The notes beneath the pieces were generated by a model. The model was not told the origin of the DNA and searched no databases. It saw only the letters and a program-made list of their open reading frames with translations. The translations under genes and the position numbers were made by a program. A stretch of DNA of 64,000 nt. Origin: Streptomyces sp. V3I7 (GTDB lineage: Bacteria; Actinomycetota; Actinomycetes; Streptomycetales; Streptomycetaceae). The stretch is taken from the NCBI RefSeq assembly GCF_030817495.1, contig NZ_JAUSZK010000001.1:1653001-1717000 (forward strand). Reading direction: 5' to 3'. Shown here piece by piece: positions 1 through 64,000 of the stretch; within the stretch, counting starts at the first letter, position 1; each line of letters starts with the position of its first letter.

Positions 1-114
1 CGGGGGCTCGTCAACCCATGGTCGGACCACTCTTCGATCATGAACATCTCATGATCGCCACATGAATCGGCCACGCACGGCAAAGGGTCGTCCCGGCTTC
101 AAGCGTCCGTCTTG

Positions 115-141
115 TTGACGTGTTCCCGACACTCATAGGTT
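115..141 (+). promoter_or_regulatory. Candidate promoter of the secreted protease gene
   Basis: A TTGACG -35-like box (115-120) and a TAGGTT -10-like box (136-141) are separated by 15 nt, which is shorter than the usual 17. They sit about 90 nt upstream of the TTG start at 231. I see no coding feature in bases 1-114. Confidence 0.35.
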
Positions 142-230
142 CTGCGCCGGTCCTGCCGCGCTCCCTGCGTCAGGCCCGCACAACGCACCCGCATGCCCCC
201 TGGTTCACCCCCACTTCCGGAGGAAGTACG

Positions 231-1448
231 TTGCGCAGAACCGCTTCGTTCAGCGTCGTGGCATCGCTCGCCACGGCAGCCCTGGCCCTGACGGCACCCG
301 TCGGACAGGCGGCGACCACCGCTTCGCCGGCCCACGGCGTCACGACCGCCCGCTCGTGTGCGGCGCCGACGCAGAAGGACGTCATGGCCTGCAACGCGCT
401 CAAGGTCACCGCGGGGACTCCGAAGTCCGCGCGCGCCGAGAGCGATCTCACCGCCGCCGCCGCGCCCGCCGGCTACGGCCCCACCTCGCTCCAGACGGCG
501 TACAACCTGCCGTCCGCCACGGGCGGTTCGGGCCAGACCGTGGCCATCGTCGACGCGTACGACGACCCGAACGCGGAGGCCGACCTCGCGGTCTACCGTT
601 CGCAGTACGGTCTGCCCGCCTGCACCACCGCCAACGGCTGCTTCCAGAAGGTCGACCAGAACGGCGGCACCAGCTACCCGCGCGGCGACTCCGGCTGGGC
701 CGAGGAGATCTCCCTCGACCTCGACATGGTCAGCGCGGCCTGCCCCAACTGCAAGATCCTGCTGGTCGAGGCGACCACGCCGACCATGACCAACCTCGGC
801 ACGGCCGTGAACACCGCGGTGAACAAGGGCGCCAAGTTCGTCTCCAACAGCTACGGCGGCGGCGAGTCCTCCAGCGACGCGACGTACGACTCCTCGTACT
901 TCAACCACCCGGGCGTCGCCATCACCGTCAGCTCCGGTGACAACGGCTACGGCGTGGAGTACCCGGCCGCGTCCAAGTACGTGACGGCGGTGGGCGGTAC
1001 GTCCCTGAACACGTCGTCCACCGCGCGCGGCTGGACCGACACGGTGTGGAACGGCGCCGGCTCGGGCTGCTCCGGCTACGACGCCAAGCCGACGTGGCAG
1101 ACCGACGGCGGCTGCGCCAAGCGCACCGTCGCCGACGTCTCCGCGGTCGCCGACCCCAACACCGGCGTGGCGGTGTACGACTCCTACCGGACCGCCACCG
1201 GCTGGATGGTCTTCGGCGGCACCAGCGCCTCGGCCCCGCTGATCGCGGCCACCTACGCGCTGGCGGGCGCCCCGTCCGCGGGCTCGTACCCGGCCTCGTT
1301 CCCGTACGCGCACACCTCGGCGCTGTACGACGTGACCAGCGGCTCCAACGGCAGCTGCGGCGGCTCGTACCTGTGCACCGGCACCGCCGGGTACGACGGT
1401 CCGACCGGCCTCGGCGTGCCGAACGGCACGGCGGCCTTCACCGGCTGA
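231..1448 (+). CDS. Secreted S53 (sedolisin-like) serine peptidase
   Basis: Predicted 405-residue exported serine-carboxyl peptidase. I chose the TTG start at 231 because a GGAGGA ribosome binding site lies 6 nt upstream (219-224) and translation then opens with a signal peptide: MRRTAS, a hydrophobic stretch, then VGQAATT. An in-frame start at 120 has no such support. The S53 Glu/Asp pair is visible as E and D four residues apart in WAEEISLDLD (E159 and D163 from the TTG). The oxyanion Asp is in SSGDNG and the catalytic Ser in GGTSASAP (about residue 332). The late YDGPTGLGVPNG segment also fits sedolisins. The pro-region before the catalytic core is only about 50 residues, short for the family. 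It is convergent with trpE. The natural substrate cannot be told. Confidence 0.85.
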   Translation: MRRTASFSVVASLATAALALTAPVGQAATTASPAHGVTTARSCAAPTQKDVMACNALKVTAGTPKSARAESDLTAAAAPAGYGPTSLQTAYNLPSATGGSGQTVAIVDAYDDPNAEADLAVYRSQYGLPACTTANGCFQKVDQNGGTSYPRGDSGWAEEISLDLDMVSAACPNCKILLVEATTPTMTNLGTAVNTAVNKGAKFVSNSYGGGESSSDATYDSSYFNHPGVAITVSSGDNGYGVEYPAASKYVTAVGGTSLNTSSTARGWTDTVWNGAGSGCSGYDAKPTWQTDGGCAKRTVADVSAVADPNTGVAVYDSYRTATGWMVFGGTSASAPLIAATYALAGAPSAGSYPASFPYAHTSALYDVTSGSNGSCGGSYLCTGTAGYDGPTGLGVPNGTAAFTG

Positions 1449-1474
1449 GTCCGGCTGGGGCCGACGCACTGCCT

Positions 1475-1502
1475 CCGGCTGAACCCCTACGGGTTCAGCC
1501 GG
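1475..1502. terminator. Hairpin terminator between convergent protease and trpE genes
   Basis: A perfect 12-bp stem (CCGGCTGAACCC with its complement) has a 4-nt CTAC loop. The trpE stop codon (1487-1489) lies in the loop, so the hairpin overlaps the last trpE codons. There is no long T-tract. It could end transcripts from both directions. Confidence 0.6.
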
Positions 1503-2965
1503 TTGGCCGTATTCACCGCCCGCAGGACCGCGGCCGCCTTGTTGCGGCACTCGTTGTCCTCCGCGACCGGGTCGGAGTCGGCGACGATGCCCGCTCCGGC
1601 CTGCACGTACGCCGTGCCGTCGCGCAGCAGGGCGGTGCGGATGGCGATGGCGGTGTCGGAGTCGCCGGCGAAGTCCAGATAGCCGACGCAGCCGCCGTAC
1701 AACCCGCGCCGGGACGGCTCCAGTTCGTCGATGATCTGCATCGCGCGGGGCTTGGGCGCGCCCGAGAGGGTGCCGGCGGGGAAGCAGGCCGTCAGCACGT
1801 CGAAGGCCGTACGCCCGTCGGCGACCTTGCCGGTGACGGTCGAGACGATGTGCATGACGTGCGAGTAGCGCTCGACGGACATGAAGTCGACGACCTCGAC
1901 CGAGCCGGGCTCGCAGACCCGGCCCAGGTCGTTGCGGCCGAGGTCGACGAGCATGAGGTGCTCGGCGCGCTCCTTGGGGTCGGCGAGCAGCTCGTCGGCG
2001 AGCGCCTGGTCCTCCTGTGGGGTGGTGCCGCGGTGCCGGGTGCCGGCGATGGGGTGCACCATGGCCCGCCCGTCCTCGACCTTGACGAGGGCCTCGGGGG
2101 ACGATCCGACGACGTCGAATCCGTCGAAGCGGAACAGGTACATGTACGGCGAGGGGTTGGTGGCCCTGAGGACCCGGTACACGTCCAACGCGCTTGCGGT
2201 GCACGGGGTTTCGAAGCGCTGCGAGGGGACGACCTGGAAGGCCTCGCCCGCGCGGATGCGCTCCTTGACGTCCTCGACGGCCTCCTGGAAGTCGGGGCCG
2301 CCCCACAGCGCGGTGTACTCGGGCAGTTCGGAGGGCGGCAGGACGGCCGGGGGCTGGGCCACCGGGCGGGAGAGGTCCGCCTCCATCGCGTCGAGCCGGG
2401 CGACGGCGTCGGCGTACGCCTCGTCGACGCCGGTGTCGAGGTCGTTGTGGTTGATCGCGTTGGCGATCAGCAGGACCGAGCCCTCCCAGTGGTCCATGAC
2501 GGCCAGGTCGCTGGTGAGCAGCATGGTCAGCTCGGGCAGCTTCAGGTCGTCGCGCTCGCCGGGGCCGATCTTCTCCAGGCGGCGGACGATGTCGTAGCCG
2601 AGGTAGCCGACCATGCCGCCGGTGAAGGGCGGCAGGCCCTCCTGGTGCGGGGTGTGCAGCGCCTCGATGGTGGCGCGCAGGGCGGCCAGCGGGTCGCCGC
2701 CGGTGGGGACGCCGACCGGCGGGGTGCCGAGCCAGTGGGTCCGGCCGTCCTTCTCCGTGAGCGTCGCGGCGGAGCGGACGCCGACGAAGGAGTAGCGGGA
2801 CCACGAACGGCCGTTCTCCGCGGACTCCAGGAGGAAGGTGCCGGGGCGCTCGGCGGCCAGCTTGCGGTAGAGCGCGACCGGGGTGTCGCCGTCGGCGAGG
2901 AGCTTGCGGGTGACCGGGATGACGCGGCGGTCGGTGGCGAGCTTGCGGAACGTCTCGAGATCCAT
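1487..2965 (-). CDS. trpE: Anthranilate synthase component I
   Basis: 492-residue chorismate-binding enzyme that, with a glutamine amidotransferase subunit, makes anthranilate as the first committed step of tryptophan synthesis. It has the N-terminal component I region and then the chorismate-binding fold, with [19 protein letters not shown] and the metal-binding EDNECRNKA stretch near the C terminus. Length is normal for a stand-alone TrpE. The ATG start is 11 nt behind the hisI stop, so the two are probably cotranscribed. The partner subunit TrpG is not in the window. No leader peptide or attenuator for trpE is visible, because hisI is directly upstream. Confidence 0.96.
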
Positions 2966-2976
2966 GGCGGCCGACC

Positions 2977-3369
2977 TTACTGAGCCGGGGCGGACGAGCG
3001 GTCCGCGTCGGGGGCGAGCAGGACGTCATCGTCGAAGCAGGTGCCCGCGCCGGTGTGGCAGGCGGCGCCCACCTGGTCGACCTTGACCAGCAGCGTGTCG
3101 GCGTCGCAGTCGAGGGCGACGGACTTGACCCACTGGAAGTGGCCGGAGGTGTCGCCCTTCACCCAGTACTCCCGGCGGCTGCGCGACCAGTAGGTGCAGC
3201 GGCCGGTGGTCAGCGTGCGATGCAGTGCCTCGTCGTCCATCCAGCCGAGCATCAGCACCTCTCCGGTGTCGTACTGCTGGGCGATGGCGGGGACGAGCCC
3301 GTCGGCGCCGCGCTTGAGGCGCGCGGCGATCTCGGGGTCGAGGCTGCTGGGAGGCGGCGTGCTGGTCAT
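2977..3369 (-). CDS. hisI: Phosphoribosyl-AMP cyclohydrolase
   Basis: 130-residue zinc enzyme that opens the adenine ring of PR-AMP, the third step of histidine synthesis. The metal-site segments DCDADT and the Cys-containing [10 protein letters not shown] near the C terminus are present. It has no fused HisE domain, as usual in actinobacteria. The ATG at 3369 begins MTSTPPP; an ATG at 3378 would add MAP. It lies apart from the main his operon (6.9-12.8 kb) and directly precedes trpE, which links a histidine and a tryptophan gene in one transcript. The divergent gene starts 84 nt away. Confidence 0.95.
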
Positions 3370-3453
3370 GGGTGCCATTGTGCCGCGCGGCACCGGCACT
3401 CCCGAAAACCGTGTCCCCTGCGCGGACGCGGTGCGTGGCCGTAGGCTGACGTC

Positions 3454-4089
3454 ATGTCGACCTTCGCCAAGCGTGAACGGCTTCTGCTCGCCGACCTCTT
3501 GGAAACCGCCGGTCCGGACGCGCCGACCCTCTGCGAGGGCTGGCAGGCCCGTGATCTCGCCGCGCACGTGGTAGTGCGCGAGCGCCGCCCGGACGCCGCC
3601 GCGGGTGCCATGATCAAGCAGCTCGCGTCCCGGCTGGGCACGGTGACGGAGGAGTACGCGGCCAGGCCGTACGAGGAGCTGCTCCGGCTGATCCGCACCG
3701 GTCCGCCGCGGTTCTCGCCCTTCCAGCTCAAGCAGCTGGACGAGGCGGCGAACACGGTCGAGTTCTTCGTCCACGCGGAGGACGTGCGCCGCGCCCAGGA
3801 GGGCTGGAGTCCGCGCGAGCTGGACCCCGTCTTCCAGGACGCGCTGTGGTCCCAGCTGGAACGCTCCTCCCGCCTGGTGGGACGCCGCGCCCCCACCGGG
3901 CTGGTGCTGCGCCGCCCCGACGGCCGGACGACGGTCGCCCACCGCGGCACGCCGGTCGTCACGGTCACCGGCGAGCCGTCGGAGCTGCTGCTGTTCGTGT
4001 ACGGCCGGCAGAACGCGGCGCACGTCGCCCTGGAGGGAGACCCGGACGCCATCGCCGAGCTGACCGAGTCGAAGCAGCTGGGCTTCTGA
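3454..4089 (+). CDS. TIGR03085-type metal-binding protein (maleylpyruvate isomerase/DinB-like)
   Basis: 211-residue protein of the actinobacterial TIGR03085 group, related to mycothiol-dependent maleylpyruvate isomerase and DinB-like four-helix metal-binding proteins. The N-terminal segment [20 protein letters not shown] carries the typical W...DLAAH pattern with a candidate metal-binding His, and a second His lies in [12 protein letters not shown]. The C-terminal part is the smaller alpha/beta domain. The ATG start is clear. The substrate is unknown; thiol-transfer chemistry with mycothiol is an inference from the family. Confidence 0.8.
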
Positions 4090-4099
4090 GGGGCGTCCC

Positions 4100-4498
4100 A
4101 TGATCAAGGTCGCGATGACCCATGTGTACGTCGACGACGTCCCGACGGCGCACACCTTCTACACGGACGTCCTCGGCTTCGAGACCCGCACCTACCTGGA
4201 CCTGGGCGGCGGCACCCTGTTCGTCACGGTGGGCGCCCCCGGCGGCACCCAGCAGGACCTCCAGCTCCTGCTGGAACCGGGCGAGGGCCCCATCGCGGAG
4301 CCGTACCGCCGCGCGCTGTACGAGGCCGGCATCCCCTGCATCGTCTTCGCGGTGGACGACATCCGGGCGGAGTACGCACGCCTGCGCACCCGGGGCGTCC
4401 ACTTCACCCACGAACCCCAGGAACAGGGCCCGGTGATCGCCGCGGTCCTGGACGACACGGTCGGCAACCTGGTCCAACTGGCGCAGCCGAAGGACTGA
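4100..4498 (+). CDS. VOC (glyoxalase/dioxygenase fold) family protein
   Basis: 132-residue single vicinal-oxygen-chelate protein with two beta-alpha-beta-beta-beta modules. The first starts at [24 protein letters not shown] and the second at [17 protein letters not shown]. His and Glu residues at the expected strand positions (THVYV, LLEPGEG, HFTHEP) may bind a metal. It starts 10 nt after the previous stop, so the two are probably one operon. The family covers lyases, dioxygenases and resistance proteins; no substrate can be assigned. Confidence 0.8.
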
Positions 4499-4590
4499 CG
4501 GGTCTCTCGGACGCCGGCGCGACAGCGTCCCCGTGGAGCCCCGGCCGCCGTGCACGACGCCCGCGTGGCGGTCCCCGGACCCGGCCACGC

Positions 4591-4818
4591 GTGACGCCGC
4601 GGTCGACGGCCTCACCCCGTGAGCCGGAGGCGGCCCGACACCGACTCGACCCCGCCCCAGGCGCCACGCCCCGTCAACGCGGCGGCAGGCCCGGGTAGAG
4701 CCCCGACGCCATGCCCGACTGCCGGGCGTCGCATGACGCCGTCGACAGCCTCACCCCGTGAGCCGGAAGCAGCCTGAGAGCGGCAACACTGCCGGCACCG
4801 ACTCGACCCCCAGGCGCC
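4591..4818. repeat. Imperfect direct repeat in the intergenic region 4499-4853
   Basis: The 355-bp gap between the VOC gene and the convergent MFS gene holds no convincing ORF. It contains two related blocks, at about 4591-4665 and 4731-4818. Both carry TGACGCCG, GTCGAC, then CCTCACCCCGTGAGCCGG, and further on CACCGACTCGACCCC and CAGGCGCC. The CTCAC-CCC-GTGAG core is a 5-bp inverted repeat in both copies. It could be a duplicated terminator or a decayed element. Confidence 0.65.
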
Positions 4819-4853
4819 CACCCCGCCCCACGAAAATCGAGCCCCCGCCCGCC

Positions 4854-6110
4854 TCAGCGAGGCAGCTCGGCCCGGCGCAACCCCGGTACGCACAGCGCGA
4901 CGACGCCGCCGAGGCCGCAGGTCGCCGCGCTGGCGACGAACACCGGGCCGCAGCCCCAGGCGCCGATGGCGCCGGCGGCGAAGGGCATGCTCAGCGGGGC
5001 GATGCCTAGGCTGACGACGCTGGCGACGGAAGTGACGCGGCCCAGGTACGCGGGTTCGCCCTGGGTCTGGAGCAGGGCGCCGCACATGGCGCCGCTGAGT
5101 CCGGCGAGCAGTCCGATGAGCACGGCCACCCCGACGGCACCGACCAGGTTCGGGACGTAGGCCAGCGCGCCGATCGCGACGCAGCCACCGAGGATCGCGC
5201 AGGCGGCGACCAGTCCGGCGCGCGGCAGCCGCCCCCGGACGGCCAGCAGCAGCGAGGCGGCGCCCGCGCCGACGCCGAAGCCGGCGAGCACCCAGCCCAT
5301 GCCGGGAGCACCCCAGCCGCGCTGCTCGGCGAGCAGGGTCAGGCCGACGTTGAGCGGACCGACGAAGCCGAGGTCGCCGAGGGCGATGGCCAGCATCAGC
5401 GGGGCGAGGACGCGGTGCCGGCGGATGTAGGTCAGCCCCTCCCGGAGGTCCCGCCAAGGGGTCGCCCTCTTCGCCGCGCCCCCGGTGTCGTCGGCGGGCA
5501 GTTCACGCACCCGGACCGAGACCAGCAGCGGTACCGACACCGCGATGAGCAGCCCGGCCAGGGCGAAGGCCGTCGCCGCGCCGCCGAGCGCGACGCCGAG
5601 TCCGCCCAGCGGGGCTCCGGCGACGCTCGCGCCGCGGATCGCGAGCCCGCGCATGCCCTGGACCCGGGCGAGCTGTCCCTTGCCGGTGATCCGGGCGGGG
5701 AGGGCGCCGACGGCGGGCATGAACACGGCGTCGACGGTGCCGAAGACGAGGGCCAGTACAGCCAACGGCCACAGTCCCGGACGCGTGAGGAACAGCAGCG
5801 CGGCCACCGCGAGGGCGGCCGCGCAGCGCACCGCGTCGCTCCCTATGACGACCCGGCGCGGCCCCAGCCGGTCGGCGATCACTCCCCCGCCCAGCATCAG
5901 CACGGCCCGCGGCAGCGCGCTGACCGACATCACGATCCCGGCCTGCGCGGCCGTCCCGGTCTGCACGGCGGCCCAGGACAGTGCGATGTAGTACACGTTG
6001 TCCCCGACCATCGAGGCCGTGTAGGCACCGAGCCAGCGCAGGACGTTGGGGTCGCGATGGGCCGGGCGGTCCGTGCCCATGGCAGCGGACGGTATGAGCG
6101 TGTCGGTCAC
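4854..6110 (-). CDS. MFS transporter (EntS/MFS_3-like exporter)
   Basis: 418-residue, 12-helix major facilitator. Helices begin at LRWLGAYTASMVGDNVYYIA, and the loop 2-3 motif is GGGVIADRLGPRRVVIG. It resembles multidrug or siderophore exporters of the EntS group. I chose the GTG at 6110: the arsR stop TGA (6121-6123) is followed by GAGAGGA and 5 nt later this GTG. A GTG at 6128 would add six residues and overlap arsR without a ribosome binding site. It is co-directional with the ArsR-type regulator 10 nt upstream, so export is probably controlled by that regulator. The substrate is unknown. Confidence 0.88.
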   Translation of the reverse strand: MTDTLIPSAAMGTDRPAHRDPNVLRWLGAYTASMVGDNVYYIALSWAAVQTGTAAQAGIVMSVSALPRAVLMLGGGVIADRLGPRRVVIGSDAVRCAAALAVAALLFLTRPGLWPLAVLALVFGTVDAVFMPAVGALPARITGKGQLARVQGMRGLAIRGASVAGAPLGGLGVALGGAATAFALAGLLIAVSVPLLVSVRVRELPADDTGGAAKRATPWRDLREGLTYIRRHRVLAPLMLAIALGDLGFVGPLNVGLTLLAEQRGWGAPGMGWVLAGFGVGAGAASLLLAVRGRLPRAGLVAACAILGGCVAIGALAYVPNLVGAVGVAVLIGLLAGLSGAMCGALLQTQGEPAYLGRVTSVASVVSLGIAPLSMPFAAGAIGAWGCGPVFVASAATCGLGGVVALCVPGLRRAELPR

Positions 6111-6120
6111 GGCATTCCTC

Positions 6121-6708
6121 TCAGACACGGAACGGGAACCCGTACACGTGCAGCGCGACGTTCTCGCGCCCTTCGGTGTCGCCGGCGGCTTCGGCGGCCC
6201 GGCCCTTCTCCTCGTACTTCCTGGCCAGCGCGACCAACTCCTCGCGCAGCTCGCCCAGTTCTGTGGGCGTCAGGCGCAGCAGGGACTCGCTGTCCGGGGC
6301 GGAGGAGTTCCACTCGGGGCCCCAGGTGGCGCGCTCGTCGAGATAGCGGCGGTACAGGTCGGCACGCTGGTCGTGGAAGAGCCGGGTGGCCGCCAGATGG
6401 GCGGCGGCCTTGCCCGGCTCACCGCGGAAGTCCTTGTCCTGGATGCTCAGCCCGTCGGACGCGGGCTGCCACCACCGCTCGCGTCCGTCACCGCTTTGCG
6501 CCCGCGCCTCCTCGATGAGCCCGTGCTCGGCGAGCTTGCGCAGGTGGTAACTGACCAGGGACACGGCCTCGTCCACGTGCTCGGCGAGCTGGGACGCCGT
6601 GGCGACCCGCTCGACGCACAGCAGCCGGTACAGGTTCGCCCGCAGCGGATGCGCGAGCGCCTTCAGCGTCCCCACGTCGGTGATCCGCCGGTTCTCCTTG
6701 CCTGCCAT
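6121..6708 (-). CDS. ArsR/HTH_20-type winged-helix regulator
   Basis: 195-residue DNA-binding repressor candidate. The winged HTH covers about residues 8-85: LKALAHPLRANLYRLL, then ATASQLAEHVDEAVSLVSYHLRKL. The acidic/amphipathic C-terminal half probably dimerises or senses a ligand. No clustered Cys metal site is visible, so heavy-metal sensing is unlikely. I chose the ATG at 6708 (MAGKENRR). A longer frame from a TTG at 6744 would start inside the palindrome. A TAGAGT -10 box ends 7 nt before this ATG, so the mRNA may be leaderless. It heads an operon with the MFS exporter. Confidence 0.88.
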   Translation of the reverse strand: MAGKENRRITDVGTLKALAHPLRANLYRLLCVERVATASQLAEHVDEAVSLVSYHLRKLAEHGLIEEARAQSGDGRERWWQPASDGLSIQDKDFRGEPGKAAAHLAATRLFHDQRADLYRRYLDERATWGPEWNSSAPDSESLLRLTPTELGELREELVALARKYEEKGRAAEAAGDTEGRENVALHVYGFPFRV

Positions 6709-6715
6709 GCCCCGC

Positions 6716-6744
6716 ACTCTAGAAGCGAAAGAAAGGTTGCGCAA
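6716..6744 (-). promoter_or_regulatory. Promoter of the arsR-MFS operon (leaderless)
   Basis: Reading the minus strand, -35 TTGCGC (6744-6739), exactly 17 nt, then -10 TAGAGT (6721-6716). The -10 matches the Streptomyces TAGRRT consensus. Only 7 nt separate it from the ATG at 6708, which predicts transcription starting at or next to the start codon. The -35 lies inside the palindrome arm, so a protein bound there would block RNA polymerase. Confidence 0.7.
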
Positions 6745-6773
6745 TTAATATTGCGCAACCTTTCTTTCGCTTC
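6722..6773. promoter_or_regulatory. 52-bp near-perfect palindrome, probable ArsR-type operator
   Basis: Two perfectly complementary 24-nt arms (6722-6745 and 6750-6773) flank a 4-nt TAAT centre. Each arm contains the 8-bp palindrome TTGCGCAA (6737-6744 and 6751-6758), flanked outward by a CTTTCTTTCG tract (or its complement). The regulator gene begins 13 bp away. Symmetry, position over the -35 and the matching regulator family point to autoregulation. A terminator for the upstream small gene is a weaker alternative. Confidence 0.75.
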
Positions 6774-6798
6774 CTGGGGTGACGCGCACACAGTTGCG

Positions 6799-6930
6799 CT
6801 ACCGCGGCCGCGCAAGCCCCTCGATCAAGGCATCATGCGCCAGCCGCTCAACCGGAATGTCCCACTCCTCGGCCTCCGCGCACAGCTCGGCCAGCTCTTC
6901 CTCGGTGAAGTCGATCGTGATGACAGGCAT
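6799..6930 (-). CDS. 43-aa acidic small protein, function unknown
   Basis: Reads MPVITIDFTEEELAELCAEA, then EEWDIPVERLAHDALIEGLARPR: a beta-strand followed by two helices, the pattern of small ribbon-helix-helix or antitoxin-like proteins. The codon third positions are typical of the neighbouring genes. The ATG start has no strong ribosome binding site. It lies between hisF and the palindrome, on the same strand. No toxin gene is adjacent. Function is not assigned. Confidence 0.6.
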   Translation of the reverse strand: MPVITIDFTEEELAELCAEAEEWDIPVERLAHDALIEGLARPR

Positions 6931-6997
6931 CTGCGCAGCCTAGGAACGCGGACCGCAGTGCCGCCACCGCGTTCCCCACCAAGAGCGACCCCCCGAA

Positions 6998-7753
6998 CTA
7001 ACGAACGGGATGCCCCGCCTCCCGCAACGTCTCCTTCACCTCGCCGATCCGCAGGTCGCCGAAGTGGAAGACCGAGGCGGCGAGGACCGCGTCCGCGCCC
7101 GCCTCGACCGCCGGCGGGAAGTCGGCGAGCTTGCCGGCGCCGCCCGAGGCGATGACCGGGACCCGGACGTGCTTACGGACGGCGGCGAGCATCTGGAGGT
7201 CGTAGCCGTCCTTGGTGCCGTCCGCGTCCATGGAGTTGAGCAGGATCTCGCCGGCACCCAGCTCCGCCGCCCGGTGCGCCCACTCCACCGCGTCGATGCC
7301 GGTGCCGCGGCGGCCGCCGTGGGTCGTCACCTCGAAGCCCCCGGACGGGGTCCGGCGCGCGTCCACCGACAGCACCAGGACCTGACGGCCGAAGCGCTCC
7401 GCGATCTCGCGGATCAGGTCCGGGCGCGCGATCGCGGCGGTGTTGACGCCCACCTTGTCGGCGCCCGCCCGCAGCAGCTTGTCGACGTCGTCGGCCGTGC
7501 GGACGCCGCCGCCGACCGTCAGCGGGATGAACACCTGCTCGGCGGTGCGGCGCACCACGTCGTACGTCGTCTCGCGGTCGCCCGAGGACGCGGTGATGTC
7601 CAGGAACGTCAGCTCGTCGGCGCCCTCGGCGTCGTACACCTTGGCCATCTCGACGGGGTCGCCCGCGTCGCGCAGGTTCTGGAAGTTGACGCCCTTGACG
7701 ACCCGGCCGTTGTCCACGTCCAGGCAGGGGATGACTCGGACCGCCAGGGTCAT
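6998..7753 (-). CDS. hisF: Imidazole glycerol phosphate synthase, cyclase subunit
   Basis: 251-residue TIM-barrel enzyme that uses ammonia from HisH to convert PRFAR into imidazole glycerol phosphate and AICAR. The first catalytic Asp is in [14 protein letters not shown] and the second in LVLSVDARR. Phosphate-binding loops TVGGGVRT and IASGGAG are intact. The ATG overlaps the ridA stop by 4 nt (ATGA), indicating translational coupling. It is the last biosynthetic gene of this his operon. Confidence 0.97.
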
Positions 7754-8169
7754 GACTCCACGGCTCCTCTTACTGTCCCGGTGAATGCTTCTAGTTCGAC
7801 TTCGACCAGGATGCGCGGGTCGACGAAGCCCTCCACCACCAGGAGGGTCGCCACCGGGCGCACCGCGTCGAACAGTTCCTTGTGGGCGCGGGCCGCCTCG
7901 TCGACGTCCCGCGTGTGCGTCAGGTACATCCTCGTACGGATCACGGACTCGATGCCGAGCCCGAACTCGCCGAGCGCCTCCAGCGCGCTGGTGAAGGCGA
8001 CCTTGGCCTGTTCGTACGGGTCGCCCTCGCCGTACAGCACCTGGCCGCGGAAGGACGACGTACCGGCCACCAGCACCCGGTCGCCCGCCGCGACGGCGCG
8101 CGCGAAGCCGATGGCGTCCTCCCAGGGACTGCCGCTCTGCACGCGCCGTACGGGGGCATCGGGTGTCAC
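7750..8169 (-). CDS. RidA family (enamine/imine deaminase) protein
   Basis: 139-residue RidA/YjgF-like trimeric protein. The family hydrolyses reactive 2-aminoacrylate-type enamines or has related roles. The core includes [29 protein letters not shown] and, near the C terminus, VEVELEAF; the family Arg may be in IRTRMYLT. I chose the GTG at 8169, which overlaps the priA stop by 4 nt (GTGA); its own stop overlaps the hisF start by 4 nt. It is therefore locked into the his operon. Whether it protects a his enzyme is an inference. Confidence 0.88.
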
Positions 8170-8891
8170 GACGACACAGCCTCCAGGGCCTCTTCCAGGG
8201 TGAACGCCTTGGCGTACAGGGCCTTGCCGACGATGGCGCCCTCGACGCCGAGCGGCACCAGGTCGGCGATGGCGCGCAGGTCGTCGAGCGACGAGACGCC
8301 GCCGGAGGCCACGACCGGGCGGTCCGTCGCCGCGCAGACGTTCCGCAGCAGCTCGAGGTTCGGGCCCTGGAGCGTGCCGTCCTTGGCGATGTCGGTGACG
8401 ACGTAGCGGGCGCAGCCTTCCTGGTCGAGGCGCGCCAGCGTCTCGTAGAGGTCGCCGCCGTCGCGGGTCCAGCCGCGGCCGCGCAGCGTGGTGCCGCGTA
8501 CGTCCAGGCCGACCGCGATCTTGTCGCCGTGCTCGGCGATGACCTTGGCGACCCACTGAGGGGTCTCCAGGGCGGCGGTGCCGAGGTTGACGCGAGTGCA
8601 GCCGGTGGCCAGGGCGGCGGCGAGCGTGTCGTCGTCGCGGATGCCGCCGGACAGCTCCACCTTGATGTCCATGGCCTTGGCGACCTCGGCGATCAGCGCC
8701 CGGTTGTCGCCGGTGCCGAACGCGGCGTCCAGGTCGACCAGGTGCAGCCACTCGGCGCCGGAGCGCTGCCAGGCGAGGGCGGCCTCCAGCGGGGAGCCGT
8801 AGGAGGTCTCGGTCCCGGACTCGCCGTGCACGAGGCGGACGGCCTGGCCGTCGCGTACGTCGACGGCGGGGAGGAGTTCGAGCTTGGCCAT
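8166..8891 (-). CDS. priA: Bifunctional phosphoribosyl isomerase A (HisA/TrpF)
   Basis: 241-residue (beta-alpha)8 barrel. In actinobacteria without a separate trpF this enzyme isomerises both ProFAR (histidine) and phosphoribosyl anthranilate (tryptophan). Catalytic Asp residues are in [13 protein letters not shown] and [15 protein letters not shown], and phosphate loops are LSGGIRDD and VASGGVSS. It starts just after hisH (3 nt between stop and start) and its stop overlaps ridA. Dual activity is established for Streptomyces PriA and is inferred here. It ties this operon to trpE at 1.5 kb. Confidence 0.95.
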
Positions 8892-8894
8892 GGT

Positions 8895-9542
8895 CTACAG
8901 GGTTCCGATCCAGTTGGTGAGCAGCTGTGCGCCGGCATCGCCGGACTTCTCGGGGTGGAACTGCGTGGCGCACAGGGCGCCGTTCTCGACGGCGGCCACG
9001 AAGGGCTTGCCGTACGTGGACCAGGCGACCATGGGCGGCCGCATCGCCGGGTGGGTCGCCTCCATGGTCCAGTCCTGGCAGGCGTAGGAGTGCACGAAGT
9101 AGAAGCGCGCGTCGGGGTCGATGCCGGCGAACAGGTCGGAGCCGGCCGGCCAGTCGACGGTGTTCCAGCCCATGTGCGGCACGATGTCGGCCTCCAGCGG
9201 CGCGACCGTGCCGGGCCACTCGTCGAGGCCCTCGGTCTCGACGCCGTGCTCGATGCCGCGCGCGAACATGATCTGCATGCCGACGCAGATGCCCATGACC
9301 GGGCGCCCGCCGGCCAGCCGGCGGCCGATGATCCAGTTGCCGCGGGCGGCCTCCAGGCCCTTCATGCAGGCGGCGAAGGCGCCGACGCCCGGCACGAGCA
9401 GGCCGTCGGCGTTCATCGCCTTGTCGTAGTCGCGGGTGATCTCGACATCGGCGCCCACGCGCGCGAGGGCGCGCTCGGCGGAACGGACGTTGCCGAAGCC
9501 GTAGTCGAAGACCACGACCTTCTTGGTGGCGCTCAACTCCAC
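8895..9542 (-). CDS. hisH: Imidazole glycerol phosphate synthase, glutamine amidotransferase subunit
   Basis: 215-residue class I amidotransferase that supplies ammonia to HisF. The nucleophile Cys is in [10 protein letters not shown] and the His and Glu in [10 protein letters not shown]; the N terminus is [14 protein letters not shown]. The start is uncertain. The GTG at 9542 and a TTG at 9536 both lie at the end of the upstream small gene. The TTG gives a TTGA overlap with its stop, while the GTG gives a 10-nt overlap. Both are 1-3 residues before the conserved core. Confidence 0.95.
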
Positions 9543-9697
9543 ACCCCCAGACGCATGACGCCGGCGACGAGACACATGCCGGCGCCGATGGAGAGCAGGA
9601 CGACGAGGCTCCTCGGCATGTCCTGCTTGACGAAGGAGATGATGCCGCCGGCCAGGAAGAGGCCGACGACGATCAGGATGGTGGACAGGCCGTTCAT
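9533..9697 (-). CDS. 54-aa two-helix membrane protein inside the his operon
   Basis: Reads [20 protein letters not shown], a short polar loop [10 protein letters not shown], then [20 protein letters not shown] and GVWS. This is two clear transmembrane helices with a positively charged loop. The ATG is 4 nt after the hisB stop and the stop overlaps hisH, so it is fully embedded between two biosynthetic genes. I do not recognise a characterised family. Overlaps on both sides and codon use support translation. Confidence 0.8.
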
Positions 9698-9701
9698 GGG
9701 G

Positions 9702-10295
9702 TTACAGCGCGCCCTTCGTCGAGGGGAGGATGCCCGCCGCGCGCGGGTCGCGCTCGCTGGCGTAACGCAGTGCCCGCGCCAGTGCCTTGAACTGGCACTC
9801 CACGATGTGGTGGGCGTTGCGCCCGTACGGCACGTGCACGTGCAGCGCGATCTGCGCCTGGGCGACGAACGACTCCAGGATGTGCCGGGTCATCGTCGTG
9901 TCGTACTCGCCGATCATCGGCGCCATCTTCTCGGGCTCGGTGTGCACGAGGTAGGGGCGGCCGGAGAGGTCGACGGTGACCTGGGCGAGGGACTCGTCCA
10001 GCGGGACCGTGCAGTTGCCGAAGCGGTAGATGCCCACCTTGTCGCCGAGCGCCTGCTTGAAGGCGGCGCCGAGCGCGAGGGCGGTGTCCTCGATGGTGTG
10101 GTGGGAGTCGATGTGCAGATCGCCGTCGGTCTTGACGGTCAGGTCGAACAGACCGTGCCGGCCGAGCTGGTCGAGCATGTGGTCGTAGAAGCCGACACCC
10201 GTGGAGATGTCGGTCTTCCCGGTGCCGTCGAGGTCGATCTCGACCAGGACCGAGGTCTCCTTGGTGGTGCGCTCCACGCGCCCTACGCGGCTCAT
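9702..10295 (-). CDS. hisB: Imidazoleglycerol-phosphate dehydratase
   Basis: 197-residue monofunctional IGPD, without the fused histidinol phosphatase found in enterobacteria. It contains the two family signatures, [15 protein letters not shown] and [17 protein letters not shown], whose His and Glu residues bind the catalytic Mn ions. The ATG overlaps the hisC stop by 4 nt (ATGA). Confidence 0.97.
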
Positions 10296-11416
10296 GAGCT
10301 CTGCTCCTTCTTCAGCTTGCGGACCGCGTCGAGGAACGCGTCGTTCTCTTCGGGGGTGCCGGCCGTGACCCGCAGCCAGCCCGGCACGCCGTTGTCCCGG
10401 ACCAGGACGCCCCGGTCGAGGATCCGCTGCCAGGCCTCGTGGGCGTTCTCGAACCGGCCGAACTGGACGAAGTTCGCGTCGGACGCGGTGACGTCGTAGC
10501 CGATCGCGCGCAGCTCGGCGACCAGCCGGTCCCGTTCCTCCTTCAGCTGCTCGACGTACTTCAGCAGCGTGTCGGTGTGCTCCAGGGCGGCCAGCGCGGT
10601 CGCCTGGGTGATCGCCGACAGGTGGTACGGCAGCCGGACGAGCTGGACGGCGTCCACGACCGCCGGGGCGGCGGCGAGGTAGCCGAGCCTCAGGCCCGCC
10701 GCGCCGAACGCCTTGGACATGGTGCGGGAGATGACGAGGTGCGGGCGGCCTTCGAGCAGCGGCAGCAGCGAGTCGCCGTGGCTGAACTCGATGTAGGCCT
10801 CGTCCACGACCACCATCGACGGCTTGGCCGCCTGCGCGGCCTCGTACAGCGCGATGACCGTCTCGGGCGGGACCGCGTTGCCCGTGGGGTTGTTGGGGGT
10901 GGTGATGAAGACGACGTCGGGCCTGTGCTCGGCGATCGCCCGCTCGGCCACCGCGAGGTCGATATCGAAGTTCTCGTCGCGGGGACCGGAGATCCAGCCG
11001 GTGCCGGTGCCGCGCGCGATCAGCGCGTGCATGGAGTACGACGGCTCGAAGCCGATGGCCGTACGTCCGGGTCCGCCGAAGGTCTGCAGCAGCTGCTGGA
11101 TGACCTCGTTGGAGCCGTTGGCGGCCCACACGTTCTGCGGGCCGAGCCGGTACTTGCCCGTCCGCGTCAGGTACGCGGCGAGCTCGGTGCGCAGTTGGAC
11201 CGCGTCCCGGTCGGGGTAGCGGTTCAGGTTCCGGGCGGCCTCGCGGACCCGCTCGGTGATCCGCTCGACCAGCGGCCCGGGCAGCGGGTAGGGGTTCTCG
11301 TTGGTGTTCAGCCGTACGGGGACGTCCAACTGGGGCGCGCCGTAGGGGGACTTGCCGCGAAGCTCGTCGCGGATGGGGAGCTCGTCCCAGGGGGACGAAG
11401 AGGGGTTGCCGGTCAC
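10292..11416 (-). CDS. hisC: Histidinol-phosphate aminotransferase
   Basis: 374-residue PLP-dependent class II aminotransferase that makes histidinol phosphate. The PLP lysine is in the [17 protein letters not shown] segment. The substrate region [11 protein letters not shown] and the C-terminal Arg in GWLRVTAGT are present. I chose the GTG at 11416 (MTGNPSSS), which overlaps the hisD stop by 4 nt. A longer open frame up to 11602 is antisense to hisD coding sequence. Confidence 0.96.
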
Positions 11417-12756
11417 TTGCTCGTCGGTACCTTCCAGCCGAACCTCGCCTTGACCGCCGCGCCGTGCGCGGGCAGGTCCTCCGCCTCCGCCAGCGTGACC
11501 ACATGGTGCGCGACGTCCGCCAGCGCGTCCTCGGTGTAGTCGACGATGTGGATGCCGCGCAGGAAGGACTGCACGGACAGACCGGAGGAGTGGCAGGCGC
11601 AACCGCCGGTGGGCAGCACGTGGTTGGATCCGGCCGCGTAGTCGCCCAGGGAGACGGGCGCCCAGGGGCCGATGAAGATCGCGCCCGCGTTCTTCACACG
11701 GTCGGCGACCGCGGCGGCATCGGCGGTCTGGATCTCCAGGTGCTCGGCGCCGTAGGCGTCGACGACCCTGAGGCCCTCCTCGACGCCGTCCACGAGGACG
11801 ATCGCGGACTGCCGGCCGCCGAGGGCCGGGACGATCCGGTCGTCGATGTGCTTGGTGGCGGCGACCTGCGGCTTCAGCTCCTTCTCCACCGCGTCGGCCA
11901 GCTCGGCCGAGTCGGTGACCAGCACGGCGGCGGCCAGCGGGTCGTGCTCGGCCTGGCTGATCAGGTCGGCGGCGACGTGCACGGGGTCGGCCGTGGAGTC
12001 CGCGAGGATCGCGATCTCGGTGGGGCCGGCCTCGGCGTCGATGCCGATCTTGCCGGTGAAGTAGCGCTTGGCGGCGGCCACCCAGATGTTGCCGGGGCCG
12101 GTGACCATGTTGGCGGGCGGGCAGGACTCGGTGCCGTACGCGAACATCGCGACGGCGGTGGCGCCGCCGGCGGCGTACACCTCGTCCACGCCGAGCAGCG
12201 CGCAGGCGGCGAGGATCGTCGGGTGCGGCAGGCCCCCGGCTGGATCATTTTCAAAAGCGGGGGCCTGGGCGGGCGAGGCAAGGGCGATCGACTCGACGCC
12301 GGCCTCCTGTGCGGGCACCACGTTCATGATCACGGAGGACGGGTAGACGGAGCGGCCGCCGGGCGCGTACAGCCCGACCCGCTCGACCGGCACCCACTTC
12401 TCGGTCACGGTGCCGCCGGGCACGACCTGGGTCGTGTGGGTCGTACGGCGCTGTGCGCGGTGGACGAGACGGGCGCGGCGGACGGACTCCTCCAGGGCGG
12501 CACGGACGTCCGGGTCGAGGGCTTCGAGCGCGTCGGTGAGCGCCTGGGCCGGGACACGGACGGATTCCAGCCGTACTCCGTCGAACTTCTCCGCGAAGTC
12601 GATCAGCGCCGCGTCGCCACGATGATGCACGGCCTCGCAGATCGGACGCACCTTCTCCAGGGCGGCCGCAACGTCGAAGTCGGCTCGGGGCAGCAGGTCA
12701 CGCAGGGCGGGGCCCTCGGGGAGGGCGTCGCCGCGCAGATCGATTCGGGAGATCAC
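11413..12756 (-). CDS. hisD: Histidinol dehydrogenase
   Basis: 447-residue zinc enzyme that oxidises histidinol to histidine with two NAD+. Family regions are visible: [30 protein letters not shown], the EHDPLA segment and a late [12 protein letters not shown] with conserved His. I chose the GTG at 12756 (MISRIDLRG) rather than an in-frame start at 12804, because it gives the usual N terminus and the extra 16 residues look non-coding. It is the first gene of the operon hisD-hisC-hisB-small membrane gene-hisH-priA-ridA-hisF. Confidence 0.96.
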
Positions 12757-12807
12757 GGTCCCAATTCTCTCAGACCGGAGTCGAACACTGTCCGCGCGTA
12801 TCAATGG

Positions 12808-12865
12808 CTGATACAGAACCCACCGGGGACTGATACAGAACGTGAGGCAATCGCTGCTACAGAGC
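12808..12865. repeat. Three CTGATACAGAAC repeats between hisD and a divergent gene
   Basis: Two identical 12-mers CTGATACAGAAC (12808-12819 and 12830-12841) and a third degenerate copy CTGCTACAGAGC (12854-12865) are spaced 22 and 24 nt start to start, about two helical turns. They lie 52 nt upstream of the hisD start and about 120 nt upstream of the divergent GTG at 12987. They may be an operator array for one or both genes. Confidence 0.6.
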
Positions 12866-12986
12866 GTGGCCGGAACCAGAAGTTCCCCTCACGCTCAGTG
12901 TTCGAAGTGTCACCCAGCGGGCATCAGCGGTGTACGAGCCGCACGCAACAGACGAACCGCGTGGGGCTGAGGAGGAAGGAGGAGCC

Positions 12987-14564
12987 GTGACCGAAGTGGC
13001 GGCCCTCTCCACCGGGGACCTGCCCGAGGACCTGACCGCCACCGAGGCCGGGATGTGGCAGGCCTTCCGCAACGGCAGCGTGTACGACCTGAGCAGCGGG
13101 GACCGGGGCGTCGACGATCCGCACAGCGGGCATCCCTGGGGCGCCGGACGGAGCGTGCGCGCCCGGGTCGTCGCCTGGCTGCTGCTCGACGGGCCGCCCG
13201 CGCTCACCGGCCGGGTGGCCGCCCTGAAGCTGGTAGGCGTCCGGATCACCGGCGTGCTGGCCCTGGCGGGCGGCACGGTCACGCCGTACCTGGAACTGCA
13301 CGACTGCCGCTTCGACCAGGAGGTCCGGCTGCCCGAGGCCCGCTTCACGACGCTGCGGCTGGTGAACTGCTCGGTGCCGCGCCTGGAGGCGGCGCGTGTG
13401 CAGACCGAGGGCGATCTGCACCTGCCGCGCTGCCGCTTCCGGTACGGCATCCGGCTGACCGACGCGCACATCGGCACCGACCTGCTGCTCAACCAGGCGG
13501 TCGTGCACCACGACCGCAGTGGCCGCTCGATCTCCGCGGACGGCGTGAGCGTCGGCCAGGACCTTCAGGCGGAGCTGCTGGAGTCGCACGGTGAGCTGCG
13601 GCTGCGCGGCGCCAAGGTCGGCGTGTCCCTGAGCCTGCGCGGCGCGCGGCTGATCAACCCGCGCGCGCGGTTCGCCCTGAACGCGCCCCAGCTCACCGTC
13701 GAGCGCAGCCTGTACCTGACCCCGGCCGGGGTGGGCAGCCCGCTGCTCAGCGGCGCGACGCCCGCGCGCGGGACGCGCATCCAGCGGTTCGAGTGCCAGG
13801 GCGGGATCCGGCTGGACGACGGGCGGTTCGGGGACGCGGTCGACCTGGAGCGGGCGCGGCTCACCCTCACCGACGACCAGGAACTGTCGCTGCGCCGGGT
13901 GCAGACGCCCGAGCTGCGCTTCCTCGGGGACCGGCCGCAGCGCGGGCGGGTGGTGCTGTCGGGGGCGCGGATCGTGACCCTCGTGGACCGGGCGGGCAGC
14001 TGGCCGGGACCGGGCGGCCTGCAGATGGGCGGCTTCGCGTACGAGAGCCTCGTCCCGCGCGGGCCGTTCCCGCTGGACCGGCGGCTGGAGTGGGTGGCGG
14101 CGGCGACCGCCGAGTACCACCCGGAGCCGTACGAGCGGCTGGCCGGGGTGCTGCGCGGCGCCGGCGAGGACGAGGACGCGCGCGAGGTGCTGCTGGCCAA
14201 GCAGCGCCGCCGCCGCGAGACGCTGCCCCTGGCCGCGAAGCTGTGGGGGTACGCGCAGGACTGGACGGTCGCCTACGGGTACCGGCCGGGCAGGGCCGCG
14301 GTGTGGATGGCGGTGCTGTGGGCGGCGGGGACCCTCGCCTTCACGCACACGACCCCGGCGCCGATGGACCGCGGCGGCCACCCGTCCTGGAGCCCGTCCC
14401 TGTTCGCCCTCGATCTGCTGCTGCCCGTGATCGACCTGGGCCAGGTGGACGAGTGGCAACTGCACGGCGGCTGGCAATGGCTGGCCGCATCGATGATCCT
14501 CCTCGGCTGGGTCCTGGCGACAACGGTGGCGGCGGGGGCGACTCGGCTGCTGCGGCGGGGGTGA
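12987..14564 (+). CDS. Beta-helix membrane protein, function unknown
   Basis: 525-residue protein. I chose the GTG at 12987 because an extended GGAGGAAGGAGGA sits just upstream. Residues about 60-360 form short hydrophobic/polar strand repeats (for example LKLVGVRITGVLALAGG and DLHLPRCRFRYGIRLTDAHI), which look like a right-handed parallel beta-helix similar to pentapeptide-repeat solenoids. The C-terminal third has a linker with helices and two membrane segments: VWMAVLWAAGTLAF and WLAASMILLGWVLATTVAA. The topology suggests a solenoid domain held at the membrane. No catalytic motif is visible. It resembles uncharacterised actinobacterial proteins. Confidence 0.8.
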   Translation: MTEVAALSTGDLPEDLTATEAGMWQAFRNGSVYDLSSGDRGVDDPHSGHPWGAGRSVRARVVAWLLLDGPPALTGRVAALKLVGVRITGVLALAGGTVTPYLELHDCRFDQEVRLPEARFTTLRLVNCSVPRLEAARVQTEGDLHLPRCRFRYGIRLTDAHIGTDLLLNQAVVHHDRSGRSISADGVSVGQDLQAELLESHGELRLRGAKVGVSLSLRGARLINPRARFALNAPQLTVERSLYLTPAGVGSPLLSGATPARGTRIQRFECQGGIRLDDGRFGDAVDLERARLTLTDDQELSLRRVQTPELRFLGDRPQRGRVVLSGARIVTLVDRAGSWPGPGGLQMGGFAYESLVPRGPFPLDRRLEWVAAATAEYHPEPYERLAGVLRGAGEDEDAREVLLAKQRRRRETLPLAAKLWGYAQDWTVAYGYRPGRAAVWMAVLWAAGTLAFTHTTPAPMDRGGHPSWSPSLFALDLLLPVIDLGQVDEWQLHGGWQWLAASMILLGWVLATTVAAGATRLLRRG

Positions 14565-14759
14565 GACGGGCGGGGTCCGTGGCGGGGCCGGGGCCGGAGC
14601 CGACGTGGCGCAGGCGCGTCGGCTCGGCAATGGCAGGTGCGCAACAATGGTTGAAGAATCACCTTTTACCGGGCCTTGACCGGTGCCCGTACAACTTTCC
14701 GCAGGTTGCCCGAACCCTCTGGCGCCGCGATGACCTGCGGACTTTCAATGGTCGACACC

Positions 14760-15797
14760 ATGCCTCTGCTGCACGCCCTCCTCCGTTCCGTACGGAGGGC
14801 ACGAACCGCCTCGCGCCCCGCCGACGGACTGCCGGCCGACGACGAGGTCCTGCTCGACGCGCCCGACGAACGGCTCGCCCCGGCGCTGGTCGCCGCGGCC
14901 GGCGGCGCGTACGAGCCCGCCGCGACGGTGCTGGCCGCGACACGCGCGGACCGCGCCTGGGAGGACCGGGACCGGTACCTGCGGCGGCTCGCCGCCTTCG
15001 CCCGCTCGCGCCCGGAGTGGGCGGACGCGTGGCGCGCGGCCGCCCCGGACGACCCGGACGCCCTGCTGCTGCACGCCCAGCTCGCCGTCGACCGCGCCTG
15101 GTGCTCCCCCGCCCGGGCCGAGCTGCTGCGCGAGGTGGAGCCGCTGATCACCGCGGCCGCCGGGGCCGACCGGCGCGACCCGGTGCCGTGGCGCCTCGCG
15201 CTGGACCGGGCGCGCGGCACGGACGCCGGGCGCGCGGAGGCCACCCGTCTGTGGGAGGAGGCGACACGCCGCTCGCCGCACCACTACGGCTGCCATGTCG
15301 CCGCCCTGCGCCACCTGTGCGACCGGGCCCTCCCGGACGCCCAGGACGAGCCCGGCGCGCCCGAGGTACTGTTCGCCTTCGCCGAGTCCGCCGCCCAGGA
15401 CGCCCCGCCCGGCGCCCTGGTGCGGGCCCTCCCGCTCCACGCGGCCCACGCCTGCCTGACCCGGAACGCCGCGGTGCCGCGGGACAGCCTGGACACGGCC
15501 GCCGACCTGGCCCTCGACCTGTCCGCACGGCACCCCGCGGCCGACCCCGCCACGGCCCGGATACGTAACCTGCTGACGTACGTCCTGATACGCCTGGACC
15601 GTCCGCGGGACGCCCTCGGGCAGCTGCGGCTGATCGGGCCGTACGTCACGTCCTTCCCCTGGGACCGGTTGTCCGACGACCCGCTGGGTCACGTCCTGCG
15701 GCTGCGCGAGGAGCTCGCCGCGGCCGCGGACCGGCCCCGCGAACCCGCCGGATCCGGACGAACCGGCAGGCAGGGCGGGACACCACTCCGCCCATGA
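14760..15797 (+). CDS. Helical (TPR-like) repeat protein, function unknown
   Basis: About 345 residues, almost all alpha-helical, with Ala/Arg/Asp-rich helix pairs: DRYLRRLAAFARSRPEWADAW, ALLLHAQLAVDRAW, EATRLWEEATRRSPHHYG and IRNLLTYVLIRLDRPRDALGQL. This resembles a degenerate tetratricopeptide solenoid. No signal peptide or membrane segment. The start is uncertain. The ATG at 14760 (MPLLHALL) is listed; in-frame ATGs at 14730 and 14748 and a start at 14676 have no clear ribosome binding site either. It lies downstream of the beta-helix membrane protein and upstream of the Lon-N protein. Confidence 0.7.
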   Translation: MPLLHALLRSVRRARTASRPADGLPADDEVLLDAPDERLAPALVAAAGGAYEPAATVLAATRADRAWEDRDRYLRRLAAFARSRPEWADAWRAAAPDDPDALLLHAQLAVDRAWCSPARAELLREVEPLITAAAGADRRDPVPWRLALDRARGTDAGRAEATRLWEEATRRSPHHYGCHVAALRHLCDRALPDAQDEPGAPEVLFAFAESAAQDAPPGALVRALPLHAAHACLTRNAAVPRDSLDTAADLALDLSARHPAADPATARIRNLLTYVLIRLDRPRDALGQLRLIGPYVTSFPWDRLSDDPLGHVLRLREELAAAADRPREPAGSGRTGRQGGTPLRP

Positions 15798-15815
15798 CCA
15801 TTAGGCTGTGACGCC

Positions 15816-16556
15816 GTGACCACCGTCCGTCTTCCCCTCTTCCCGCTGAACTCGGTGCTCTTCCCGGGCCTGGTGCTCCCCTTGAACATCTTCGAGGAGC
15901 GCTATCGCGCCATGATGCGCGAGCTGCTCAAGACCCCCGAGGACGAGCCGCGCCGCTTCGGCGTCGTCGCCATCCGCGACGGCCACGAGGTGGCCCCGAG
16001 CGCGCCGGGCATGCCGGATCCGACGGCGGTGCCCGAGCGCGGCCCGACCGCCGGCTTCGGCGCCGACCCGTCGCGGGCCTTCCACGGCATCGGCTGCATC
16101 GCCGACGCCGCGACCATCCGCGAGCGGCCGAACGGCACCTTCGAGGTGCTGGCGACGGGCACGACCCGGGTCCGGCTGCTGTCGGTGGATACGTCCGGCC
16201 CGTTCCTGACGGCGGAGCTGGAGGAGCTCACCGAGGAGCCCGGCGACGAGGCGGGCGCGCTGGCCGAGGGCGTGCTGCGCTCGTTCCGCCAGTACCAGAA
16301 GCGCCTGGCGGGTGCCAGCGAGCGGTCGCTCACGACGAACGCGGAGCTGCCGGACGACCCGTCCGTGGTCTCCTACCTGGTCGCCGCCGCGATGATGCTG
16401 GACACCCCGACGCGCCAGCGCCTGCTCCAGGCCCCCGACACGGCCTCCCGCCTGCGCGACGAACTGAAGCTCCTTCGCGCGGAGACGGCCATCCTCCGCA
16501 ACCTGCCGTCCCTGCCGGCGGCCGAGCTGACGCGCTCGCCGACGAGCCTGAACTGA
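15816..16556 (+). CDS. Lon substrate-binding (LonN/PUA-like) domain protein
   Basis: 246-residue stand-alone Lon N-terminal domain: VRLPLFPLNSVLFPGLVLPL at the start is the signature, followed by the FEERYR helix and a C-terminal helical bundle. It lacks the AAA+ and protease domains of Lon, so it is not a protease itself. Related proteins are linked to protein quality control, but their role is not settled. It starts 18 nt after the previous stop. Its stop codon lies within a 12-nt tandem repeat that runs on into the next gene. Confidence 0.85.
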   Translation: MTTVRLPLFPLNSVLFPGLVLPLNIFEERYRAMMRELLKTPEDEPRRFGVVAIRDGHEVAPSAPGMPDPTAVPERGPTAGFGADPSRAFHGIGCIADAATIRERPNGTFEVLATGTTRVRLLSVDTSGPFLTAELEELTEEPGDEAGALAEGVLRSFRQYQKRLAGASERSLTTNAELPDDPSVVSYLVAAAMMLDTPTRQRLLQAPDTASRLRDELKLLRAETAILRNLPSLPAAELTRSPTSLN

Positions 16557-16616
16557 AGCCTGAACGAAAGCCCGAACTGAAGCCTGAACGGAAGCCCGAA
16601 CAGAAGCCTGACCTGA
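16545..16616 (+). repeat. 12-nt tandem repeat at the LonN/YbaK junction
   Basis: About six copies of a 12-mer close to GCCTGAACNGAA run without a gap from the last codons of the LonN gene to just before the ybaK start. They alternate between GCCTGAAC and GCCCGAAC versions. In the ybaK frame they read as repeated Pro-Glu-Arg-Lys units, but no ATG, GTG or TTG precedes them in that frame. Slippage could change the spacing of the two genes. Confidence 0.8.
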
Positions 16617-16624
16617 AGAAGGCA

Positions 16625-17131
16625 ATGCCGAAGAAGCAGCAGAAGCAGAAGCAGCAGTCCGGTGGCACCCCCGCCACGGTGGCCCTGACGGCCGCGGGCG
16701 TGGAGTACACCGTCCACGCCTACGACCACGACCCCGCCCACCCGTCGTACGGCGAGGAGGCGGCCGAGGCGATGGGCGTGTCCCCGGAGCGCGTCTTCAA
16801 GACACTCGTCGCGGACGTCGACGGCGCGCTGACGGTGGCCGTGGTCCCGGTGGCGGGCTCCCTCGATCTCAAGGCCCTGGCCTCGGCGGTGGGCGGCAAG
16901 CGGGCCGCGATGGCCGACCCGGCCCTCGCCGAGCGCACGACCGGCTACGTACGCGGCGGCATCTCCCCGCTGGGCCAGCGCAAGCGGCTGCGCACGGTCC
17001 TGGACGACTCGGTCGCCGCCCACGGCACGATCTGCGTCTCCGCGGGCCGCCGCGGCCTGGAGGTCGAGCTGGCCCCCGACGATCTGGCCAAGCTGACGGA
17101 CGCCGTCCTCGCGCCCATCGGGCGTGCGTGA
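16625..17131 (+). CDS. ybaK: Cys-tRNA(Pro) deacylase, YbaK/EbsC family
   Basis: 168-residue trans-editing enzyme that removes cysteine mischarged on tRNA-Pro. After a Lys/Gln-rich tail (MPKKQQKQKQQ), the YbaK fold begins at ATVALTAAGVEYTVHAYDHD. The catalytic Lys is expected in ERVFKTLVADV, and the GGISPLGQRKRLRTVLDD segment is typical. The ATG is preceded by GAAGAAGG. Downstream is the small bL37 gene. Confidence 0.9.
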   Translation: MPKKQQKQKQQSGGTPATVALTAAGVEYTVHAYDHDPAHPSYGEEAAEAMGVSPERVFKTLVADVDGALTVAVVPVAGSLDLKALASAVGGKRAAMADPALAERTTGYVRGGISPLGQRKRLRTVLDDSVAAHGTICVSAGRRGLEVELAPDDLAKLTDAVLAPIGRA

Positions 17132-17170
17132 CCTCTCGACGGACGCCCCGTCCTCGGCTACTACGAGGAC

Positions 17171-17245
17171 ATGTCGAAGAGAACCCGCAAACGCAGGTGG
17201 CGCACGAAGAAGGGCCGCGCGAACCACGGGCGGCGACCGGCGTAA
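17171..17245 (+). CDS. Ribosomal protein bL37 (24 aa)
   Basis: Reads MSKRTRKRRWRTKKGRANHG then RRPA. This is the length and pattern of the actinobacterial large-subunit protein bL37, described from mycobacterial ribosome structures: a basic N terminus and an ANHG(K/R)RP C terminus. The ATG is preceded by GAGGA. It lies 39 nt after ybaK and before a strong terminator, so it ends the operon. It is too short for most gene callers. Confidence 0.8.
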   Translation: MSKRTRKRRWRTKKGRANHGRRPA

Positions 17246-17278
17246 GGCGCAGAGAGCGACCGGCGTAAGGCGCAGAGA
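17233..17278 (+). repeat. 23-nt exact tandem duplication at the bL37 stop codon
   Basis: The unit GCGACCGGCGTAAGGCGCAG plus AGA occurs twice head to tail (17233-17255 and 17256-17278). The first copy contains the last codons and TAA stop of bL37. The second lies in the 3' untranslated region before the terminator. Confidence 0.85.
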
Positions 17279-17285
17279 GCTCGAC

Positions 17286-17318
17286 GGGGCGCCGTTCGCT
17301 TCACGCGAGCGGCGCCCC
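17286..17318. terminator. Bidirectional hairpin terminator
   Basis: 14-bp stem starting GGGGCGCCG (arms 17286-17299 and 17305-17318), one mismatch or wobble, with a 5-nt TTCAC loop. It lies between bL37 (plus) and the convergent membrane protein gene (minus). Confidence 0.75.
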
Positions 17319-17334
17319 GGTCTCCCTCACGACC

Positions 17335-18000
17335 TCACGCGGGCGGCGTCCCGTACGGCCCCGCCTGCTCCACGTGCTCGAAGGGGTCCGGGTCCCGCGG
17401 CCCGAACAGGGCCGTCAGCCCCAGGTGCACCAGCAGTGCGCTCACCGGCCAGGCCAGCAGCGCCCCCTTGGCGCCGAGCTTGAGCGGGGCGGAGAACATC
17501 ACGCCCTTGCCGACGGCCTTCGCGTGCGCGATCACGTCCTGGGTGGGCCCGAGCCACACCCCGAGCCGCCACGCCAGCACCGAGCCGAGCAGCCCGCCGA
17601 CGCCGAGCGCCACCGCGAGCGGCGCGCCACCGCGCCGCCGCAGCAGGAACACGGCGAGCGCGCTCACCAGGCCGAAGCCCAGTGCCAGCAGGGTGAACGT
17701 TCCGTCGACACCGGCCGCCTGCTCACCCTCGGTGTCCTTGAGGTAGACCACCCAGGCCTTGTCCACCTGGTCGCCCACCAGCGGCACATGGGGAGCCAGC
17801 CACCACCACAGCAGCCCGAGCAGCAGCCCGCCGAGCGTCATCGCCGCCGTGATCACGGCGGCCTCCCGCACTTCGGTCTTCATCCCGGGACCGTCCTGTT
17901 CGTACACGCCCCCGTCCGCTCCGGCAGGCGGCGACCCCTGCCAGGCCTGGTGCGGGGACTGGTCGTGCGGTGGCGGTGGCGGAGTCAGCGGTGCGGTCAC
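17335..18000 (-). CDS. Four-helix membrane protein (possibly DUF2567)
   Basis: 221 residues: a Pro-rich cytoplasmic N terminus (about 1-40), then four hydrophobic segments, AAVITAAMTLGGLLLGLLWWW, FTLLALGFGLVSALAVFLL, LAVALGVGGLLGSVLAWRLG and GALLAWPVSALLVHLGL. The region between helices 1 and 2, with VGDQVDKAWVVYLKDTEGEQA, is polar and probably external. The architecture resembles actinobacterial DUF2567 proteins, an assignment from memory and not certain. I chose the GTG at 18000 (MTAPLTPP) as the first start with an AGG just upstream. It follows the ABC permease in the same direction. Confidence 0.75.
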   Translation of the reverse strand: MTAPLTPPPPPHDQSPHQAWQGSPPAGADGGVYEQDGPGMKTEVREAAVITAAMTLGGLLLGLLWWWLAPHVPLVGDQVDKAWVVYLKDTEGEQAAGVDGTFTLLALGFGLVSALAVFLLRRRGGAPLAVALGVGGLLGSVLAWRLGVWLGPTQDVIAHAKAVGKGVMFSAPLKLGAKGALLAWPVSALLVHLGLTALFGPRDPDPFEHVEQAGPYGTPPA

Positions 18001-18034
18001 CCTGACATCGTGCCAGGTCGCCCGGTACGGCGCG

Positions 18035-18859
18035 TCACCGGACGGCGGCCCGCCGGTAGGCCCAGGAGGCCACGGCGAGCGACACCACCCCGACGATCGC
18101 GCACACCCCCAGGTCAGCGGCGACGAGCGCCCAGTCGGGGTGCGGGGCGAAGGTGCGCGCGTAGGCCTCGACACCGTAGGTCGACGGCAGCAGGTCCCGC
18201 GCGAGGCGGACGATCCCCGGCATCCGGTCGGCCGGGAGCACCCCGAGCAGCAGGGCCGCCGACATGCCCAACTGGCCGAGCAGGGTCGCCAGTTCCGGCC
18301 GGGGCGCGAGCAGCCCGAAGGCGGCGCCGAGCCCGGAGAGCGCGGCGCCCGCGAGCGGGATCACGGAGGCCAGGATCCACAGGTTCGTCAGCGGCAGCCC
18401 GAACAGCACGGACCCGAGGACGGCGGTGACCAGGGTGCCGGGCACGGTGAAGGAGGCGTACGCGCCGGCCGCGCCGAGCACCACCGCGGCGGGCGGCACG
18501 GGCAGCGTGGCGTAGTGGTCGAGCCCGCCGCCGGCCCGCAGCTGCCCGAAGTACTGCGACAGCAGGTTCAGGGCGACGTAGGCGACGACCACGACCGACG
18601 AGCCGGCCACCACGGCCCGGGCCTCGGCCGGGGTGTCCACCACGCCGCGCATCATGACCATGATGCCGACGGACTGGAAGGTCGCCACGAACAGCAGCGG
18701 GATGCGTGCCACGCGCGCGCGGGACAGCTGCGCCCGGTAGACGGCGGCCAGCGACGGCCACAGCCGGGCGCGCGGTCCGAGCTTCGCGGCGCCGCGGACC
18801 GGCGGCTCCGCCAGGGTCCGGGCCCGGCCCGACACGGCCTCGGCGGATACGACACTCAC
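18035..18859 (-). CDS. ABC-2 type transporter permease
   Basis: 274-residue permease with six membrane segments, starting at IPLLFVATFQSVGIMVMM. The GxxxPxS-like region typical of ABC-2 exporters appears as ARDLLPSTYGVEAYARTF. It pairs with the ATPase gene 43 nt upstream. The substrate is unknown; the subfamily includes drug and polyketide exporters. Confidence 0.88.
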   Translation of the reverse strand: MSVVSAEAVSGRARTLAEPPVRGAAKLGPRARLWPSLAAVYRAQLSRARVARIPLLFVATFQSVGIMVMMRGVVDTPAEARAVVAGSSVVVVAYVALNLLSQYFGQLRAGGGLDHYATLPVPPAAVVLGAAGAYASFTVPGTLVTAVLGSVLFGLPLTNLWILASVIPLAGAALSGLGAAFGLLAPRPELATLLGQLGMSAALLLGVLPADRMPGIVRLARDLLPSTYGVEAYARTFAPHPDWALVAADLGVCAIVGVVSLAVASWAYRRAAVR

Positions 18860-18902
18860 GTAGTGCTGCCCTTCCTCACACCGATGACACCGATGCCCTC
18901 GC

Positions 18903-19922
18903 TCACGCCTTCACCAGCCCCTGCCGTGCGGCCCCGCCCAGCGTCAGGTAGACATCCTCCAGGCTGGGCGTGGTGAGCGTGAAGTCGTCCAGCGCGGCGA
19001 ACGCGGCCCCGCCGGTCACCGTGGCGACGACCGCGCGGGCCTCCTCGGGCACCAGCCGGAGCGTCCAGCGGCGCCCGGACTGCTCGGCCCGCTCCCGCAG
19101 CGCGGCGATCTCGGGCACCCCCAGGGGCGCCGCCTCCCGCCACACCAGCTCGACGCGCACCTCGTCGGCGACGCGCTCCTTGAGCCCGGCCGGGGTGTCG
19201 CAGGCGATGACCCGGCCCCGGTCCAGGACGGCGACCCGGTCGAGGACGGACTCGGCCTCGATGACGTTGTGGGTGACCAGCAGCACGGTCGTGCCGTGCT
19301 CGGCGCGCCGCCGGTCGACGGCCGCCCAGACCGCGCGCCGGGCCACCGGGTCCATGCCGGTGGTCGGCTCGTCGAGGACCAGCAGGGGCCGCTGCCCGAC
19401 GAGGGCGGCGGCGAAGCAGGCGAGCCGGCGCTGTCCGCCGGAGAGCTTCTTCAGCGGGCGCCCGGCGATCGGGGCGAGCCCCAGCTCGTCGAGGACGTCG
19501 TCCCGCGCGGCCCGCGCCTGGCGTACGTCGAGTCCGCGCAGCCGTCCGGTGGTCTCGGCGGCGAGGGAGACGGTCAGCTCGTCGAGGGCGGTCGACTCCT
19601 GGCCGAGGTAGGCGAGGATCCGGGCGGCCCGCTCGGGGTGCCGGACGATGTCGTGGCCGAGGATCCCGACGCTGCCGTCGTCGGGGCGCAGCAGCCCGGT
19701 GAGCTGCCGTACGAGGGTGGACTTGCCGGCGCCGTTCGGCCCGAGCAGTCCGAAGATCTCCCCGCGCCCGACGTCCAGGTCGATCCCGTCGGTGGCCCGG
19801 ACCTCGGGCACGGCCGGTGTGCCGCGGCGCGCGGGGACGGCCGGGTAGGTCTTGGTCAGCCCGCGTACGGCGCACACGACGTCGTGCTGATGCCGAGGTG
19901 CCGGTGCCGCGCGCGTACTCAC
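18903..19922 (-). CDS. ABC transporter ATP-binding protein (DrrA-like)
   Basis: 339-residue ATPase. Walker A is GPNGAGKST, the ABC signature is KLSGGQRRL, Walker B is LLVLDEPTTGMDP and the switch His is in LLVTHNV. The extra C-terminal domain (VELVWREAAPLG to SLEDVYLTLGG) is typical of DrrA/CcmA-type exporter ATPases. The GTG at 19922 (MSTRAAP) is chosen, although no clear ribosome binding site precedes it; a GTG just before CAVRGLTKTYP is an alternative. It forms an exporter with the downstream permease. Confidence 0.92.
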   Translation of the reverse strand: MSTRAAPAPRHQHDVVCAVRGLTKTYPAVPARRGTPAVPEVRATDGIDLDVGRGEIFGLLGPNGAGKSTLVRQLTGLLRPDDGSVGILGHDIVRHPERAARILAYLGQESTALDELTVSLAAETTGRLRGLDVRQARAARDDVLDELGLAPIAGRPLKKLSGGQRRLACFAAALVGQRPLLVLDEPTTGMDPVARRAVWAAVDRRRAEHGTTVLLVTHNVIEAESVLDRVAVLDRGRVIACDTPAGLKERVADEVRVELVWREAAPLGVPEIAALRERAEQSGRRWTLRLVPEEARAVVATVTGGAAFAALDDFTLTTPSLEDVYLTLGGAARQGLVKA

Positions 19923-20004
19923 AAGGGAGGAGACTACGGGGTGCGCGGCCTTTACTCGCCTTTGGGGCCGCTCCCGCGGATCCCCCGCGGTGTGCCCTGC
20001 GGGT

Positions 20005-21249
20005 TCACTCCCCGGCGGCCGCGTGCTCCGCCGCCGTGCGGACGTCGATCTCGCGCCAGAAGCCGGCTCGGATGGCGTAGCGGTCGTGCTCGTCGATCTG
20101 GTCGTCCTTGTGGGCGAGCAGGCCGAACCGGGCGGCGTAGCGCAGCAGTTCGCCGTCGATGCGGTGCGGGATGCGCGGGTACATGCCGGACAGCTTCTGC
20201 AGGTGGACCTGGTCGCCGAGCCGGGCCATCCAGCGCCGGGCGAAGACCTGTCCGACCTCGTACGGGTCACCGCCGACGGTCGTGATGTCCTCCTCCCGGT
20301 CGGCCCAGCGCTGCTCGGCCGTGGTGAGCTGGGCGAGCGTCGGCATGGAGGCGGCGTCGGCGGACTCCGCGGTGCCGCCGGGCCGGTCGACCCAGCCCTT
20401 GTCGGAGGACCAGCGCAGGGTGGCGGTCGAGGGGGTCCCGGGGTGCTGGACGCCGTGGGTGCCGGGGGCGTGCAGCGCGGCGAGGTCCTTGGGGGTGGGG
20501 ACGCCGCCGCCCTTGGCCGCGGCCGTGCGCTCCTGCGTCCCGTTGCCCGGCGCGTGGGCGGCGGAGGCGTGGTCCTCCTGCTCGGCGGCCCGCTCGGCCG
20601 CGGCGGCGAGCGCGGAGTCGGGCAGCGGGGCGGAGAGAATCGCGGCGATCTCGGGCCGGGGCACCGGGGGCGGGGCGCAGACGCCGGTGAGTTCCTTGGC
20701 GCGGACGGCCTTGGTGATCCACGTCCGGTCCAGCACGCGCCGCTCGTCGGCCTCGGCGACCAGGTCCTCGGACTGGTTGTAGTCGCCGTCGGCGGCCTGG
20801 ACGGCCCACAGGTGGACGGCGACGCCGTGCTCCTTGGCAGCCATCATGCCCGGCAGCAGGTCGCCGTCGCCGGTGACGAGGACGATGTCGGAGCAGGCGC
20901 GGTTGCGGGCCAGCTCGGTGAGCTCGGCGTGCATGGCGGCGTCCACGCCCTTCTGGGCCCAGCGTCCGTCGCTGCGGGTCAGGGCGCCCAGCCGGACGGT
21001 GACCCTGGGCATCACGCGCAGCCTGCGGTGCTCGGGCTGGGGGACGCGGTCCGGGGCGCCGTCGAACCAGTAGATGCGCAGCAGGGGGCGCTCGGTGTCC
21101 GACTCGGCTCGCTCGCGCAGCGCTTGGACCAACGCGGGGTGGTCGACGGTGATCCGGGACCGCGACGGCTCACCGGCGAGGAGGCTGGCGGCGGCCCCCA
21201 GCAGATACCCGGCGTCCACCAGCACGATGCAGCGGTCCACGCGACTCAC
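20005..21249 (-). CDS. NYN (PIN-like) domain nuclease candidate
   Basis: 414-residue protein. The N-terminal NYN domain (about 1-170) has the expected acidic residues: CIVLVDAGYLLG at the start, VDAAMHAEL in the middle and DIVLVTGDGDLLPGM, which together form the PIN-like metal site. A variable linker follows, and then a conserved C-terminal module (DPYEVGQVFARRWMARLGD to YAIRAGFWREIDVRTA) that may bind nucleic acid. RNA cleavage is likely but the target is unknown. Divergent from the small basic gene at 21468. Confidence 0.82.
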   Translation of the reverse strand: MSRVDRCIVLVDAGYLLGAAASLLAGEPSRSRITVDHPALVQALRERAESDTERPLLRIYWFDGAPDRVPQPEHRRLRVMPRVTVRLGALTRSDGRWAQKGVDAAMHAELTELARNRACSDIVLVTGDGDLLPGMMAAKEHGVAVHLWAVQAADGDYNQSEDLVAEADERRVLDRTWITKAVRAKELTGVCAPPPVPRPEIAAILSAPLPDSALAAAAERAAEQEDHASAAHAPGNGTQERTAAAKGGGVPTPKDLAALHAPGTHGVQHPGTPSTATLRWSSDKGWVDRPGGTAESADAASMPTLAQLTTAEQRWADREEDITTVGGDPYEVGQVFARRWMARLGDQVHLQKLSGMYPRIPHRIDGELLRYAARFGLLAHKDDQIDEHDRYAIRAGFWREIDVRTAAEHAAAGE

Positions 21250-21467
21250 CCTCTTTCCGGGAGGTTTGCTTCGGGCTGTGCTTCGAGTCTGCCCGACCGC
21301 GCGGGCGTTAACGGCCCGAACTCGATCTTCGGCGTGGCGTTTCGGGGTGCGGTATGCCCGACGAGCCCTGTCACAGACGGTAATTGTCCGACATGCGAGT
21401 TATGTCGACACATGTGAATCTGAGGACGGCCCTGGCCCCTAGATTCCCCCTCAGGAGGCAGATCACC

Positions 21468-21647
21468 ATGGCCAAGAACAAGAACCGCAAACAGGGTGCC
21501 CCCCAGAACCGCGCCTCGCAGGCCGAGCAGGCCAAGGAGCAGGCGCACCGGGCGTCCACGGAGGCGCACGAGTCCCCCGTCATGCACGCCCCGGGCAGCC
21601 CGGCGGATGTTGCTCGTAAGCAGCAGAAGCGCTTCGGCCACAACTGA
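21468..21647 (+). CDS. 59-aa basic hydrophilic protein, function unknown
   Basis: Begins MAKNKNRKQGAPQNRASQAE and ends KQQKRFGHN: highly charged, Gln/Lys/Ala-rich, with no hydrophobic core, probably disordered. I chose the ATG at 21468 because AGGAGG lies about 10 nt upstream; an in-frame start at 21384 has none. Upstream are short palindromes (TGTCGACA and CACATGTG, about 21410-21420) that could be regulatory. A strong hairpin follows. Similar small proteins occur in many streptomycetes without known function. Confidence 0.8.
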   Translation: MAKNKNRKQGAPQNRASQAEQAKEQAHRASTEAHESPVMHAPGSPADVARKQQKRFGHN

Positions 21648-21664
21648 GGCCCGCGCAGGCAGCC

Positions 21665-21702
21665 GAGAGGGGTGCACCCGTGACGACGGGTGCACCCCTC
21701 TC
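21665..21702. terminator. 17-bp perfect hairpin terminator
   Basis: Arms 21665-21681 and 21686-21702 (starting GAGAGGGGTGCACCCGT) pair without mismatch around a 4-nt GACG loop. It lies between the small basic gene and the end of dnaE, which converge. No T-tract follows, as is common in Streptomyces. Confidence 0.8.
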
Positions 21703-21732
21703 GCGCTGTGGGCCGCGCTCACGCGGCGCCGC

Positions 21733-24700
21733 TCAGCCGGCCAGGCAGGACGGGCCCAGCAGCACCTTCAAGTCGCCGAACAGCGCCGGGTCCGGCTTCA
21801 CCCGATGCCGGTCCAGCCGCAGCACCGTCGTCTTGCGCGGGCCCTGGAGCTTGATGCGGACCTCGCTGTCGCCCTTGTGGTGGGTGAGGATCTCACCGAG
21901 GCGGCTGATCATCGGCGGGGTCACCTTGACCGCCGGAATGGTCAGCACCACGGGCGCGTTGGTGCCCGCGTTGGACAGGTCCGGGACCATCAGCTCCATC
22001 GCGACGAGCCGCGGCACGTCCTCGCGCTTGTCCAGGCGTCCCTTGACGAACACCACGGCGTCCTCGACGAGTTGGGTCGACACCAGCTGGTACGTCGCCG
22101 GGAAGAACATGCACTCGATGGAGCCCGCGAGGTCCTCGACCGTGGCGATCGCCCAGGCGTTGCCCTGCTTGGTCATCTTGCGCTGCAGGCCCGAGATGAT
22201 GCCGCCGATGGTGACCACCGCGCCGTCGGCGTGCTCGCCTCCGGTGAGCTGGGAGATGCCCGCGTCGGCCTTGTCGGACAGCACGTGCTCCAGGCCGAAG
22301 AGCGGGTGGTCGGAGACGTACAGACCGAGCATCTCCCGTTCCTGGGCGAGCAGATAGGTCTTGTCCCACTCCTCGGTCGTGAACTCCACGTCGAGTCCGA
22401 AGCCGGGCTCGCTGCTGTCCTCCTCGCCCATGCCGCCGAAGAGGTCGAACTGCCCCTCCGCCTCCTTGCGCTTGACCGCGACCACGTTGTCGATCATCGG
22501 CTCGTACTGCGCGGTGAGGCCCTTGCGGGTGTGGCCCATCGAGTCGAACGCGCCCGCCTTGATCAGGGATTCGGTGGTGCGCTTGTTGCAGGCGACCGCC
22601 TCGACCTTGTCGAGGTAGTCGGGGAAGGAGCTGTACTTCCCCTTGGCCTTGCGGCCGCGGATGATCGCCTCGACCACGTTGGTGCCGACGTTGCGGACCG
22701 CGGAGAGGCCGAAGAGGATCACGTCGTCGCCCTGGGCGGCGAAGTTGGACTCGGACTCGTTGACGTTCGGCGGGAGCACCCTGATGCCCATGCGGCGGCA
22801 CTCGTTGAGGTAGACCGCCGACTTGTCCTTGTCGTCCTTGACGGAGGTCAGCAGCGCGGCCATGTACTCGGCGGGGTGGTTCGCCTTCAAGTAGGCGGTC
22901 CAGTACGACACCAGGCCGTACGCGGCCGAGTGCGCCTTGTTGAACGCGTAGCCGGCGAACGGGACCAGCACGTCCCACAGGGCCTGGATGGCCTCGTCGC
23001 TGAAGCCCTTGTCGCGGGCGCCCTTCTGGAACAGGACGAAGTTCTTCGCCAGTTCCTCGGGCTTCTTCTTGCCCATCACGCGGCGGAGGATGTCGGCCTC
23101 GCCGAGCGAGTAACCGGCGATGATCTGGGCGGCCTTCTGCACCTGCTCCTGGTAGACGATCAGGCCGTGGGTGACGTCCAGGACCTCCCTGAGGGGCTCT
23201 TCGAGCTCCTTGTGGATCGGCGTGATCTCCTGGAGGCCGTTCTTGCGCAGCGCGTAGTTGGTGTGCGAGTCCATGCCCATCGGGCCGGGACGGTAGAGCG
23301 CGGAGACGGCGGAGATGTCTTCGAAGTTGTCGGGTTTCATCAGCCGCAGCAGGGAGCGCATGGGCCCGCCGTCGAACTGGAACACGCCGAGGGTGTCGCC
23401 GCGCTGGAGCAGTTCGAAGGTCGTCGGGTCGTCGAGCGGCAGGCTCAGGAGATCGATGTCGATCCCCTTGTTGGCCTTCACCATCTTGACGGCGTCGTCC
23501 ATGATCGTGAGGTTGCGCAGGCCCAGGAAGTCCATCTTCAGCAGGCCGAGCGACTCACAGCTCGGGTAGTCCCACTGCGTGATGGTCACGCCGTCGGTGT
23601 GCCTCACCCAGACCGGGACGTGGTCGGTGATGGTCTCGCTGGACATGATCACGCCGGCGGCGTGCACACCCATCTGCCGGACCAGGCCCTCGACGCCCTT
23701 GGCGGTGTCGATGACCTTCTTCACGTCCGGCTCGTTCTCGTACATCCCGCGGATCTCGCCGGCCTCGCTGTAGCGCGGGTGCGAGGGGTCGGTGATCCCG
23801 TTCAGGTCGATGCCCTTGCCGAGGACGTCGGCGGGCATCGCCTTGGTGAGCCGGTCGCCCATGGCGTACGGGTAGCCCAGCACGCGCGCGGAGTCCTTGA
23901 TCGCGTTCTTCGCCTTGATCTTGCCGTACGTGCCGATCATGGCGACCTTGTCGGCGCCGTACTTCTCCGTCACGTACCGGATCACCTCGACGCGCCTGCG
24001 CTCGTCGAAGTCGATGTCGACGTCGGGCATGGAGACGCGCTCGGGGTTGAGGAACCGCTCGAAGATCAGGCCGTGCGGGATCGGGTCGAGGTCGGTGATG
24101 CCCATGGCGTAGGCGACGATCGAGCCGGCCGCGGAGCCTCGGCCGGGGCCGACCGCGATGCCGTTGTTCTTGGCCCACATGATGAAGTCGGCGACCACGA
24201 GGAAGTAGCCCGGGAACCCCATCTGGATGATGACGTCCATCTCGTACTCGGCCTGCTTCTGGCGGTCCTCGGGGATGCCGCCGGGGAAGCGGCGCTCCAT
24301 GCCGCGGCGGACCTCCTCCTGGAACCAGGTGATCTCGGTGTAGCCCTCGGGGATGTCGAACTTGGGCATGAGGTCGCGCTTCTCGAACATGCCTGTGGTG
24401 TCGATCTGCTCGGCCACCAGCAGCGTGTTGCGGCAGCCCTCCTGCCAGGCGTCCGAGGAGTCGATGGCGTACATCTCGTCCGTGGACTTCAGGTAGTAGC
24501 CGGTGCCGTCGAACCTGAAGCGGTCGGGGTCGGAGAGGTTCTTGCCGGTCTGGATGCACAGCAGGGCGTCGTGCGCGCCGGCCTCGTGCGCGTACGTGTA
24601 GTGCGAGTCGTTGGTGACCAGCGGCGGGATGCCGAGCTTCTTGCCGATCTCCAGCAGGCCGTCACGGACCCGGCGCTCGATCTCGATGCCGTGGTCCATC

Positions 24701-25272
24701 AGCTCCAGGAAGTAGCGGTCCTTGCCGAAGATGTCCTGGTAGTCGGCCGCCGCCTTCAGGGCCTCGTCGTACTGCCCGAGGCGCAGCCGCGTCTGGAGTT
24801 CGCCGGAGGGGCAGCCGGTGGAGGCGATCAGGCCCTCCGACCACTGGGCGATGGTCTCCTTGTCCATACGCGGCCACTTCTGGAGCCAGCCCTCGGCGTA
24901 CGCGTCCGAGGACAGCCGGAAGAGGTTGTGCAGGCCCGTGCTGTTCGCCGCCCAGATCGTCTTGTGCGTGTAACCACCCGAACCGGAGACGTCGTCCCGC
25001 TTCTGGTGCGGCTGGCCCCACTGGATCTTGCGCTTGTTGCGCCGGGACTCGGGCGCGACATAGGCCTCGATCCCGATGATCGGGGTGACTCCGGCCTTCT
25101 GCGCGGAATGGAAGAAGTCGTACGCCCCGTGGAGGTTGCCGTGGTCGGACATGGCGATGTGCGTCATGCCCATCTCATTGCAGGCGTTGAACATGTCCTT
25201 GAGCCGCGCGGCACCGTCCAGCAGCGAGTACTGGGTGTGGACGTGCAGGTGCGTGAAGGGCGGCTTGGACAC
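21733..25272 (-). CDS. dnaE: DNA polymerase III alpha subunit
   Basis: 1179-residue replicative polymerase of the DnaE1 type. The N-terminal PHP domain has the metal-binding HLHVHTQYSLLDG and MSDHGNLHG. The polymerase active-site Asp pair is in PDVDIDFDERRR, with GPGRGSAAGS preceding. The tandem helix-hairpin-helix, OB-fold (VVTIGGIISGLQRK) and C-terminal regions follow in the normal order. I chose the GTG at 25272 (MSKPPFTHL), with GGAGG 8 nt upstream; an open frame running to 26781 is antisense to the DUF2252 gene. The length equals that typical of Streptomyces DnaE1. Confidence 0.97.
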   Translation of the reverse strand: MSKPPFTHLHVHTQYSLLDGAARLKDMFNACNEMGMTHIAMSDHGNLHGAYDFFHSAQKAGVTPIIGIEAYVAPESRRNKRKIQWGQPHQKRDDVSGSGGYTHKTIWAANSTGLHNLFRLSSDAYAEGWLQKWPRMDKETIAQWSEGLIASTGCPSGELQTRLRLGQYDEALKAAADYQDIFGKDRYFLELMDHGIEIERRVRDGLLEIGKKLGIPPLVTNDSHYTYAHEAGAHDALLCIQTGKNLSDPDRFRFDGTGYYLKSTDEMYAIDSSDAWQEGCRNTLLVAEQIDTTGMFEKRDLMPKFDIPEGYTEITWFQEEVRRGMERRFPGGIPEDRQKQAEYEMDVIIQMGFPGYFLVVADFIMWAKNNGIAVGPGRGSAAGSIVAYAMGITDLDPIPHGLIFERFLNPERVSMPDVDIDFDERRRVEVIRYVTEKYGADKVAMIGTYGKIKAKNAIKDSARVLGYPYAMGDRLTKAMPADVLGKGIDLNGITDPSHPRYSEAGEIRGMYENEPDVKKVIDTAKGVEGLVRQMGVHAAGVIMSSETITDHVPVWVRHTDGVTITQWDYPSCESLGLLKMDFLGLRNLTIMDDAVKMVKANKGIDIDLLSLPLDDPTTFELLQRGDTLGVFQFDGGPMRSLLRLMKPDNFEDISAVSALYRPGPMGMDSHTNYALRKNGLQEITPIHKELEEPLREVLDVTHGLIVYQEQVQKAAQIIAGYSLGEADILRRVMGKKKPEELAKNFVLFQKGARDKGFSDEAIQALWDVLVPFAGYAFNKAHSAAYGLVSYWTAYLKANHPAEYMAALLTSVKDDKDKSAVYLNECRRMGIRVLPPNVNESESNFAAQGDDVILFGLSAVRNVGTNVVEAIIRGRKAKGKYSSFPDYLDKVEAVACNKRTTESLIKAGAFDSMGHTRKGLTAQYEPMIDNVVAVKRKEAEGQFDLFGGMGEEDSSEPGFGLDVEFTTEEWDKTYLLAQEREMLGLYVSDHPLFGLEHVLSDKADAGISQLTGGEHADGAVVTIGGIISGLQRKMTKQGNAWAIATVEDLAGSIECMFFPATYQLVSTQLVEDAVVFVKGRLDKREDVPRLVAMELMVPDLSNAGTNAPVVLTIPAVKVTPPMISRLGEILTHHKGDSEVRIKLQGPRKTTVLRLDRHRVKPDPALFGDLKVLLGPSCLAG

Positions 25273-25503
25273 GGTTCGGGCCTCCAAGGGAAACTGCCGC
25301 GGACGATCCGGGGATCGCCTGCTGACCGTTTGCGGACGGACTGGGGGACAGCTCGGAAGTCTATGCCCCGGCACTGACACTCGACGGGCTTCAGCGCGTA
25401 CGGTCGTGCGCGGGCCCGGGCACGACCGCGTACCGTCGCCCGTTGGACACGGCAGAAACGCCGTCGTACCCGATCCAGCACCTGCACCAGGAGGCACCCA
25501 GCG

Positions 25504-26829
25504 ATGTCGGTCCCCCAGCTCAGCGACGAGCAGCGCGGCGAGGAGATCCTCGCCGTCTTCGACACCGCCTTCGGCCAGCTTCTGGCCGCCGACCCCGCCG
25601 CGTTCCACGTGAAGTTCCGGAAGATGGCGGCGTCGGCCTTCGCGTTCTACCGGGGCACGGCGTGCCTCTTCTACCACGACCTGGACGCCGAGAAGCGCGG
25701 CGGACCGTACCTGGACGAGCGCACCTCGCGTGTGTGGATCCACGGTGACCTGCACGCCGAGAACTTCGGCACGTACATGGACGCGAACGGCCGCCTGGTC
25801 TTCAACGTCAACGACTTCGACGAGGCGTACGTCGGCCCCTTCACCTGGGACCTGAAGCGCTTCTCGGCCTCCGTCGCCCTGATCGGGTACGCGAAGGCGC
25901 TCAGCGACGAGCAGATCACCGACCTGGTGCGGGTGTACGCGGGCGCGTACCGCGAGCGCGTCCACGACCTGGCGACCGGCGCCAAGAGCGACGAGGTGCC
26001 GCCGTTCACGCTCGACACCGCGCGCGGGCCGCTCCTGGACGCGCTGCGCGACGCCCGTTCGCTGACCCGGTTCGGGCTGCTGGACTCGATGTCCGAGATC
26101 CGTGACTTCGAGCGCCGCTTCGCGCCCGGGGCCGGCTCCATCGAGCTGGACGCCGCCACCCGCTACAAGGTGCTGGCCGCCTTCGACGGCTACCTGGAGA
26201 CGCTCCCGGAGACCTCCCTGGCCCGCCCGGACTCCTACCGGGTCAAGGACGTGGTCGGCCGGCGCGGCATCGGCATCGGCTCGGCGGGCCTGCCGTCGTA
26301 CAACATCATGCTGGAGGGCCACAGCGACGCCCTCGAGAACGACGTCGTGATCTACATGAAGCAGGCCCAGACCCCGGCGGTCTCCCGGCACATCACGGAC
26401 CCGGCGATCCGCGACTACTTCCAGCACGAGGGCCACCGCACGGTGATCTCCCAGCGCGCCCTGCAGGCGCACGCCGACCCGTGGCTGGGCTGGACCGAGC
26501 TGGACGGGGCCGGTCAGCTGGTCGCCGAGATCTCGCCGTACGCCGTTGACCTGGACTGGGGCGACATCGACGACCTGGAGGAGATCGCGGCCGTCGTCGC
26601 CGACCTGGGCCGGGCCACCGCCACGATGCACGCGGCCGCGGACACCACCTCGGGCGAGTCGCTGGTGCCGTTCTCCACGGAGCGGGCCATCGACGCGGCG
26701 ATCGCCGCCGACGAGGAGGGCTTCGCGGACGTACTGGTGGACTTCGCCCACGACTACGGCGCCCGCGCGCGGGCCGACCACCAGATCTTCGTCGACCTGT
26801 TCCGCAACGGCCGGATCCCCGGCCTGTGA
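25504..26829 (+). CDS. DUF2252 family (kinase-like fold) protein
   Basis: 441-residue protein with the phosphotransferase-like core HGDLHAENFGTYMD and VFNVNDFDEAYVGPFTWDLKR, which resembles the catalytic HxDxxxxN and metal-binding D of aminoglycoside kinase-like folds. The C-terminal FAHDYGARARADHQIFVDLF is also characteristic. The ATG is preceded by CAGGAGG. The substrate is unknown, so kinase activity is an inference. The 230-bp gap to divergent dnaE holds the promoters of both genes. Confidence 0.88.
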   Translation: MSVPQLSDEQRGEEILAVFDTAFGQLLAADPAAFHVKFRKMAASAFAFYRGTACLFYHDLDAEKRGGPYLDERTSRVWIHGDLHAENFGTYMDANGRLVFNVNDFDEAYVGPFTWDLKRFSASVALIGYAKALSDEQITDLVRVYAGAYRERVHDLATGAKSDEVPPFTLDTARGPLLDALRDARSLTRFGLLDSMSEIRDFERRFAPGAGSIELDAATRYKVLAAFDGYLETLPETSLARPDSYRVKDVVGRRGIGIGSAGLPSYNIMLEGHSDALENDVVIYMKQAQTPAVSRHITDPAIRDYFQHEGHRTVISQRALQAHADPWLGWTELDGAGQLVAEISPYAVDLDWGDIDDLEEIAAVVADLGRATATMHAAADTTSGESLVPFSTERAIDAAIAADEEGFADVLVDFAHDYGARARADHQIFVDLFRNGRIPGL

Positions 26830-26896
26830 CCGCCCCCGGGCTCACAGGAACCCTTTAGGGGTGTCTTACCGGAGCCCGTGACACACTCTCCACGCT

Positions 26897-27583
26897 ATGG
26901 ACATATCCGGGACCCAGCTCAGAGCCGTGCGCGCGGCGCTGTTCACGGCCTTCGTCGTGACGCTCAGCACCGCGTCGCACGTGCTGCTGTCCCGGGTTCC
27001 GCTGCCGCTGCCGACCGTGGGCGCGGTCGCCGCCGGGGTCTTCGCCACCGCGTTCGCGCTGGCGGGCCGGGAGCGCGGCGTCGGCCGCATCGCGGCCCTG
27101 CTGGTGCCGCTGGAGCTCGCCGCCGACACGGTGTTCACCACCGGCCAGCACGCCTGCTACGGCCGGGCCGGCGGTCCGGTGGCCGGCCCGCTGCACGCCG
27201 TCGGGCTGGACGTGCTGTGCCGCGGCGGGGCCGTGGGCACACCGCTGGCCCGGATGACGGACGGCCCCGGCCGCGCCTCCGCGCTGCTCGCGCACGCCGA
27301 GCCGGCCGCCGCCTGGCTGCTCCTCGCGGCGCACGTCGCCGTCGGGCTCCTCGCGGCGGCGTGGCTGCGCCGCGGCGAGCGGGCGCTGACCCAGTTGCTG
27401 CGGGCGGCCGCGGCCGTCACCTTCCGCCCGCTGCTGGTGGCCGTGGCGGCGGTGGCGGTACGTCCCGCTCCGGTGCGCCGGCCGGCGCGCCCCGCACCGC
27501 TCGTGGCCGCCGCCCGCGACCGGCTGTTCGTGTACTCCCTGGGACGCCGTGGCCCACCGCGTCCGGTGGCCGCCGCCGTCTGA
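26897..27583 (+). CDS. Actinobacterial multi-pass membrane protein, function unknown
   Basis: 228 residues, very Ala/Leu/Arg-rich, with about five hydrophobic segments: ALFTAFVVTLSTASHVLL, LPTVGAVAAGVFATAFALAG, IAALLVPLELAADTVFTTG, AAAWLLLAAHVAVGLLAAAWL and LLVAVAAVAVRP. The loop between helices 3 and 4 carries GQHACYGRAGGP, with one Cys and one His, and a second Cys in DVLCRGG. No catalytic family recognised. It precedes the DsbA-like gene on the same strand, so thiol or metal handling is a possible but unproven link. Confidence 0.7.
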   Translation: MDISGTQLRAVRAALFTAFVVTLSTASHVLLSRVPLPLPTVGAVAAGVFATAFALAGRERGVGRIAALLVPLELAADTVFTTGQHACYGRAGGPVAGPLHAVGLDVLCRGGAVGTPLARMTDGPGRASALLAHAEPAAAWLLLAAHVAVGLLAAAWLRRGERALTQLLRAAAAVTFRPLLVAVAAVAVRPAPVRRPARPAPLVAAARDRLFVYSLGRRGPPRPVAAAV

Positions 27584-27666
27584 GCGGCTCCCCCGGCCCC
27601 CGAACAGGACCACCTCCCCACACGTATCCCGCGTACGACAGGTGCGCGTCCCACAGGAGATCACCC

Positions 27667-28527
27667 ATGAGCAAGCGGAACGCCCAGGCGGCGAAGACGG
27701 CGGCACGGGAGCGGCTGCGCGTCGAGCGTGAGCGGCAGGCCAAGCGCGACAAGGTCAAGCGGCAGGCGATCGTGGCCGCCTCGGCCGTCGCGGTGCTGGC
27801 CGCGGCCGGCGGCATAGGTTACGCGGTGGTGCAGGCGAACCAGCCGAGCCACTGGCAGAGCGTGCAGGACAGCAAGGACGTGAAGGCCGGCAAGATCGTC
27901 GCGCCGGCGAACACCACGGGCCGGAACGGCACCACGGTCGTCATCGGCAAGAGCAGCGCGAAGAAGACCCTGAAGGTCTACGAGGACCCGCGCTGCCCGG
28001 TCTGCGCCGGCTTCGAGCAGGCGGTCGGCCCGACCGTGAAGAAGGACGTCGACAGCGGCAAGTTCAGGATCCAGTACATCGGCGGCACCTTCCTCGACGG
28101 CGACGCGCTCGGCAAGGGCAAGATCGGCAAGAACGGCGAGGGCTCCAAGAACGCGATGAGCGCCATGGGCGCCGCGCTGAACGTGAGCCCCGAGGCCTTC
28201 CTCGACTACAAGTCCGCGCTGTACTCGGCGAAGTGGCACCCGGACGAGAAGGTCGACAAGTTCAAGGACGACGCCTACCTGATCGAGGTCGCCGACACCG
28301 TCCCGGCGCTCAAGGGCAACGCCCAGTTCCAGAACGCCGTGAAGAAGGGCACCTACGACGCCTGGGCGCTGGCGATGTCGAAGACCTTCGACACCAACAA
28401 GGACGACGTGACGGGCACCCCGAGCTTCGTCATGGACGGCAAGAAGCTCACGAGCGGCCCCCAGGGCTACCCGCCCATGACGGTGGCGGCCTTCAACTCG
28501 GTGGTGGGCGCGGCGCTGAAGGGCTGA
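27667..28527 (+). CDS. Membrane-anchored DsbA-like thioredoxin-fold protein
   Basis: 286 residues: a basic cytoplasmic N terminus (MSKRNAQAAKTAARERLRVE), one membrane anchor (IVAASAVAVLAAAGGIGYAV), then an extracellular Thioredoxin_4/DsbA domain. The redox motif CPVC is in YEDPRCPVCAGFEQ, followed by the helical insert, and the cis-Pro loop is VTGTPSFVMDGK. It probably oxidises or isomerises disulfides of exported proteins. AGGAGA lies 7 nt before the ATG. Confidence 0.9.
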   Translation: MSKRNAQAAKTAARERLRVERERQAKRDKVKRQAIVAASAVAVLAAAGGIGYAVVQANQPSHWQSVQDSKDVKAGKIVAPANTTGRNGTTVVIGKSSAKKTLKVYEDPRCPVCAGFEQAVGPTVKKDVDSGKFRIQYIGGTFLDGDALGKGKIGKNGEGSKNAMSAMGAALNVSPEAFLDYKSALYSAKWHPDEKVDKFKDDAYLIEVADTVPALKGNAQFQNAVKKGTYDAWALAMSKTFDTNKDDVTGTPSFVMDGKKLTSGPQGYPPMTVAAFNSVVGAALKG

Positions 28528-28567
28528 CGGGCCGCCGGAAACCGGTACCGCGGCAAGCTCCACGCAA

Positions 28568-28600
28568 AGAGCGGGCGAACTTCACGAGTTCGCCCGCTCT
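28568..28600. terminator. 14-bp perfect hairpin terminator
   Basis: Arms 28568-28581 and 28587-28600 (AGAGCGGGCGAACT and its complement) flank a 5-nt TCACG loop. It ends the DsbA-like transcript and lies only 30 nt before the phoD start codon. Confidence 0.75.
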
Positions 28601-28630
28601 CGTGCGTACCGATCAGTAGCCTGATCGGTC

Positions 28631-30301
28631 GTGACCAGTCGACACAGATCACTCGCAGCGGCCGCGGGACTCAACTCCCCCGCGCCGCGCCGCCGTACGG
28701 TCGTCAAGGCCGCGGCCGCCACCGCCGTCCTGGCCGGCCCGATCGCCGCCGCGCTGCCCGCTCGCGCCGCCACCGGCGCCCCCTCCTTCCTGCACGGCGT
28801 CGCCTCCGGCGACCCGCTCCCGGACGGCATCCTGCTGTGGACCCGGGTGACCCCGGTCCCCGAGGCGATACCCGGCTCCGGGGTCGGCCCGGACACCGAG
28901 GTGAGCTGGGTCCTCGCCACGGACAAGGCGCTCGGGAACGTCGTCGCCCGGGGCTCCACCACCGCGACGGCCGCCTCGGACCACACCGTCAAGGCCGACA
29001 TCCGCGGCCTGGCCCCGGCCACCGACTACTGGTTCCGCTTCTCGGCGGGCGGCACCGACTCCCCGGTGGCGCGCGCCCGTACCGCCCCGGCGGCGGACGC
29101 GGCGGTGCCGGGCCTGCGCTTCGGCGTGGTCTCCTGCGCCAACTGGGAGGCGGGGTACTTCTCCCCGTACCGCCATCTCGCCGCCCGCGGCGACCTCGAC
29201 GCCTGGCTGCACCTGGGCGACTACATCTACGAGTACGGGACCGGCGAGTACGGCACGCGCGGCACGGTGGTGCGCCCGCACACGCCCACGCACGAGATCC
29301 TCACGCTCGCCGACTACCGTGCCCGGCACGGCCGTTACAAGACCGACCCGGACCTCCAGGCCCTGCATCTGAAGGCGCCCGTCGTCGCCATCTGGGACGA
29401 CCACGAGTTCGCCAACGACGCCTGGTCGGGAGGCGCCGAGAACCACACCGAGGGCGTCGAGGGCTCCTGGGCGGCGCGTCAGGCGGCCGCCAGGCAGGCC
29501 TACTTCGAGTGGATGCCGGTCCGCCCGGCCATCGCGGGCACCACCTACCGCCGACTGCGCTTCGGCAAGCTCGCCGACCTGTCCCTGCTGGACCTGCGCT
29601 CCTTCCGCTCCCAGCAGGCCGCCGTCGGCAGCGGCGCGGTCGACGACCCGGACCGCACCCTCACCGGCCGCGCCCAGCTCGACTGGCTGAAGGCCGGGCT
29701 GAAGAGCTCCGACACCACCTGGCGGCTGGTCGGCAACTCGGTGATGATCTCGCCGGTCGCCTTCGGCTCGCTCACCGCCGATCTGCTGAGGCCGCTCGCC
29801 GAGCTGCTCGGTCTGCCGCAGGAGGGCCTGGCCCTCAACCCCGACCAGTGGGACGGCTACACCGACGACCGCCGTGAGCTGCTGGCGCATCTGCGCTCCA
29901 ACGCCATCGGCAACACCGTCTTCCTGACCGGCGACATCCACATGGCGTGGGCTTGTGACGTGCCGGTGGACGCGGGCACCTACCCGCTGTCCGCGTCGGC
30001 GGCCACCGAGTTCGTGGTCACCTCGGTGACCTCCGACAACCTCGACGACATGGCCAACCTGCCCGAGGGCACCGTCTCCGCGGTCGCCGCGCCGGTCCTG
30101 TGCTCCGCCAACCGGCACGTCCAGTGGGTCGACACCGACCGCCACGGCTACGGCGTCCTGGACATCACCGCGGACCGGGCGCAGATGGACTACTACGTCG
30201 TCTCCGACCGCACGAACGCCGACGCGACCTCGTCCTGGGCGCGTTCGTACCGCACGCGCAGCGGCACGCAGAAGGTCGAGCGGACGTACGACCCTGTGTA
30301 A
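28631..30301 (+). CDS. phoD: Alkaline phosphatase/phosphodiesterase PhoD, Tat-exported
   Basis: 556-residue PhoD-type metallophosphatase. A twin-arginine signal ([18 protein letters not shown] to LPARAA) targets export. A fibronectin-like N-terminal domain (about 50-140) is followed by the catalytic domain: [14 protein letters not shown] with its conserved Cys, [25 protein letters not shown] and [11 protein letters not shown], which supply Ca/Fe ligands. Streptomyces phoD is known to be under PhoP control. The GTG at 28631 has no ribosome binding site, and a TAGCCT -10-like box lies 8 nt upstream, so the mRNA could be leaderless. Confidence 0.92.
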
Positions 30302-30375
30302 ATCCTGTGCGGCAAGGCCTGTTTCGGTCAACCGTGCCGCGACCAAGGTCTGTTGACCGGGGATCGCGGCGATGC

Positions 30376-30421
30376 GGCGGGTGGTGCCGACCGCGCACCA
30401 AATCCGGACACACCACCCGCC
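30376..30421. terminator. Possible hairpin after phoD in the 320-bp gap 30302-30621
   Basis: GGCGGGTGGTG (30376-30386) pairs perfectly with its complement at 30411-30421, around a 24-nt loop. A second weaker pair GGTCAAC...GTTGACC lies at about 30326-30360. The rest of the gap contains no ORF I can support; it must hold the promoter of the metalloprotease, which I cannot place with confidence. Confidence 0.4.
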
Positions 30422-30621
30422 AGCGTCATCCAGCTCGTGACACCGGGATCCCGGACTCCGGCTCGCGGCACGGACCACTGCCGTCAATTGTCAGGATCTG
30501 CCGGACATTTGATTGGGCTTGATCACGACTCCTCGCGGTTGGTCATGTCCACGTAATCTCCGGGCGGCGGCTGGGAAGACCCCAGGCCTCCTTCCCCACA
30601 ACGCATCAGCTAGGAGTCAGC

Positions 30622-31614
30622 ATGCGTGCGCTCGCCCGGATACCCCGCCTTACGCGCAGACGCCTCGTCGGCACGGCCCTCGCGGCCGGAACGCTGTTGC
30701 TCTCCCCCGTGTCGGGGCCGACCCAGGTGGCCGCGGCGCACGCTCCGGCCGCCAAGTGCGCCGGGGAGACCGGTCAGTCCGCGGCCCGCAAGGCCCGCCC
30801 CGTACACGGCGACGAGGGCCTCGCCGAGCCCAACGAGGTCAGCACCGCCAAGGCCGAGGCGATGAACGCCGACCTGCGCAAGAAGGTCGACAGGCTGCCC
30901 TCCTCCGGCAGTCGCAGTCTCGCCGCCGCCGCGGCGGCCACGGTCCCGGTGTACTTCCACGTCATCCACGACGGCGCGGCCGGCCAGCTCAGCTCGACCG
31001 ACATCAACGCCCAGATGAACGTGCTGAACGCGGCCTACGCCGGCCAGGGCACCGGCAACACCGACTCCGGCTTCCAGTTCAGCCTGGCCGGCACCGACTA
31101 CACGGACAACGCGGCCTGGTACAACGTCGGCTCCGGCTCGCAGGAGGAGAAGGCGATGAAATCCGCCCTGCGCAAGGGCGGCGCGAACGCGCTCAACATC
31201 TACACCGCCAACCTCGGCGGCGGCCTGCTGGGCTGGGCCACCTTCCCCAGCTCCTACGCCTCCAGCCCCTCCATGGACGGCGTCGTCATCCTCGACGCGT
31301 CCCTGCCGGGCGGCTCGGCCGCCAACTACGACGAGGGCGACACCGCGACGCACGAGGTCGGCCACTGGCTCGGCCTCTACCACACCTTCCAGGGCGGTTG
31401 CAGCGGCCAGGGCGACTACGTCTCCGACACCCCGGCCGAGAAGAGCGCCGCGTTCCAGTGCCCCGAGGGCCGGGACACCTGCACCCGCTCGGTCGGCGCC
31501 GACCCGATCCACAACTTCATGGACTACACGTACGACTCCTGCATGTACCAGTTCACGGCCGGTCAGGTGGCGCGCATGCAGCAGAGCTGGGCGGCGTACC
31601 GCGCGGCGGGCTGA
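30622..31614 (+). CDS. Secreted zinc metalloprotease, M43 (cytophagalysin/pappalysin) type
   Basis: 330 residues. A basic N terminus and hydrophobic stretch ([18 protein letters not shown]) form a signal peptide, then a short pro-region of about 75 residues. The extended zinc motif [11 protein letters not shown] matches HExxHxxGxxH of metzincins, and the Met-turn follows in [11 protein letters not shown]. Cys residues in GGCSGQ, QCPEG, DTCTR and DSCMYQ fit the disulfides of M43B enzymes. GGAG lies 9 nt before the ATG. Confidence 0.92.
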
Positions 31615-31646
31615 GCGGCCACCGCTGACCAGCCACGGCTGACCGG

Positions 31647-32217
31647 CTACAGCGAGTCGAGGAAGCCGAGCGCCACCCGCCAGGTGGCCTCGGCGGCCTC
31701 CGCGTCGTAGTCCGGCAGGTCGGGGTCCATGTACAGGTGTCCGGCGCCGGGGTAGCGGTAGATCTCGACGTCGGCGCCCGTCCGGCCCATCTGGAGGTAC
31801 CAGGAGCTCAGCCACTCGTCCGTCTCGTAGGGGTCGGGTTCCGCCACGTGCAGCTGGACCGGCAGGTCGTCGGCCGTCGCGTTCGACGCGATGTCCGAGG
31901 TGCCCTGAAGGAGCAGCAGTCCGCGCGCCTTGTCGTCGCCCAGGGCCAGCGTCTGCGCGACGGAGGCGCCGAGCGAGAAACCGGCGTACACGAGCCCGCG
32001 CTCCGAGTAGGGGCGCTGAAGCGAGGACCGCCCTCTTCAGCAGTTCGTCCTTGCCGACCTCGTCCCGGTAGGCCGCGGCCTCCTCCATGGTCTCGAACGT
32101 CCGCCCCTCGTACAGGTCCGGCGTCCACACCTCGTGCCCGGCGGCCCGCAAGCGGTCCGCGGCCTGGCGCACGGCGGGGGTGAGGCCGTAGGCCGAGTGA
32201 AAGAGCATGATGTTCAT
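31647..32217 (-). pseudogene. Dienelactone hydrolase family gene with a single-base frameshift
   Basis: Two reading frames together make one complete alpha/beta hydrolase. Frame one starts at the ATG 32217 (MNIMLFHSAYGLTPAVRQAA to DELLKRAVLASAP). The other supplies YSERGLVYAGFSLGASVAQT to the stop at 31649-31647, including the nucleophile motif GFSLGAS (Ser in the Cys/Ser position) and the late GAGHLYMD with the catalytic His. The shift is at a run of four G (32010-32013, plus strand); removing one base restores ASAPYSERG. The span of 571 nt is one base more than 190 codons. It is a real frameshift or a sequencing error; the rest is undamaged. Confidence 0.85.
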
Positions 32218-32264
32218 GGGGCCATGGTGCCAGCCGGGTACGACAGCACCGTGCCGCGAGGCGC

Positions 32265-33851
32265 TCAGCGCAGGCTCCGTACGTCCAGGTGCCGCAGCAC
32301 CCGGTCCACCACCTCCGGGTCGGCCCCGGGCTCGCTGCGCGCCGAGAGCACCGCGTGCCGCGCGGCGCTCAGCATCTCGCCCTGGATGCGCCGCACCCGC
32401 TTCAGCCGCCGTACCCGCTTCTCGTGGCCCTCGCGCCGCTCCTCCTCGCCGACGTCCGGGCTGATCCGCGCCCCGATGTCGAAGGCCCGCCGCAACATCT
32501 GCTCGGACAGCTCCTCCGGCAGTTCCTCGTCCTGCTCGATCTCCCGCAGCCGCTGCTTGGCCGCTTTCGCCGCCCGCAGCGCCAGTTGCTTCTCGAAGTC
32601 CTTCTCGCGCTCGGTGTCGGCCCGCACCCCCAGCCGTTTCACCAGCCAGGGCAGGGTCAGCCCCTGGAGCACCAGCGTCGCCATGATCACCGCGAAGGCG
32701 ATGAAGATGATCTCGTTCCGGTCGGGGAACGGCCCGCCGTCCCGGGTCGTGAGCGGGATGGCGAGCGCCAGCGCGACCGACGCCACCCCGCGCATCCCCG
32801 CCCACCACATGACGACGGTCTCCCGCCAGGTCATCGGAATGTCCTCGTCGCGAACCGCCTTCGCGTGCCAGCGCTGGGTCAGCGCGGTGGCGGGCACCAG
32901 CCACAGCAGGCGGACGACCACGACGACCGCCACGACCGCGGCCGACCAGACGAGCATCTCCGCCCAGCGCCCGGCCGCCGTCCGGATCGCGGTGTGCAGC
33001 TCCAGCCCGATCAGTCCGAACGCGACCCCGGTGACGAGCGTCTCGACGATCTCCCAGAAGGTGTGCCCGGCCAGCCGCGTCGTCACGTCGTCGGGATCGG
33101 CGGCGTACTCGGCGAGGTACAGCGCGACGGTGAGCACGGCCAGCACGCCGGAGCCGTGCAGCACCTCGGCGAGCACGTACGAGGCGTACGGCACCAGCAG
33201 CGTGAGCCCGATCTGGAGCGTGGCGTCGCCGAGGAAGTCGAGCAGCCGGTTCGCGCACCAGCCCAGCACCAGTCCGACGCCGACCGCGACGACGGCGGAC
33301 AGGACCAGGTCCAGCCCGGCCCGCCAGGGCGAGAAGCTTCCGCTGACGACGGCGGCGATCGCCACGTGGTAGAGCACGATGGCCGTGACGTCGTTGAACA
33401 GCCCCTCGCCCTCCAGGATCGACACCAGCCGGCGCGGCAGCCCGAGCTGACCGGCGACGGCGGTGGCGGCGACCGGGTCGGGCGGGGCGATCAGCGCGCC
33501 CAGCGCCAGGGCACCGGCGATGGGCAGCCCGGGCACGATCGCGTGGGCGACCGCGGCCACGCAGAACGTGGTGACGAACACCAGGGCCACGGCCAGCAGG
33601 AAGATCGGCCGCTTGTTGGCCGTGAACTGCCGCCAGGAGGTGCGCCGTACGGCCGCGTACAGCAGCGGCGGGAGCAGGGCGGGCAGGATCAGCGCGGGCG
33701 GGATGCTGACGTCCGGCACGAAGCTGGCCAGCGAGAGGGCGATCCCGAGGAGTGTCATGAGCACCGGCGCCGGGAGCCGGAAGCGGTCCCCGACCGGGAC
33801 GCTCACCACGGCACCGAGCAGCAGCACGAACAACAGGACCAACTGATCCAC
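32265..33851 (-). CDS. Na+/H+ antiporter, CPA1 family
   Basis: 528 residues with about 12 membrane helices and a long charged cytoplasmic tail (about 400-528, with ERRE and KRVRRLKRVRR stretches). The transport-site signature is IAPPDPVAATAV, with the second acidic region in EGEGLFNDVTAIVLYH, as in NhaP/CPA1 exchangers. I chose the GTG at 33851 (MDQLVLL), with GGAG 8 nt upstream; a GTG at 33860 would place the ribosome binding site against the start. Likely role: pH and sodium homeostasis. Confidence 0.9.
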   Translation of the reverse strand: MDQLVLLFVLLLGAVVSVPVGDRFRLPAPVLMTLLGIALSLASFVPDVSIPPALILPALLPPLLYAAVRRTSWRQFTANKRPIFLLAVALVFVTTFCVAAVAHAIVPGLPIAGALALGALIAPPDPVAATAVAGQLGLPRRLVSILEGEGLFNDVTAIVLYHVAIAAVVSGSFSPWRAGLDLVLSAVVAVGVGLVLGWCANRLLDFLGDATLQIGLTLLVPYASYVLAEVLHGSGVLAVLTVALYLAEYAADPDDVTTRLAGHTFWEIVETLVTGVAFGLIGLELHTAIRTAAGRWAEMLVWSAAVVAVVVVVRLLWLVPATALTQRWHAKAVRDEDIPMTWRETVVMWWAGMRGVASVALALAIPLTTRDGGPFPDRNEIIFIAFAVIMATLVLQGLTLPWLVKRLGVRADTEREKDFEKQLALRAAKAAKQRLREIEQDEELPEELSEQMLRRAFDIGARISPDVGEEERREGHEKRVRRLKRVRRIQGEMLSAARHAVLSARSEPGADPEVVDRVLRHLDVRSLR

Positions 33852-33968
33852 GGCCGGCACTCCGGGAGTCGACGTTCACACAGCGGGCCTCAAGCCTGCC
33901 ATGTGACCTCGCTCACCCGACTCTTTCGCCGCCCGGCCGCGAAGCGCGCCGCAGCGCCCCGGCCCGCC

Positions 33969-34436
33969 CTACAGAGCGCGCCGCATCGCCTGGTGCGGGA
34001 TCCCCGCCTCGGGGTATTCCGGGCCGTACGCCGCGTAGCCGAGCCGCTCGTAGAAGCCCAGGGCGTGTGTCTGCGCGTGCAGGTCGACCGCGGTCAGGCC
34101 CCGCGCGCGGGCCGCGTCCTCGATGGCGCGCACGAGGGCGACGCCGACGCCCAGTCCGCGCGCCTCCCGGGCGACGGCGAGCCGCCCCAGCGCGCCCACC
34201 GACGGGTCGGCGCCGGCCTTCGGGGCGGCCGCCTCGCCGTACAGCAGCCGGCCGGTGCCGAGCGGCGTGCCGTCCTCACGGACCGCCAGCACGTGCACCG
34301 CAGCGGCGTCGTACGCGTCGTACTCCAGGTCCTGCGGGACGCCCTGCTCGACGACGAAGACCTCCTTGCGGACCGCGAAGCACGCCTCGCGGTCGGCGGG
34401 GTCCTCGGCGACGCGCACCACGTACGGCGCACTCAC
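33969..34436 (-). CDS. GNAT family N-acetyltransferase
   Basis: 155-residue acetyltransferase of the ElaA-like GNAT group. The acetyl-CoA loop is [13 protein letters not shown] (R/Q-x-x-G-x-G/A pattern), preceded by the strand GRLAVA and followed by [21 protein letters not shown]. The start is the GTG at 34436, which overlaps the rluD stop by 4 nt. The substrate is unknown. Confidence 0.88.
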
Positions 34437-35377
34437 GCGTAGGTCTCCTCGCGGACCTGGTCGAGGGCCTGCTGGAGGTCCTCCGGGTAGTCGCACTCGA
34501 ACTCCACCCAGTCACCGGTGCCCGGGTGCTCGAAGCCGAGCCGCACGGCGTGCAGCCACTGGCGGGTCAGGCCGAGCCGCTTGGCGAGCGTGGGGTCGGC
34601 GCCGTAGGTCAGATCGCCGACGCACGGGTGGCGGTGGGCGGCCATGTGGACGCGGATCTGGTGGGTGCGGCCCGTCTCCAGCTTCACGTCGAGCAGGGAG
34701 GCGGCGCGGAAGGCCTCGATGAGGTCGTAGTGGGTCACGGAGGGCTTGCCCTCGGCCGTGACCGCCCACTTGTAGTCGTGCTGGGGGTGACGGCCGATGG
34801 GGGCGTCGATGGTGCCGCTGGTCGGGTCGGGGTGGCCCTGGACGAGCGTGTGGTAGCGCTTGTCGACCGTGCGCTCCTTGAACTGGCGCTTCAGCGACGT
34901 GTACGCGCGCTCCGACTTGGCGACCACCATCAGGCCGGACGTGCCGACGTCGAGGCGGTGGACGATGCCCTGGCGCTCGGCGGCGCCGGAGGTGGAGATG
35001 CGGTAGCCGGCGGCGGCGAGGCCGCCGATGACGGTCGGACCGGTCCAGCCGGGCGAGGGGTGGGCCGCGACGCCGACCGGCTTGACGATGACGACCACGT
35101 CATCGTCGTCGTGGACGATCTCCATGCCCTCGACCGGCTCGGCGACCACCTGTACGGGCGCGGGCGCCTGGGGCATCTCGACCTCGAGCCAGGCGCCGCC
35201 GCTCACCCGCTCGGACTTGCCGACCACCGTGCCGTCGACCTGGACCTTGCCGGCAGCGGCCAGCTCCGCCGCCTTGGTGCGGGAAAAGCCGAACATGCGC
35301 GAGATGGCGGCGTCGACGCGCTCGCCCTCCAGGCCGTCGGGCACGGGCAGGGTACGGATCTCGGGAATCGTGCTCAC
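34433..35377 (-). CDS. RluD-type 23S rRNA pseudouridine synthase
   Basis: 314-residue RluA-family enzyme. An N-terminal S4 domain (about 15-75, [20 protein letters not shown]) is followed by the catalytic domain with the nucleophile Asp in [16 protein letters not shown] and the [11 protein letters not shown] motif. I chose the GTG at 35377 (MSTIPEIR). It follows lspA on the same strand, a gene order common in actinobacteria and other bacteria. Confidence 0.93.
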
Positions 35378-35419
35378 CCGTCGAGTATGACGGACGGCTC
35401 CGACGGCACCGACCGAGCC

Positions 35420-35428
35420 TGTGGACAA
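35420..35428 (-). other. Isolated DnaA box (TTGTCCACA)
   Basis: The minus strand reads TTGTCCACA, the preferred Streptomyces DnaA box, between lspA and rluD. There is no cluster of boxes around it, so this is not an origin. Confidence 0.5.
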
Positions 35429-35446
35429 ACCCCCCGGACCGGGGCC

Positions 35447-36043
35447 TCAGTCCTTGTGGACGGTGCCGTCCGGGTCCAGGCCGCGGAAGGACAGCAGCAC
35501 GATCAGGATGCCGCCGCACACGATCGCCGAGTCGGCCAGGTTGAACACCGCGAAGCCCCGGGGCGCGATGAAGTCGACGACCTCGCCCTCGAAGAGCCCG
35601 GGCGAGCGGAAGATCCGGTCGGTGAGGTTGCCGAGCGCGCCGCCGAGGAGCAGGCCGAGCGCGATCGCCCAGGGGGCGCTGTAGAGCTTGCGGGCCAGCC
35701 GGATGATCACGACGATCACGGCGGCCGCGATCACGGTGAAGATGATCGTGAAGGCCTGTCCGAAGCCGAAGGCGGCGCCCGGGTTGCGGATGGCGTTGAG
35801 CTCCAGCCAGCCGCCCACGATCTCGATCGGCGGGTGGTGCTCCAGCTTCGCGACCACGAGCAGCTTGCTGATCAGGTCGAGGGCGTACGCGAAGACGGCC
35901 ACCACGAACAGCACGGCGATGCGGCGCTTGCCCCGGGGCCGCGCCGCCGCGTCCTCGGCCGCGCCCGCGCCGGGCCGCGCCGGCTGCTCGCTTCTGTCGT
36001 CCGGAGTGTCCGGCATGCCGATGGTGCGCTCCGCCTCTGCCAC
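35447..36043 (-). CDS. lspA: Lipoprotein signal peptidase (signal peptidase II)
   Basis: 198-residue aspartic membrane protease that cleaves lipoprotein signal peptides. A long disordered N terminus (about 1-38) precedes four membrane helices. The catalytic Asp pair lies in GNLTDRIFR and FNLADSAI, and the NPGAAFGFG loop is present. The GTG at 36043 has AGGGAC just upstream; an in-frame ATG at 36016 (MPDTPDD) is an alternative that still leaves a complete enzyme. It is upstream of rluD. Confidence 0.95.
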
Positions 36044-36111
36044 GTGAGTCCCTCAACCTAGGTGCCTCGACCGAGGATGAGACTACGGCACGCCCCCGAC
36101 GGCCCTCGCGC

Positions 36112-37275
36112 TCAGGAGCGGCGTTCCTGCTTCTGCTTGCACTCCACGCACAGTGTGGCGCGCGGGAACGCCTGCATACGGGCCTTGCCGATGGGGTTGC
36201 CGCAGCTCTCGCACAGTCCGTACGTGCCCGCGTCCAGCCGCTGGAGGGCGTGCTCGGTCTGGATCAGCATCTCGCGCGCGTTGGCGGCCAGCGCCATCTC
36301 GTGCTCGCGCGTGATGTTCTTGCTGCCGGTGTCCGCCTCGTCGTCGCCCGCGCCGTCACCGGAGTCACGCATCATGCCGACGAGGGAGGCCTCCGACGAG
36401 CTGATCTCGGTGCGCAGCCGCTCTCCCTCGGACAGCAGTTCGGCGCGCGCCTCCTCGACCTCCTGGGGCGTCCACGGGTCCTCCCCCGGGCGGACGGCGA
36501 GTTCGCCGGGCGCCGCCGGCCGTGCCTTGGGAACGGCGGTCTTCGCCGCCGTGGCCGTGCCAGGGGTCTTCTTCGCAACCACCGTCGTGGCTCCCGTCTG
36601 CTTCGCGGCCTTGGCCGCGCCCACCTTCTTGGCCGTGCTCTTCTTCCTGGCCGTGCTCTTCGCGGCGGTGTCCTGGACAGTGCTCTTCTCGGCCGGGCGC
36701 TTGGCCGCGCTCTTCTTGGACGTGCTCTTCCTGCCCGCGCGCGCGGCGGTGCTCTTCGGGGGGGCCTGCTCCGCGACCGCCGCGGTGCCGGCCTCGGCGA
36801 CCGGCTTCTTGGCCGCGGCCCGCTTGGCGGTCGTCTTCTTGTCGGTCGTCCTCTTGTCGGTCGTCTTCCTGGCGGCCGTCTTCTTCGCGGGGGCCTTCGC
36901 GTTCGCGGGGCTCTTCGCGGCGGCCGCCTTCGTGGTGGCGGCCTTCCCGGACGCGCCCTTGGCGGCGCCCGCTCTACTGGAGGCCTTCTTGGGGGCGGCC
37001 TTCTTGGCAGCCGTCCTCTCGTCCTCGGCCTCTGCACTCATCGTCGTCATCACGGCCGCCTTCTTGCCCGCCGATTTCTTCCTGCTCACCGACTTCTCCG
37101 CGCCCGGCCCCTGGTGGGCGGACGCACCGCTTCCGTTGACCGCTCCCCCGGTCCTGGCCGGACCTGCCCGCGTGCTCTTCTTCCCCCCGGCGCCCCTGGC
37201 CGCACCAGCGGAGGCAGCCGCGCGCCCGGACCTGCCGGACGCCGGCTGCTGTACGGCCGTCTTCTTCGCCACCAT
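36112..37275 (-). CDS. Histone-H1-like/DksA (TraR) zinc finger fusion
   Basis: 387 residues in two parts. Residues 1 to about 265 are Lys/Ala-rich with repeated KKxxAKK and KSTAKK units, like the tail of histone H1 or actinobacterial HupS. The C-terminal 120 are a DksA/TraR domain: a helical hairpin (TPQEVEEARAELLSEGERL) and a four-Cys finger with CESCGNPIG and LCVECKQK. The tail should bind DNA nonspecifically, while the finger family acts at the RNA polymerase secondary channel. The acidic coiled-coil tip residues of DksA are not clearly conserved, so polymerase control is uncertain. ATG start. Confidence 0.88.
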   Translation of the reverse strand: MVAKKTAVQQPASGRSGRAAASAGAARGAGGKKSTRAGPARTGGAVNGSGASAHQGPGAEKSVSRKKSAGKKAAVMTTMSAEAEDERTAAKKAAPKKASSRAGAAKGASGKAATTKAAAAKSPANAKAPAKKTAARKTTDKRTTDKKTTAKRAAAKKPVAEAGTAAVAEQAPPKSTAARAGRKSTSKKSAAKRPAEKSTVQDTAAKSTARKKSTAKKVGAAKAAKQTGATTVVAKKTPGTATAAKTAVPKARPAAPGELAVRPGEDPWTPQEVEEARAELLSEGERLRTEISSSEASLVGMMRDSGDGAGDDEADTGSKNITREHEMALAANAREMLIQTEHALQRLDAGTYGLCESCGNPIGKARMQAFPRATLCVECKQKQERRS

Positions 37276-37543
37276 GGCCGCGGCCCCTTCACATATTGTG
37301 ATTTCGCTCGCGAATCGTTATGGGACGATAAATCGACTTCAGCCCCGCGGCAACGGGGCACGCTGTCCGATTCGTCCGCCCCCGTACCGCCCGCGCGGAC
37401 CCTTTTGCGTTGTGCCCCGCTCCCCGCCGGGTAATCCGCCGGGCCGGGCATCCCCGGATACGCTCCCCCGCACCTCCCCATTCGGGTCATCGCCGCCGGG
37501 GCCGGTGCCGGAAAAGCGGTCGGCCGCTGTCTGTGCCGCGCCG

Positions 37544-37549
37544 TACACT
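37544..37549 (+). promoter_or_regulatory. Candidate -10 box of the ileS leader
   Basis: TACACT lies just before the predicted T-box leader, with transcription expected to start near 37556. No convincing -35 is visible 17 nt upstream. The gap from the DksA-like gene (37276) to here is otherwise empty apart from short AT-rich sequence near 37290-37330 that probably carries the divergent promoter. Confidence 0.45.
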
Positions 37550-37555
37550 GGGCAG

Positions 37556-37870
37556 AGCGAAAAGCGTGGATGGGGACGAGTAGCGGCGTACGCAGCCCAG
37601 AGCGACCCGGGGACGGTGGGAGCCCGGGGGCGAGCGCGACGTGAAGATCACCCCGGAGCCGCCGGAAGAACGCCTTGGACAGTGGGCTCCGCCCACTGTC
37701 CGCCCAGGGCCAGTAGAACCGGTATCGCGACCCCAATGAGGGGGCTCACCGGCGCGCAGGGCGCCTGGAGAGCCAAGGAGGGTGGTACCGCGGGAGCGCG
37801 CCGCACGGCGCACGTAGCACTTACGGCTCTCGTCCCTCCGACGGAAGGCAGCAAGTCCGTTGGAGGAAGC
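37556..37870 (+). promoter_or_regulatory. Isoleucine T-box leader (translational type) of ileS
   Basis: The conserved T-box AGGGTGGTACCGCG is at 37779-37792. Upstream is a long stem I region with an ATC isoleucine specifier followed by A (37647-37650), in GAAGATCACC. Downstream there is no T-tract terminator. Instead CCTCCGACGGA (37835-37845) pairs over 11 bp, one wobble, with 37856-37866, and this includes the GGAGG ribosome binding site (37862-37866). Uncharged tRNA-Ile should stabilise the alternative fold and free the site. This is the arrangement known for actinobacterial ileS leaders. Confidence 0.9.
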
Positions 37871-37876
37871 TCGCAG

Positions 37877-40800
37877 ATGACAGAGCCGACGTACCGCCAG
37901 GTGCCCGCCCAGGTCGACCTGCCCGCGCTCGAGCACGAGGTGCTCGACTTCTGGCGCGAGCAGAAGATCTTCAACAAGACCCTGGAGCAGTCCGCGGGCC
38001 GTCCGGAGTGGGTGTTCTACGAGGGCCCGCCCACCGCCAACGGCATGCCGGGCGCCCACCACATCGAGGCGCGCGTCTTCAAGGACGTCTTCCCCCGCTT
38101 CCGCACCATGCGCGGCTACCACGTGGGCCGCAAGGCCGGCTGGGACTGCCACGGCCTGCCCGTGGAGCTGGCGGTCGAGAAGGAGCTGGGCTTCAGCGGC
38201 AAGCAGGACATCGAGGCGTACGGCATCGCCGAGTTCAACGCCAAGTGCCGTGAGTCCGTGCTGCGACACACCGACGCCTTCGCCGCGCTCACGACCCGCA
38301 TGGGCTACTGGACCGACCTCGAAGACCCGTACCGCACGATGGACCCCGAGTACATCGAGTCGGTCTGGTGGTCGCTGAAGGAGATCTTCGACAAGGGCCT
38401 GCTCGTCCAGGACCACCGCGTCGCCCCCTGGTGCCCGCGCTGCGGCACCGGCCTGTCCGACCACGAGCTGGCGCAGGGCTACGAGACGGTCATCGACCCC
38501 TCCGTGTACGTCCGCTTCCCGCTCACCTCCGGCCCGCTCGCCGGCGAGGCCTCGCTGCTGGTGTGGACGACGACCCCCTGGACGCTCGTGTCCAACACGG
38601 CCGTCGCCGCGCACCCCGACGTCACCTACGTCGTCGCGAGCAACGGCGAGGAGAAGATCGTCGTCGCCGAGCCGCTCCTCGAGAAGGCGCTCGGCGAGGG
38701 CTGGGAGACCACCGGCCAGAGCTTCACCGGCGCCGAGATGGAGCGCTGGACGTACCAGCGTCCCTTCGAACTCGTGGAGTTCCCCGAGCCGGCCCACTTC
38801 GTGGTGAACGCCGACTACGTCACCACCGAGGACGGTACGGGCCTGGTCCACCAGGCCCCCGCCTTCGGTGAGGACGACCTCAAGGTCTGCCGCTCCTACG
38901 GCCTGCCGGTCGTGAACCCGGTCCGCCCCGACGGCACCTTCGAGGAGGACGTCCCGCTCGTCGGCGGCGTCTTCTTCAAGAAGGCCGATGAGCAGCTCAC
39001 CGCGGACCTCGACGCCCGCGGTCTGCTCTTCCGGCACCTGGCGTACGAGCACAGCTACCCGCACTGCTGGCGCTGCCACACCGCGCTGCTCTACTACGCG
39101 CAGCCGTCCTGGTACATCCGCACCACGGCCGTCAAGGACCGGATGATCGCGGAGAACGAGGGCACCAACTGGTTCCCGGAGACGGTCAAGCACGGCCGGT
39201 TCGGCGACTGGCTGACCAACAACATCGACTGGGCCCTGTCCCGCAACCGTTACTGGGGCACCCCGCTGCCGGTCTGGCGCTGCGAGGAGGACCACCTCAC
39301 GGTCGTCGGCTCGCGCGCGGAGCTCTCCGAGCTGACCGGCACCGACCAGTCCGAACTGGACCCGCACCGTCCGTACATCGACGCGGTCACCTTCCCGTGC
39401 CCCGAGTGCGGCAAGACGGCCACGCGCGTGCCGGAGGTCATCGACGCCTGGTACGACTCGGGTTCGATGCCGTTCGCGCAGTGGGGCTACCCGCACAAGA
39501 ACAAGGAGCTGTTCGAGAGCCGCTACCCGGCGCAGTTCATCTCCGAGGCGATCGACCAGACCCGCGGCTGGTTCTACACGCTGATGGCCGTCGGCACGCT
39601 GGTCTTCGACAAGTCGTCGTACGAGAACGTCGTCTGCCTGGGCCACATCCTCGCCGAGGACGGCCGCAAGATGTCCAAGCACCTGGGGAACACCCTGGAG
39701 CCGATCCCGCTGATGGACCAGCACGGTGCGGACGCCGTGCGCTGGTTCATGGCGGCCGGCGGCTCGCCCTGGGCGGCCCGCCGCGTCGGCCACGGCACGA
39801 TCCAGGAGGTCGTCCGCAAGACGCTGCTCACGTACTGGAACACGGTCGCCTTCCAGGCCCTGTACGCCCGTACGTCGAACTGGGCGCCGTCCGCGGCGGA
39901 CCCGGCCCCGGCCGACCGCCCGGTCCTGGACCGCTGGCTGCTCTCCGAACTGCACGCGCTCACCGACCAGGTCACCCAGGCCCTGGACGCGTACGACACT
40001 CAGCGCGCCGGAAAGCTCCTGTCGGCGTTCGTCGACGACCTGTCCAACTGGTACGTCCGCCGCTCGCGCCGCCGCTTCTGGCAGGGCGACAAGGCCGCGC
40101 TGCGCACGCTGCACGAGGTCGTCGAGACGGTCACGAAGCTGATGGCGCCGATCACCCCGTTCATCACCGAGCGGGTGTGGCAGGACCTGATCGTGCCGGT
40201 CACCGCGGGCGCGCCCGAGTCGGTGCACCTGGCGTCCTGGCCGGAGGCGGACCTGTCCGCGATCGACCCGGAGCTGTCGCGGCAGATGGTCCTGGTCCGC
40301 CGCCTGGTGGAGCTGGGCCGCGCCACGCGCGCGGAGTCGGGCGTCAAGACCCGCCAGCCGCTGTCGCGTGCGCTGGTGGCGGGTGCGGGCTTCGAGACCC
40401 TCGACCCCGAGCTGCACACGCAGATCACCGAGGAGCTGAACGTCAGCTCCCTGGCCTCGCTCTCGGAGGTCGGCGGCTCGCTGGTGGACACGACCGCCAA
40501 GGCCAACTTCCGTGCGCTGGGCAAGCGGTTCGGCAAGCGAGTCCAGGACGTCGCCAGGGCCGTAGCCGACGCCGACGCGGCCGCGCTGTCCCTGGCGCTG
40601 CGCGAGGGCACGGCGTCGGTCGAGGTCGACGGCGAGACGATCACCCTCGCCCCCGACGAGGTGATCATCACGGAGACCCCGCGCGAGGGCTGGTCGGTGG
40701 CCTCGGACTCCGGCGCGACCGTCGCGCTGGACCTGGAGATCACCGAGGAGCTGCGTCAGGCGGGCCTCGCCCGTGACGCGATCCGCCTGATCCAGGAGGC

Positions 40801-41014
40801 CCGCAAGAACAGCGGCCTCGACGTGGCCGACCGCATCGCGCTGCGCTGGACCTCGACGGACCCGGCGGTCATCGCGGCCCTGACCGAGCACGCGAACCTG
40901 ATCGCGGACGAGGTCCTGGCCACGGACTTCGCCCAGGGCGAGGCGGACGACTCCTACGGCACCCCGTTCACCGACGAGGGCCTGTCCCTCACCTTCCGCC
41001 TCCGCAAGGCATAA
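37877..41014 (+). CDS. ileS: Isoleucyl-tRNA synthetase, IleRS2-type
   Basis: 1045-residue class I synthetase. The signature normally written HIGH reads GAHH (residues 59-62, in PPTANGMPGAHH), the variant typical of eukaryote-like IleRS2. The KMSKS loop is KMSKH in DGRKMSKHLGN. The editing CP1 domain is present (VWTTTPWTLVSNTAVA). A Zn-type knuckle WCPRCGTGLSDHEL is internal, and the C-terminal zinc finger of IleRS1 is absent. The ATG at 37877 follows GGAGG by 10 nt and lies behind the T-box. IleRS2 enzymes are associated with mupirocin resistance. Confidence 0.96.
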   Translation: MTEPTYRQVPAQVDLPALEHEVLDFWREQKIFNKTLEQSAGRPEWVFYEGPPTANGMPGAHHIEARVFKDVFPRFRTMRGYHVGRKAGWDCHGLPVELAVEKELGFSGKQDIEAYGIAEFNAKCRESVLRHTDAFAALTTRMGYWTDLEDPYRTMDPEYIESVWWSLKEIFDKGLLVQDHRVAPWCPRCGTGLSDHELAQGYETVIDPSVYVRFPLTSGPLAGEASLLVWTTTPWTLVSNTAVAAHPDVTYVVASNGEEKIVVAEPLLEKALGEGWETTGQSFTGAEMERWTYQRPFELVEFPEPAHFVVNADYVTTEDGTGLVHQAPAFGEDDLKVCRSYGLPVVNPVRPDGTFEEDVPLVGGVFFKKADEQLTADLDARGLLFRHLAYEHSYPHCWRCHTALLYYAQPSWYIRTTAVKDRMIAENEGTNWFPETVKHGRFGDWLTNNIDWALSRNRYWGTPLPVWRCEEDHLTVVGSRAELSELTGTDQSELDPHRPYIDAVTFPCPECGKTATRVPEVIDAWYDSGSMPFAQWGYPHKNKELFESRYPAQFISEAIDQTRGWFYTLMAVGTLVFDKSSYENVVCLGHILAEDGRKMSKHLGNTLEPIPLMDQHGADAVRWFMAAGGSPWAARRVGHGTIQEVVRKTLLTYWNTVAFQALYARTSNWAPSAADPAPADRPVLDRWLLSELHALTDQVTQALDAYDTQRAGKLLSAFVDDLSNWYVRRSRRRFWQGDKAALRTLHEVVETVTKLMAPITPFITERVWQDLIVPVTAGAPESVHLASWPEADLSAIDPELSRQMVLVRRLVELGRATRAESGVKTRQPLSRALVAGAGFETLDPELHTQITEELNVSSLASLSEVGGSLVDTTAKANFRALGKRFGKRVQDVARAVADADAAALSLALREGTASVEVDGETITLAPDEVIITETPREGWSVASDSGATVALDLEITEELRQAGLARDAIRLIQEARKNSGLDVADRIALRWTSTDPAVIAALTEHANLIADEVLATDFAQGEADDSYGTPFTDEGLSLTFRLRKA

Positions 41015-41031
41015 GGACCCCGGCACCCGAG

Positions 41032-41067
41032 GGCCCGGGTCCCGAGATTCGTCTCGGGACCCGGGCC
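41032..41067 (+). terminator. ileS terminator with TTCG loop
   Basis: A 16-bp perfect GC-rich stem (arms 41032-41047 and 41052-41067) is closed by a stable TTCG tetraloop, 18 nt after the ileS stop. Confidence 0.85.
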
Positions 41068-41180
41068 TTCGGCATTGCGTACGCCGAAAACCCCCTCACC
41101 ACCCGAACGAACACCGCACCCGCCACGAACAGACGTCCGACGCGCCCCACTCGCGCCGACCCCCGTCAACACGCGTAAAA

Positions 41181-41218
41181 AGGGCGAGGCCCCGGATCGA
41201 AATCCGGGGCCTCGCCCT
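41181..41218 (-). terminator. divIVA terminator
   Basis: A 17-bp perfect stem (arms 41181-41197 and 41202-41218) with a CGAA loop. On the minus strand it is followed by five T, so it is a classical terminator for the dcw/divIVA transcript, 36 nt past the divIVA stop. Confidence 0.88.
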
Positions 41219-41253
41219 GAACGCTGCCGACGTTCTGGCCGTACTACTGGCCG

Positions 41254-42501
41254 TCAGTTGTCGTCCTCGTCGATCAGGAACCCGCGCATCGGCGACGGTG
41301 CCTGACCCATCGGGGACGGGCCCTGCGGGCGGACCGGCGCCATCGGCTGGGTCATCGCCGGGGACATCTGCTGCTGACCGCCACCGTAGGAGGGGGCGGA
41401 CGGCGCAGAGGAGCCGCCCATCGTCTGGTTGCCGCCGCCGTAGGACGGGGCACCCGCGCCGGCCGGAGCCATCGAGGGCGCCGGGGACGGCGGCAGGGAC
41501 GCCGCGGCCGGGGTACGCGGCGGAGCCAGCGAGTCGTCGGCCTGGGTCTCCAGCTGACGCAGCTGCGACTCCAGGTACGACTTCAGGCGCGTGCGGTACT
41601 CGCGCTCGAAGCCGCGCAGGTCCTCGACCTTGCGCTCCAGCGTGGCGCGCGCGGACTCCAGGGAGCCCATGGCCACGCGGTGCTTCTCCTGCGCGTCCCG
41701 CTCCAGGGCGTCGGCCTTGGCACGGGCGTCACGCTCGAGACCCTCGGCGCGGCTGCGGGCCTCGCCGACGATCTTGTTGGCCTCGGAGCGGGCCTCGGCG
41801 ATCGCCTGGTCGGCGGTCTGCTGGGCCAGCGAGAGGACACGCGCGGCGCTGTCGCCACCGGGGCCACCCTGACCGGGGCCGCCGGGACCACCCATCGGAC
41901 CGCCCATGGGGCCGCCCATCGGGCCACCCATCTGCTGCGGCATGGGGGGCTGACCACCCATCGGGCCGCCCTGACCCATCGGACCGGGACCCTGACCCAT
42001 CGGGCCGGGACCCTGCGGACCGCCCTGACCGCCGGGACCGGCAGGCAGCTGCGGGGCACCGCTCGGCAGCTGGGGCGGGCCACCCATGGGGCCACCCATC
42101 TGCTGCTGCGGCGGGCCCGATATGCCGGCGGGCACCGGGCCGCCGGGGCCTCGCATGCCCTGCTGCGGCATACCGCCCTGCTGCATCCCGCCCTGCTGCA
42201 TGCCACCCTGCTGCTGCATGCCACCCTGCTGCTGCATGCCACCCTGCTGCTGCATGCCGCCCTGCTGCTGAGGCGGGCCGTCCTGCTGCTCCGGGGGCTT
42301 GCGCATGTTCTGCTGGTTCTGCGCAGCCGCGCGCGTGGCAGCGGCCAGCTTGGCGCGCAGGTCCTCGTTCTCGCGGAGCATTCGGGTCAGCTCGGCCTCG
42401 ACCTCGTCGAGGAAGGCATCGACCTCGTCCTCGTCATAGCCTTCTCGGAGGCGTACGGTCGTGAACTGCTTGTTCCGCACGTCCTCGGGGGTCAACGGCA
42501 T
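41254..42501 (-). CDS. divIVA: Polar growth determinant DivIVA
   Basis: 415-residue coiled-coil protein that marks hyphal tips and new branches in streptomycetes. The conserved membrane-curvature N terminus is MPLTPEDVRNKQFTTVRLRE, followed by a first coiled coil (about 25-65), a long Pro/Gln/Gly/Met-rich linker (about 75-215), a second coiled coil (QQTADQAIAEARSEANKIVG to about 320) and a Pro/Ser/Gln-rich tail ending RGFLIDEDDN. The linker contains an expanded QQQGGM repeat. Last gene of the dcw cluster. Confidence 0.97.
   Translation of the reverse strand: MPLTPEDVRNKQFTTVRLREGYDEDEVDAFLDEVEAELTRMLRENEDLRAKLAAATRAAAQNQQNMRKPPEQQDGPPQQQGGMQQQGGMQQQGGMQQQGGMQQGGMQQGGMPQQGMRGPGGPVPAGISGPPQQQMGGPMGGPPQLPSGAPQLPAGPGGQGGPQGPGPMGQGPGPMGQGGPMGGQPPMPQQMGGPMGGPMGGPMGGPGGPGQGGPGGDSAARVLSLAQQTADQAIAEARSEANKIVGEARSRAEGLERDARAKADALERDAQEKHRVAMGSLESARATLERKVEDLRGFEREYRTRLKSYLESQLRQLETQADDSLAPPRTPAAASLPPSPAPSMAPAGAGAPSYGGGNQTMGGSSAPSAPSYGGGQQQMSPAMTQPMAPVRPQGPSPMGQAPSPMRGFLIDEDDN
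42172..42273 (-). repeat. Coding tandem repeat in divIVA (QQGGM units)
   Basis: About seven near-identical 15-18-nt units encode consecutive Met-Gln-Gln(-Gln)-Gly-Gly motifs in the DivIVA linker. The unit length is a multiple of three, so gain or loss of copies keeps the frame. Confidence 0.9.
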
Positions 42502-42553
42502 CTCTTCACCTCAACGTAGTCGTCGGCATCGGCAAGACGGTAGTTCACATCGC

Positions 42554-42838
42554 TCACAGCCGGCTCACGATAGAGATCAGGATGTAGACGATGATCATCA
42601 GCACGAAGAAGGACAGATCGAGCGCCACGCCCCCGAGACGCAGCGGCGGAATGAACCGCCGCAGAAGCTTGAGCGGTGGATCGGTGACAGTGTAAGTGGC
42701 CTCCAGAACGACCACCATCGCCTTGCCGGGTTGCCACGAGCGGGCGAACTGGAAGACATAGTCCATGACCAACCGGAAGATGAGCACAACGAGGAAGCAC
42801 ATCAGCGCGATGTAGATGACATCCAGGACCACGCCCAT
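42554..42838 (-). CDS. YggT family membrane protein
   Basis: 94-residue protein with two hydrophobic regions, VIYIALMCFLVVLIFRLVMDYVF (shortened here) and SFFVLMIIVYILISIV, around the conserved TDPPLKLLRRFIPPL segment of YggT/Ycf19. It is expected at the membrane and is conserved between sepF and divIVA in Gram-positive bacteria. A role in osmotic or division-site function is suggested by family and context, without defined chemistry. Confidence 0.93.
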   Translation of the reverse strand: MGVVLDVIYIALMCFLVVLIFRLVMDYVFQFARSWQPGKAMVVVLEATYTVTDPPLKLLRRFIPPLRLGGVALDLSFFVLMIIVYILISIVSRL

Positions 42839-42889
42839 GACCCCTGCTTCCCTCTCCCCTGGTTTTCGTGCAACTGCCGGTCTTGCGTC

Positions 42890-43531
42890 TCAGCTCTGGT
42901 TGAAGAACCCGCCCTCTGCGATACGGGCCTTGTCCTCCGCCGTGACATCGACGTTAGCAGGCGACAACAGGAACACCTTCTGCGTCACCCGCTCGATGCT
43001 GCCGTGAAGACCGAACACCAATCCGGCCGCAAAGTCGACAAGTCGCTTCGCGTCCGTGTCATCCATCTCGGTCAGATTCATGATCACCGGGGTGCCCTCG
43101 CGGAAGTGTTCCCCGATGGTACGGGCCTCGTTGTAGGTCCGGGGGTGGAGCGTGGTGATCCGGTAAGGCTCTCGCTCGGACACGACCTTGGGCATGATCA
43201 CCGGCGCACTCTTCTCCAGGGACTGGCGTTCTTGTGTGATGGACGCCACGGGCGCGATACGCGCAGGGCGCCCCGATTCCGCGGCTAGCGAAGCCGAATG
43301 GGACACCGGCTCGCGCGGCGCCGGAGGCTGCACCACACGTACCGATTCGTCCCTTTGGGGTTGGTGTGCACTGTGCGACTGGTGTGACGGCTCATGCCGT
43401 CTGTGGTCACGCTCGGGCTCCGGGTCGAGTTCGGGCTCGAAGTCGTCGTCGGGGTCGAATCCCCGGCCGTCGTACCCATCGTCCTCCACGAGGCCGAGGT
43501 AGACCGCCATCTTGCGCATCGCGCCGGCCAT
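42890..43531 (-). CDS. sepF: Cell division protein SepF
   Basis: 213 residues. An N-terminal amphipathic membrane anchor ([17 protein letters not shown]), an acidic and His-rich disordered linker, then the SepF core from about 120 ([47 protein letters not shown]). It tethers FtsZ filaments to the membrane; no ftsA is present in this cluster, as expected for actinobacteria. I chose the ATG at 43531. It lies downstream of yggS. Confidence 0.95.
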
Positions 43532-43660
43532 GCTCTGAGTCCTCCGCTCTGTGGTGGATCGGGTGACGACTGCCAAGTGCCCGCGATCCACTCGGTCGTT
43601 GCGGCCGCCTTTCGGCCGTATTGACCATATTTTCTGCTGTGGTCCGACTTCTTGGCGACG

Positions 43661-44380
43661 TTACCCGAGCCCGGGGCGGACTCCGAGTACCGCAGTGCCG
43701 ACGCGCACATGTGTCGCTCCGGCCGCCACGGCCTGCTCGAGGTCCGTGCTCATCCCCGCCGAGACCATGTTCGCAGCCGGATGAGCTCGGCGCAGGCTGG
43801 TCGACAAATCCATCATCCGCTCGAACGCCTGTTGTTGGCGCCCGGCGTACTCCCCCGTGAGAGGGGCGACGGTCATCAGTCCGTCGAGCCGCAGTCCCGG
43901 CGCGACGGCGACATGGTCGGCCAACTCTTCGATTCCGCCCGGCGCGACGCCGCCCCTCTCGCCCCGGCCGCTCTCCCCCGCGTCGAGCGCGACCTGGAGC
44001 AGGCACCCCACCTCGCGCCCGGCCCGGACGGCCTCCTTGGACAGGGCCGTGACGAGCCGTGAACGGTCGACGGACTGCACGAAGTCGGCGTAACCGACCA
44101 CGGAGCGCACCTTGTTGGTCTGCAACTGACCGACGAAGTGCCAACTCAGGGGCAGGTCCGCGCACTCGGCGGCCTTGGGTGCCGCGTCCTGGTCGCGGTT
44201 CTCGGCGACGTGGCGCACACCGAGTTCTGACAGGATCCGCACATCGCTCGCGGGGTAAGTCTTGGTGACCACGATGAGGGTCACGTCCTCCCGCTCACGG
44301 CCCGCCGCCGCACACGCGGCGGCGATCCGCTCCTCCACCTTCGCCAGATTCGCGGCGAGTTCAGCCTTACGGTCCGTCAT
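43661..44380 (-). CDS. YggS family PLP homeostasis protein
   Basis: 239-residue PLP-binding protein with the alanine racemase-type barrel but no racemase domain. The PLP lysine is in TLIVVTKTYPASDV, with HFVGQLQTNKV and SAGMSTDLEQAVAAGATHVRVG (shortened) as family landmarks. The family buffers pyridoxal phosphate. It lies between pgeF and sepF, a conserved order. Confidence 0.94.
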   Translation of the reverse strand: MTDRKAELAANLAKVEERIAAACAAAGREREDVTLIVVTKTYPASDVRILSELGVRHVAENRDQDAAPKAAECADLPLSWHFVGQLQTNKVRSVVGYADFVQSVDRSRLVTALSKEAVRAGREVGCLLQVALDAGESGRGERGGVAPGGIEELADHVAVAPGLRLDGLMTVAPLTGEYAGRQQQAFERMMDLSTSLRRAHPAANMVSAGMSTDLEQAVAAGATHVRVGTAVLGVRPGLG

Positions 44381-44386
44381 GTCCCA

Positions 44387-45115
44387 TCAGTCCAGCCACA
44401 CATAGCCCGCGAGCCGCCCGGTGGTGCGGTCGCGGCGGTACGAGAAGTGGTCGCCCGACTCCCGCGTGCACACCGGGGAATGCTCCCGGTCGTGCACCCC
44501 GAGCCGTTCGAGCTGCGCGTGCACGCCGGCGCTCACGCCGACCGCCGGTGTACCCCAGCTCGTCTCGGCGTGCGCCGCCGGTTCGACGGCGGCCACCTCG
44601 GCGCGCATCTCCTCCGGCACCTCGTAGCACCGGCCGCAGACGGCGGGTCCGGTGCGTGCGACGATCCGGGCCGGATCCGCGCCCAGTTCGGTCATCGCCC
44701 GTACGACGGCCGGAACGACTCCGGCGACCATGCCGGGGCGCCCCGCGTGCGCCGCCGCGGCGACCCGGGCGACCGGATCGGCGAGCAGCACCGGGGTGCA
44801 GTCGGCGGTGAGTACGGCGAGGGCGAGCCCGGGGCGCGCGGTCACGATCGCGTCGACCTCGGGCACGGGCCGGGTGCCCCAGGGTCCGTCCACCACCGCG
44901 ACGACCGCCGAGTGGACCTGGTTCATCCAGACCACGTTCGCCGGGTCGAGTCCCAGCGACTTGGCGGCCAGTTCGCGGTTGGTGCGTACGGCCTCGGGGT
45001 CGTCGCCGACCGCCCCGCCGAGGTTGAGCTCCTCGTACGGAACGGCGCTCACCCCGCCCCACCTGTCGGTGAAGGCGAAGTGCGCGCCGCTCACGGTGTC
45101 GCGCTGTCCTATCAC
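44387..45115 (-). CDS. pgeF: Peptidoglycan editing factor PgeF (laccase-domain protein)
   Basis: 242-residue DUF152/YfiH-family protein. Metal-site residues are visible: [19 protein letters not shown] and [12 protein letters not shown] supply the His and Cys ligands, and [12 protein letters not shown] the later region. E. coli PgeF removes L-Ser-containing muropeptide errors. The ATG overlaps the ftsZ stop by 4 nt, so it is translationally coupled to ftsZ. Confidence 0.92.
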
Positions 45116-46317
45116 TTCAGGAAGTCCGGCACGTCCAGTTCCTCGGCCGTGCTGTCCGAGTAGCTCCGCGGCGCGGGCGGCGCCGGCGGGGTGACCGGGA
45201 TGTCCGGCACCGGCGCCGGGGCGGGCTCGGGCTCCTCCTTCGGCGTCACGCTGCCGAGCGAACCGAAGGACGGGCGGCTCTCGGTCTGCCGTGCCGGAGC
45301 GGGCTCCTCGCGGCGGGCCGAGGACGGGGCCGACGACGAGCCGGCGGAGTTCTCCCGGCGGGCCGGCGGCTGTCCGCCGTCGAAGCCGGCCGCGATCACG
45401 GTGACCCGGACCTCGTCGCCGAGGGCGTCGTCGATGACCGCGCCGAAGATGATGTTGGCCTCGGGGTGAGCGGCCTCGCTGACCAGCTGGGCGGCCTCGT
45501 TGATCTCGAACAGACCGAGGTCCGAGCCGCCGGAGATGGAGAGCAGGACGCCGCGGGCGCCGTCGATGGACGCCTCCAGCAGCGGCGAGGAGATCGCCAT
45601 CTCGGCGGCGGCCACCGCGCGGTCGTCGCCGCGGGCCGAGCCGATGCCCATGAGGGCCGAACCGGCCTCGGACATGACCGACTTGACGTCGGCGAAGTCG
45701 AGGTTGATCAGACCCGGGGTGGTGATGAGGTCGGTGATGCCCTGGACACCGGAGAGCAGGACCTGGTCCGCGGACTTGAAGGCGTCCAGGACCGAGACCT
45801 GGCGGTCCGAGATGGACAGCAGCCGGTCGTTGGGGATGACGATGAGGGTGTCGACCTCTTCGCGGAGTTCGGCGATGCCGTCCTCGGCCTGGTTCGCGCG
45901 GCGCCGTCCCTCGAAGGTGAACGGGCGCGTGACCACGCCGATGGTGAGGGCGCCGAGCGAGCGCGCGATGTTGGCCACGACGGGTGCGCCGCCGGTGCCG
46001 GTGCCGCCGCCCTCGCCGGCCGTCACGAAGACCATGTCGGCCCCCTTGAGGACCTCCTCGATCTCCTCGCGGTGGTCCTCGGCGGCCTTGCGGCCGACGG
46101 CCGGGTTGGCGCCGGCGCCGAGTCCGCGGGTGAGTTCACGGCCGACGTCGAGCTTGACGTCGGCGTCGCTCATCAACAGCGCCTGAGCGTCGGTGTTGAT
46201 GGCGATGAACTCGACGCCCTTGAGACCGACCTCGATCATCCGGTTGATGGCATTGACACCACCGCCGCCGACACCGATGACTTTGATGACTGCGAGGTAG
46301 TTCTGCGGTGCTGCCAC
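45112..46317 (-). CDS. ftsZ: Cell division GTPase FtsZ
   Basis: 401-residue tubulin homologue that forms the Z ring (in Streptomyces, ladders of rings in sporulating hyphae). The GTP-binding signature is [12 protein letters not shown], preceded by [15 protein letters not shown], and the T7 loop is in [14 protein letters not shown] disordered linker (about 318-385) leads to the conserved C-terminal peptide DVPDFLK, which binds SepF. GTG start at 46317 behind GAGAGG. The 278-bp upstream gap to ftsQ contains its own promoter region. Confidence 0.98.
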
Positions 46318-46414
46318 GTCGAAGGCCTCTCGCCTCGAGTTACGTGTCGACGACTCGCGGCGCTGCCGCGATCCGACGACTGATGCCGATTGGGACGGTC
46401 CGAGTGCCGACCCG

Positions 46415-46439
46415 AACCCTAACGCTGAAGTTTAGGGTT
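46415..46439. promoter_or_regulatory. Inverted repeat in the ftsZ upstream region (46318-46595)
   Basis: AACCCTAA (46415-46422) and its exact complement TTAGGGTT (46432-46439) are separated by 9 nt, about 100 bp before the ftsZ start. The region to 46540 is unusually AT-rich for this genome. Streptomyces ftsZ is known to have several promoters, one sporulation-specific, in this interval; I cannot assign this repeat to a given regulator. Confidence 0.55.
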
Positions 46440-46595
46440 ACCAGTGTGTCTGTTCCTTGGACTCTTCCGAACAGGACACTAAGTCGACAAGTGGCGCGCG
46501 TTCAACGAACACGCCGAACCTCCCGTTTTTCTTTTCACCCTATGTGATCAGCCCTGGCAGTACCCAACCAGGGTGTTGGCCTGCGCTGATGTGCG

Positions 46596-47390
46596 TCAAC
46601 TCCCCGATGACACCGGGGCGGTGGGAACGGCGACGTCGAAGTGCCGTGCGTTCGGGGCCGCTTTCATGAGCGCGGTGAGTGCGCGCGCCTTCGCGCGGCC
46701 GTTCTCGCCGCTTCCCCAGTCGACCGTCCGACCGCCGCCCAGCTGAAGCGAGATGGCGTCGTAGGAACGGACTTTGACGCTCCCGGTCTCGTGCAGGACG
46801 GCGGCCGGGAGGGCGCCCGCGACGCGCACCGCGGCCCGCGTGAGCCGGTCGGTGCCGAAGCGCCGCAGACTCGCGGAGGCCGAATCGGACCGGGAGGCAG
46901 CGAGGTCCAGAACCGGAATGTTCTTCGGTGCCTTGGGAACGGTGGCGAAACGGACGCCCTCGTCGTCGACTTCGACGAACTCGCCATTTCTGCGCACCAG
47001 GAGGACCGGAGCCCGCTCGGTCACCTTCAGCCCGATGCCGTGCGGCCAGGCGCGCACGACCTCCACGGTGTCAATACGCGGCATTTTCCGGCGGAGTCGG
47101 GCCTCGATCGCGCCGGTGTCGACGGAGACCAGCGGGGCACCGACGGGCGCCTCGGAGGTCCGGCGGACCTGATCGGACGTCAGAATCCGGGTACCGGCGA
47201 CGGATACGCGCTCCACCCGCAGCCACGGGGAGCCGTACAACACCCAGACGGAACCGGCACCGAGCAGCACGACGGCGACCGCCAGGATGACGATCGTACG
47301 AAGACGGGGCAGGCCTGGTCGCCGAAGGAGCGGCGGGCCGGACGACCCCTGCTGGCGTTCACCGCGCTCGGCAACGGTCGGTCCGGCCAC
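46596..47390 (-). CDS. ftsQ: Cell division protein FtsQ
   Basis: 264-residue single-pass protein of the FtsQLB complex. A cytoplasmic N terminus (1-30), one membrane helix (IVILAVAVVLLGAGSVWVLYG), then the POTRA domain (LRVERVSVAGTRILTSDQV to RAWPHGIGLKVTERAPV) and the FtsQ beta domain. GTG start at 47390. It follows murG by 25 nt. Confidence 0.94.
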   Translation of the reverse strand: MAGPTVAERGERQQGSSGPPLLRRPGLPRLRTIVILAVAVVLLGAGSVWVLYGSPWLRVERVSVAGTRILTSDQVRRTSEAPVGAPLVSVDTGAIEARLRRKMPRIDTVEVVRAWPHGIGLKVTERAPVLLVRRNGEFVEVDDEGVRFATVPKAPKNIPVLDLAASRSDSASASLRRFGTDRLTRAAVRVAGALPAAVLHETGSVKVRSYDAISLQLGGGRTVDWGSGENGRAKARALTALMKAAPNARHFDVAVPTAPVSSGS

Positions 47391-47415
47391 GCTACTGCCC
47401 TTTCGTCATACGGTC

Positions 47416-48504
47416 CTAACGGCGCGAGGCGATGGCCTCGTACACCATGCCGACGAGCAGCTCGTCGGCGTCGCGGCGGCCGAACTCGCCCGCGGCGCGG
47501 GACATCTCGTACAGCCGGTGCGGATCGGCCAGCACGGGAAGGACGTTCTGCTGCACCCACTCCGGCGTGAGGTCGGCGTCGTCGACGAGGAGACCGCCGC
47601 CCGCCTTGACCACCGGCTGGGCGTTCAGCCGCTGTTCGCCGTTGCCGATGGGCAGCGGGACGTAGGCGGCGGGAAGTCCGACGGCGGAGAGCTCGGCGAC
47701 GGTCATCGCGCCCGCGCGGCACAGCATCATGTCGGCCGCGGCGTACGCGAGGTCCATCCGGTCCAGGTAACTTACCGGGATGTACGGGGGCATTCCCGGC
47801 ATCTGCTGCACCTGCGGCAGTTCGTTCTTCGGACCGACCGCGTGCAGGATCTGGATGCCGGCCTGCTGCAGCCACGGAGCGACCTGCTGGGTCACCTCGT
47901 TGAGGCGGCGGGCGCCCTGCGAGCCGCCGGAGACCAGCAGCGTGGGCAGGTTGGGGTTGAGGCCGAAGTAGGCGCGGGCCTCGGGGCGCAGCGCCGACCG
48001 GTCCAGCGTCGCGATGGTGCGGCGCAGCGGGATGCCGATGTAGCGGGCGTCGCGCAGCTTGCTGTCGGGCGTGGAGACGGCGACGCGGGAGGCGTAGCGC
48101 GAGCCGATCTTGTTGGCGAGACCGGGGCGGGCGTTGGCCTCGTGGATCACGATCGGCACCCCGAGCCTCTTGGCGGCCAGGTACGCGGGCAGCGCGACGT
48201 AGCCGCCGAAGCCGACCACGGCGTCCGCCTTGGTGCGTTCCAGGATCTCCTCGGTCGCCTTGATCGTGCCGCGCAGCCGGCCCGGGACGGTGATCAGCTC
48301 AGGCGTGGGCTTGCGCGGCAGCGGCACCGCCGGGATCAGCGCGAGCTCGTAGCCGCGCTCGGGAACGAGCCGGGTCTCCAGACCCCGCTCCGTGCCCAGG
48401 GCCGTGATCCCCACGGTCGGGTCCTGCCTGCGCAGGGCGTCCGCGAGGGCGAGCGCGGGCTCGATGTGGCCCGCGGTGCCCCCGCCGGCAAGTACGACAT
48501 GCAC
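47416..48504 (-). CDS. murG: UDP-GlcNAc:lipid I N-acetylglucosaminyltransferase
   Basis: 362-residue GT28 glycosyltransferase that converts lipid I to lipid II at the inner membrane face. N-terminal [33 protein letters not shown] and the donor loop [12 protein letters not shown] are the family signatures. The ATG at 48504 is 6 nt after the ftsW stop. Confidence 0.96.
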
Positions 48505-48510
48505 CGAAAT

Positions 48511-49866
48511 TCACCGCTCTCCGGACGATCGCGCCACCGTGGCGCGCCGTCGCATCGTGTTCCATCTACGGGGCCCCGCAGGACCCCCAGCACTCCGCTT
48601 TCTACCAAAGCGAGGTTGCCGCATCGCAAGCGCCGCCCTCGCCGCGGGCTCCTCGCGCGCGAAGGCGATCAGCAGCCCGATGGCGAACATGGTCGGCAGC
48701 AGGGCGGACCCTCCGTAGGAGAACAGCGGGAGGGGGACGCCGGCGATCGGCAGCAGACCGAGCACCGCACCGATGTTGATCACCGCCTGCGCGGTGATCC
48801 AGGTCGTCACGCCTCCCGCGGCGTACCTCACGAAGGGGTCCTCCGTGCCTCCGGCCACGCGGATACCCGCATAGCCTAGGGCCGCGAAGAGCGCGAGTAC
48901 CGACAGCGTCCCCGCGAGGCCCAGTTCCTCACCGGTGACGGCGAAGATGAAGTCGGTGTGGGCTTCGGGGAGTTGACCCCATTTTTCCACACTCGCGCCC
49001 AGTCCGGATCCGAAGAGGCCGCCGGATGCCAGGGCGTAGATCCCGTGCACGGCCTGCCAGCAGTCGGCTACTCCGGAGCGTGGTTCGGTGGCGCCGACGC
49101 AGGCGAGCCTGGCCATGCGGTTGGGGCTGGTCTTGATGAGGATCACACCGATCGTGGCGGCGATCGAGAGCACGCCGACGAACAGCCGGGTCGGCGCTCC
49201 CGCGAGCCACAGCAGGCCGAACAGGATCGCCGTGAGAATGATCGCGGTGCCCATGTCGCCGCCGAGCATGATCAGCCCGAGCAGCAGGAAGGCGACCGGG
49301 ACCAGCGGCACCAGCATGTGTTTCCACTGGGTCAGCAGCTTCTTGTCCTGCTTGCGCGCGATCAGGTCGGCGCCCCACAGCACCAGGGCGAGCTTGCCGA
49401 ACTCACTGGGCTGGATCTGGAAGGAGCCGCCGAGCGAGATCCAGTTCCGGTTGCCGTTGACCGCCATCCCTATCCCCGGGATCTGCACCAGGGCCATCAG
49501 GAAGACGGCGCCGGCCAGGATCGGGTAGGCCAGCGCCCTGTGCAGCTTCACCGGCATGCGCGAGGCCGCGAACAGCAGGCCGCCGCCGATCACCGCCGCC
49601 AGGAACTGCTTGCGGAAGAAGTACGACCCCGGCAGCGACAGCTGGAGCGCGGTGATCTGGGAGGCCGAATACACCATCACCAGGCCGAGCACGGTGATCA
49701 GCAGACTGCCGCCGAGGATCAGGTAGTACGCCGTCAGCGGCCGGTCCCAGGCCTTCCGCGCGCGGGTGTAGAACCGCCGTACCGGGTTGTCGTGCGAGGA
49801 CTGCGGGGAAGCGGGCCGTCTCGGGGTCCGCTGGACCGGGGGACGGCTCGTACGGCTAGCGGCCAT
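48511..49866 (-). CDS. ftsW: Septal peptidoglycan polymerase FtsW
   Basis: 451-residue SEDS-family glycosyltransferase with about ten membrane helices, pairing with FtsI. Signature regions include NWISLGGSFQIQPSEFGKLA, the extracytoplasmic loop with WGQLPEAHTDFIFAVTGEELG and the late LPLFSYGGSALLP. The long basic N terminus (1-45) is common in actinobacteria. I chose the ATG at 49866, 6 nt after GGGAG; the preceding GTG (49869) is equally in frame. A 112-nt gap separates it from murD. Confidence 0.96.
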   Translation of the reverse strand: MAASRTSRPPVQRTPRRPASPQSSHDNPVRRFYTRARKAWDRPLTAYYLILGGSLLITVLGLVMVYSASQITALQLSLPGSYFFRKQFLAAVIGGGLLFAASRMPVKLHRALAYPILAGAVFLMALVQIPGIGMAVNGNRNWISLGGSFQIQPSEFGKLALVLWGADLIARKQDKKLLTQWKHMLVPLVPVAFLLLGLIMLGGDMGTAIILTAILFGLLWLAGAPTRLFVGVLSIAATIGVILIKTSPNRMARLACVGATEPRSGVADCWQAVHGIYALASGGLFGSGLGASVEKWGQLPEAHTDFIFAVTGEELGLAGTLSVLALFAALGYAGIRVAGGTEDPFVRYAAGGVTTWITAQAVINIGAVLGLLPIAGVPLPLFSYGGSALLPTMFAIGLLIAFAREEPAARAALAMRQPRFGRKRSAGGPAGPRRWNTMRRRATVARSSGER

Positions 49867-49978
49867 CACCGGCTCCCGCCCCGCCGCCGGCTCCCGCCCG
49901 CAGGCTCCGCCTGAGCCACATCCGAGTCACGCGTCCCTCCAAGGGTCCCGAAGTACCCGTCCTGGCCGAGACCCGCCG

Positions 49979-51403
49979 TCAGGCGCCCGCGCCGAGTTCG
50001 CGCACCGCCTGCGCGAACGCGTCACCGCGCTTGTTGTAGTTGGTGAACATGTCCATGGAAGCGCAAGCCGGGGCCAGCAGCACCGTGTCGCCGGGCTGTG
50101 CGAGCCGCGCCGCCTCCTGGACCGCCTGGAGCATCGCCCCAGTGTCGGCCCGGTCGAGGTCGACGACGGGTACTTCCGGCGCGTGTCGCGCGAGGGCTTC
50201 GCGGATCAGACCGCGGTCCGCGCCGATGAGGACGACGCCCCGCAGCCGCTTGGCCGCGCCCGCGACGAGTTCGTCGAAGGAGGCGCCCTTGGCGAGGCCG
50301 CCCGCGATCCACACGATCGGCTCGTACGCCGCCAACGAGGCTTCCGCGGCGTGGGTGTTGGTGGCCTTGGAGTCGTCGACGTACGCCACGCCGTCCACGT
50401 CGGCGACGTGGGAGATGCGGTGGGCGTCGGGGGTGAAGTTCCGCAGACCGTCGCGTACGGCCTCGGCGGGCACCCCGAAGGAGCGCGCGAGAGCCGCCGC
50501 GGCAAGGGCGTTGGCGATGTTGTGCGGGGCCGGCGGGTTCACGTCGCAGACCTCGGCGAGCGCCGCCGCGTTCTTCTGCCGGTTCTCGACGAAGGCGCGG
50601 TCGACCAGGATGCCGTCCACGACGCCGAGTTGGGAGGGCGCGGGCGCGCCCAGGGTGAACCCGATGGCCCGGCAGCCCTCCTCGACGTCGGCCTCGCGGA
50701 CCAGGTCCTCGGTGAGCTTGTCGGCGACGTTGTAGACGCAGGCGACCCGATTGCCCTCGTAGATACGGCCCTTGTCCGCGGCGTAGGCCTCCATGGAGCC
50801 GTGCCAGTCGAGGTGGTCCGGGGCCAGGTTGAGCACGGCCGCCGAGTAGGCGCGCAGCGAGGGCGCCCAGTGGAGCTGGTAGCTGGACAGCTCGACCGCG
50901 AGGACGTCGTACTCCTCGTCGCCGAGGACCGCGTCCAGCAGCGAGACGCCGATGTTGCCGACGGCGGCGGTGCGCAGGCCCGCCGCCTTCAGCATGGAGG
51001 CGAGCATCTGGACGGTCGTGGTCTTGCCGTTGGTGCCCGTCACGCACAGCCAGGGCGCGGCGTCCGGGCCGCGCAGCCGCCAGGCCAGCTCGACGTCGCC
51101 CCAGACGGGGACGCCGGCCTGCTCGGCGGCCGCGAACAGCGGCTTGTCCGGCTGCCAGCCGGGCGCGGTGACGATCAGCTCGGTGCCTTCGGGCAGGGTC
51201 GCTCCGTCACCGAGGCGCACGGTGATCCCGAGTGCCTCCAGTTCGGCCGCCTGCGCCCGGGCGCGCTCGTCGTCGCCGTCGTTGACGACGGTGACGATCG
51301 CGCCGAGACCGTGCAGGACCTTGGCCGCCGGGACGCCGGAGACGCCGAGCCCGGCGACGGTGACGTGCTGGCCCTGGAATTCCGAAGGCACCGAGTCGGT
51401 CAC
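49979..51403 (-). CDS. murD: UDP-MurNAc-L-Ala:D-Glu ligase
   Basis: 474-residue Mur ligase that adds D-glutamate to the stem peptide. The ATP loop is [13 protein letters not shown], with the carbamylated-Lys/central region around [19 protein letters not shown] and the C-terminal domain from [19 protein letters not shown] (Mur C). I chose the GTG at 51403, which overlaps the mraY stop by 4 nt (GTGA); an ATG at 51418 would add five residues. Confidence 0.95.
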
Positions 51404-52473
51404 TTGTCTGCTGCCCATCCTGCGTAGAAGAGACCCAGTCCGACGATCACACAGATGCCCTGAATGATCCAGAAGCGGACCACGACAAGGACTTCGGACC
51501 AGCCCTTGAGTTCGAAGTGGTGCTGCAGTGGCGCCATCCGGAAGACGCGCTTGCCGGTGAGGCGGAAGGAGCCGACCTGGATGACCACCGACATGGTGAT
51601 GAGCACGAACAGGCCGCCGAGGATGGCCAGCAGCAGCTCCGTACGGGAGCAGATGGCCAGACCGGCGAGCACACCGCCGAGGGCGAGCGAGCCCGTGTCA
51701 CCCATGAAGATCTTCGCCGGCGAGGTGTTCCACCACAGGAAGCCCAGGCAGGCGCCCATCAGCGCGGAGGAGACGACCGCGAGGTCGAGCGGGTCGCGCA
51801 CCTCGTAGCAGGCGCCCGGGTTGGTCAGCGTCATCGCGTTGGCGCAGGACTCCTGGAACTGCCACACGCCGATGAAGGTGTACGCGCCGAAGACGAGGAC
51901 GGAGGCGCCGGTGGCGAGGCCGTCCAGACCGTCGGTGAGGTTCACGCCGTTCGACATCGCGAGGATCATGAACAGCGCCCAGACCACGAACAGCACGGGG
52001 CCGATCGTCCAGCCGAAGTCCGTGATGAACGACAGCTTGGTGGAGGCCGGGGTGTTGCCGCGGGCGTCGGCGAACTGGAGCGAGAGGACCGCGAAGGCGA
52101 TACCGACGATCAGCTGGCCGGCCATCTTCGCCTTGGCCCGCAGACCCAGCGAACGCCGCTTGACGATCTTGATGTAGTCGTCGAGGAAGCCGACCAGGCC
52201 CATGCCGAACATCAGGCCGAGCACCAGCAGGCCGGAGAAGGTGGGCGGGTAGCCCGTGATCACCTTGGACAGGAAGTACGCGGCGATCGTCGCCAGCATG
52301 AAGGCGATACCGCCCATGGTCGGCGTACCGCGCTTGCTGGCGTGCTCGCGCGGGCCGTCGTCACGGATGTACTGGCCGTAGCCCTTGCGGGCGAGGAGCT
52401 TGATCAGCAGCGGGGTGCCGACGAGGCTCAGGAAGAGACCAATGACTCCTGCGAACAGGATCTGCTTCATCAT
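51400..52473 (-). CDS. mraY: Phospho-MurNAc-pentapeptide translocase
   Basis: 357-residue, ten-helix enzyme that makes lipid I on undecaprenyl phosphate. The DDXXD-like FLDDYIKI motif, [10 protein letters not shown] and the late HHFELKGW motif of MraY are intact. The ATG at 52473 overlaps the murF stop by 4 nt; a second ATG follows directly. Confidence 0.97.
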
Positions 52474-53885
52474 CGGGCGGCAACCTCACCCTCGGCACCG
52501 GTCGCGAGCAGCGCCTGGGCGACACTCTCGAGACCGACCGAACGGGACGCCTTCACGAGGACGACGTCTCCCGGGCGCAACTCGCTGCGCAACAGGTCGA
52601 TCGCCGCCTGTGCGTCGGACACGTGCACCGACTCCTCACCCCACGAACCCTCGTTATATGCGCCCAGTTGCAGCCAGGACGCTTCCCTGCCCCCGACCGC
52701 GACGAGCTTGCTGACGTTGAGCCGGACGGCGAGCCGTCCGACCGCGTCGTGCTCGGCGAGCGCCTCGTCACCGAGCTCGGCCATCTTGCCGAGCACCGCC
52801 CAGGTGCGCCGCCCGTTGCCCATGGCCGCGAGCGCGCGCAGAGCGGCTCGCATGGACTCGGGGTTGGCGTTGTAGGCGTCGTTGACGATGGTCACGCCGT
52901 CCGGGCGCTCGGTGACCTCCATCCGCCAGCGGGAGAGGGAGCCCGCCTCCGAGAGCGCGGTGGCGATCTCGTTCGCGGACATGCCCAGCTCATGGGCGAC
53001 GGCGGCCGCGGCGAGCGCGTTCGACACGTGGTGCTCACCGTACAGGCGCATGGTCACATCGCTTGCACCGGAGGGTGTGTGAAGCCTGAACGAGGGCTGT
53101 CCACTGTCCGTGAGTCGCACGTTCTCGGCCCGTACGTCCGCTTCGGCCGACTCTCCGAAAAGGACCACCTTCGCCTTGGTACGGGCGGCCATGGCGCGGA
53201 CCAGCGGGTCGTCGGCGTTGAGGATCGCGGCGCCGCCGTCTTCGGCTGAGGGCAGGCTCTCCACGAGCTCGCCCTTGGCCTCGGCGATCTGCTCGCGGCC
53301 GCCGAACTCGCCGATGTGGGCGGTGCCGACGTTGAGCACGAGGCCGATCCTCGGCGGGGTGAGGCCGGCGAGGTAGCGGATGTGGCCGATGCCGCGGGCG
53401 CCCATCTCCAGCACGAGGAACTTCGTCTCCTCGGTGGCGGACAGGGCGGTCAGCGGCAGCCCGATCTCGTTGTTGAGCGAGCCGGGCGTGAACACGGTCG
53501 GCGCCTTGCGCTGGAGCACCTGGGCGATGAGGTCCTTGGTGCTGGTCTTGCCCGCGGAGCCGGTGAGGCCCACGAGGGTCGCGCCGAGGAGGGTCACCAC
53601 GTGCCGGGCGAGGGCGCCGAGCGCGGCCTGGACGTCGTCGACGACGATCGCGGGCACGCCGACGGGGCGCGACGCCAGTACGGCGGCCGCCCCGGCGTCC
53701 ACCACCTGGCGGGCGTAGTCGTGGCCGTCCGCGCGCTCGCCCACGAAGGCGACGAAGAGGCTGCCGGGTCCCACCTCACGGGAGTCCCGGACCACCGGCC
53801 CGGTGACCTGGACGGACGGATCCGGTATGTCGTGCGTCTGCCCGCCGACGACTGCTGCGATCTCGGCGAGGGAGAGGGCGATCAC
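52470..53885 (-). CDS. murF: UDP-MurNAc-tripeptide:D-Ala-D-Ala ligase
   Basis: 471-residue Mur ligase adding D-Ala-D-Ala. The ATP loop is [13 protein letters not shown], followed by [19 protein letters not shown] and the Mur C domain starting near [23 protein letters not shown] start at 53885, 4 nt after the murE stop. Confidence 0.96.
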
Positions 53886-53889
53886 AAGT

Positions 53890-55566
53890 TCATCCCTGGG
53901 TCTTCTGGATAGCTTCGCGAAGCACCTGGCGGTCGTCGAAGGGACGGACCACTCCGGCGATGTCCTGGCCCTGCTCGTGGCCCTTGCCCGCGACCAGCAC
54001 GGTGTCGCCGGGCTGGGCCCGGCCGACGGCGGCGGCGATGGCGGCGGCCCGGTCCTCGAAGAGGAGCACCTCTCCGCGCTCGTGCGCGGGCACGGAGGCC
54101 GCGCCCTGGAGCATGGTGGCGAGGATCGCGAGGGGATCCTCGGAGCGGGGGTTGTCGGAGGTCAGTACGGCCGTGTCGGAGAGCCGGGCCGCGGCGGCGC
54201 CCATCGGGGCGCGCTTGGTCTGGTCGCGGTCGCCGCCGCAGCCGAGCACGATGTGCAGCTGCCCCTTGGTGACCTTGCGGAGCGCCTTGAGGACCGACTC
54301 GACGGCGTCGGTCTTGTGGGCGTAGTCGACGACGGCGAGGTACGGCTGCCCGGCGTCCACCCGCTCCAGCCGGCCCGGTACGCCGGGGACGGCGGCGATG
54401 CCGTCGGCGGCGCTCTGCGCGTCGAGGCCGGAGGCGGCGAGGGCGGTGATCGCGGCGAGGGTGTTGGCCACGTTGAAGGGGCCCGCCAGCGGCGACTTGG
54501 CCGCGATGCACTGGCCCTCGGGGCCGATGACGGTGAACGTCGAGTCCATCGGACCGACCTCGACGTCCTCGGCGCGCCAGTCGGCGTCGGGGTGGCCCTC
54601 CGCGGAGAAGGTGACGACCGGGACGGATGCCTCCCGCGCGAGCCGGCGGCCGTACTCGTCGTCGAGGTTGACCACACCGAGCCGGCTGCGGCGCGGGGTG
54701 AACAGCTGCGCCTTGGCCCGGAAGTAGTCCTCCATGTCGGAGTGGAACTCCATGTGTTCCGGGCTGAGGTTGGTGAACACCGCGATGTCGAAGACGCAGC
54801 CGTCGACCCGGCCGAGGACCAGCGCGTGGCTGGAGACCTCCATGGCGACCGCCTCGACCCCGCGCTCGCGCATGACGGCGAACAGGGCCTGGAGGTCGGT
54901 GGCTTCGGGGGTGGTGCGCTCGGACTTGATGCGCTCGTCGCCGATGCGCATCTCGACCGTGCCGACCAGTCCGGTGGACCGGGCCGTACGCAGGCCGCCC
55001 TCGACGAGGTAGGCGGTGGTGGTCTTGCCGGAGGTGCCGGTGATCCCGATCTGGAGCAGATCGCGGCCCGGCCGGCCGTAGATGGTGGCCGCCAGTTCGC
55101 CCATCCCCGCGCGCGGGTCGTCGACCACCAGGACCGGCAGTCCGGTCGCGGCGGCGCGTTCGGCGCCGGCCGGGTCGGTCAGCACGGCGACCGCGCCGAG
55201 GCCGGCGGCCTGGGTGGCGAAGTCGGCGCCGTGCAGGCGGGCGCCCGGGAGGGCGGCGTACAGGTCGCCGGGACGGACGGCGCGCGAGTCATGGGTGATA
55301 CCCGTGACGGCAGCGGCGGTCGCCGGCGTGGCGGCACCCAGCTGATCGGCGAGCTCCGCGAGTGGGGTGGCGGAGACCTGAACCGGTCGTGGCGGTCCCG
55401 GATATGTCACGGAAGCGCCCTTCTGGGTGGTTTGGGACTGATCAGCGTGTGGCACGGCGGTGAGCGTACCGGGCTCACCCGCTCCAGAGCTAAAAAGGGG
55501 CCCGCGCCCGGCGCTGGGGGGCGTGGAGCCGGAATGGTTCCCCGGCTCGGGAGTGATCGTTGTCAC
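53890..55566 (-). CDS. murE: UDP-MurNAc-dipeptide:diaminopimelate ligase
   Basis: 558-residue Mur ligase adding the third residue, which in Streptomyces is LL-diaminopimelate. The ATP loop is GITGTSGKTTTAYL; HMEFHSDMEDYFRAKAQLF carries the lysine expected to be carbamylated; the substrate-selecting loop is DNPRSEDPLAI (DNPR motif of diaminopimelate-adding enzymes). The GTG at 55566 has AGGA 7 nt upstream. An internal GTG at 55410 (MTYPGPPRPV) would give 506 residues, nearer the usual length, so the start is uncertain. Confidence 0.95.
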   Translation of the reverse strand: MTTITPEPGNHSGSTPPSAGRGPLFSSGAGEPGTLTAVPHADQSQTTQKGASVTYPGPPRPVQVSATPLAELADQLGAATPATAAAVTGITHDSRAVRPGDLYAALPGARLHGADFATQAAGLGAVAVLTDPAGAERAAATGLPVLVVDDPRAGMGELAATIYGRPGRDLLQIGITGTSGKTTTAYLVEGGLRTARSTGLVGTVEMRIGDERIKSERTTPEATDLQALFAVMRERGVEAVAMEVSSHALVLGRVDGCVFDIAVFTNLSPEHMEFHSDMEDYFRAKAQLFTPRRSRLGVVNLDDEYGRRLAREASVPVVTFSAEGHPDADWRAEDVEVGPMDSTFTVIGPEGQCIAAKSPLAGPFNVANTLAAITALAASGLDAQSAADGIAAVPGVPGRLERVDAGQPYLAVVDYAHKTDAVESVLKALRKVTKGQLHIVLGCGGDRDQTKRAPMGAAAARLSDTAVLTSDNPRSEDPLAILATMLQGAASVPAHERGEVLLFEDRAAAIAAAVGRAQPGDTVLVAGKGHEQGQDIAGVVRPFDDRQVLREAIQKTQG

Positions 55567-55599
55567 GACTGGTTCCTGTGCTCTTTCCCGACGTTCTGC

Positions 55600-57558
55600 T
55601 CAGGGCTTGTAGGCGACGGGCAGGTTCGCGGCCTTGGCGCCGGTGGGCGGGACCTGGAGGGTCTTCAGCGCGAACTCCATCACCTGCTTGTAGATGGGGC
55701 CGCAGATCTGACCGCCGAAGTAGCTGCCCTTGGTGGCGTTCTGGATGGCGCAGTAGACGGTGACGCGGGGCTTGTCCGCCGGGGCGAATCCGGCGAACGA
55801 GGAGGTGTAGCCGCGGTACTTGCCCGTGGCCGGATCCACGCGGTTGGCGGTGCCCGTCTTGCCCGCGACGCGGTAGCCGGGGATGCGGGCCTTGATGCCG
55901 GTGCCCTGCTCGTCGTCGACGACGGACTCCAGCATCTGGGCGAGGGTCTTCGCCGTCTTCTCGCTGACGACCCTTGTCCTCTCCGGCTGTGGGGCGGGCG
56001 CGAAGCGGCCGTCGGCGCCGCGCGTGCCGCGCACGAGGGTCGGCGCGATACGGACACCGCCGTTGGCGATCGTCGAGTAGACGGACGCCGCCTGCATCGC
56101 GTTGATGGAGAAGCCCTGGCCGAAAGGAATCGTGTACTGCTGCGAGGTGGACCAGGTGTTCGCGGGCGCCAGGATGCCCCGGGTCTCCCCGGGGAAGCCC
56201 AGTCCCGTGTACGCGCCGATGCCGAACTTGCGCAGGTACGAGGAGAGGACCTTGTTGGCCTCCGGCTGGCTCTTTCCGAGCTGACCGGTGGCCAGGATGG
56301 TGCCGATGTTGCTCGACTTGGCGAGCACGCCGTTGAGCGTGAGGTGCCAGGTCGGATGGTCGACGTCGTCCTGGAAGAGCCGGTCGCCGCGGTGCAGCCG
56401 GTTGGGGACCACGACGTGGGTGAACGGGGTGGCCGCGTTCTCCTCCAGGACGGCCGCCATCGACATGACCTTGGCGGTCGAACCGGGCTCGAAGGCGTCC
56501 TGGAGGGCCGCGTTGCCCATGGCCAGGGGGTTCGCCTTCGAGAGGTCGTTGGGGTCGAAGCCGGGCGAGTCCGCCATGGCGAGGATCTCGCCGGTGCGGG
56601 TGTCCTGGACGATCACGTAGCCGCGGTCGGCCTTGGACTTCCTGACCTGCTCGCTGATGGCGTTCTGTGCCGCCCACTGGATGTCGCGGTCGAGGGTGAG
56701 CTCGACGTCGGCGCCGGACACGGCGGGGGTCTCGGTGGAGCCCACGGTGGGCACCTGGCGCCCGCCGGACTGGGCGTAGCGGACCTTGCCGTCCTTGCCG
56801 GACAGCTGCTTGTCCAGCTGCTGCTCGATCCCGCCGCCGCCCTTGCCCTCGGCGTTGACCCAGCCCAGCGTCCCGGCGGCGAGGTCGCCATTGGGGTACA
56901 CGCGCTGGCTGCTGGGGTCGCAGAAGACGCCGGCGAGGACGTTGGCGGCGCTCTTGTCGTGCTGCGCCTTCTGGGCGAGCGCGTTCTTCAGGTCCTTGAT
57001 CTGCTTCCAGACCTGCGGGGTCTGGCGTGCGGCGAGCTTGACGTAGCGTGCGTTCTTGTTGCTCGGCCGGAGCTTGTGGACCAGGTCGGCCTGCTCCTGG
57101 CCGAGGATGGGCGCGAGGAGCGCGGCGGCCCGCTCGGGGCCGTCGTCGATGCCCAGCTGCCTGCGGTTGAACATCGTCGGGTCGGCGGTGATGTCGTTGG
57201 CGTCCTCGCTGATCGCGAGGGCCACCCCGGAGCGGTCGGTGATCCCGCCGCGCTCGGCGGTGATGGTGTGGACGACATAGCGGTTCTGCTCGGCCTTGGC
57301 GGCGTACGCGCTGGCGTCGACGGCCTGCACCTGGAGCAGCCGTACGAAGAAGACGAGCAGCACCAGCGTCAGACCGAGCCCGACCATGCGCAGCCGCGGC
57401 CGCGGACTGCCGAGCCGGAGGCTGCGGGGCCCCGGGGGCCGCCCCCCGCCGGGCCGCCGCACCGGCCGCGCCCCGTTACGGGGACGGGGAGGCCGCGGAG
57501 GACGGGCCGGACCGGGCACACGGCGACGCGGCGGATTCCTGTCGGGCACTTGCGTCAC
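55600..57558 (-). CDS. ftsI: Septal transpeptidase FtsI (class B PBP)
   Basis: 652-residue penicillin-binding protein. A Pro/Arg-rich N terminus (MTQVPDRNPPRRRVPGPARP to about 50), one membrane helix (MVGLGLTLVLLVFFVRLLQV), the dimerisation module, then the transpeptidase domain with the Ser motif STAK (EPGSTAKVMSM), SSN (AKSSNIG) and KTG (AGKTGTANRV). I chose the GTG at 57558; a GTG at 57549 (MPDRNPP) is possible. Its start codon overlaps the stop of an extra small ORF produced by a local duplication, so translational coupling is preserved but with a different partner. Confidence 0.95.
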   Translation of the reverse strand: MTQVPDRNPPRRRVPGPARPPRPPRPRNGARPVRRPGGGRPPGPRSLRLGSPRPRLRMVGLGLTLVLLVFFVRLLQVQAVDASAYAAKAEQNRYVVHTITAERGGITDRSGVALAISEDANDITADPTMFNRRQLGIDDGPERAAALLAPILGQEQADLVHKLRPSNKNARYVKLAARQTPQVWKQIKDLKNALAQKAQHDKSAANVLAGVFCDPSSQRVYPNGDLAAGTLGWVNAEGKGGGGIEQQLDKQLSGKDGKVRYAQSGGRQVPTVGSTETPAVSGADVELTLDRDIQWAAQNAISEQVRKSKADRGYVIVQDTRTGEILAMADSPGFDPNDLSKANPLAMGNAALQDAFEPGSTAKVMSMAAVLEENAATPFTHVVVPNRLHRGDRLFQDDVDHPTWHLTLNGVLAKSSNIGTILATGQLGKSQPEANKVLSSYLRKFGIGAYTGLGFPGETRGILAPANTWSTSQQYTIPFGQGFSINAMQAASVYSTIANGGVRIAPTLVRGTRGADGRFAPAPQPERTRVVSEKTAKTLAQMLESVVDDEQGTGIKARIPGYRVAGKTGTANRVDPATGKYRGYTSSFAGFAPADKPRVTVYCAIQNATKGSYFGGQICGPIYKQVMEFALKTLQVPPTGAKAANLPVAYKP

Positions 57559-57566
57559 CTGCCGGG
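57505..57566. repeat. 62-bp direct repeat, copy A (ftsI start)
   Basis: Covers the ftsI start codon, its first 17 or so codons and the 8 bases upstream of it. It is identical at 61 of 62 positions to copy B at 57747-57808 (the one difference is at A57520 versus C57762), offset by 242 bp. Confidence 0.95.
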
Positions 57567-57800
57567 AGTCGGGGTCGTGGCGAACCGGGGAGCGGTTACC
57601 GAGGCACTCCGGCCCCTGCTTCCCGCCCGACGCACACCGGAACCCACCGGCCGCCCGCCACCGCTCGCGCGGCGGAGCGGCATCGCGGGACCGGACACAC
57701 GGCGGCACGGCGGACACCCGCCGCCGCTTCCGCAGCGGAGCGGCATGGCCGGACCGGGCACCCGGCGACGCGGCGGATTCCTGTCGGGCACTTGCGTCAC
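57555..57800 (-). CDS. 81-aa ORF created by duplication between ftsL and ftsI
   Basis: Starts with a GTG at 57800 overlapping the ftsL stop by 4 nt, and its own stop overlaps the ftsI GTG by 4 nt. It begins like FtsI (MTQVPDRNPPRRRVPGPA) and ends in TPTPGR, like the FtsL end TTPGR. The middle holds two similar blocks, RRVPGPAMPLRCGSGGG and RRVSGPAMPLRRASGGG. It has no membrane helix or domain. It was most likely made by tandem duplication of the ftsL/ftsI junction and may be translated only to pass ribosomes to ftsI. Confidence 0.5.
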   Translation of the reverse strand: MTQVPDRNPPRRRVPGPAMPLRCGSGGGCPPCRRVSGPAMPLRRASGGGRPVGSGVRRAGSRGRSASVTAPRFATTPTPGR

Positions 57801-57808
57801 CTGCCGGG
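57747..57808. repeat. 62-bp direct repeat, copy B (ftsL end)
   Basis: Covers the ftsL stop codon and the start of the 81-aa ORF. A third, more diverged copy of its outer part lies at about 57685-57713. Confidence 0.95.
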
Positions 57809-58351
57809 TGTCGTGGGCGGGGTGGAGCTCGGGGCGGTGGGGGCCTGCGGGCGTGCCGACGAGGAGGCGGCGGGGGCCGGGCCGGCCGGGGGCTGCTGCG
57901 ACGGGCCGGCCGGGGACTGCGTCGGCGCGGCGGACTGGGTGAGCGCCTCGGGGGCCGGCGGCTGGGACGGGCGGGGTGCGGACTGGGGGGCGGCGGGGCT
58001 GGGGGCGCCCTTGACGGAGCCGTCGGGGGCGAGGAAGGCGGGGTCACCGCCGGGCACCATGCCCAGTTCGCGGGCGCGGCGCTGGAGGGCGTCGGGCGCG
58101 GAGTAGGCGTCGATACCGCGCTGGAGGGCCTGCTCCTCGTCGGTGAGGCTCTTGGTCTGTTTCTGCAGGTCGTCGAGTTGGAACGAGCCCTCGCTGAGGG
58201 CCGAGTTCAGCACCAGCAGCCCGATGAGGCCGCCGCCGAGGAGGAGGACGACGAGGAGGACGAACGGAGTGCGCGCGGCCTGACCAGAGCCGCTCGGGAG
58301 GAGCCGCGCGAGCCGGGCGGCCCTCCCCCGCAGTTCGGGTTTCCTACGCAC
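57797..58351 (-). CDS. ftsL: Cell division protein FtsL
   Basis: 184-residue bitopic protein of the FtsQLB complex: a basic cytoplasmic N terminus, one membrane helix (FVLLVVLLLGGGLIGLLVL), a short coiled coil (LDDLQKQTKSLTDEEQALQR to LGM) and a Pro/Ala/Ser-rich extracellular tail of about 75 residues. GTG start at 58351, preceded by GGAGGG. It follows rsmH by 33 nt. The tail is longer and more repetitive than in most bacteria. Confidence 0.92.
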   Translation of the reverse strand: MRRKPELRGRAARLARLLPSGSGQAARTPFVLLVVLLLGGGLIGLLVLNSALSEGSFQLDDLQKQTKSLTDEEQALQRGIDAYSAPDALQRRARELGMVPGGDPAFLAPDGSVKGAPSPAAPQSAPRPSQPPAPEALTQSAAPTQSPAGPSQQPPAGPAPAASSSARPQAPTAPSSTPPTTPGR

Positions 58352-58384
58352 TTGCCCTCCGGTGAGTCCGGGGACCCGACTCGC

Positions 58385-59341
58385 TCACTCGGCGTCCTCC
58401 CTGATGCGCTCCACCCCACGCAGCCGCGCCGGAGCGGCCCGGCGGTTCTCGGCGATCTCTTCCTCGGTGGGAAGTTCGGCACCGCGCGTGAGCAGCTTGA
58501 GCCGGGGCTGGTAGCGCTCGGGCACGACGGGCAGCCCGGGGGGCGCGGTGGACGTGGCACCGGCCGCGAACACCTGCTTGACCAGGCGGTCCTCCAGCGA
58601 CTGGTACGACAGGACGGCGATCCGCCCGCCCACGTCGAGCGCCTTCACCGCGGCAGGGATCGCCCGTTCCAGGACGGACAGCTCGCCGTTGACCTCGATG
58701 CGCAGCGCCTGGAAGGTGCGCTTGGCGGGGTTGCCGCCGGTGCGCTTGGCCGCCTGCGGCAGCGCGTCGCGGATCAGCTCCACCAGCCGGGCGCTGTTGG
58801 TGAACGGCTCCTTCTCGCGCTCGCGGACGATCGCGGCGACGATCCGCTTGGCCTGCTTCTCCTCGCCGTACGCGCGCAGGATCCGCACCAGTTCGCCCGC
58901 TGGGTAGGTGTTGAGGACCTCGGCCGCGCTGATGCCGCTCGTCTGGTCCATGCGCATGTCGAGCGGGGCGTCCTGGGCGTAGGCGAAGCCGCGGTCGGCC
59001 TCGTCGAGCTGCATGGAGGACACACCGAGGTCGAACAGAATGCCCTGCACGCGCGGGATGCCGAGCCGCTCCAGGACCTCCGGCAGCTCGTCGTAGACGG
59101 CGTGCACGAGGGTGGCCCGGTCACCGAAGGGGGCGAGCCGCTCCGCGGACAGGCGCAGGGCCTCCTTGTCGCGGTCGAGGGCGACGAGCCGGGCCTCCGG
59201 GAAGCGGGTGAGCAGGGCCTCGCTGTGACCGCCGAGGCCCAGGGTGCAGTCGACGACCACCGCTCCCGGCTGCTCCAGGGCAGGTGCCAGCAGATCCAGG
59301 CACCGCTGGAGCATCACCGGGACGTGTCGACTCTCGGTCAA
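58385..59341 (-). CDS. rsmH: 16S rRNA (cytosine-N4) methyltransferase
   Basis: 318-residue SAM-dependent enzyme that methylates C1402 of 16S rRNA. SAM-binding region [16 protein letters not shown], the [12 protein letters not shown] and [18 protein letters not shown] signatures, and [14 protein letters not shown] are present. I chose a TTG start at 59341 ([11 protein letters not shown]): GAGAGG lies 6 nt upstream and the conserved N terminus begins here, while in-frame upstream codons look non-coding. First gene of the dcw cluster; no mraZ precedes it. Confidence 0.95.
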
Positions 59342-59759
59342 GGGGGGCCTCTCAGGTCCGGCGCGGTCGTACGCACCGCCGGGTCCCCGCCCTCCCTCGG
59401 TGAAGGGGAGCTCTGCCGGCGCCGGAGGCGTCAGCCGACCGGAGCGGGGGGAGGCCGAGCCGTACGTACGCGCCGCGCACGTGGGGAGACGCACCGCGCG
59501 GGTGGCGGGGTCTCCGGGGGAATTCAGTCCAGCGGGGAGGGTCTCGCCTCCCGCTTCGCGTCACTTTAGTCCACCCTGTCGTACGGTCAATCAACCGGCC
59601 TGCGCGTCGCCCGCCCCGTCCCGAACGGCGCCGAATTTCGCCCGGAAACACCCTTTCAGCGCAGCTTTATCCACCCTGTGGGGTAGCCCACAACAGGCCG
59701 CGATGACGTTCTTTGTCCCCCCTCACAACGGGACCGGACGGCACGTGACCAGTAACGTC
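59342..59759. promoter_or_regulatory. Divergent promoter region between rsmH and the carbonic anhydrase gene
   Basis: 418 bp without a supported ORF. Two similar boxes, TTTAGTCCACCCTGT (59565-59579) and TTTATCCACCCTGT (59666-59679), lie about 100 bp apart. The second is followed by a short hairpin TGTGGG-GTAG-CCCACA (about 59677-59692). Reading the minus strand, the boxes give ACAGGGTGGA(C)TAAA, which could drive or control the dcw operon. Confidence 0.5.
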
Positions 59760-60317
59760 ATGAGTATGACGACTTCTGCAGCAGTTCCCGCCGGGTCCGA
59801 GAACGCCATAACAGGCGGCAGCGCCGTAACGAACCGTCTCGTAGAGGCCAACGAGCGGTACGCGGCCGCCTTCACCGACCCGGGGATGGACGCCCGTCCC
59901 GTCCTCCAGGTCGCCGTCGTGGCGTGCATGGACGCCCGTCTCGACCTGCACGCCGCGCTCGGCCTGCAGCTCGGTGACTGCCACACCATCCGCAACGCGG
60001 GCGGTGTCGTGACCGACGACGTGATCCGCTCCCTGACGATCAGCCAGCGGGCCCTCGGCACGCGCAGCGTCGTCCTCATCCACCACACCAACTGCGGCAT
60101 GGAGTCCCTCACCGAGGACTTCCGGCACGACCTGGAGATGGAGGTCGGCCAGCGTCCGTCCTGGGCCGTCGAGGCCTTCCGGGACGTCGACCAGGACGTA
60201 CGGCAGTCCATGCAGCGCGTGCGCACCTCGCCGTTCCTGCTGCACACCGACGACGTGCGCGGCTTCGTGTTCGACGTCAAGACGGGTCTGCTGCGCGAGA
60301 TCGACCCGGCCTCCTGA
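59760..60317 (+). CDS. Beta-class carbonic anhydrase
   Basis: 185-residue beta-carbonic anhydrase of the small actinobacterial type. Zn ligands are expected as Cys in VVACMDARLD, with the Asp/Arg dyad in the same motif, and His and Cys in VLIHHTNCGM; HTIRNAGGVVTDD is also conserved. It interconverts CO2 and bicarbonate. The start is uncertain: ATGs at 59760 and 59766 lie in frame and neither has a good ribosome binding site. Divergent from the dcw cluster. Confidence 0.9.
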   Translation: MSMTTSAAVPAGSENAITGGSAVTNRLVEANERYAAAFTDPGMDARPVLQVAVVACMDARLDLHAALGLQLGDCHTIRNAGGVVTDDVIRSLTISQRALGTRSVVLIHHTNCGMESLTEDFRHDLEMEVGQRPSWAVEAFRDVDQDVRQSMQRVRTSPFLLHTDDVRGFVFDVKTGLLREIDPAS

Positions 60318-60325
60318 CCTCGGCC

Positions 60326-60354
60326 CGGCCGGCCCGGCCGCCCCGGGCCGGCCG
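60326..60354 (+). terminator. GC-only hairpin terminator after the carbonic anhydrase gene
   Basis: Perfect 12-bp stem CGGCCGGCCCGG (60326-60337) with its complement (60343-60354) and a 5-nt loop, 8 nt after the stop codon. Confidence 0.7.
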
Positions 60355-60447
60355 ACGGCCCGAGCCGCTCCCTCTGGCCCGGAACACCCCGCCTTACCGC
60401 ATCGGCGGACGGTCGAAAAGACCGCAAGACCGACATCGTGCGGGCAG

Positions 60448-60456
60448 TTATCCACA
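60448..60456 (+). other. Isolated DnaA box (TTATCCACA)
   Basis: A perfect 9-mer in the 283-bp gap before the MoxR gene, about 145 bp upstream of its start. No cluster of boxes, so not an origin. A regulatory role in transcription is possible. The rest of the gap shows no ORF. Confidence 0.5.
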
Positions 60457-60600
60457 GGCGAGTGACACGAATCGGTAACGGCGGCAAGATTGCGGGATGA
60501 GGCGTCACGCGGAACCGTTCTCGCGTGGTGCCCGTTTTCGGGGAGGGCCGGTCCGCGCACGGAGCGACGGCCCGGGCAAGTGCGGGCCGAGGAGGGCCGG

Positions 60601-61641
60601 GTGACGACCTATGACGATCGAGCGAGCCTCACTGATCTGACTGCCACCGTGGAGCGGATTCGCGGGTCGGTGGAGGGAGTGATCGAGGGCAAGTCCGAGG
60701 TCGTGCGGCTTTCGCTGACCGTGTTGCTCGCCGAGGGGCATCTCCTGATCGAGGATGTCCCCGGCGTGGGCAAGACGATGCTGGCCAAGGCGCTCGCGCG
60801 GTCCATCGACTGCTCGGTGCGGCGCATCCAGTTCACGCCCGACCTGCTGCCCTCGGACATCACCGGTGTGTCCATCTGGGACCAGCAGCGTCGGGACTTC
60901 GAGTTCAAGCCGGGCGCCGTCTTCGCGCAGATCGTGATCGGCGACGAGATCAACCGCGCCTCGCCCAAGACCCAGTCCGCGCTGCTGGAGTCGCTGGAGG
61001 AGCGCCAGGTCACCATCGACGGGAAGACCTACGAACTGCCCAGCCCCTTCATGGTGGTGGCCACGCAGAACCCGGTCGAGATGGAGGGCACGTACCCGCT
61101 GCCCGAGGCCCAGCGCGACCGCTTCATGGCCCGCGTCTCCATCGGCTACCCCAGCGCGGACGCCGAGTTGCAGATGCTCGACGTCCACGGCGGGGTGAGC
61201 CCGCTGGACGACCTCCAGCCGGTGGCGCACGCGCACGAGATCGTGAAGCTGATCGAGGCGGTGCGCGGCGTGCACGTCGCGGAGTCGGTCCGGCGCTACA
61301 CCGTGGACCTGGTCGCCGCGACGCGCACGCACCCGGATCTGCGGCTCGGCGCCTCCCCGCGCGCGACGCTGCATCTGCTGCGCGCGGCCAAGGCGTCGGC
61401 GGCCCTCAGCGGCCGGGACTACGCGCTGCCGGACGACGTCCAGGAGCTCGCCGTCCCGGTCCTCGCGCACCGGCTGCTGCCCACCGCGCAGGCCCAGCTC
61501 AACCGGTGCACGGCCGAGCAGATCGTCGAGGAGATCCTCCTGAACACCTCCGTGCCCGCCTCGCCGCATCAGGACAGCGGCTTCGGGCTGGGCGGCCGGG
61601 GCGCGTCCGCCCTGGGCCGGCCGTCGAGGCGGAGCATGTGA
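60601..61641 (+). CDS. MoxR family AAA+ ATPase
   Basis: 346-residue AAA+ chaperone-like ATPase. Walker A is VPGVGKTMLAK, Walker B is IVIGDEINRA, with sensor ATQNPVEMEGTYPLPEAQRDRF and the C-terminal helical lid. GTG start at 60601 (MTTYDDR), preceded by GAGGAGGG; an open frame from 60490 lacks this. MoxR proteins usually mature or insert cofactors into partner proteins with VWA/DUF58 folds, which fits the next gene, whose start is coupled to its stop. Confidence 0.93.
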   Translation: MTTYDDRASLTDLTATVERIRGSVEGVIEGKSEVVRLSLTVLLAEGHLLIEDVPGVGKTMLAKALARSIDCSVRRIQFTPDLLPSDITGVSIWDQQRRDFEFKPGAVFAQIVIGDEINRASPKTQSALLESLEERQVTIDGKTYELPSPFMVVATQNPVEMEGTYPLPEAQRDRFMARVSIGYPSADAELQMLDVHGGVSPLDDLQPVAHAHEIVKLIEAVRGVHVAESVRRYTVDLVAATRTHPDLRLGASPRATLHLLRAAKASAALSGRDYALPDDVQELAVPVLAHRLLPTAQAQLNRCTAEQIVEEILLNTSVPASPHQDSGFGLGGRGASALGRPSRRSM

Positions 61642-63005
61642 TGAGCACCGGGGGGATGCATCAGCCGGAGGCCGAGCGCGGGGAGTACGGGGAGGGTGGC
61701 GGCTTCCGTGCGGCCCTGGCGGGGCTGACCACACGCGGGCGGTCCTTCTTCGCGGCCGGGGTCGCCGCCGCGATCTGCGCGTACGTCCTCGGGCAGAGCG
61801 ATCTGCTCCGGGTCGGGCTCCTGCTGGCCCTGCTGCCGCTGATCTGCGTGATCGTGCTCCACCGGACCCGCTACCAGGTGGCGGCCGCCCGCCGGCTCTC
61901 CCCCGCGCGCGTGCCCGCGGCCGGCGACGCCCGGGTGCAACTGCGGATGGACAACGTCTCGCGGCTGCCCACGGGTCTGCTGATGCTCCAGGACCGGGTG
62001 CCGTACGTGCTCGGTCCGCGCCCCCGCTTCGTCCTGGACCGGGTCGAGCCCGGCGGCAGCCGCGAGGTGTCCTACCGGGTCCGTTCGGACCTGCGCGGCC
62101 GCTATCCGCTGGGCCCGCTCCAGTTGCGGCTGACCGACCCGTTCGGGATGTGCGAACTGACCCGCTCCTTCTCGGCGTACGACACCCTGACCGTCGTCCC
62201 GCGCGTGGCGGCGCTGCCGCCGGTGCGGTTCGGCGGCGAGGCGAAGGGGTACGGCGATGGGCGGCAGCGCGCGCTGGCGCTGGCCGGCGAGGACGACGTG
62301 ATCCCGCGCGAGTACCGCCACGGCGATGACCTGCGCCGCGTGCACTGGCGCTCCACCGCGCGCTACGGCGAGCTGATGGTGCGCCGCGAGGAGCAGCCGC
62401 AGCGCGCCCGCTGCACGGTGCTCCTCGACACCCGGGGCGTCGCGTTCGAGGGCGCGGGCCCGGAGTCGGCCTTCGAGTGGGCGGTGTCGGGCACGGCGTC
62501 CGTCCTGGTCCACATGCTCGAACGCGGCTTCACGGTACGGCTGTTGACGGACACCGGCAGCTCGGTGCCCGGGGAGGGCGCCGAGGGGTTCTCGGGCGAG
62601 GCCACGGCGGACGCGGCCGGGCTGATGATGGACACCCTCGCCGTGGTCGACCACTCGGACGGCACCGGCCTGTCGCGCGCGTACGACGTGCTGCGCGGCG
62701 GCAACGAGGGGCTGCTGGTGGCGTTCCTCGGCAGTCTCGACGAGGAACAGGCCACGGTGGTCGCCAGGATGCGGCGGCGCAGCGGGGCCGCGGTCGCCTT
62801 CGTCCTGGACAGCGACACCTGGGTGCGCGGGGCGGCGGAGGATCAGATGCCGGACCCGGCCGCGGATCCTCTGCGTCTGCTGCGCGAGGCCGGCTGGACG
62901 GCGCTGAGCGTGCCGCGCGGTGCCGCGTTGGCCGACCTGTGGCGTCGGGCGGAGCGCGAGGGCACAGGAGTGGCCGCGGTGGGCGGCGGGGAGGCACGGA
63001 GTTGA
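61641..63005 (+). CDS. DUF58 (VWA-like) membrane protein
   Basis: 454 residues: two close membrane helices (FFAAGVAAAICAYVLG and LLLALLPLICVIVLH), a beta-rich region, then the DUF58 domain with the signature PREYRHGDDLRRVHWRSTAR and a VWA-like part starting CTVLLDTRGVAFEG with a MIDAS-like DTRG segment. The ATG at 61641 overlaps the moxR stop by one base, with GGAG 6 nt upstream. Probable client of the MoxR ATPase. Confidence 0.9.
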   Translation: MSTGGMHQPEAERGEYGEGGGFRAALAGLTTRGRSFFAAGVAAAICAYVLGQSDLLRVGLLLALLPLICVIVLHRTRYQVAAARRLSPARVPAAGDARVQLRMDNVSRLPTGLLMLQDRVPYVLGPRPRFVLDRVEPGGSREVSYRVRSDLRGRYPLGPLQLRLTDPFGMCELTRSFSAYDTLTVVPRVAALPPVRFGGEAKGYGDGRQRALALAGEDDVIPREYRHGDDLRRVHWRSTARYGELMVRREEQPQRARCTVLLDTRGVAFEGAGPESAFEWAVSGTASVLVHMLERGFTVRLLTDTGSSVPGEGAEGFSGEATADAAGLMMDTLAVVDHSDGTGLSRAYDVLRGGNEGLLVAFLGSLDEEQATVVARMRRRSGAAVAFVLDSDTWVRGAAEDQMPDPAADPLRLLREAGWTALSVPRGAALADLWRRAEREGTGVAAVGGGEARS

Positions 63006-63045
63006 GCGTGGGGGCGGGGTCGTGGCGGGGGCAGGAGGGGTGGGC

Positions 63046-64000
63046 ATGAGCGGGCGTGCGCGGCTGGCGGTGTGTGCCGTGGCGGCGACGATGATGGCGG
63101 CCTGCGCCCTGTTGCCGCTGGTCTCCCCGGCGACATGGATCATCCAGGCGGCCTTCCTGCTGTCCGTGCAGGCGGGGGTGGGCGCGGCGGCCCGCCGGGT
63201 GCCGCTGGCGCGGACGCTGACGGCGGCGGCGCAGGTGCTGGTCACGCTGATGCTGCTGACCCTGTTCTTCGCGCGCGGCCACGCGATCGTCGGCGTGATC
63301 CCGGGTCCGGAGGCCCTCGGCCACTTCGGTTCCCTGTTCGTCCAGGGTGCGGACGACGTCGGCCGGTACGCGACGCCGGCGCCGCTGTCGGACGGCATCC
63401 GGCTGATGCTGCTCTGCGGTGTCCTGGTCATCGGGCTGCTGGTGGACACCCTCACGGTGTCCTTCCGCAGCGCGGCCCCCGCCGGGCTGCCGCTGCTCGC
63501 GCTGTACTCCGTCGCGGCGGGCCTGAACGGCAGCGGCGCCGACTGGCTGTGGTTCCTGGTCGCGGCGGGCGGCTATCTGATGCTGCTGCTCGCCGAGGGC
63601 CGGGACCGGCTCGCGCAGTGGGGCCGGGTCTTCGGCACGGCGCCCCGCGCTCCCGGTGATCCGGCGCCCGACGTGGCGGCCCCGGCCCGCACCGGGCGGC
63701 GCATCGGCGCGGCCGCGCTGGGCCTCGCCCTGTTCGTGCCGTTCCTCCTGCCCGCGATGCAGGGCGGCCTGCTGGGCGACGCGGGCACCGCCGGGGGTGC
63801 GGACAACGGCTCCGGCGACACGATCTCCGCGGTCAACCCGCTGGTCTCGCTGCGCGACAGCCTGAACGCGGACGAGGACCGCCAGGTGCTGTCCCTCAGG
63901 ACCACGTCGACCGACATCTCGCACCTGTATCTGCGCATCGTCTCCCTGGACGACTTCGACGGCACCACCTGGAAGCCGTCCCGGCGGCGCATCACCGGCG
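63046..64000 (+). CDS. TgpA-like transglutaminase-domain membrane protein (N-terminal part)
   Basis: 318 residues before the window ends, no stop reached. The ATG at 63046 has GGAGGGG about 7 nt upstream. The visible part has five or more membrane helices (ARLAVCAVAATMMAACALLP, LVTLMLLTLFFARG, LMLLCGVLVIGLLVDTL, WLWFLVAAGGYLMLLLAEG, AALGLALFVPFLLPAM), then an extracellular stretch LRTTSTDISHLYLRIVSLDD FDGTTW, which is the DUF3488 region that precedes the transglutaminase-like domain in this family. The Cys-His-Asp triad lies beyond the window. It completes the moxR-DUF58-transglutaminase operon. Confidence 0.88.
   Translation, partial: MSGRARLAVCAVAATMMAACALLPLVSPATWIIQAAFLLSVQAGVGAAARRVPLARTLTAAAQVLVTLMLLTLFFARGHAIVGVIPGPEALGHFGSLFVQGADDVGRYATPAPLSDGIRLMLLCGVLVIGLLVDTLTVSFRSAAPAGLPLLALYSVAAGLNGSGADWLWFLVAAGGYLMLLLAEGRDRLAQWGRVFGTAPRAPGDPAPDVAAPARTGRRIGAAALGLALFVPFLLPAMQGGLLGDAGTAGGADNGSGDTISAVNPLVSLRDSLNADEDRQVLSLRTTSTDISHLYLRIVSLDDFDGTTWKPSRRRITG

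Follow-up and report, generated by a model that had tools for sequence, protein, structure and literature searches.

Organization of the ftsL-ftsI junction in Streptomyces sp. V3I7

The window (i.e., the whole stretch of DNA analyzed here, 64,000 nucleotides in length) carries the genes rsmH, ftsL, ftsI and murE on its minus strand (NCBIfam/Pfam families). The product of the gene downstream of ftsL showed the Pfam domains Transpeptidase (PF00905; 237.8 bits) and PBP_dimer (PF03717; 58.9 bits) and no NCBIfam equivalog at its cut-off; the gene is named ftsI here because of these penicillin-binding protein domains and because it lies between ftsL and murE. The end of ftsL and the start of ftsI each lie in a copy of the same junction sequence (J1 and J2; Table 1), which forms a direct repeat with 61 of 62 identical positions and a spacing of 242 bp. 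The sole mismatch (A/C) is at position 57520, the exact core of the repeat comprises 46 bp (57521-57566), and the last ftsL codons (PGR-stop) fall within the repeated block. The 64-kb window contains two exact direct repeats with a length of 24 bp or more and a spacing of 30 to 1500 bp, namely the junction core and a second one (42193-42222) of 30 bp with a period of 36.

The two junction copies delimit an additional ORF, termed the relay below, whose GTG overlaps the TGA of ftsL and whose TGA overlaps an ftsI-frame GTG. It opens with MTQVPDRNPPRRRVPGPA, like the local FtsI, and finishes with ATTPTPGR, like the FtsL of some relatives (e.g., L005), while a degenerate 63-bp repeat is located mostly inside its middle (57590-57746). 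An earlier note on this DNA had described the duplicated junction with its one mismatch, a spacing that is not a multiple of 3 (242 = 3 × 80 + 2), an inserted 81-codon ORF joined to the ftsL and ftsI junctions, the FtsI-like beginning and FtsL-like end of this ORF and its degenerate internal repeats, and all of these features were recovered in the present analysis. The relay ORF had no match in NCBIfam and Pfam, and a protein search with the 81-aa ORF yielded 20 candidates with common words, none of them at E ≤ 10.

Table 1. Features of the ftsL-ftsI junction region (positions within the window)
Feature	Position	Strand	Description
ftsL	57797..58351	-	184 aa; NCBIfam FtsL_Actino NF053549, 106.9 bits (cut-off 55)
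Junction copy J1	57747..57808	-	ftsL end, Shine-Dalgarno/stop, relay start and first codons
AGGTGA at J1	57797..57802	-	ftsL stop within the putative Shine-Dalgarno of the relay (from sequence)
Relay ORF	57555..57800	-	81 codons from GTGA; 78 from the likelier GTG (57791-57789)
Degenerate tandem repeat	57654..57777	-	63 bp, 2.0 copies (Tandem Repeats Finder); repeat families D3, D4
Junction copy J2	57505..57566	-	relay end, Shine-Dalgarno/stop, ftsI start and first codons
AGGTGA at J2	57555..57560	-	relay stop within the putative ftsI Shine-Dalgarno; likely ftsI GTG at 57549-57547
ftsI, class B penicillin-binding protein	55600..57558	-	652 aa from GTGA, 649 from 57549

Recurrence of the relay among Streptomyces genomes

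A 20-base junction motif (up to 2 mismatches), which does not depend on reading frame, was searched for in 392 genomes of the genus and 394 genomes of the family, representing 699 different genomes; genomes with two same-strand matches of unlisted place (6 + 1) were rechecked, and relays whose junction differs from the motif by more than 2 mismatches escape this survey. The motif was present twice within 1 kb in 11 of the 699 genomes, i.e., G000 (the window), G007, G009, G026, G260, G319, G350, G563, G615, G650 and G702. Moreover, 80 named loci were fetched by similarity to FtsL, both anchors being present in 59 of them, and relays were found in S. lomondensis, S. tuirus PHM034, S. barringtoniae and Streptomyces sp. 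NRRL S-455. With NRRL S-455 and G260 counted as one species, and G702 and S. lomondensis (both with a spacing of 644) as another, the survey and the named records together comprise 13 species with 15 relay ORFs, as G009 and S. tuirus each carry two successive relays. The comparison of ftsL-ftsI junctions among related Streptomyces that the earlier note had proposed revealed the same architecture in 13 species, and a one-off event no longer describes it. The FtsI anchor was missing in 21 of the 80 named loci, mostly with the contig ending in or just past ftsL; the very GC-rich junction breaks draft assemblies, and relays are therefore probably undercounted.

Measured between the ftsL stop and a fixed anchor in FtsI, the distance ranged from 125 to 179 nt in 50 rows of the first locus set, as compared to 377 nt in the window and 260, 383 and 760 nt in three other genomes. 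Locus L014 (-51 in this set) was dropped as a probable sequence error, and L122 was dropped because its ftsL end was not located. In L014 (G196), the ftsL frame continues through the junction, with one or more indels in its tail that are perhaps sequencing errors. In L141 (S. shenzhenensis), degenerate RSGDPHR-like repeats extend the N-terminal head of FtsI and there is no second junction; the stop-to-anchor distance is 231 nt. A motif search of the named loci at 5 mismatches gave weak matches in L117 and L179 (inside ftsI) and in L127 (inside its relay), which were taken as chance. Inserts between ftsL and ftsI were not the subject of any title or abstract among the papers listed from an open library, in which few subscription papers are included.

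Start sites and spacing of the junction copies

Among distinct canonical junctions from other loci, 114 of 115 (all but L052) showed AGGTGA at the ftsL stop followed, 5 to 8 nt later, by a start in the ftsI frame. In 14 of these 114, with spacings of 5, 7 or 8 (e.g., L042, L161, L178, L192), the GTG within the GTGA is not in frame with ftsI, and the GTGA overlap is thus probably not the start that is used. AGGTGA-N5-GTG was intact in all 28 distinct junction copies from the 13 relay genomes. As judged from these alignments, the conserved start is the downstream one, with a predicted Shine-Dalgarno sequence that contains the stop codon, and the working starts in the window are probably at 57791 for the relay and at 57549 for ftsI. 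The GTGA overlaps by which the earlier note had coupled the three frames do exist in the sequence, although translation probably starts elsewhere. The 16S rRNA 3'-end motif that matches AGGTGA occurs five times in the strain's own genome.

The spacings of the two junction copies were 242, 113, 368, 248, 239, 239, 176, 203, 644, 275, 275, 218, 302, 437 and 395 nt. All 15 (13 distinct lengths, ranging from 113 to 644 nt) leave a remainder of 2 when divided by 3, the only class in which a relay starting at the first junction terminates on the stop of the second. As there are 13 distinct lengths, about 12 agreements remain even under one origin, with a chance of 3^-12 (approx. 2 × 10^-6) if these are independent. 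If all relays had one origin, no fewer than 12 changes in length would have had to be multiples of 3; with several origins, each relay would also have begun in the same class. Length changes within families of homologous relays (described below) stay in the class as well, both in family A (239, 248, 275, 368, 437 and 644) and in family B (203 and 218). None of the 15 relays contained an in-frame stop, while the other two frames contained 13 and 6 stops over 13 relays (with the first relay alone counted for G009 and for S. tuirus). The stop-codon test is weak because the relay middles are poor in A; base shuffles of one relay from each of six sets (G026 and S. lomondensis both belonging to family A) were stop-free 9.6% of the time.

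Composition and divergence of the relay ORFs

The relay middles contain 3 to 7% A, depending on codon position. On the coding strand, most of them are T-rich when compared to A (G026 the least), and they differ in this from the ftsL tail. GC at codon position 3 was not raised in the relays, and relay lengths range from 38 to 215 aa. Relay heads retain an FtsI-like start, often with RRRVPG.

For the closest pairs, dN and dS of the relay middle were 0.234 and 0.175 (G026/G260), 0.226 and 0.191 (G026/S. tuirus) and 0.253 and 0.246 (G260/S. tuirus). In the ftsL core, dN was 0.009 and dS 0.122 for G026/G260, with ranges of 0.009-0.021 and 0.115-0.138, respectively, across the three pairs. The relay middle evolves far faster than ftsL. 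In more distant, gappy pairs (G009/S. lomondensis, G009/S. tuirus, G260/G009 and G350/S. barringtoniae), dN reached 0.4 to 0.6 of dS (0.257/0.433, 0.356/0.784 and 0.235/0.530; 0.509/1.31 for G350/S. barringtoniae). Strong constraint on the relay peptide appears unlikely from these values, and some constraint may be reflected in the ratios of the distant pairs. The suggestion in the earlier note of a neutral event agrees with the amino acid content of the closest pairs but does not fit the reading frame, which is kept.

Origin, families and loss of relays

The earlier note had regarded the insert as a plain tandem duplication. This did not hold, as only about 62 to 92 of the 242 nt are duplicated and the remainder has no convincing match to either neighbor. 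A search for a local origin of the middle, covering 20 kb around six relays (those of S. tuirus, S. lomondensis, S. barringtoniae, G563, G615 and G650 being outside it) and the whole window, gave a best outside match with E = 0.007. No convincing second copy of the window's relay was found in its own genome, the best match beyond the junction region being 36 nt at 83% identity (E = 0.002). When scored against 133 canonical loci (heads of ftsI, tails of ftsL), the middles lay near shuffled sequences in 14 of the 15 relays (that of G007 was too short). Slightly raised scores were seen against heads for the window (43 vs. 31 ± 3) and G350 (33 vs. 26 ± 2) and against tails for S. barringtoniae (34 vs. 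27 ± 3); an origin from these sources was not accepted because the reverse complements scored 40, 36 and 34, respectively.

Clearly similar middles define family A (G009, G026, G260, S. tuirus, S. lomondensis and G563), such that one homologous relay is common to six of the 13 species. Family B (G350 and S. barringtoniae) shows weaker similarity (z = 4.4; P = 0.007), the middle of the window is weakly similar to others (z = 2.1 to 3.3 in three pairs; 55 pairs compared overall), and similarity between families is at best weak. A tree of ftsL and ftsI was built with a quick method from 127 rows; it omits loci with no ftsL match, ftsI sequences below 350 nt, rows identical to others and any second locus from a relay genome, and it represents G260 by ftsL only and lacks G563, G615 and G650. 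On this tree, the presence of a relay required at least 8 changes, at least 6 of them forced by starred branches, and the label was somewhat clustered (7 of 500 shuffles as low). One origin for all relays is neither shown nor excluded by this tree.

Two relay-free groups (L085 and L140/L157/L162/L163) are nested in family A, where the relay was thus apparently lost at least two times. In L085, an FtsL tail and an FtsI head that resemble those of G009 adjoin directly, as expected if recombination between the junction copies deletes the relay; we infer that relays are lost cleanly by this route. The rows nearest to the window on the tree (L005, L082 and L141) have no relay. No insertion event was seen among the loci compared, and absence in near relatives does not separate gain from loss. 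The earlier note had named such absence, in combination with assembly artefacts, as evidence against the duplication; the absence is real, but an artefact is unlikely given the single large contigs of G007, G009, G350 and G563. Both junction copies carry the same unusual letters in G260, in S. tuirus and in the window, a pattern that points to gene conversion or to copying in the recent past. In G260, the heads of the relay and of ftsI both have an unusual DDDHGR start, and in the related G026 the relay starts with DDDFGR and ftsI with SDREPP; gene conversion between relay and ftsI head is possible in these two genomes.

Proposed interpretation of the relay as a translated spacer

We propose, with a probability of roughly 0.68, that the relay is a translated spacer which is kept in frame as ftsI needs ribosomes that terminate in its own Shine-Dalgarno sequence. 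Each of the two junction copies comprises the ftsL end, AGGTGA with the stop inside it, and the beginning of ftsI (its start and no more than about 18 codons). The middle that they flank ranges from tens to several hundred nucleotides and has no recognized source. A ribosome finishing ftsL would halt in the first AGGTGA and restart 5 nt on at the relay, and a ribosome finishing the relay would halt in the second AGGTGA and restart on ftsI. An insert at this junction would persist only if ribosomes still reach the Shine-Dalgarno/stop of ftsI, and a spacer with its own stop, Shine-Dalgarno and start would keep the coupling at any length of the observed class, as would repeated units. The relay would thus be translated, its frame would be preserved by selection to bring terminating ribosomes to ftsI, and its peptide would itself contribute little or nothing. 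Reporters in E. coli and Haloferax show that coupling is nearly abolished by a gap of about 20 nt (PMC10666635). Against the translated spacer counts that the 15 relays do not represent as many independent events, one homologous relay being common to six of the 13 species. Moreover, a Shine-Dalgarno is present at J2 itself, and ftsI might thus be initiated without coupling.

A functional small protein encoded by the relay, e.g., a basic tail resembling that of FtsI (PPRRRVPGPA) and acting as a competitor or modulator of FtsI, would agree with the FtsI-like heads, with a frame open in 15 of 15 relays and with the dN/dS of the more distant pairs, but dN is at or above dS in the closest pairs, the lengths vary from 38 to 215 aa, codon position 3 lacks the rise in GC, neither NCBIfam nor Pfam recognizes the ORF, and relatives nested in family A do without it; we consider this explanation improbable. 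Similarly improbable is that the ORF is a mechanical by-product without consequence, left by recombination at codon-phase-matched sites. In-phase joining of the ftsI frame to the ftsL frame also yields the observed class, and relays are sporadic (11 of 699 genomes) with the apparent losses described above. However, such recombination would favor this class at the origin of a relay and not in later length changes, which keep the class in families A and B and which a mechanism of formation cannot explain; furthermore, a fusion of an ftsI head with an ftsL tail does not evidently account for the middles.

An extension of the FtsI N terminus through an upstream start in the ftsI frame appears very unlikely. 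This frame is indeed open through the insert of the window (ORF 55600-58047, 815 aa), but the same frame (frame 2 of the relay) is interrupted by stop codons in G026, G260, G350, S. lomondensis and G563, and a full Shine-Dalgarno and start are retained at J2. Even less credible is a sequencing or assembly artefact: the region is very GC-rich and the FtsI anchor is absent from about a quarter of the named loci, yet relays occur in 13 species, four of the genomes present them on single large contigs, and their middles have diverged while being homologous between species.

Comparison with known systems

Among described elements, the mycobacterial interspersed repetitive units (MIRUs) are closest to the relay; a review from 2025 presents them as short, apparently mobile repeats that insert at start codons and carry a coupled internal ORF (PMC12548453). 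Relays resemble them as short inserts at a start codon with an internal ORF whose coupling to the next gene is predicted from sequence, and head-to-tail units are also present in the relays of S. tuirus and G009. An ORF at a stop/start junction that is putatively coupled at both ends, as in MIRUs, was observed in 15 of 15 relays, with Shine-Dalgarno, stop and start intact at 28 junction copies. In contrast to MIRUs, which are dispersed, the relay has no convincing second copy in the genome of the window, relay middles share no consensus and differ between families, and the flanks are copies of the host junction itself. We did not class the relay as a MIRU because it is not dispersed in the window's genome and relays have no common sequence.

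The relay also resembles gene pairs coupled by termination and reinitiation, with a stop in the next Shine-Dalgarno and the next start 5 nt on (PMC10666635). A stop and start that overlap or lie a few nucleotides apart were found in 114 of 115 canonical junctions and 28 of 28 relay copies; the relay differs from these pairs as a third, apparently content-free ORF within an otherwise directly coupled pair. Ribosome-delivering short upstream ORFs and the engineered bicistronic design similarly use a short ORF to bring ribosomes to the next gene (PMC12548453), whereas the relay lies inside an operon between two protein genes and would maintain existing coupling rather than create initiation.

Implications for the division and cell-wall cluster

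A further reading, which is speculative and which we hold to be doubtful, is that the Streptomyces junction is a hot spot repeatedly making expandable arrays of frame-resetting mini-ORFs that act as a dial on FtsL:FtsI and as a recurrent source of translated ORFs. If this were true, each unit would have its own Shine-Dalgarno, stop and start, and any number of units would keep ftsI coupled; the arrays would represent a lineage-variable dial on the FtsL:FtsI ratio, and the new translated ORFs would be selected for readability and not for encoded content.

Relay ORFs would resemble orphan genes in annotation, and they outline a route by which bacteria could acquire translated ORFs without selection on protein. 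Overall, the 13 species provide a natural experiment on coupling in the division and cell-wall cluster, in which length and content were altered while every length found would allow the ribosome hand-over, and translational coupling at the ftsL-ftsI junction is directly testable.
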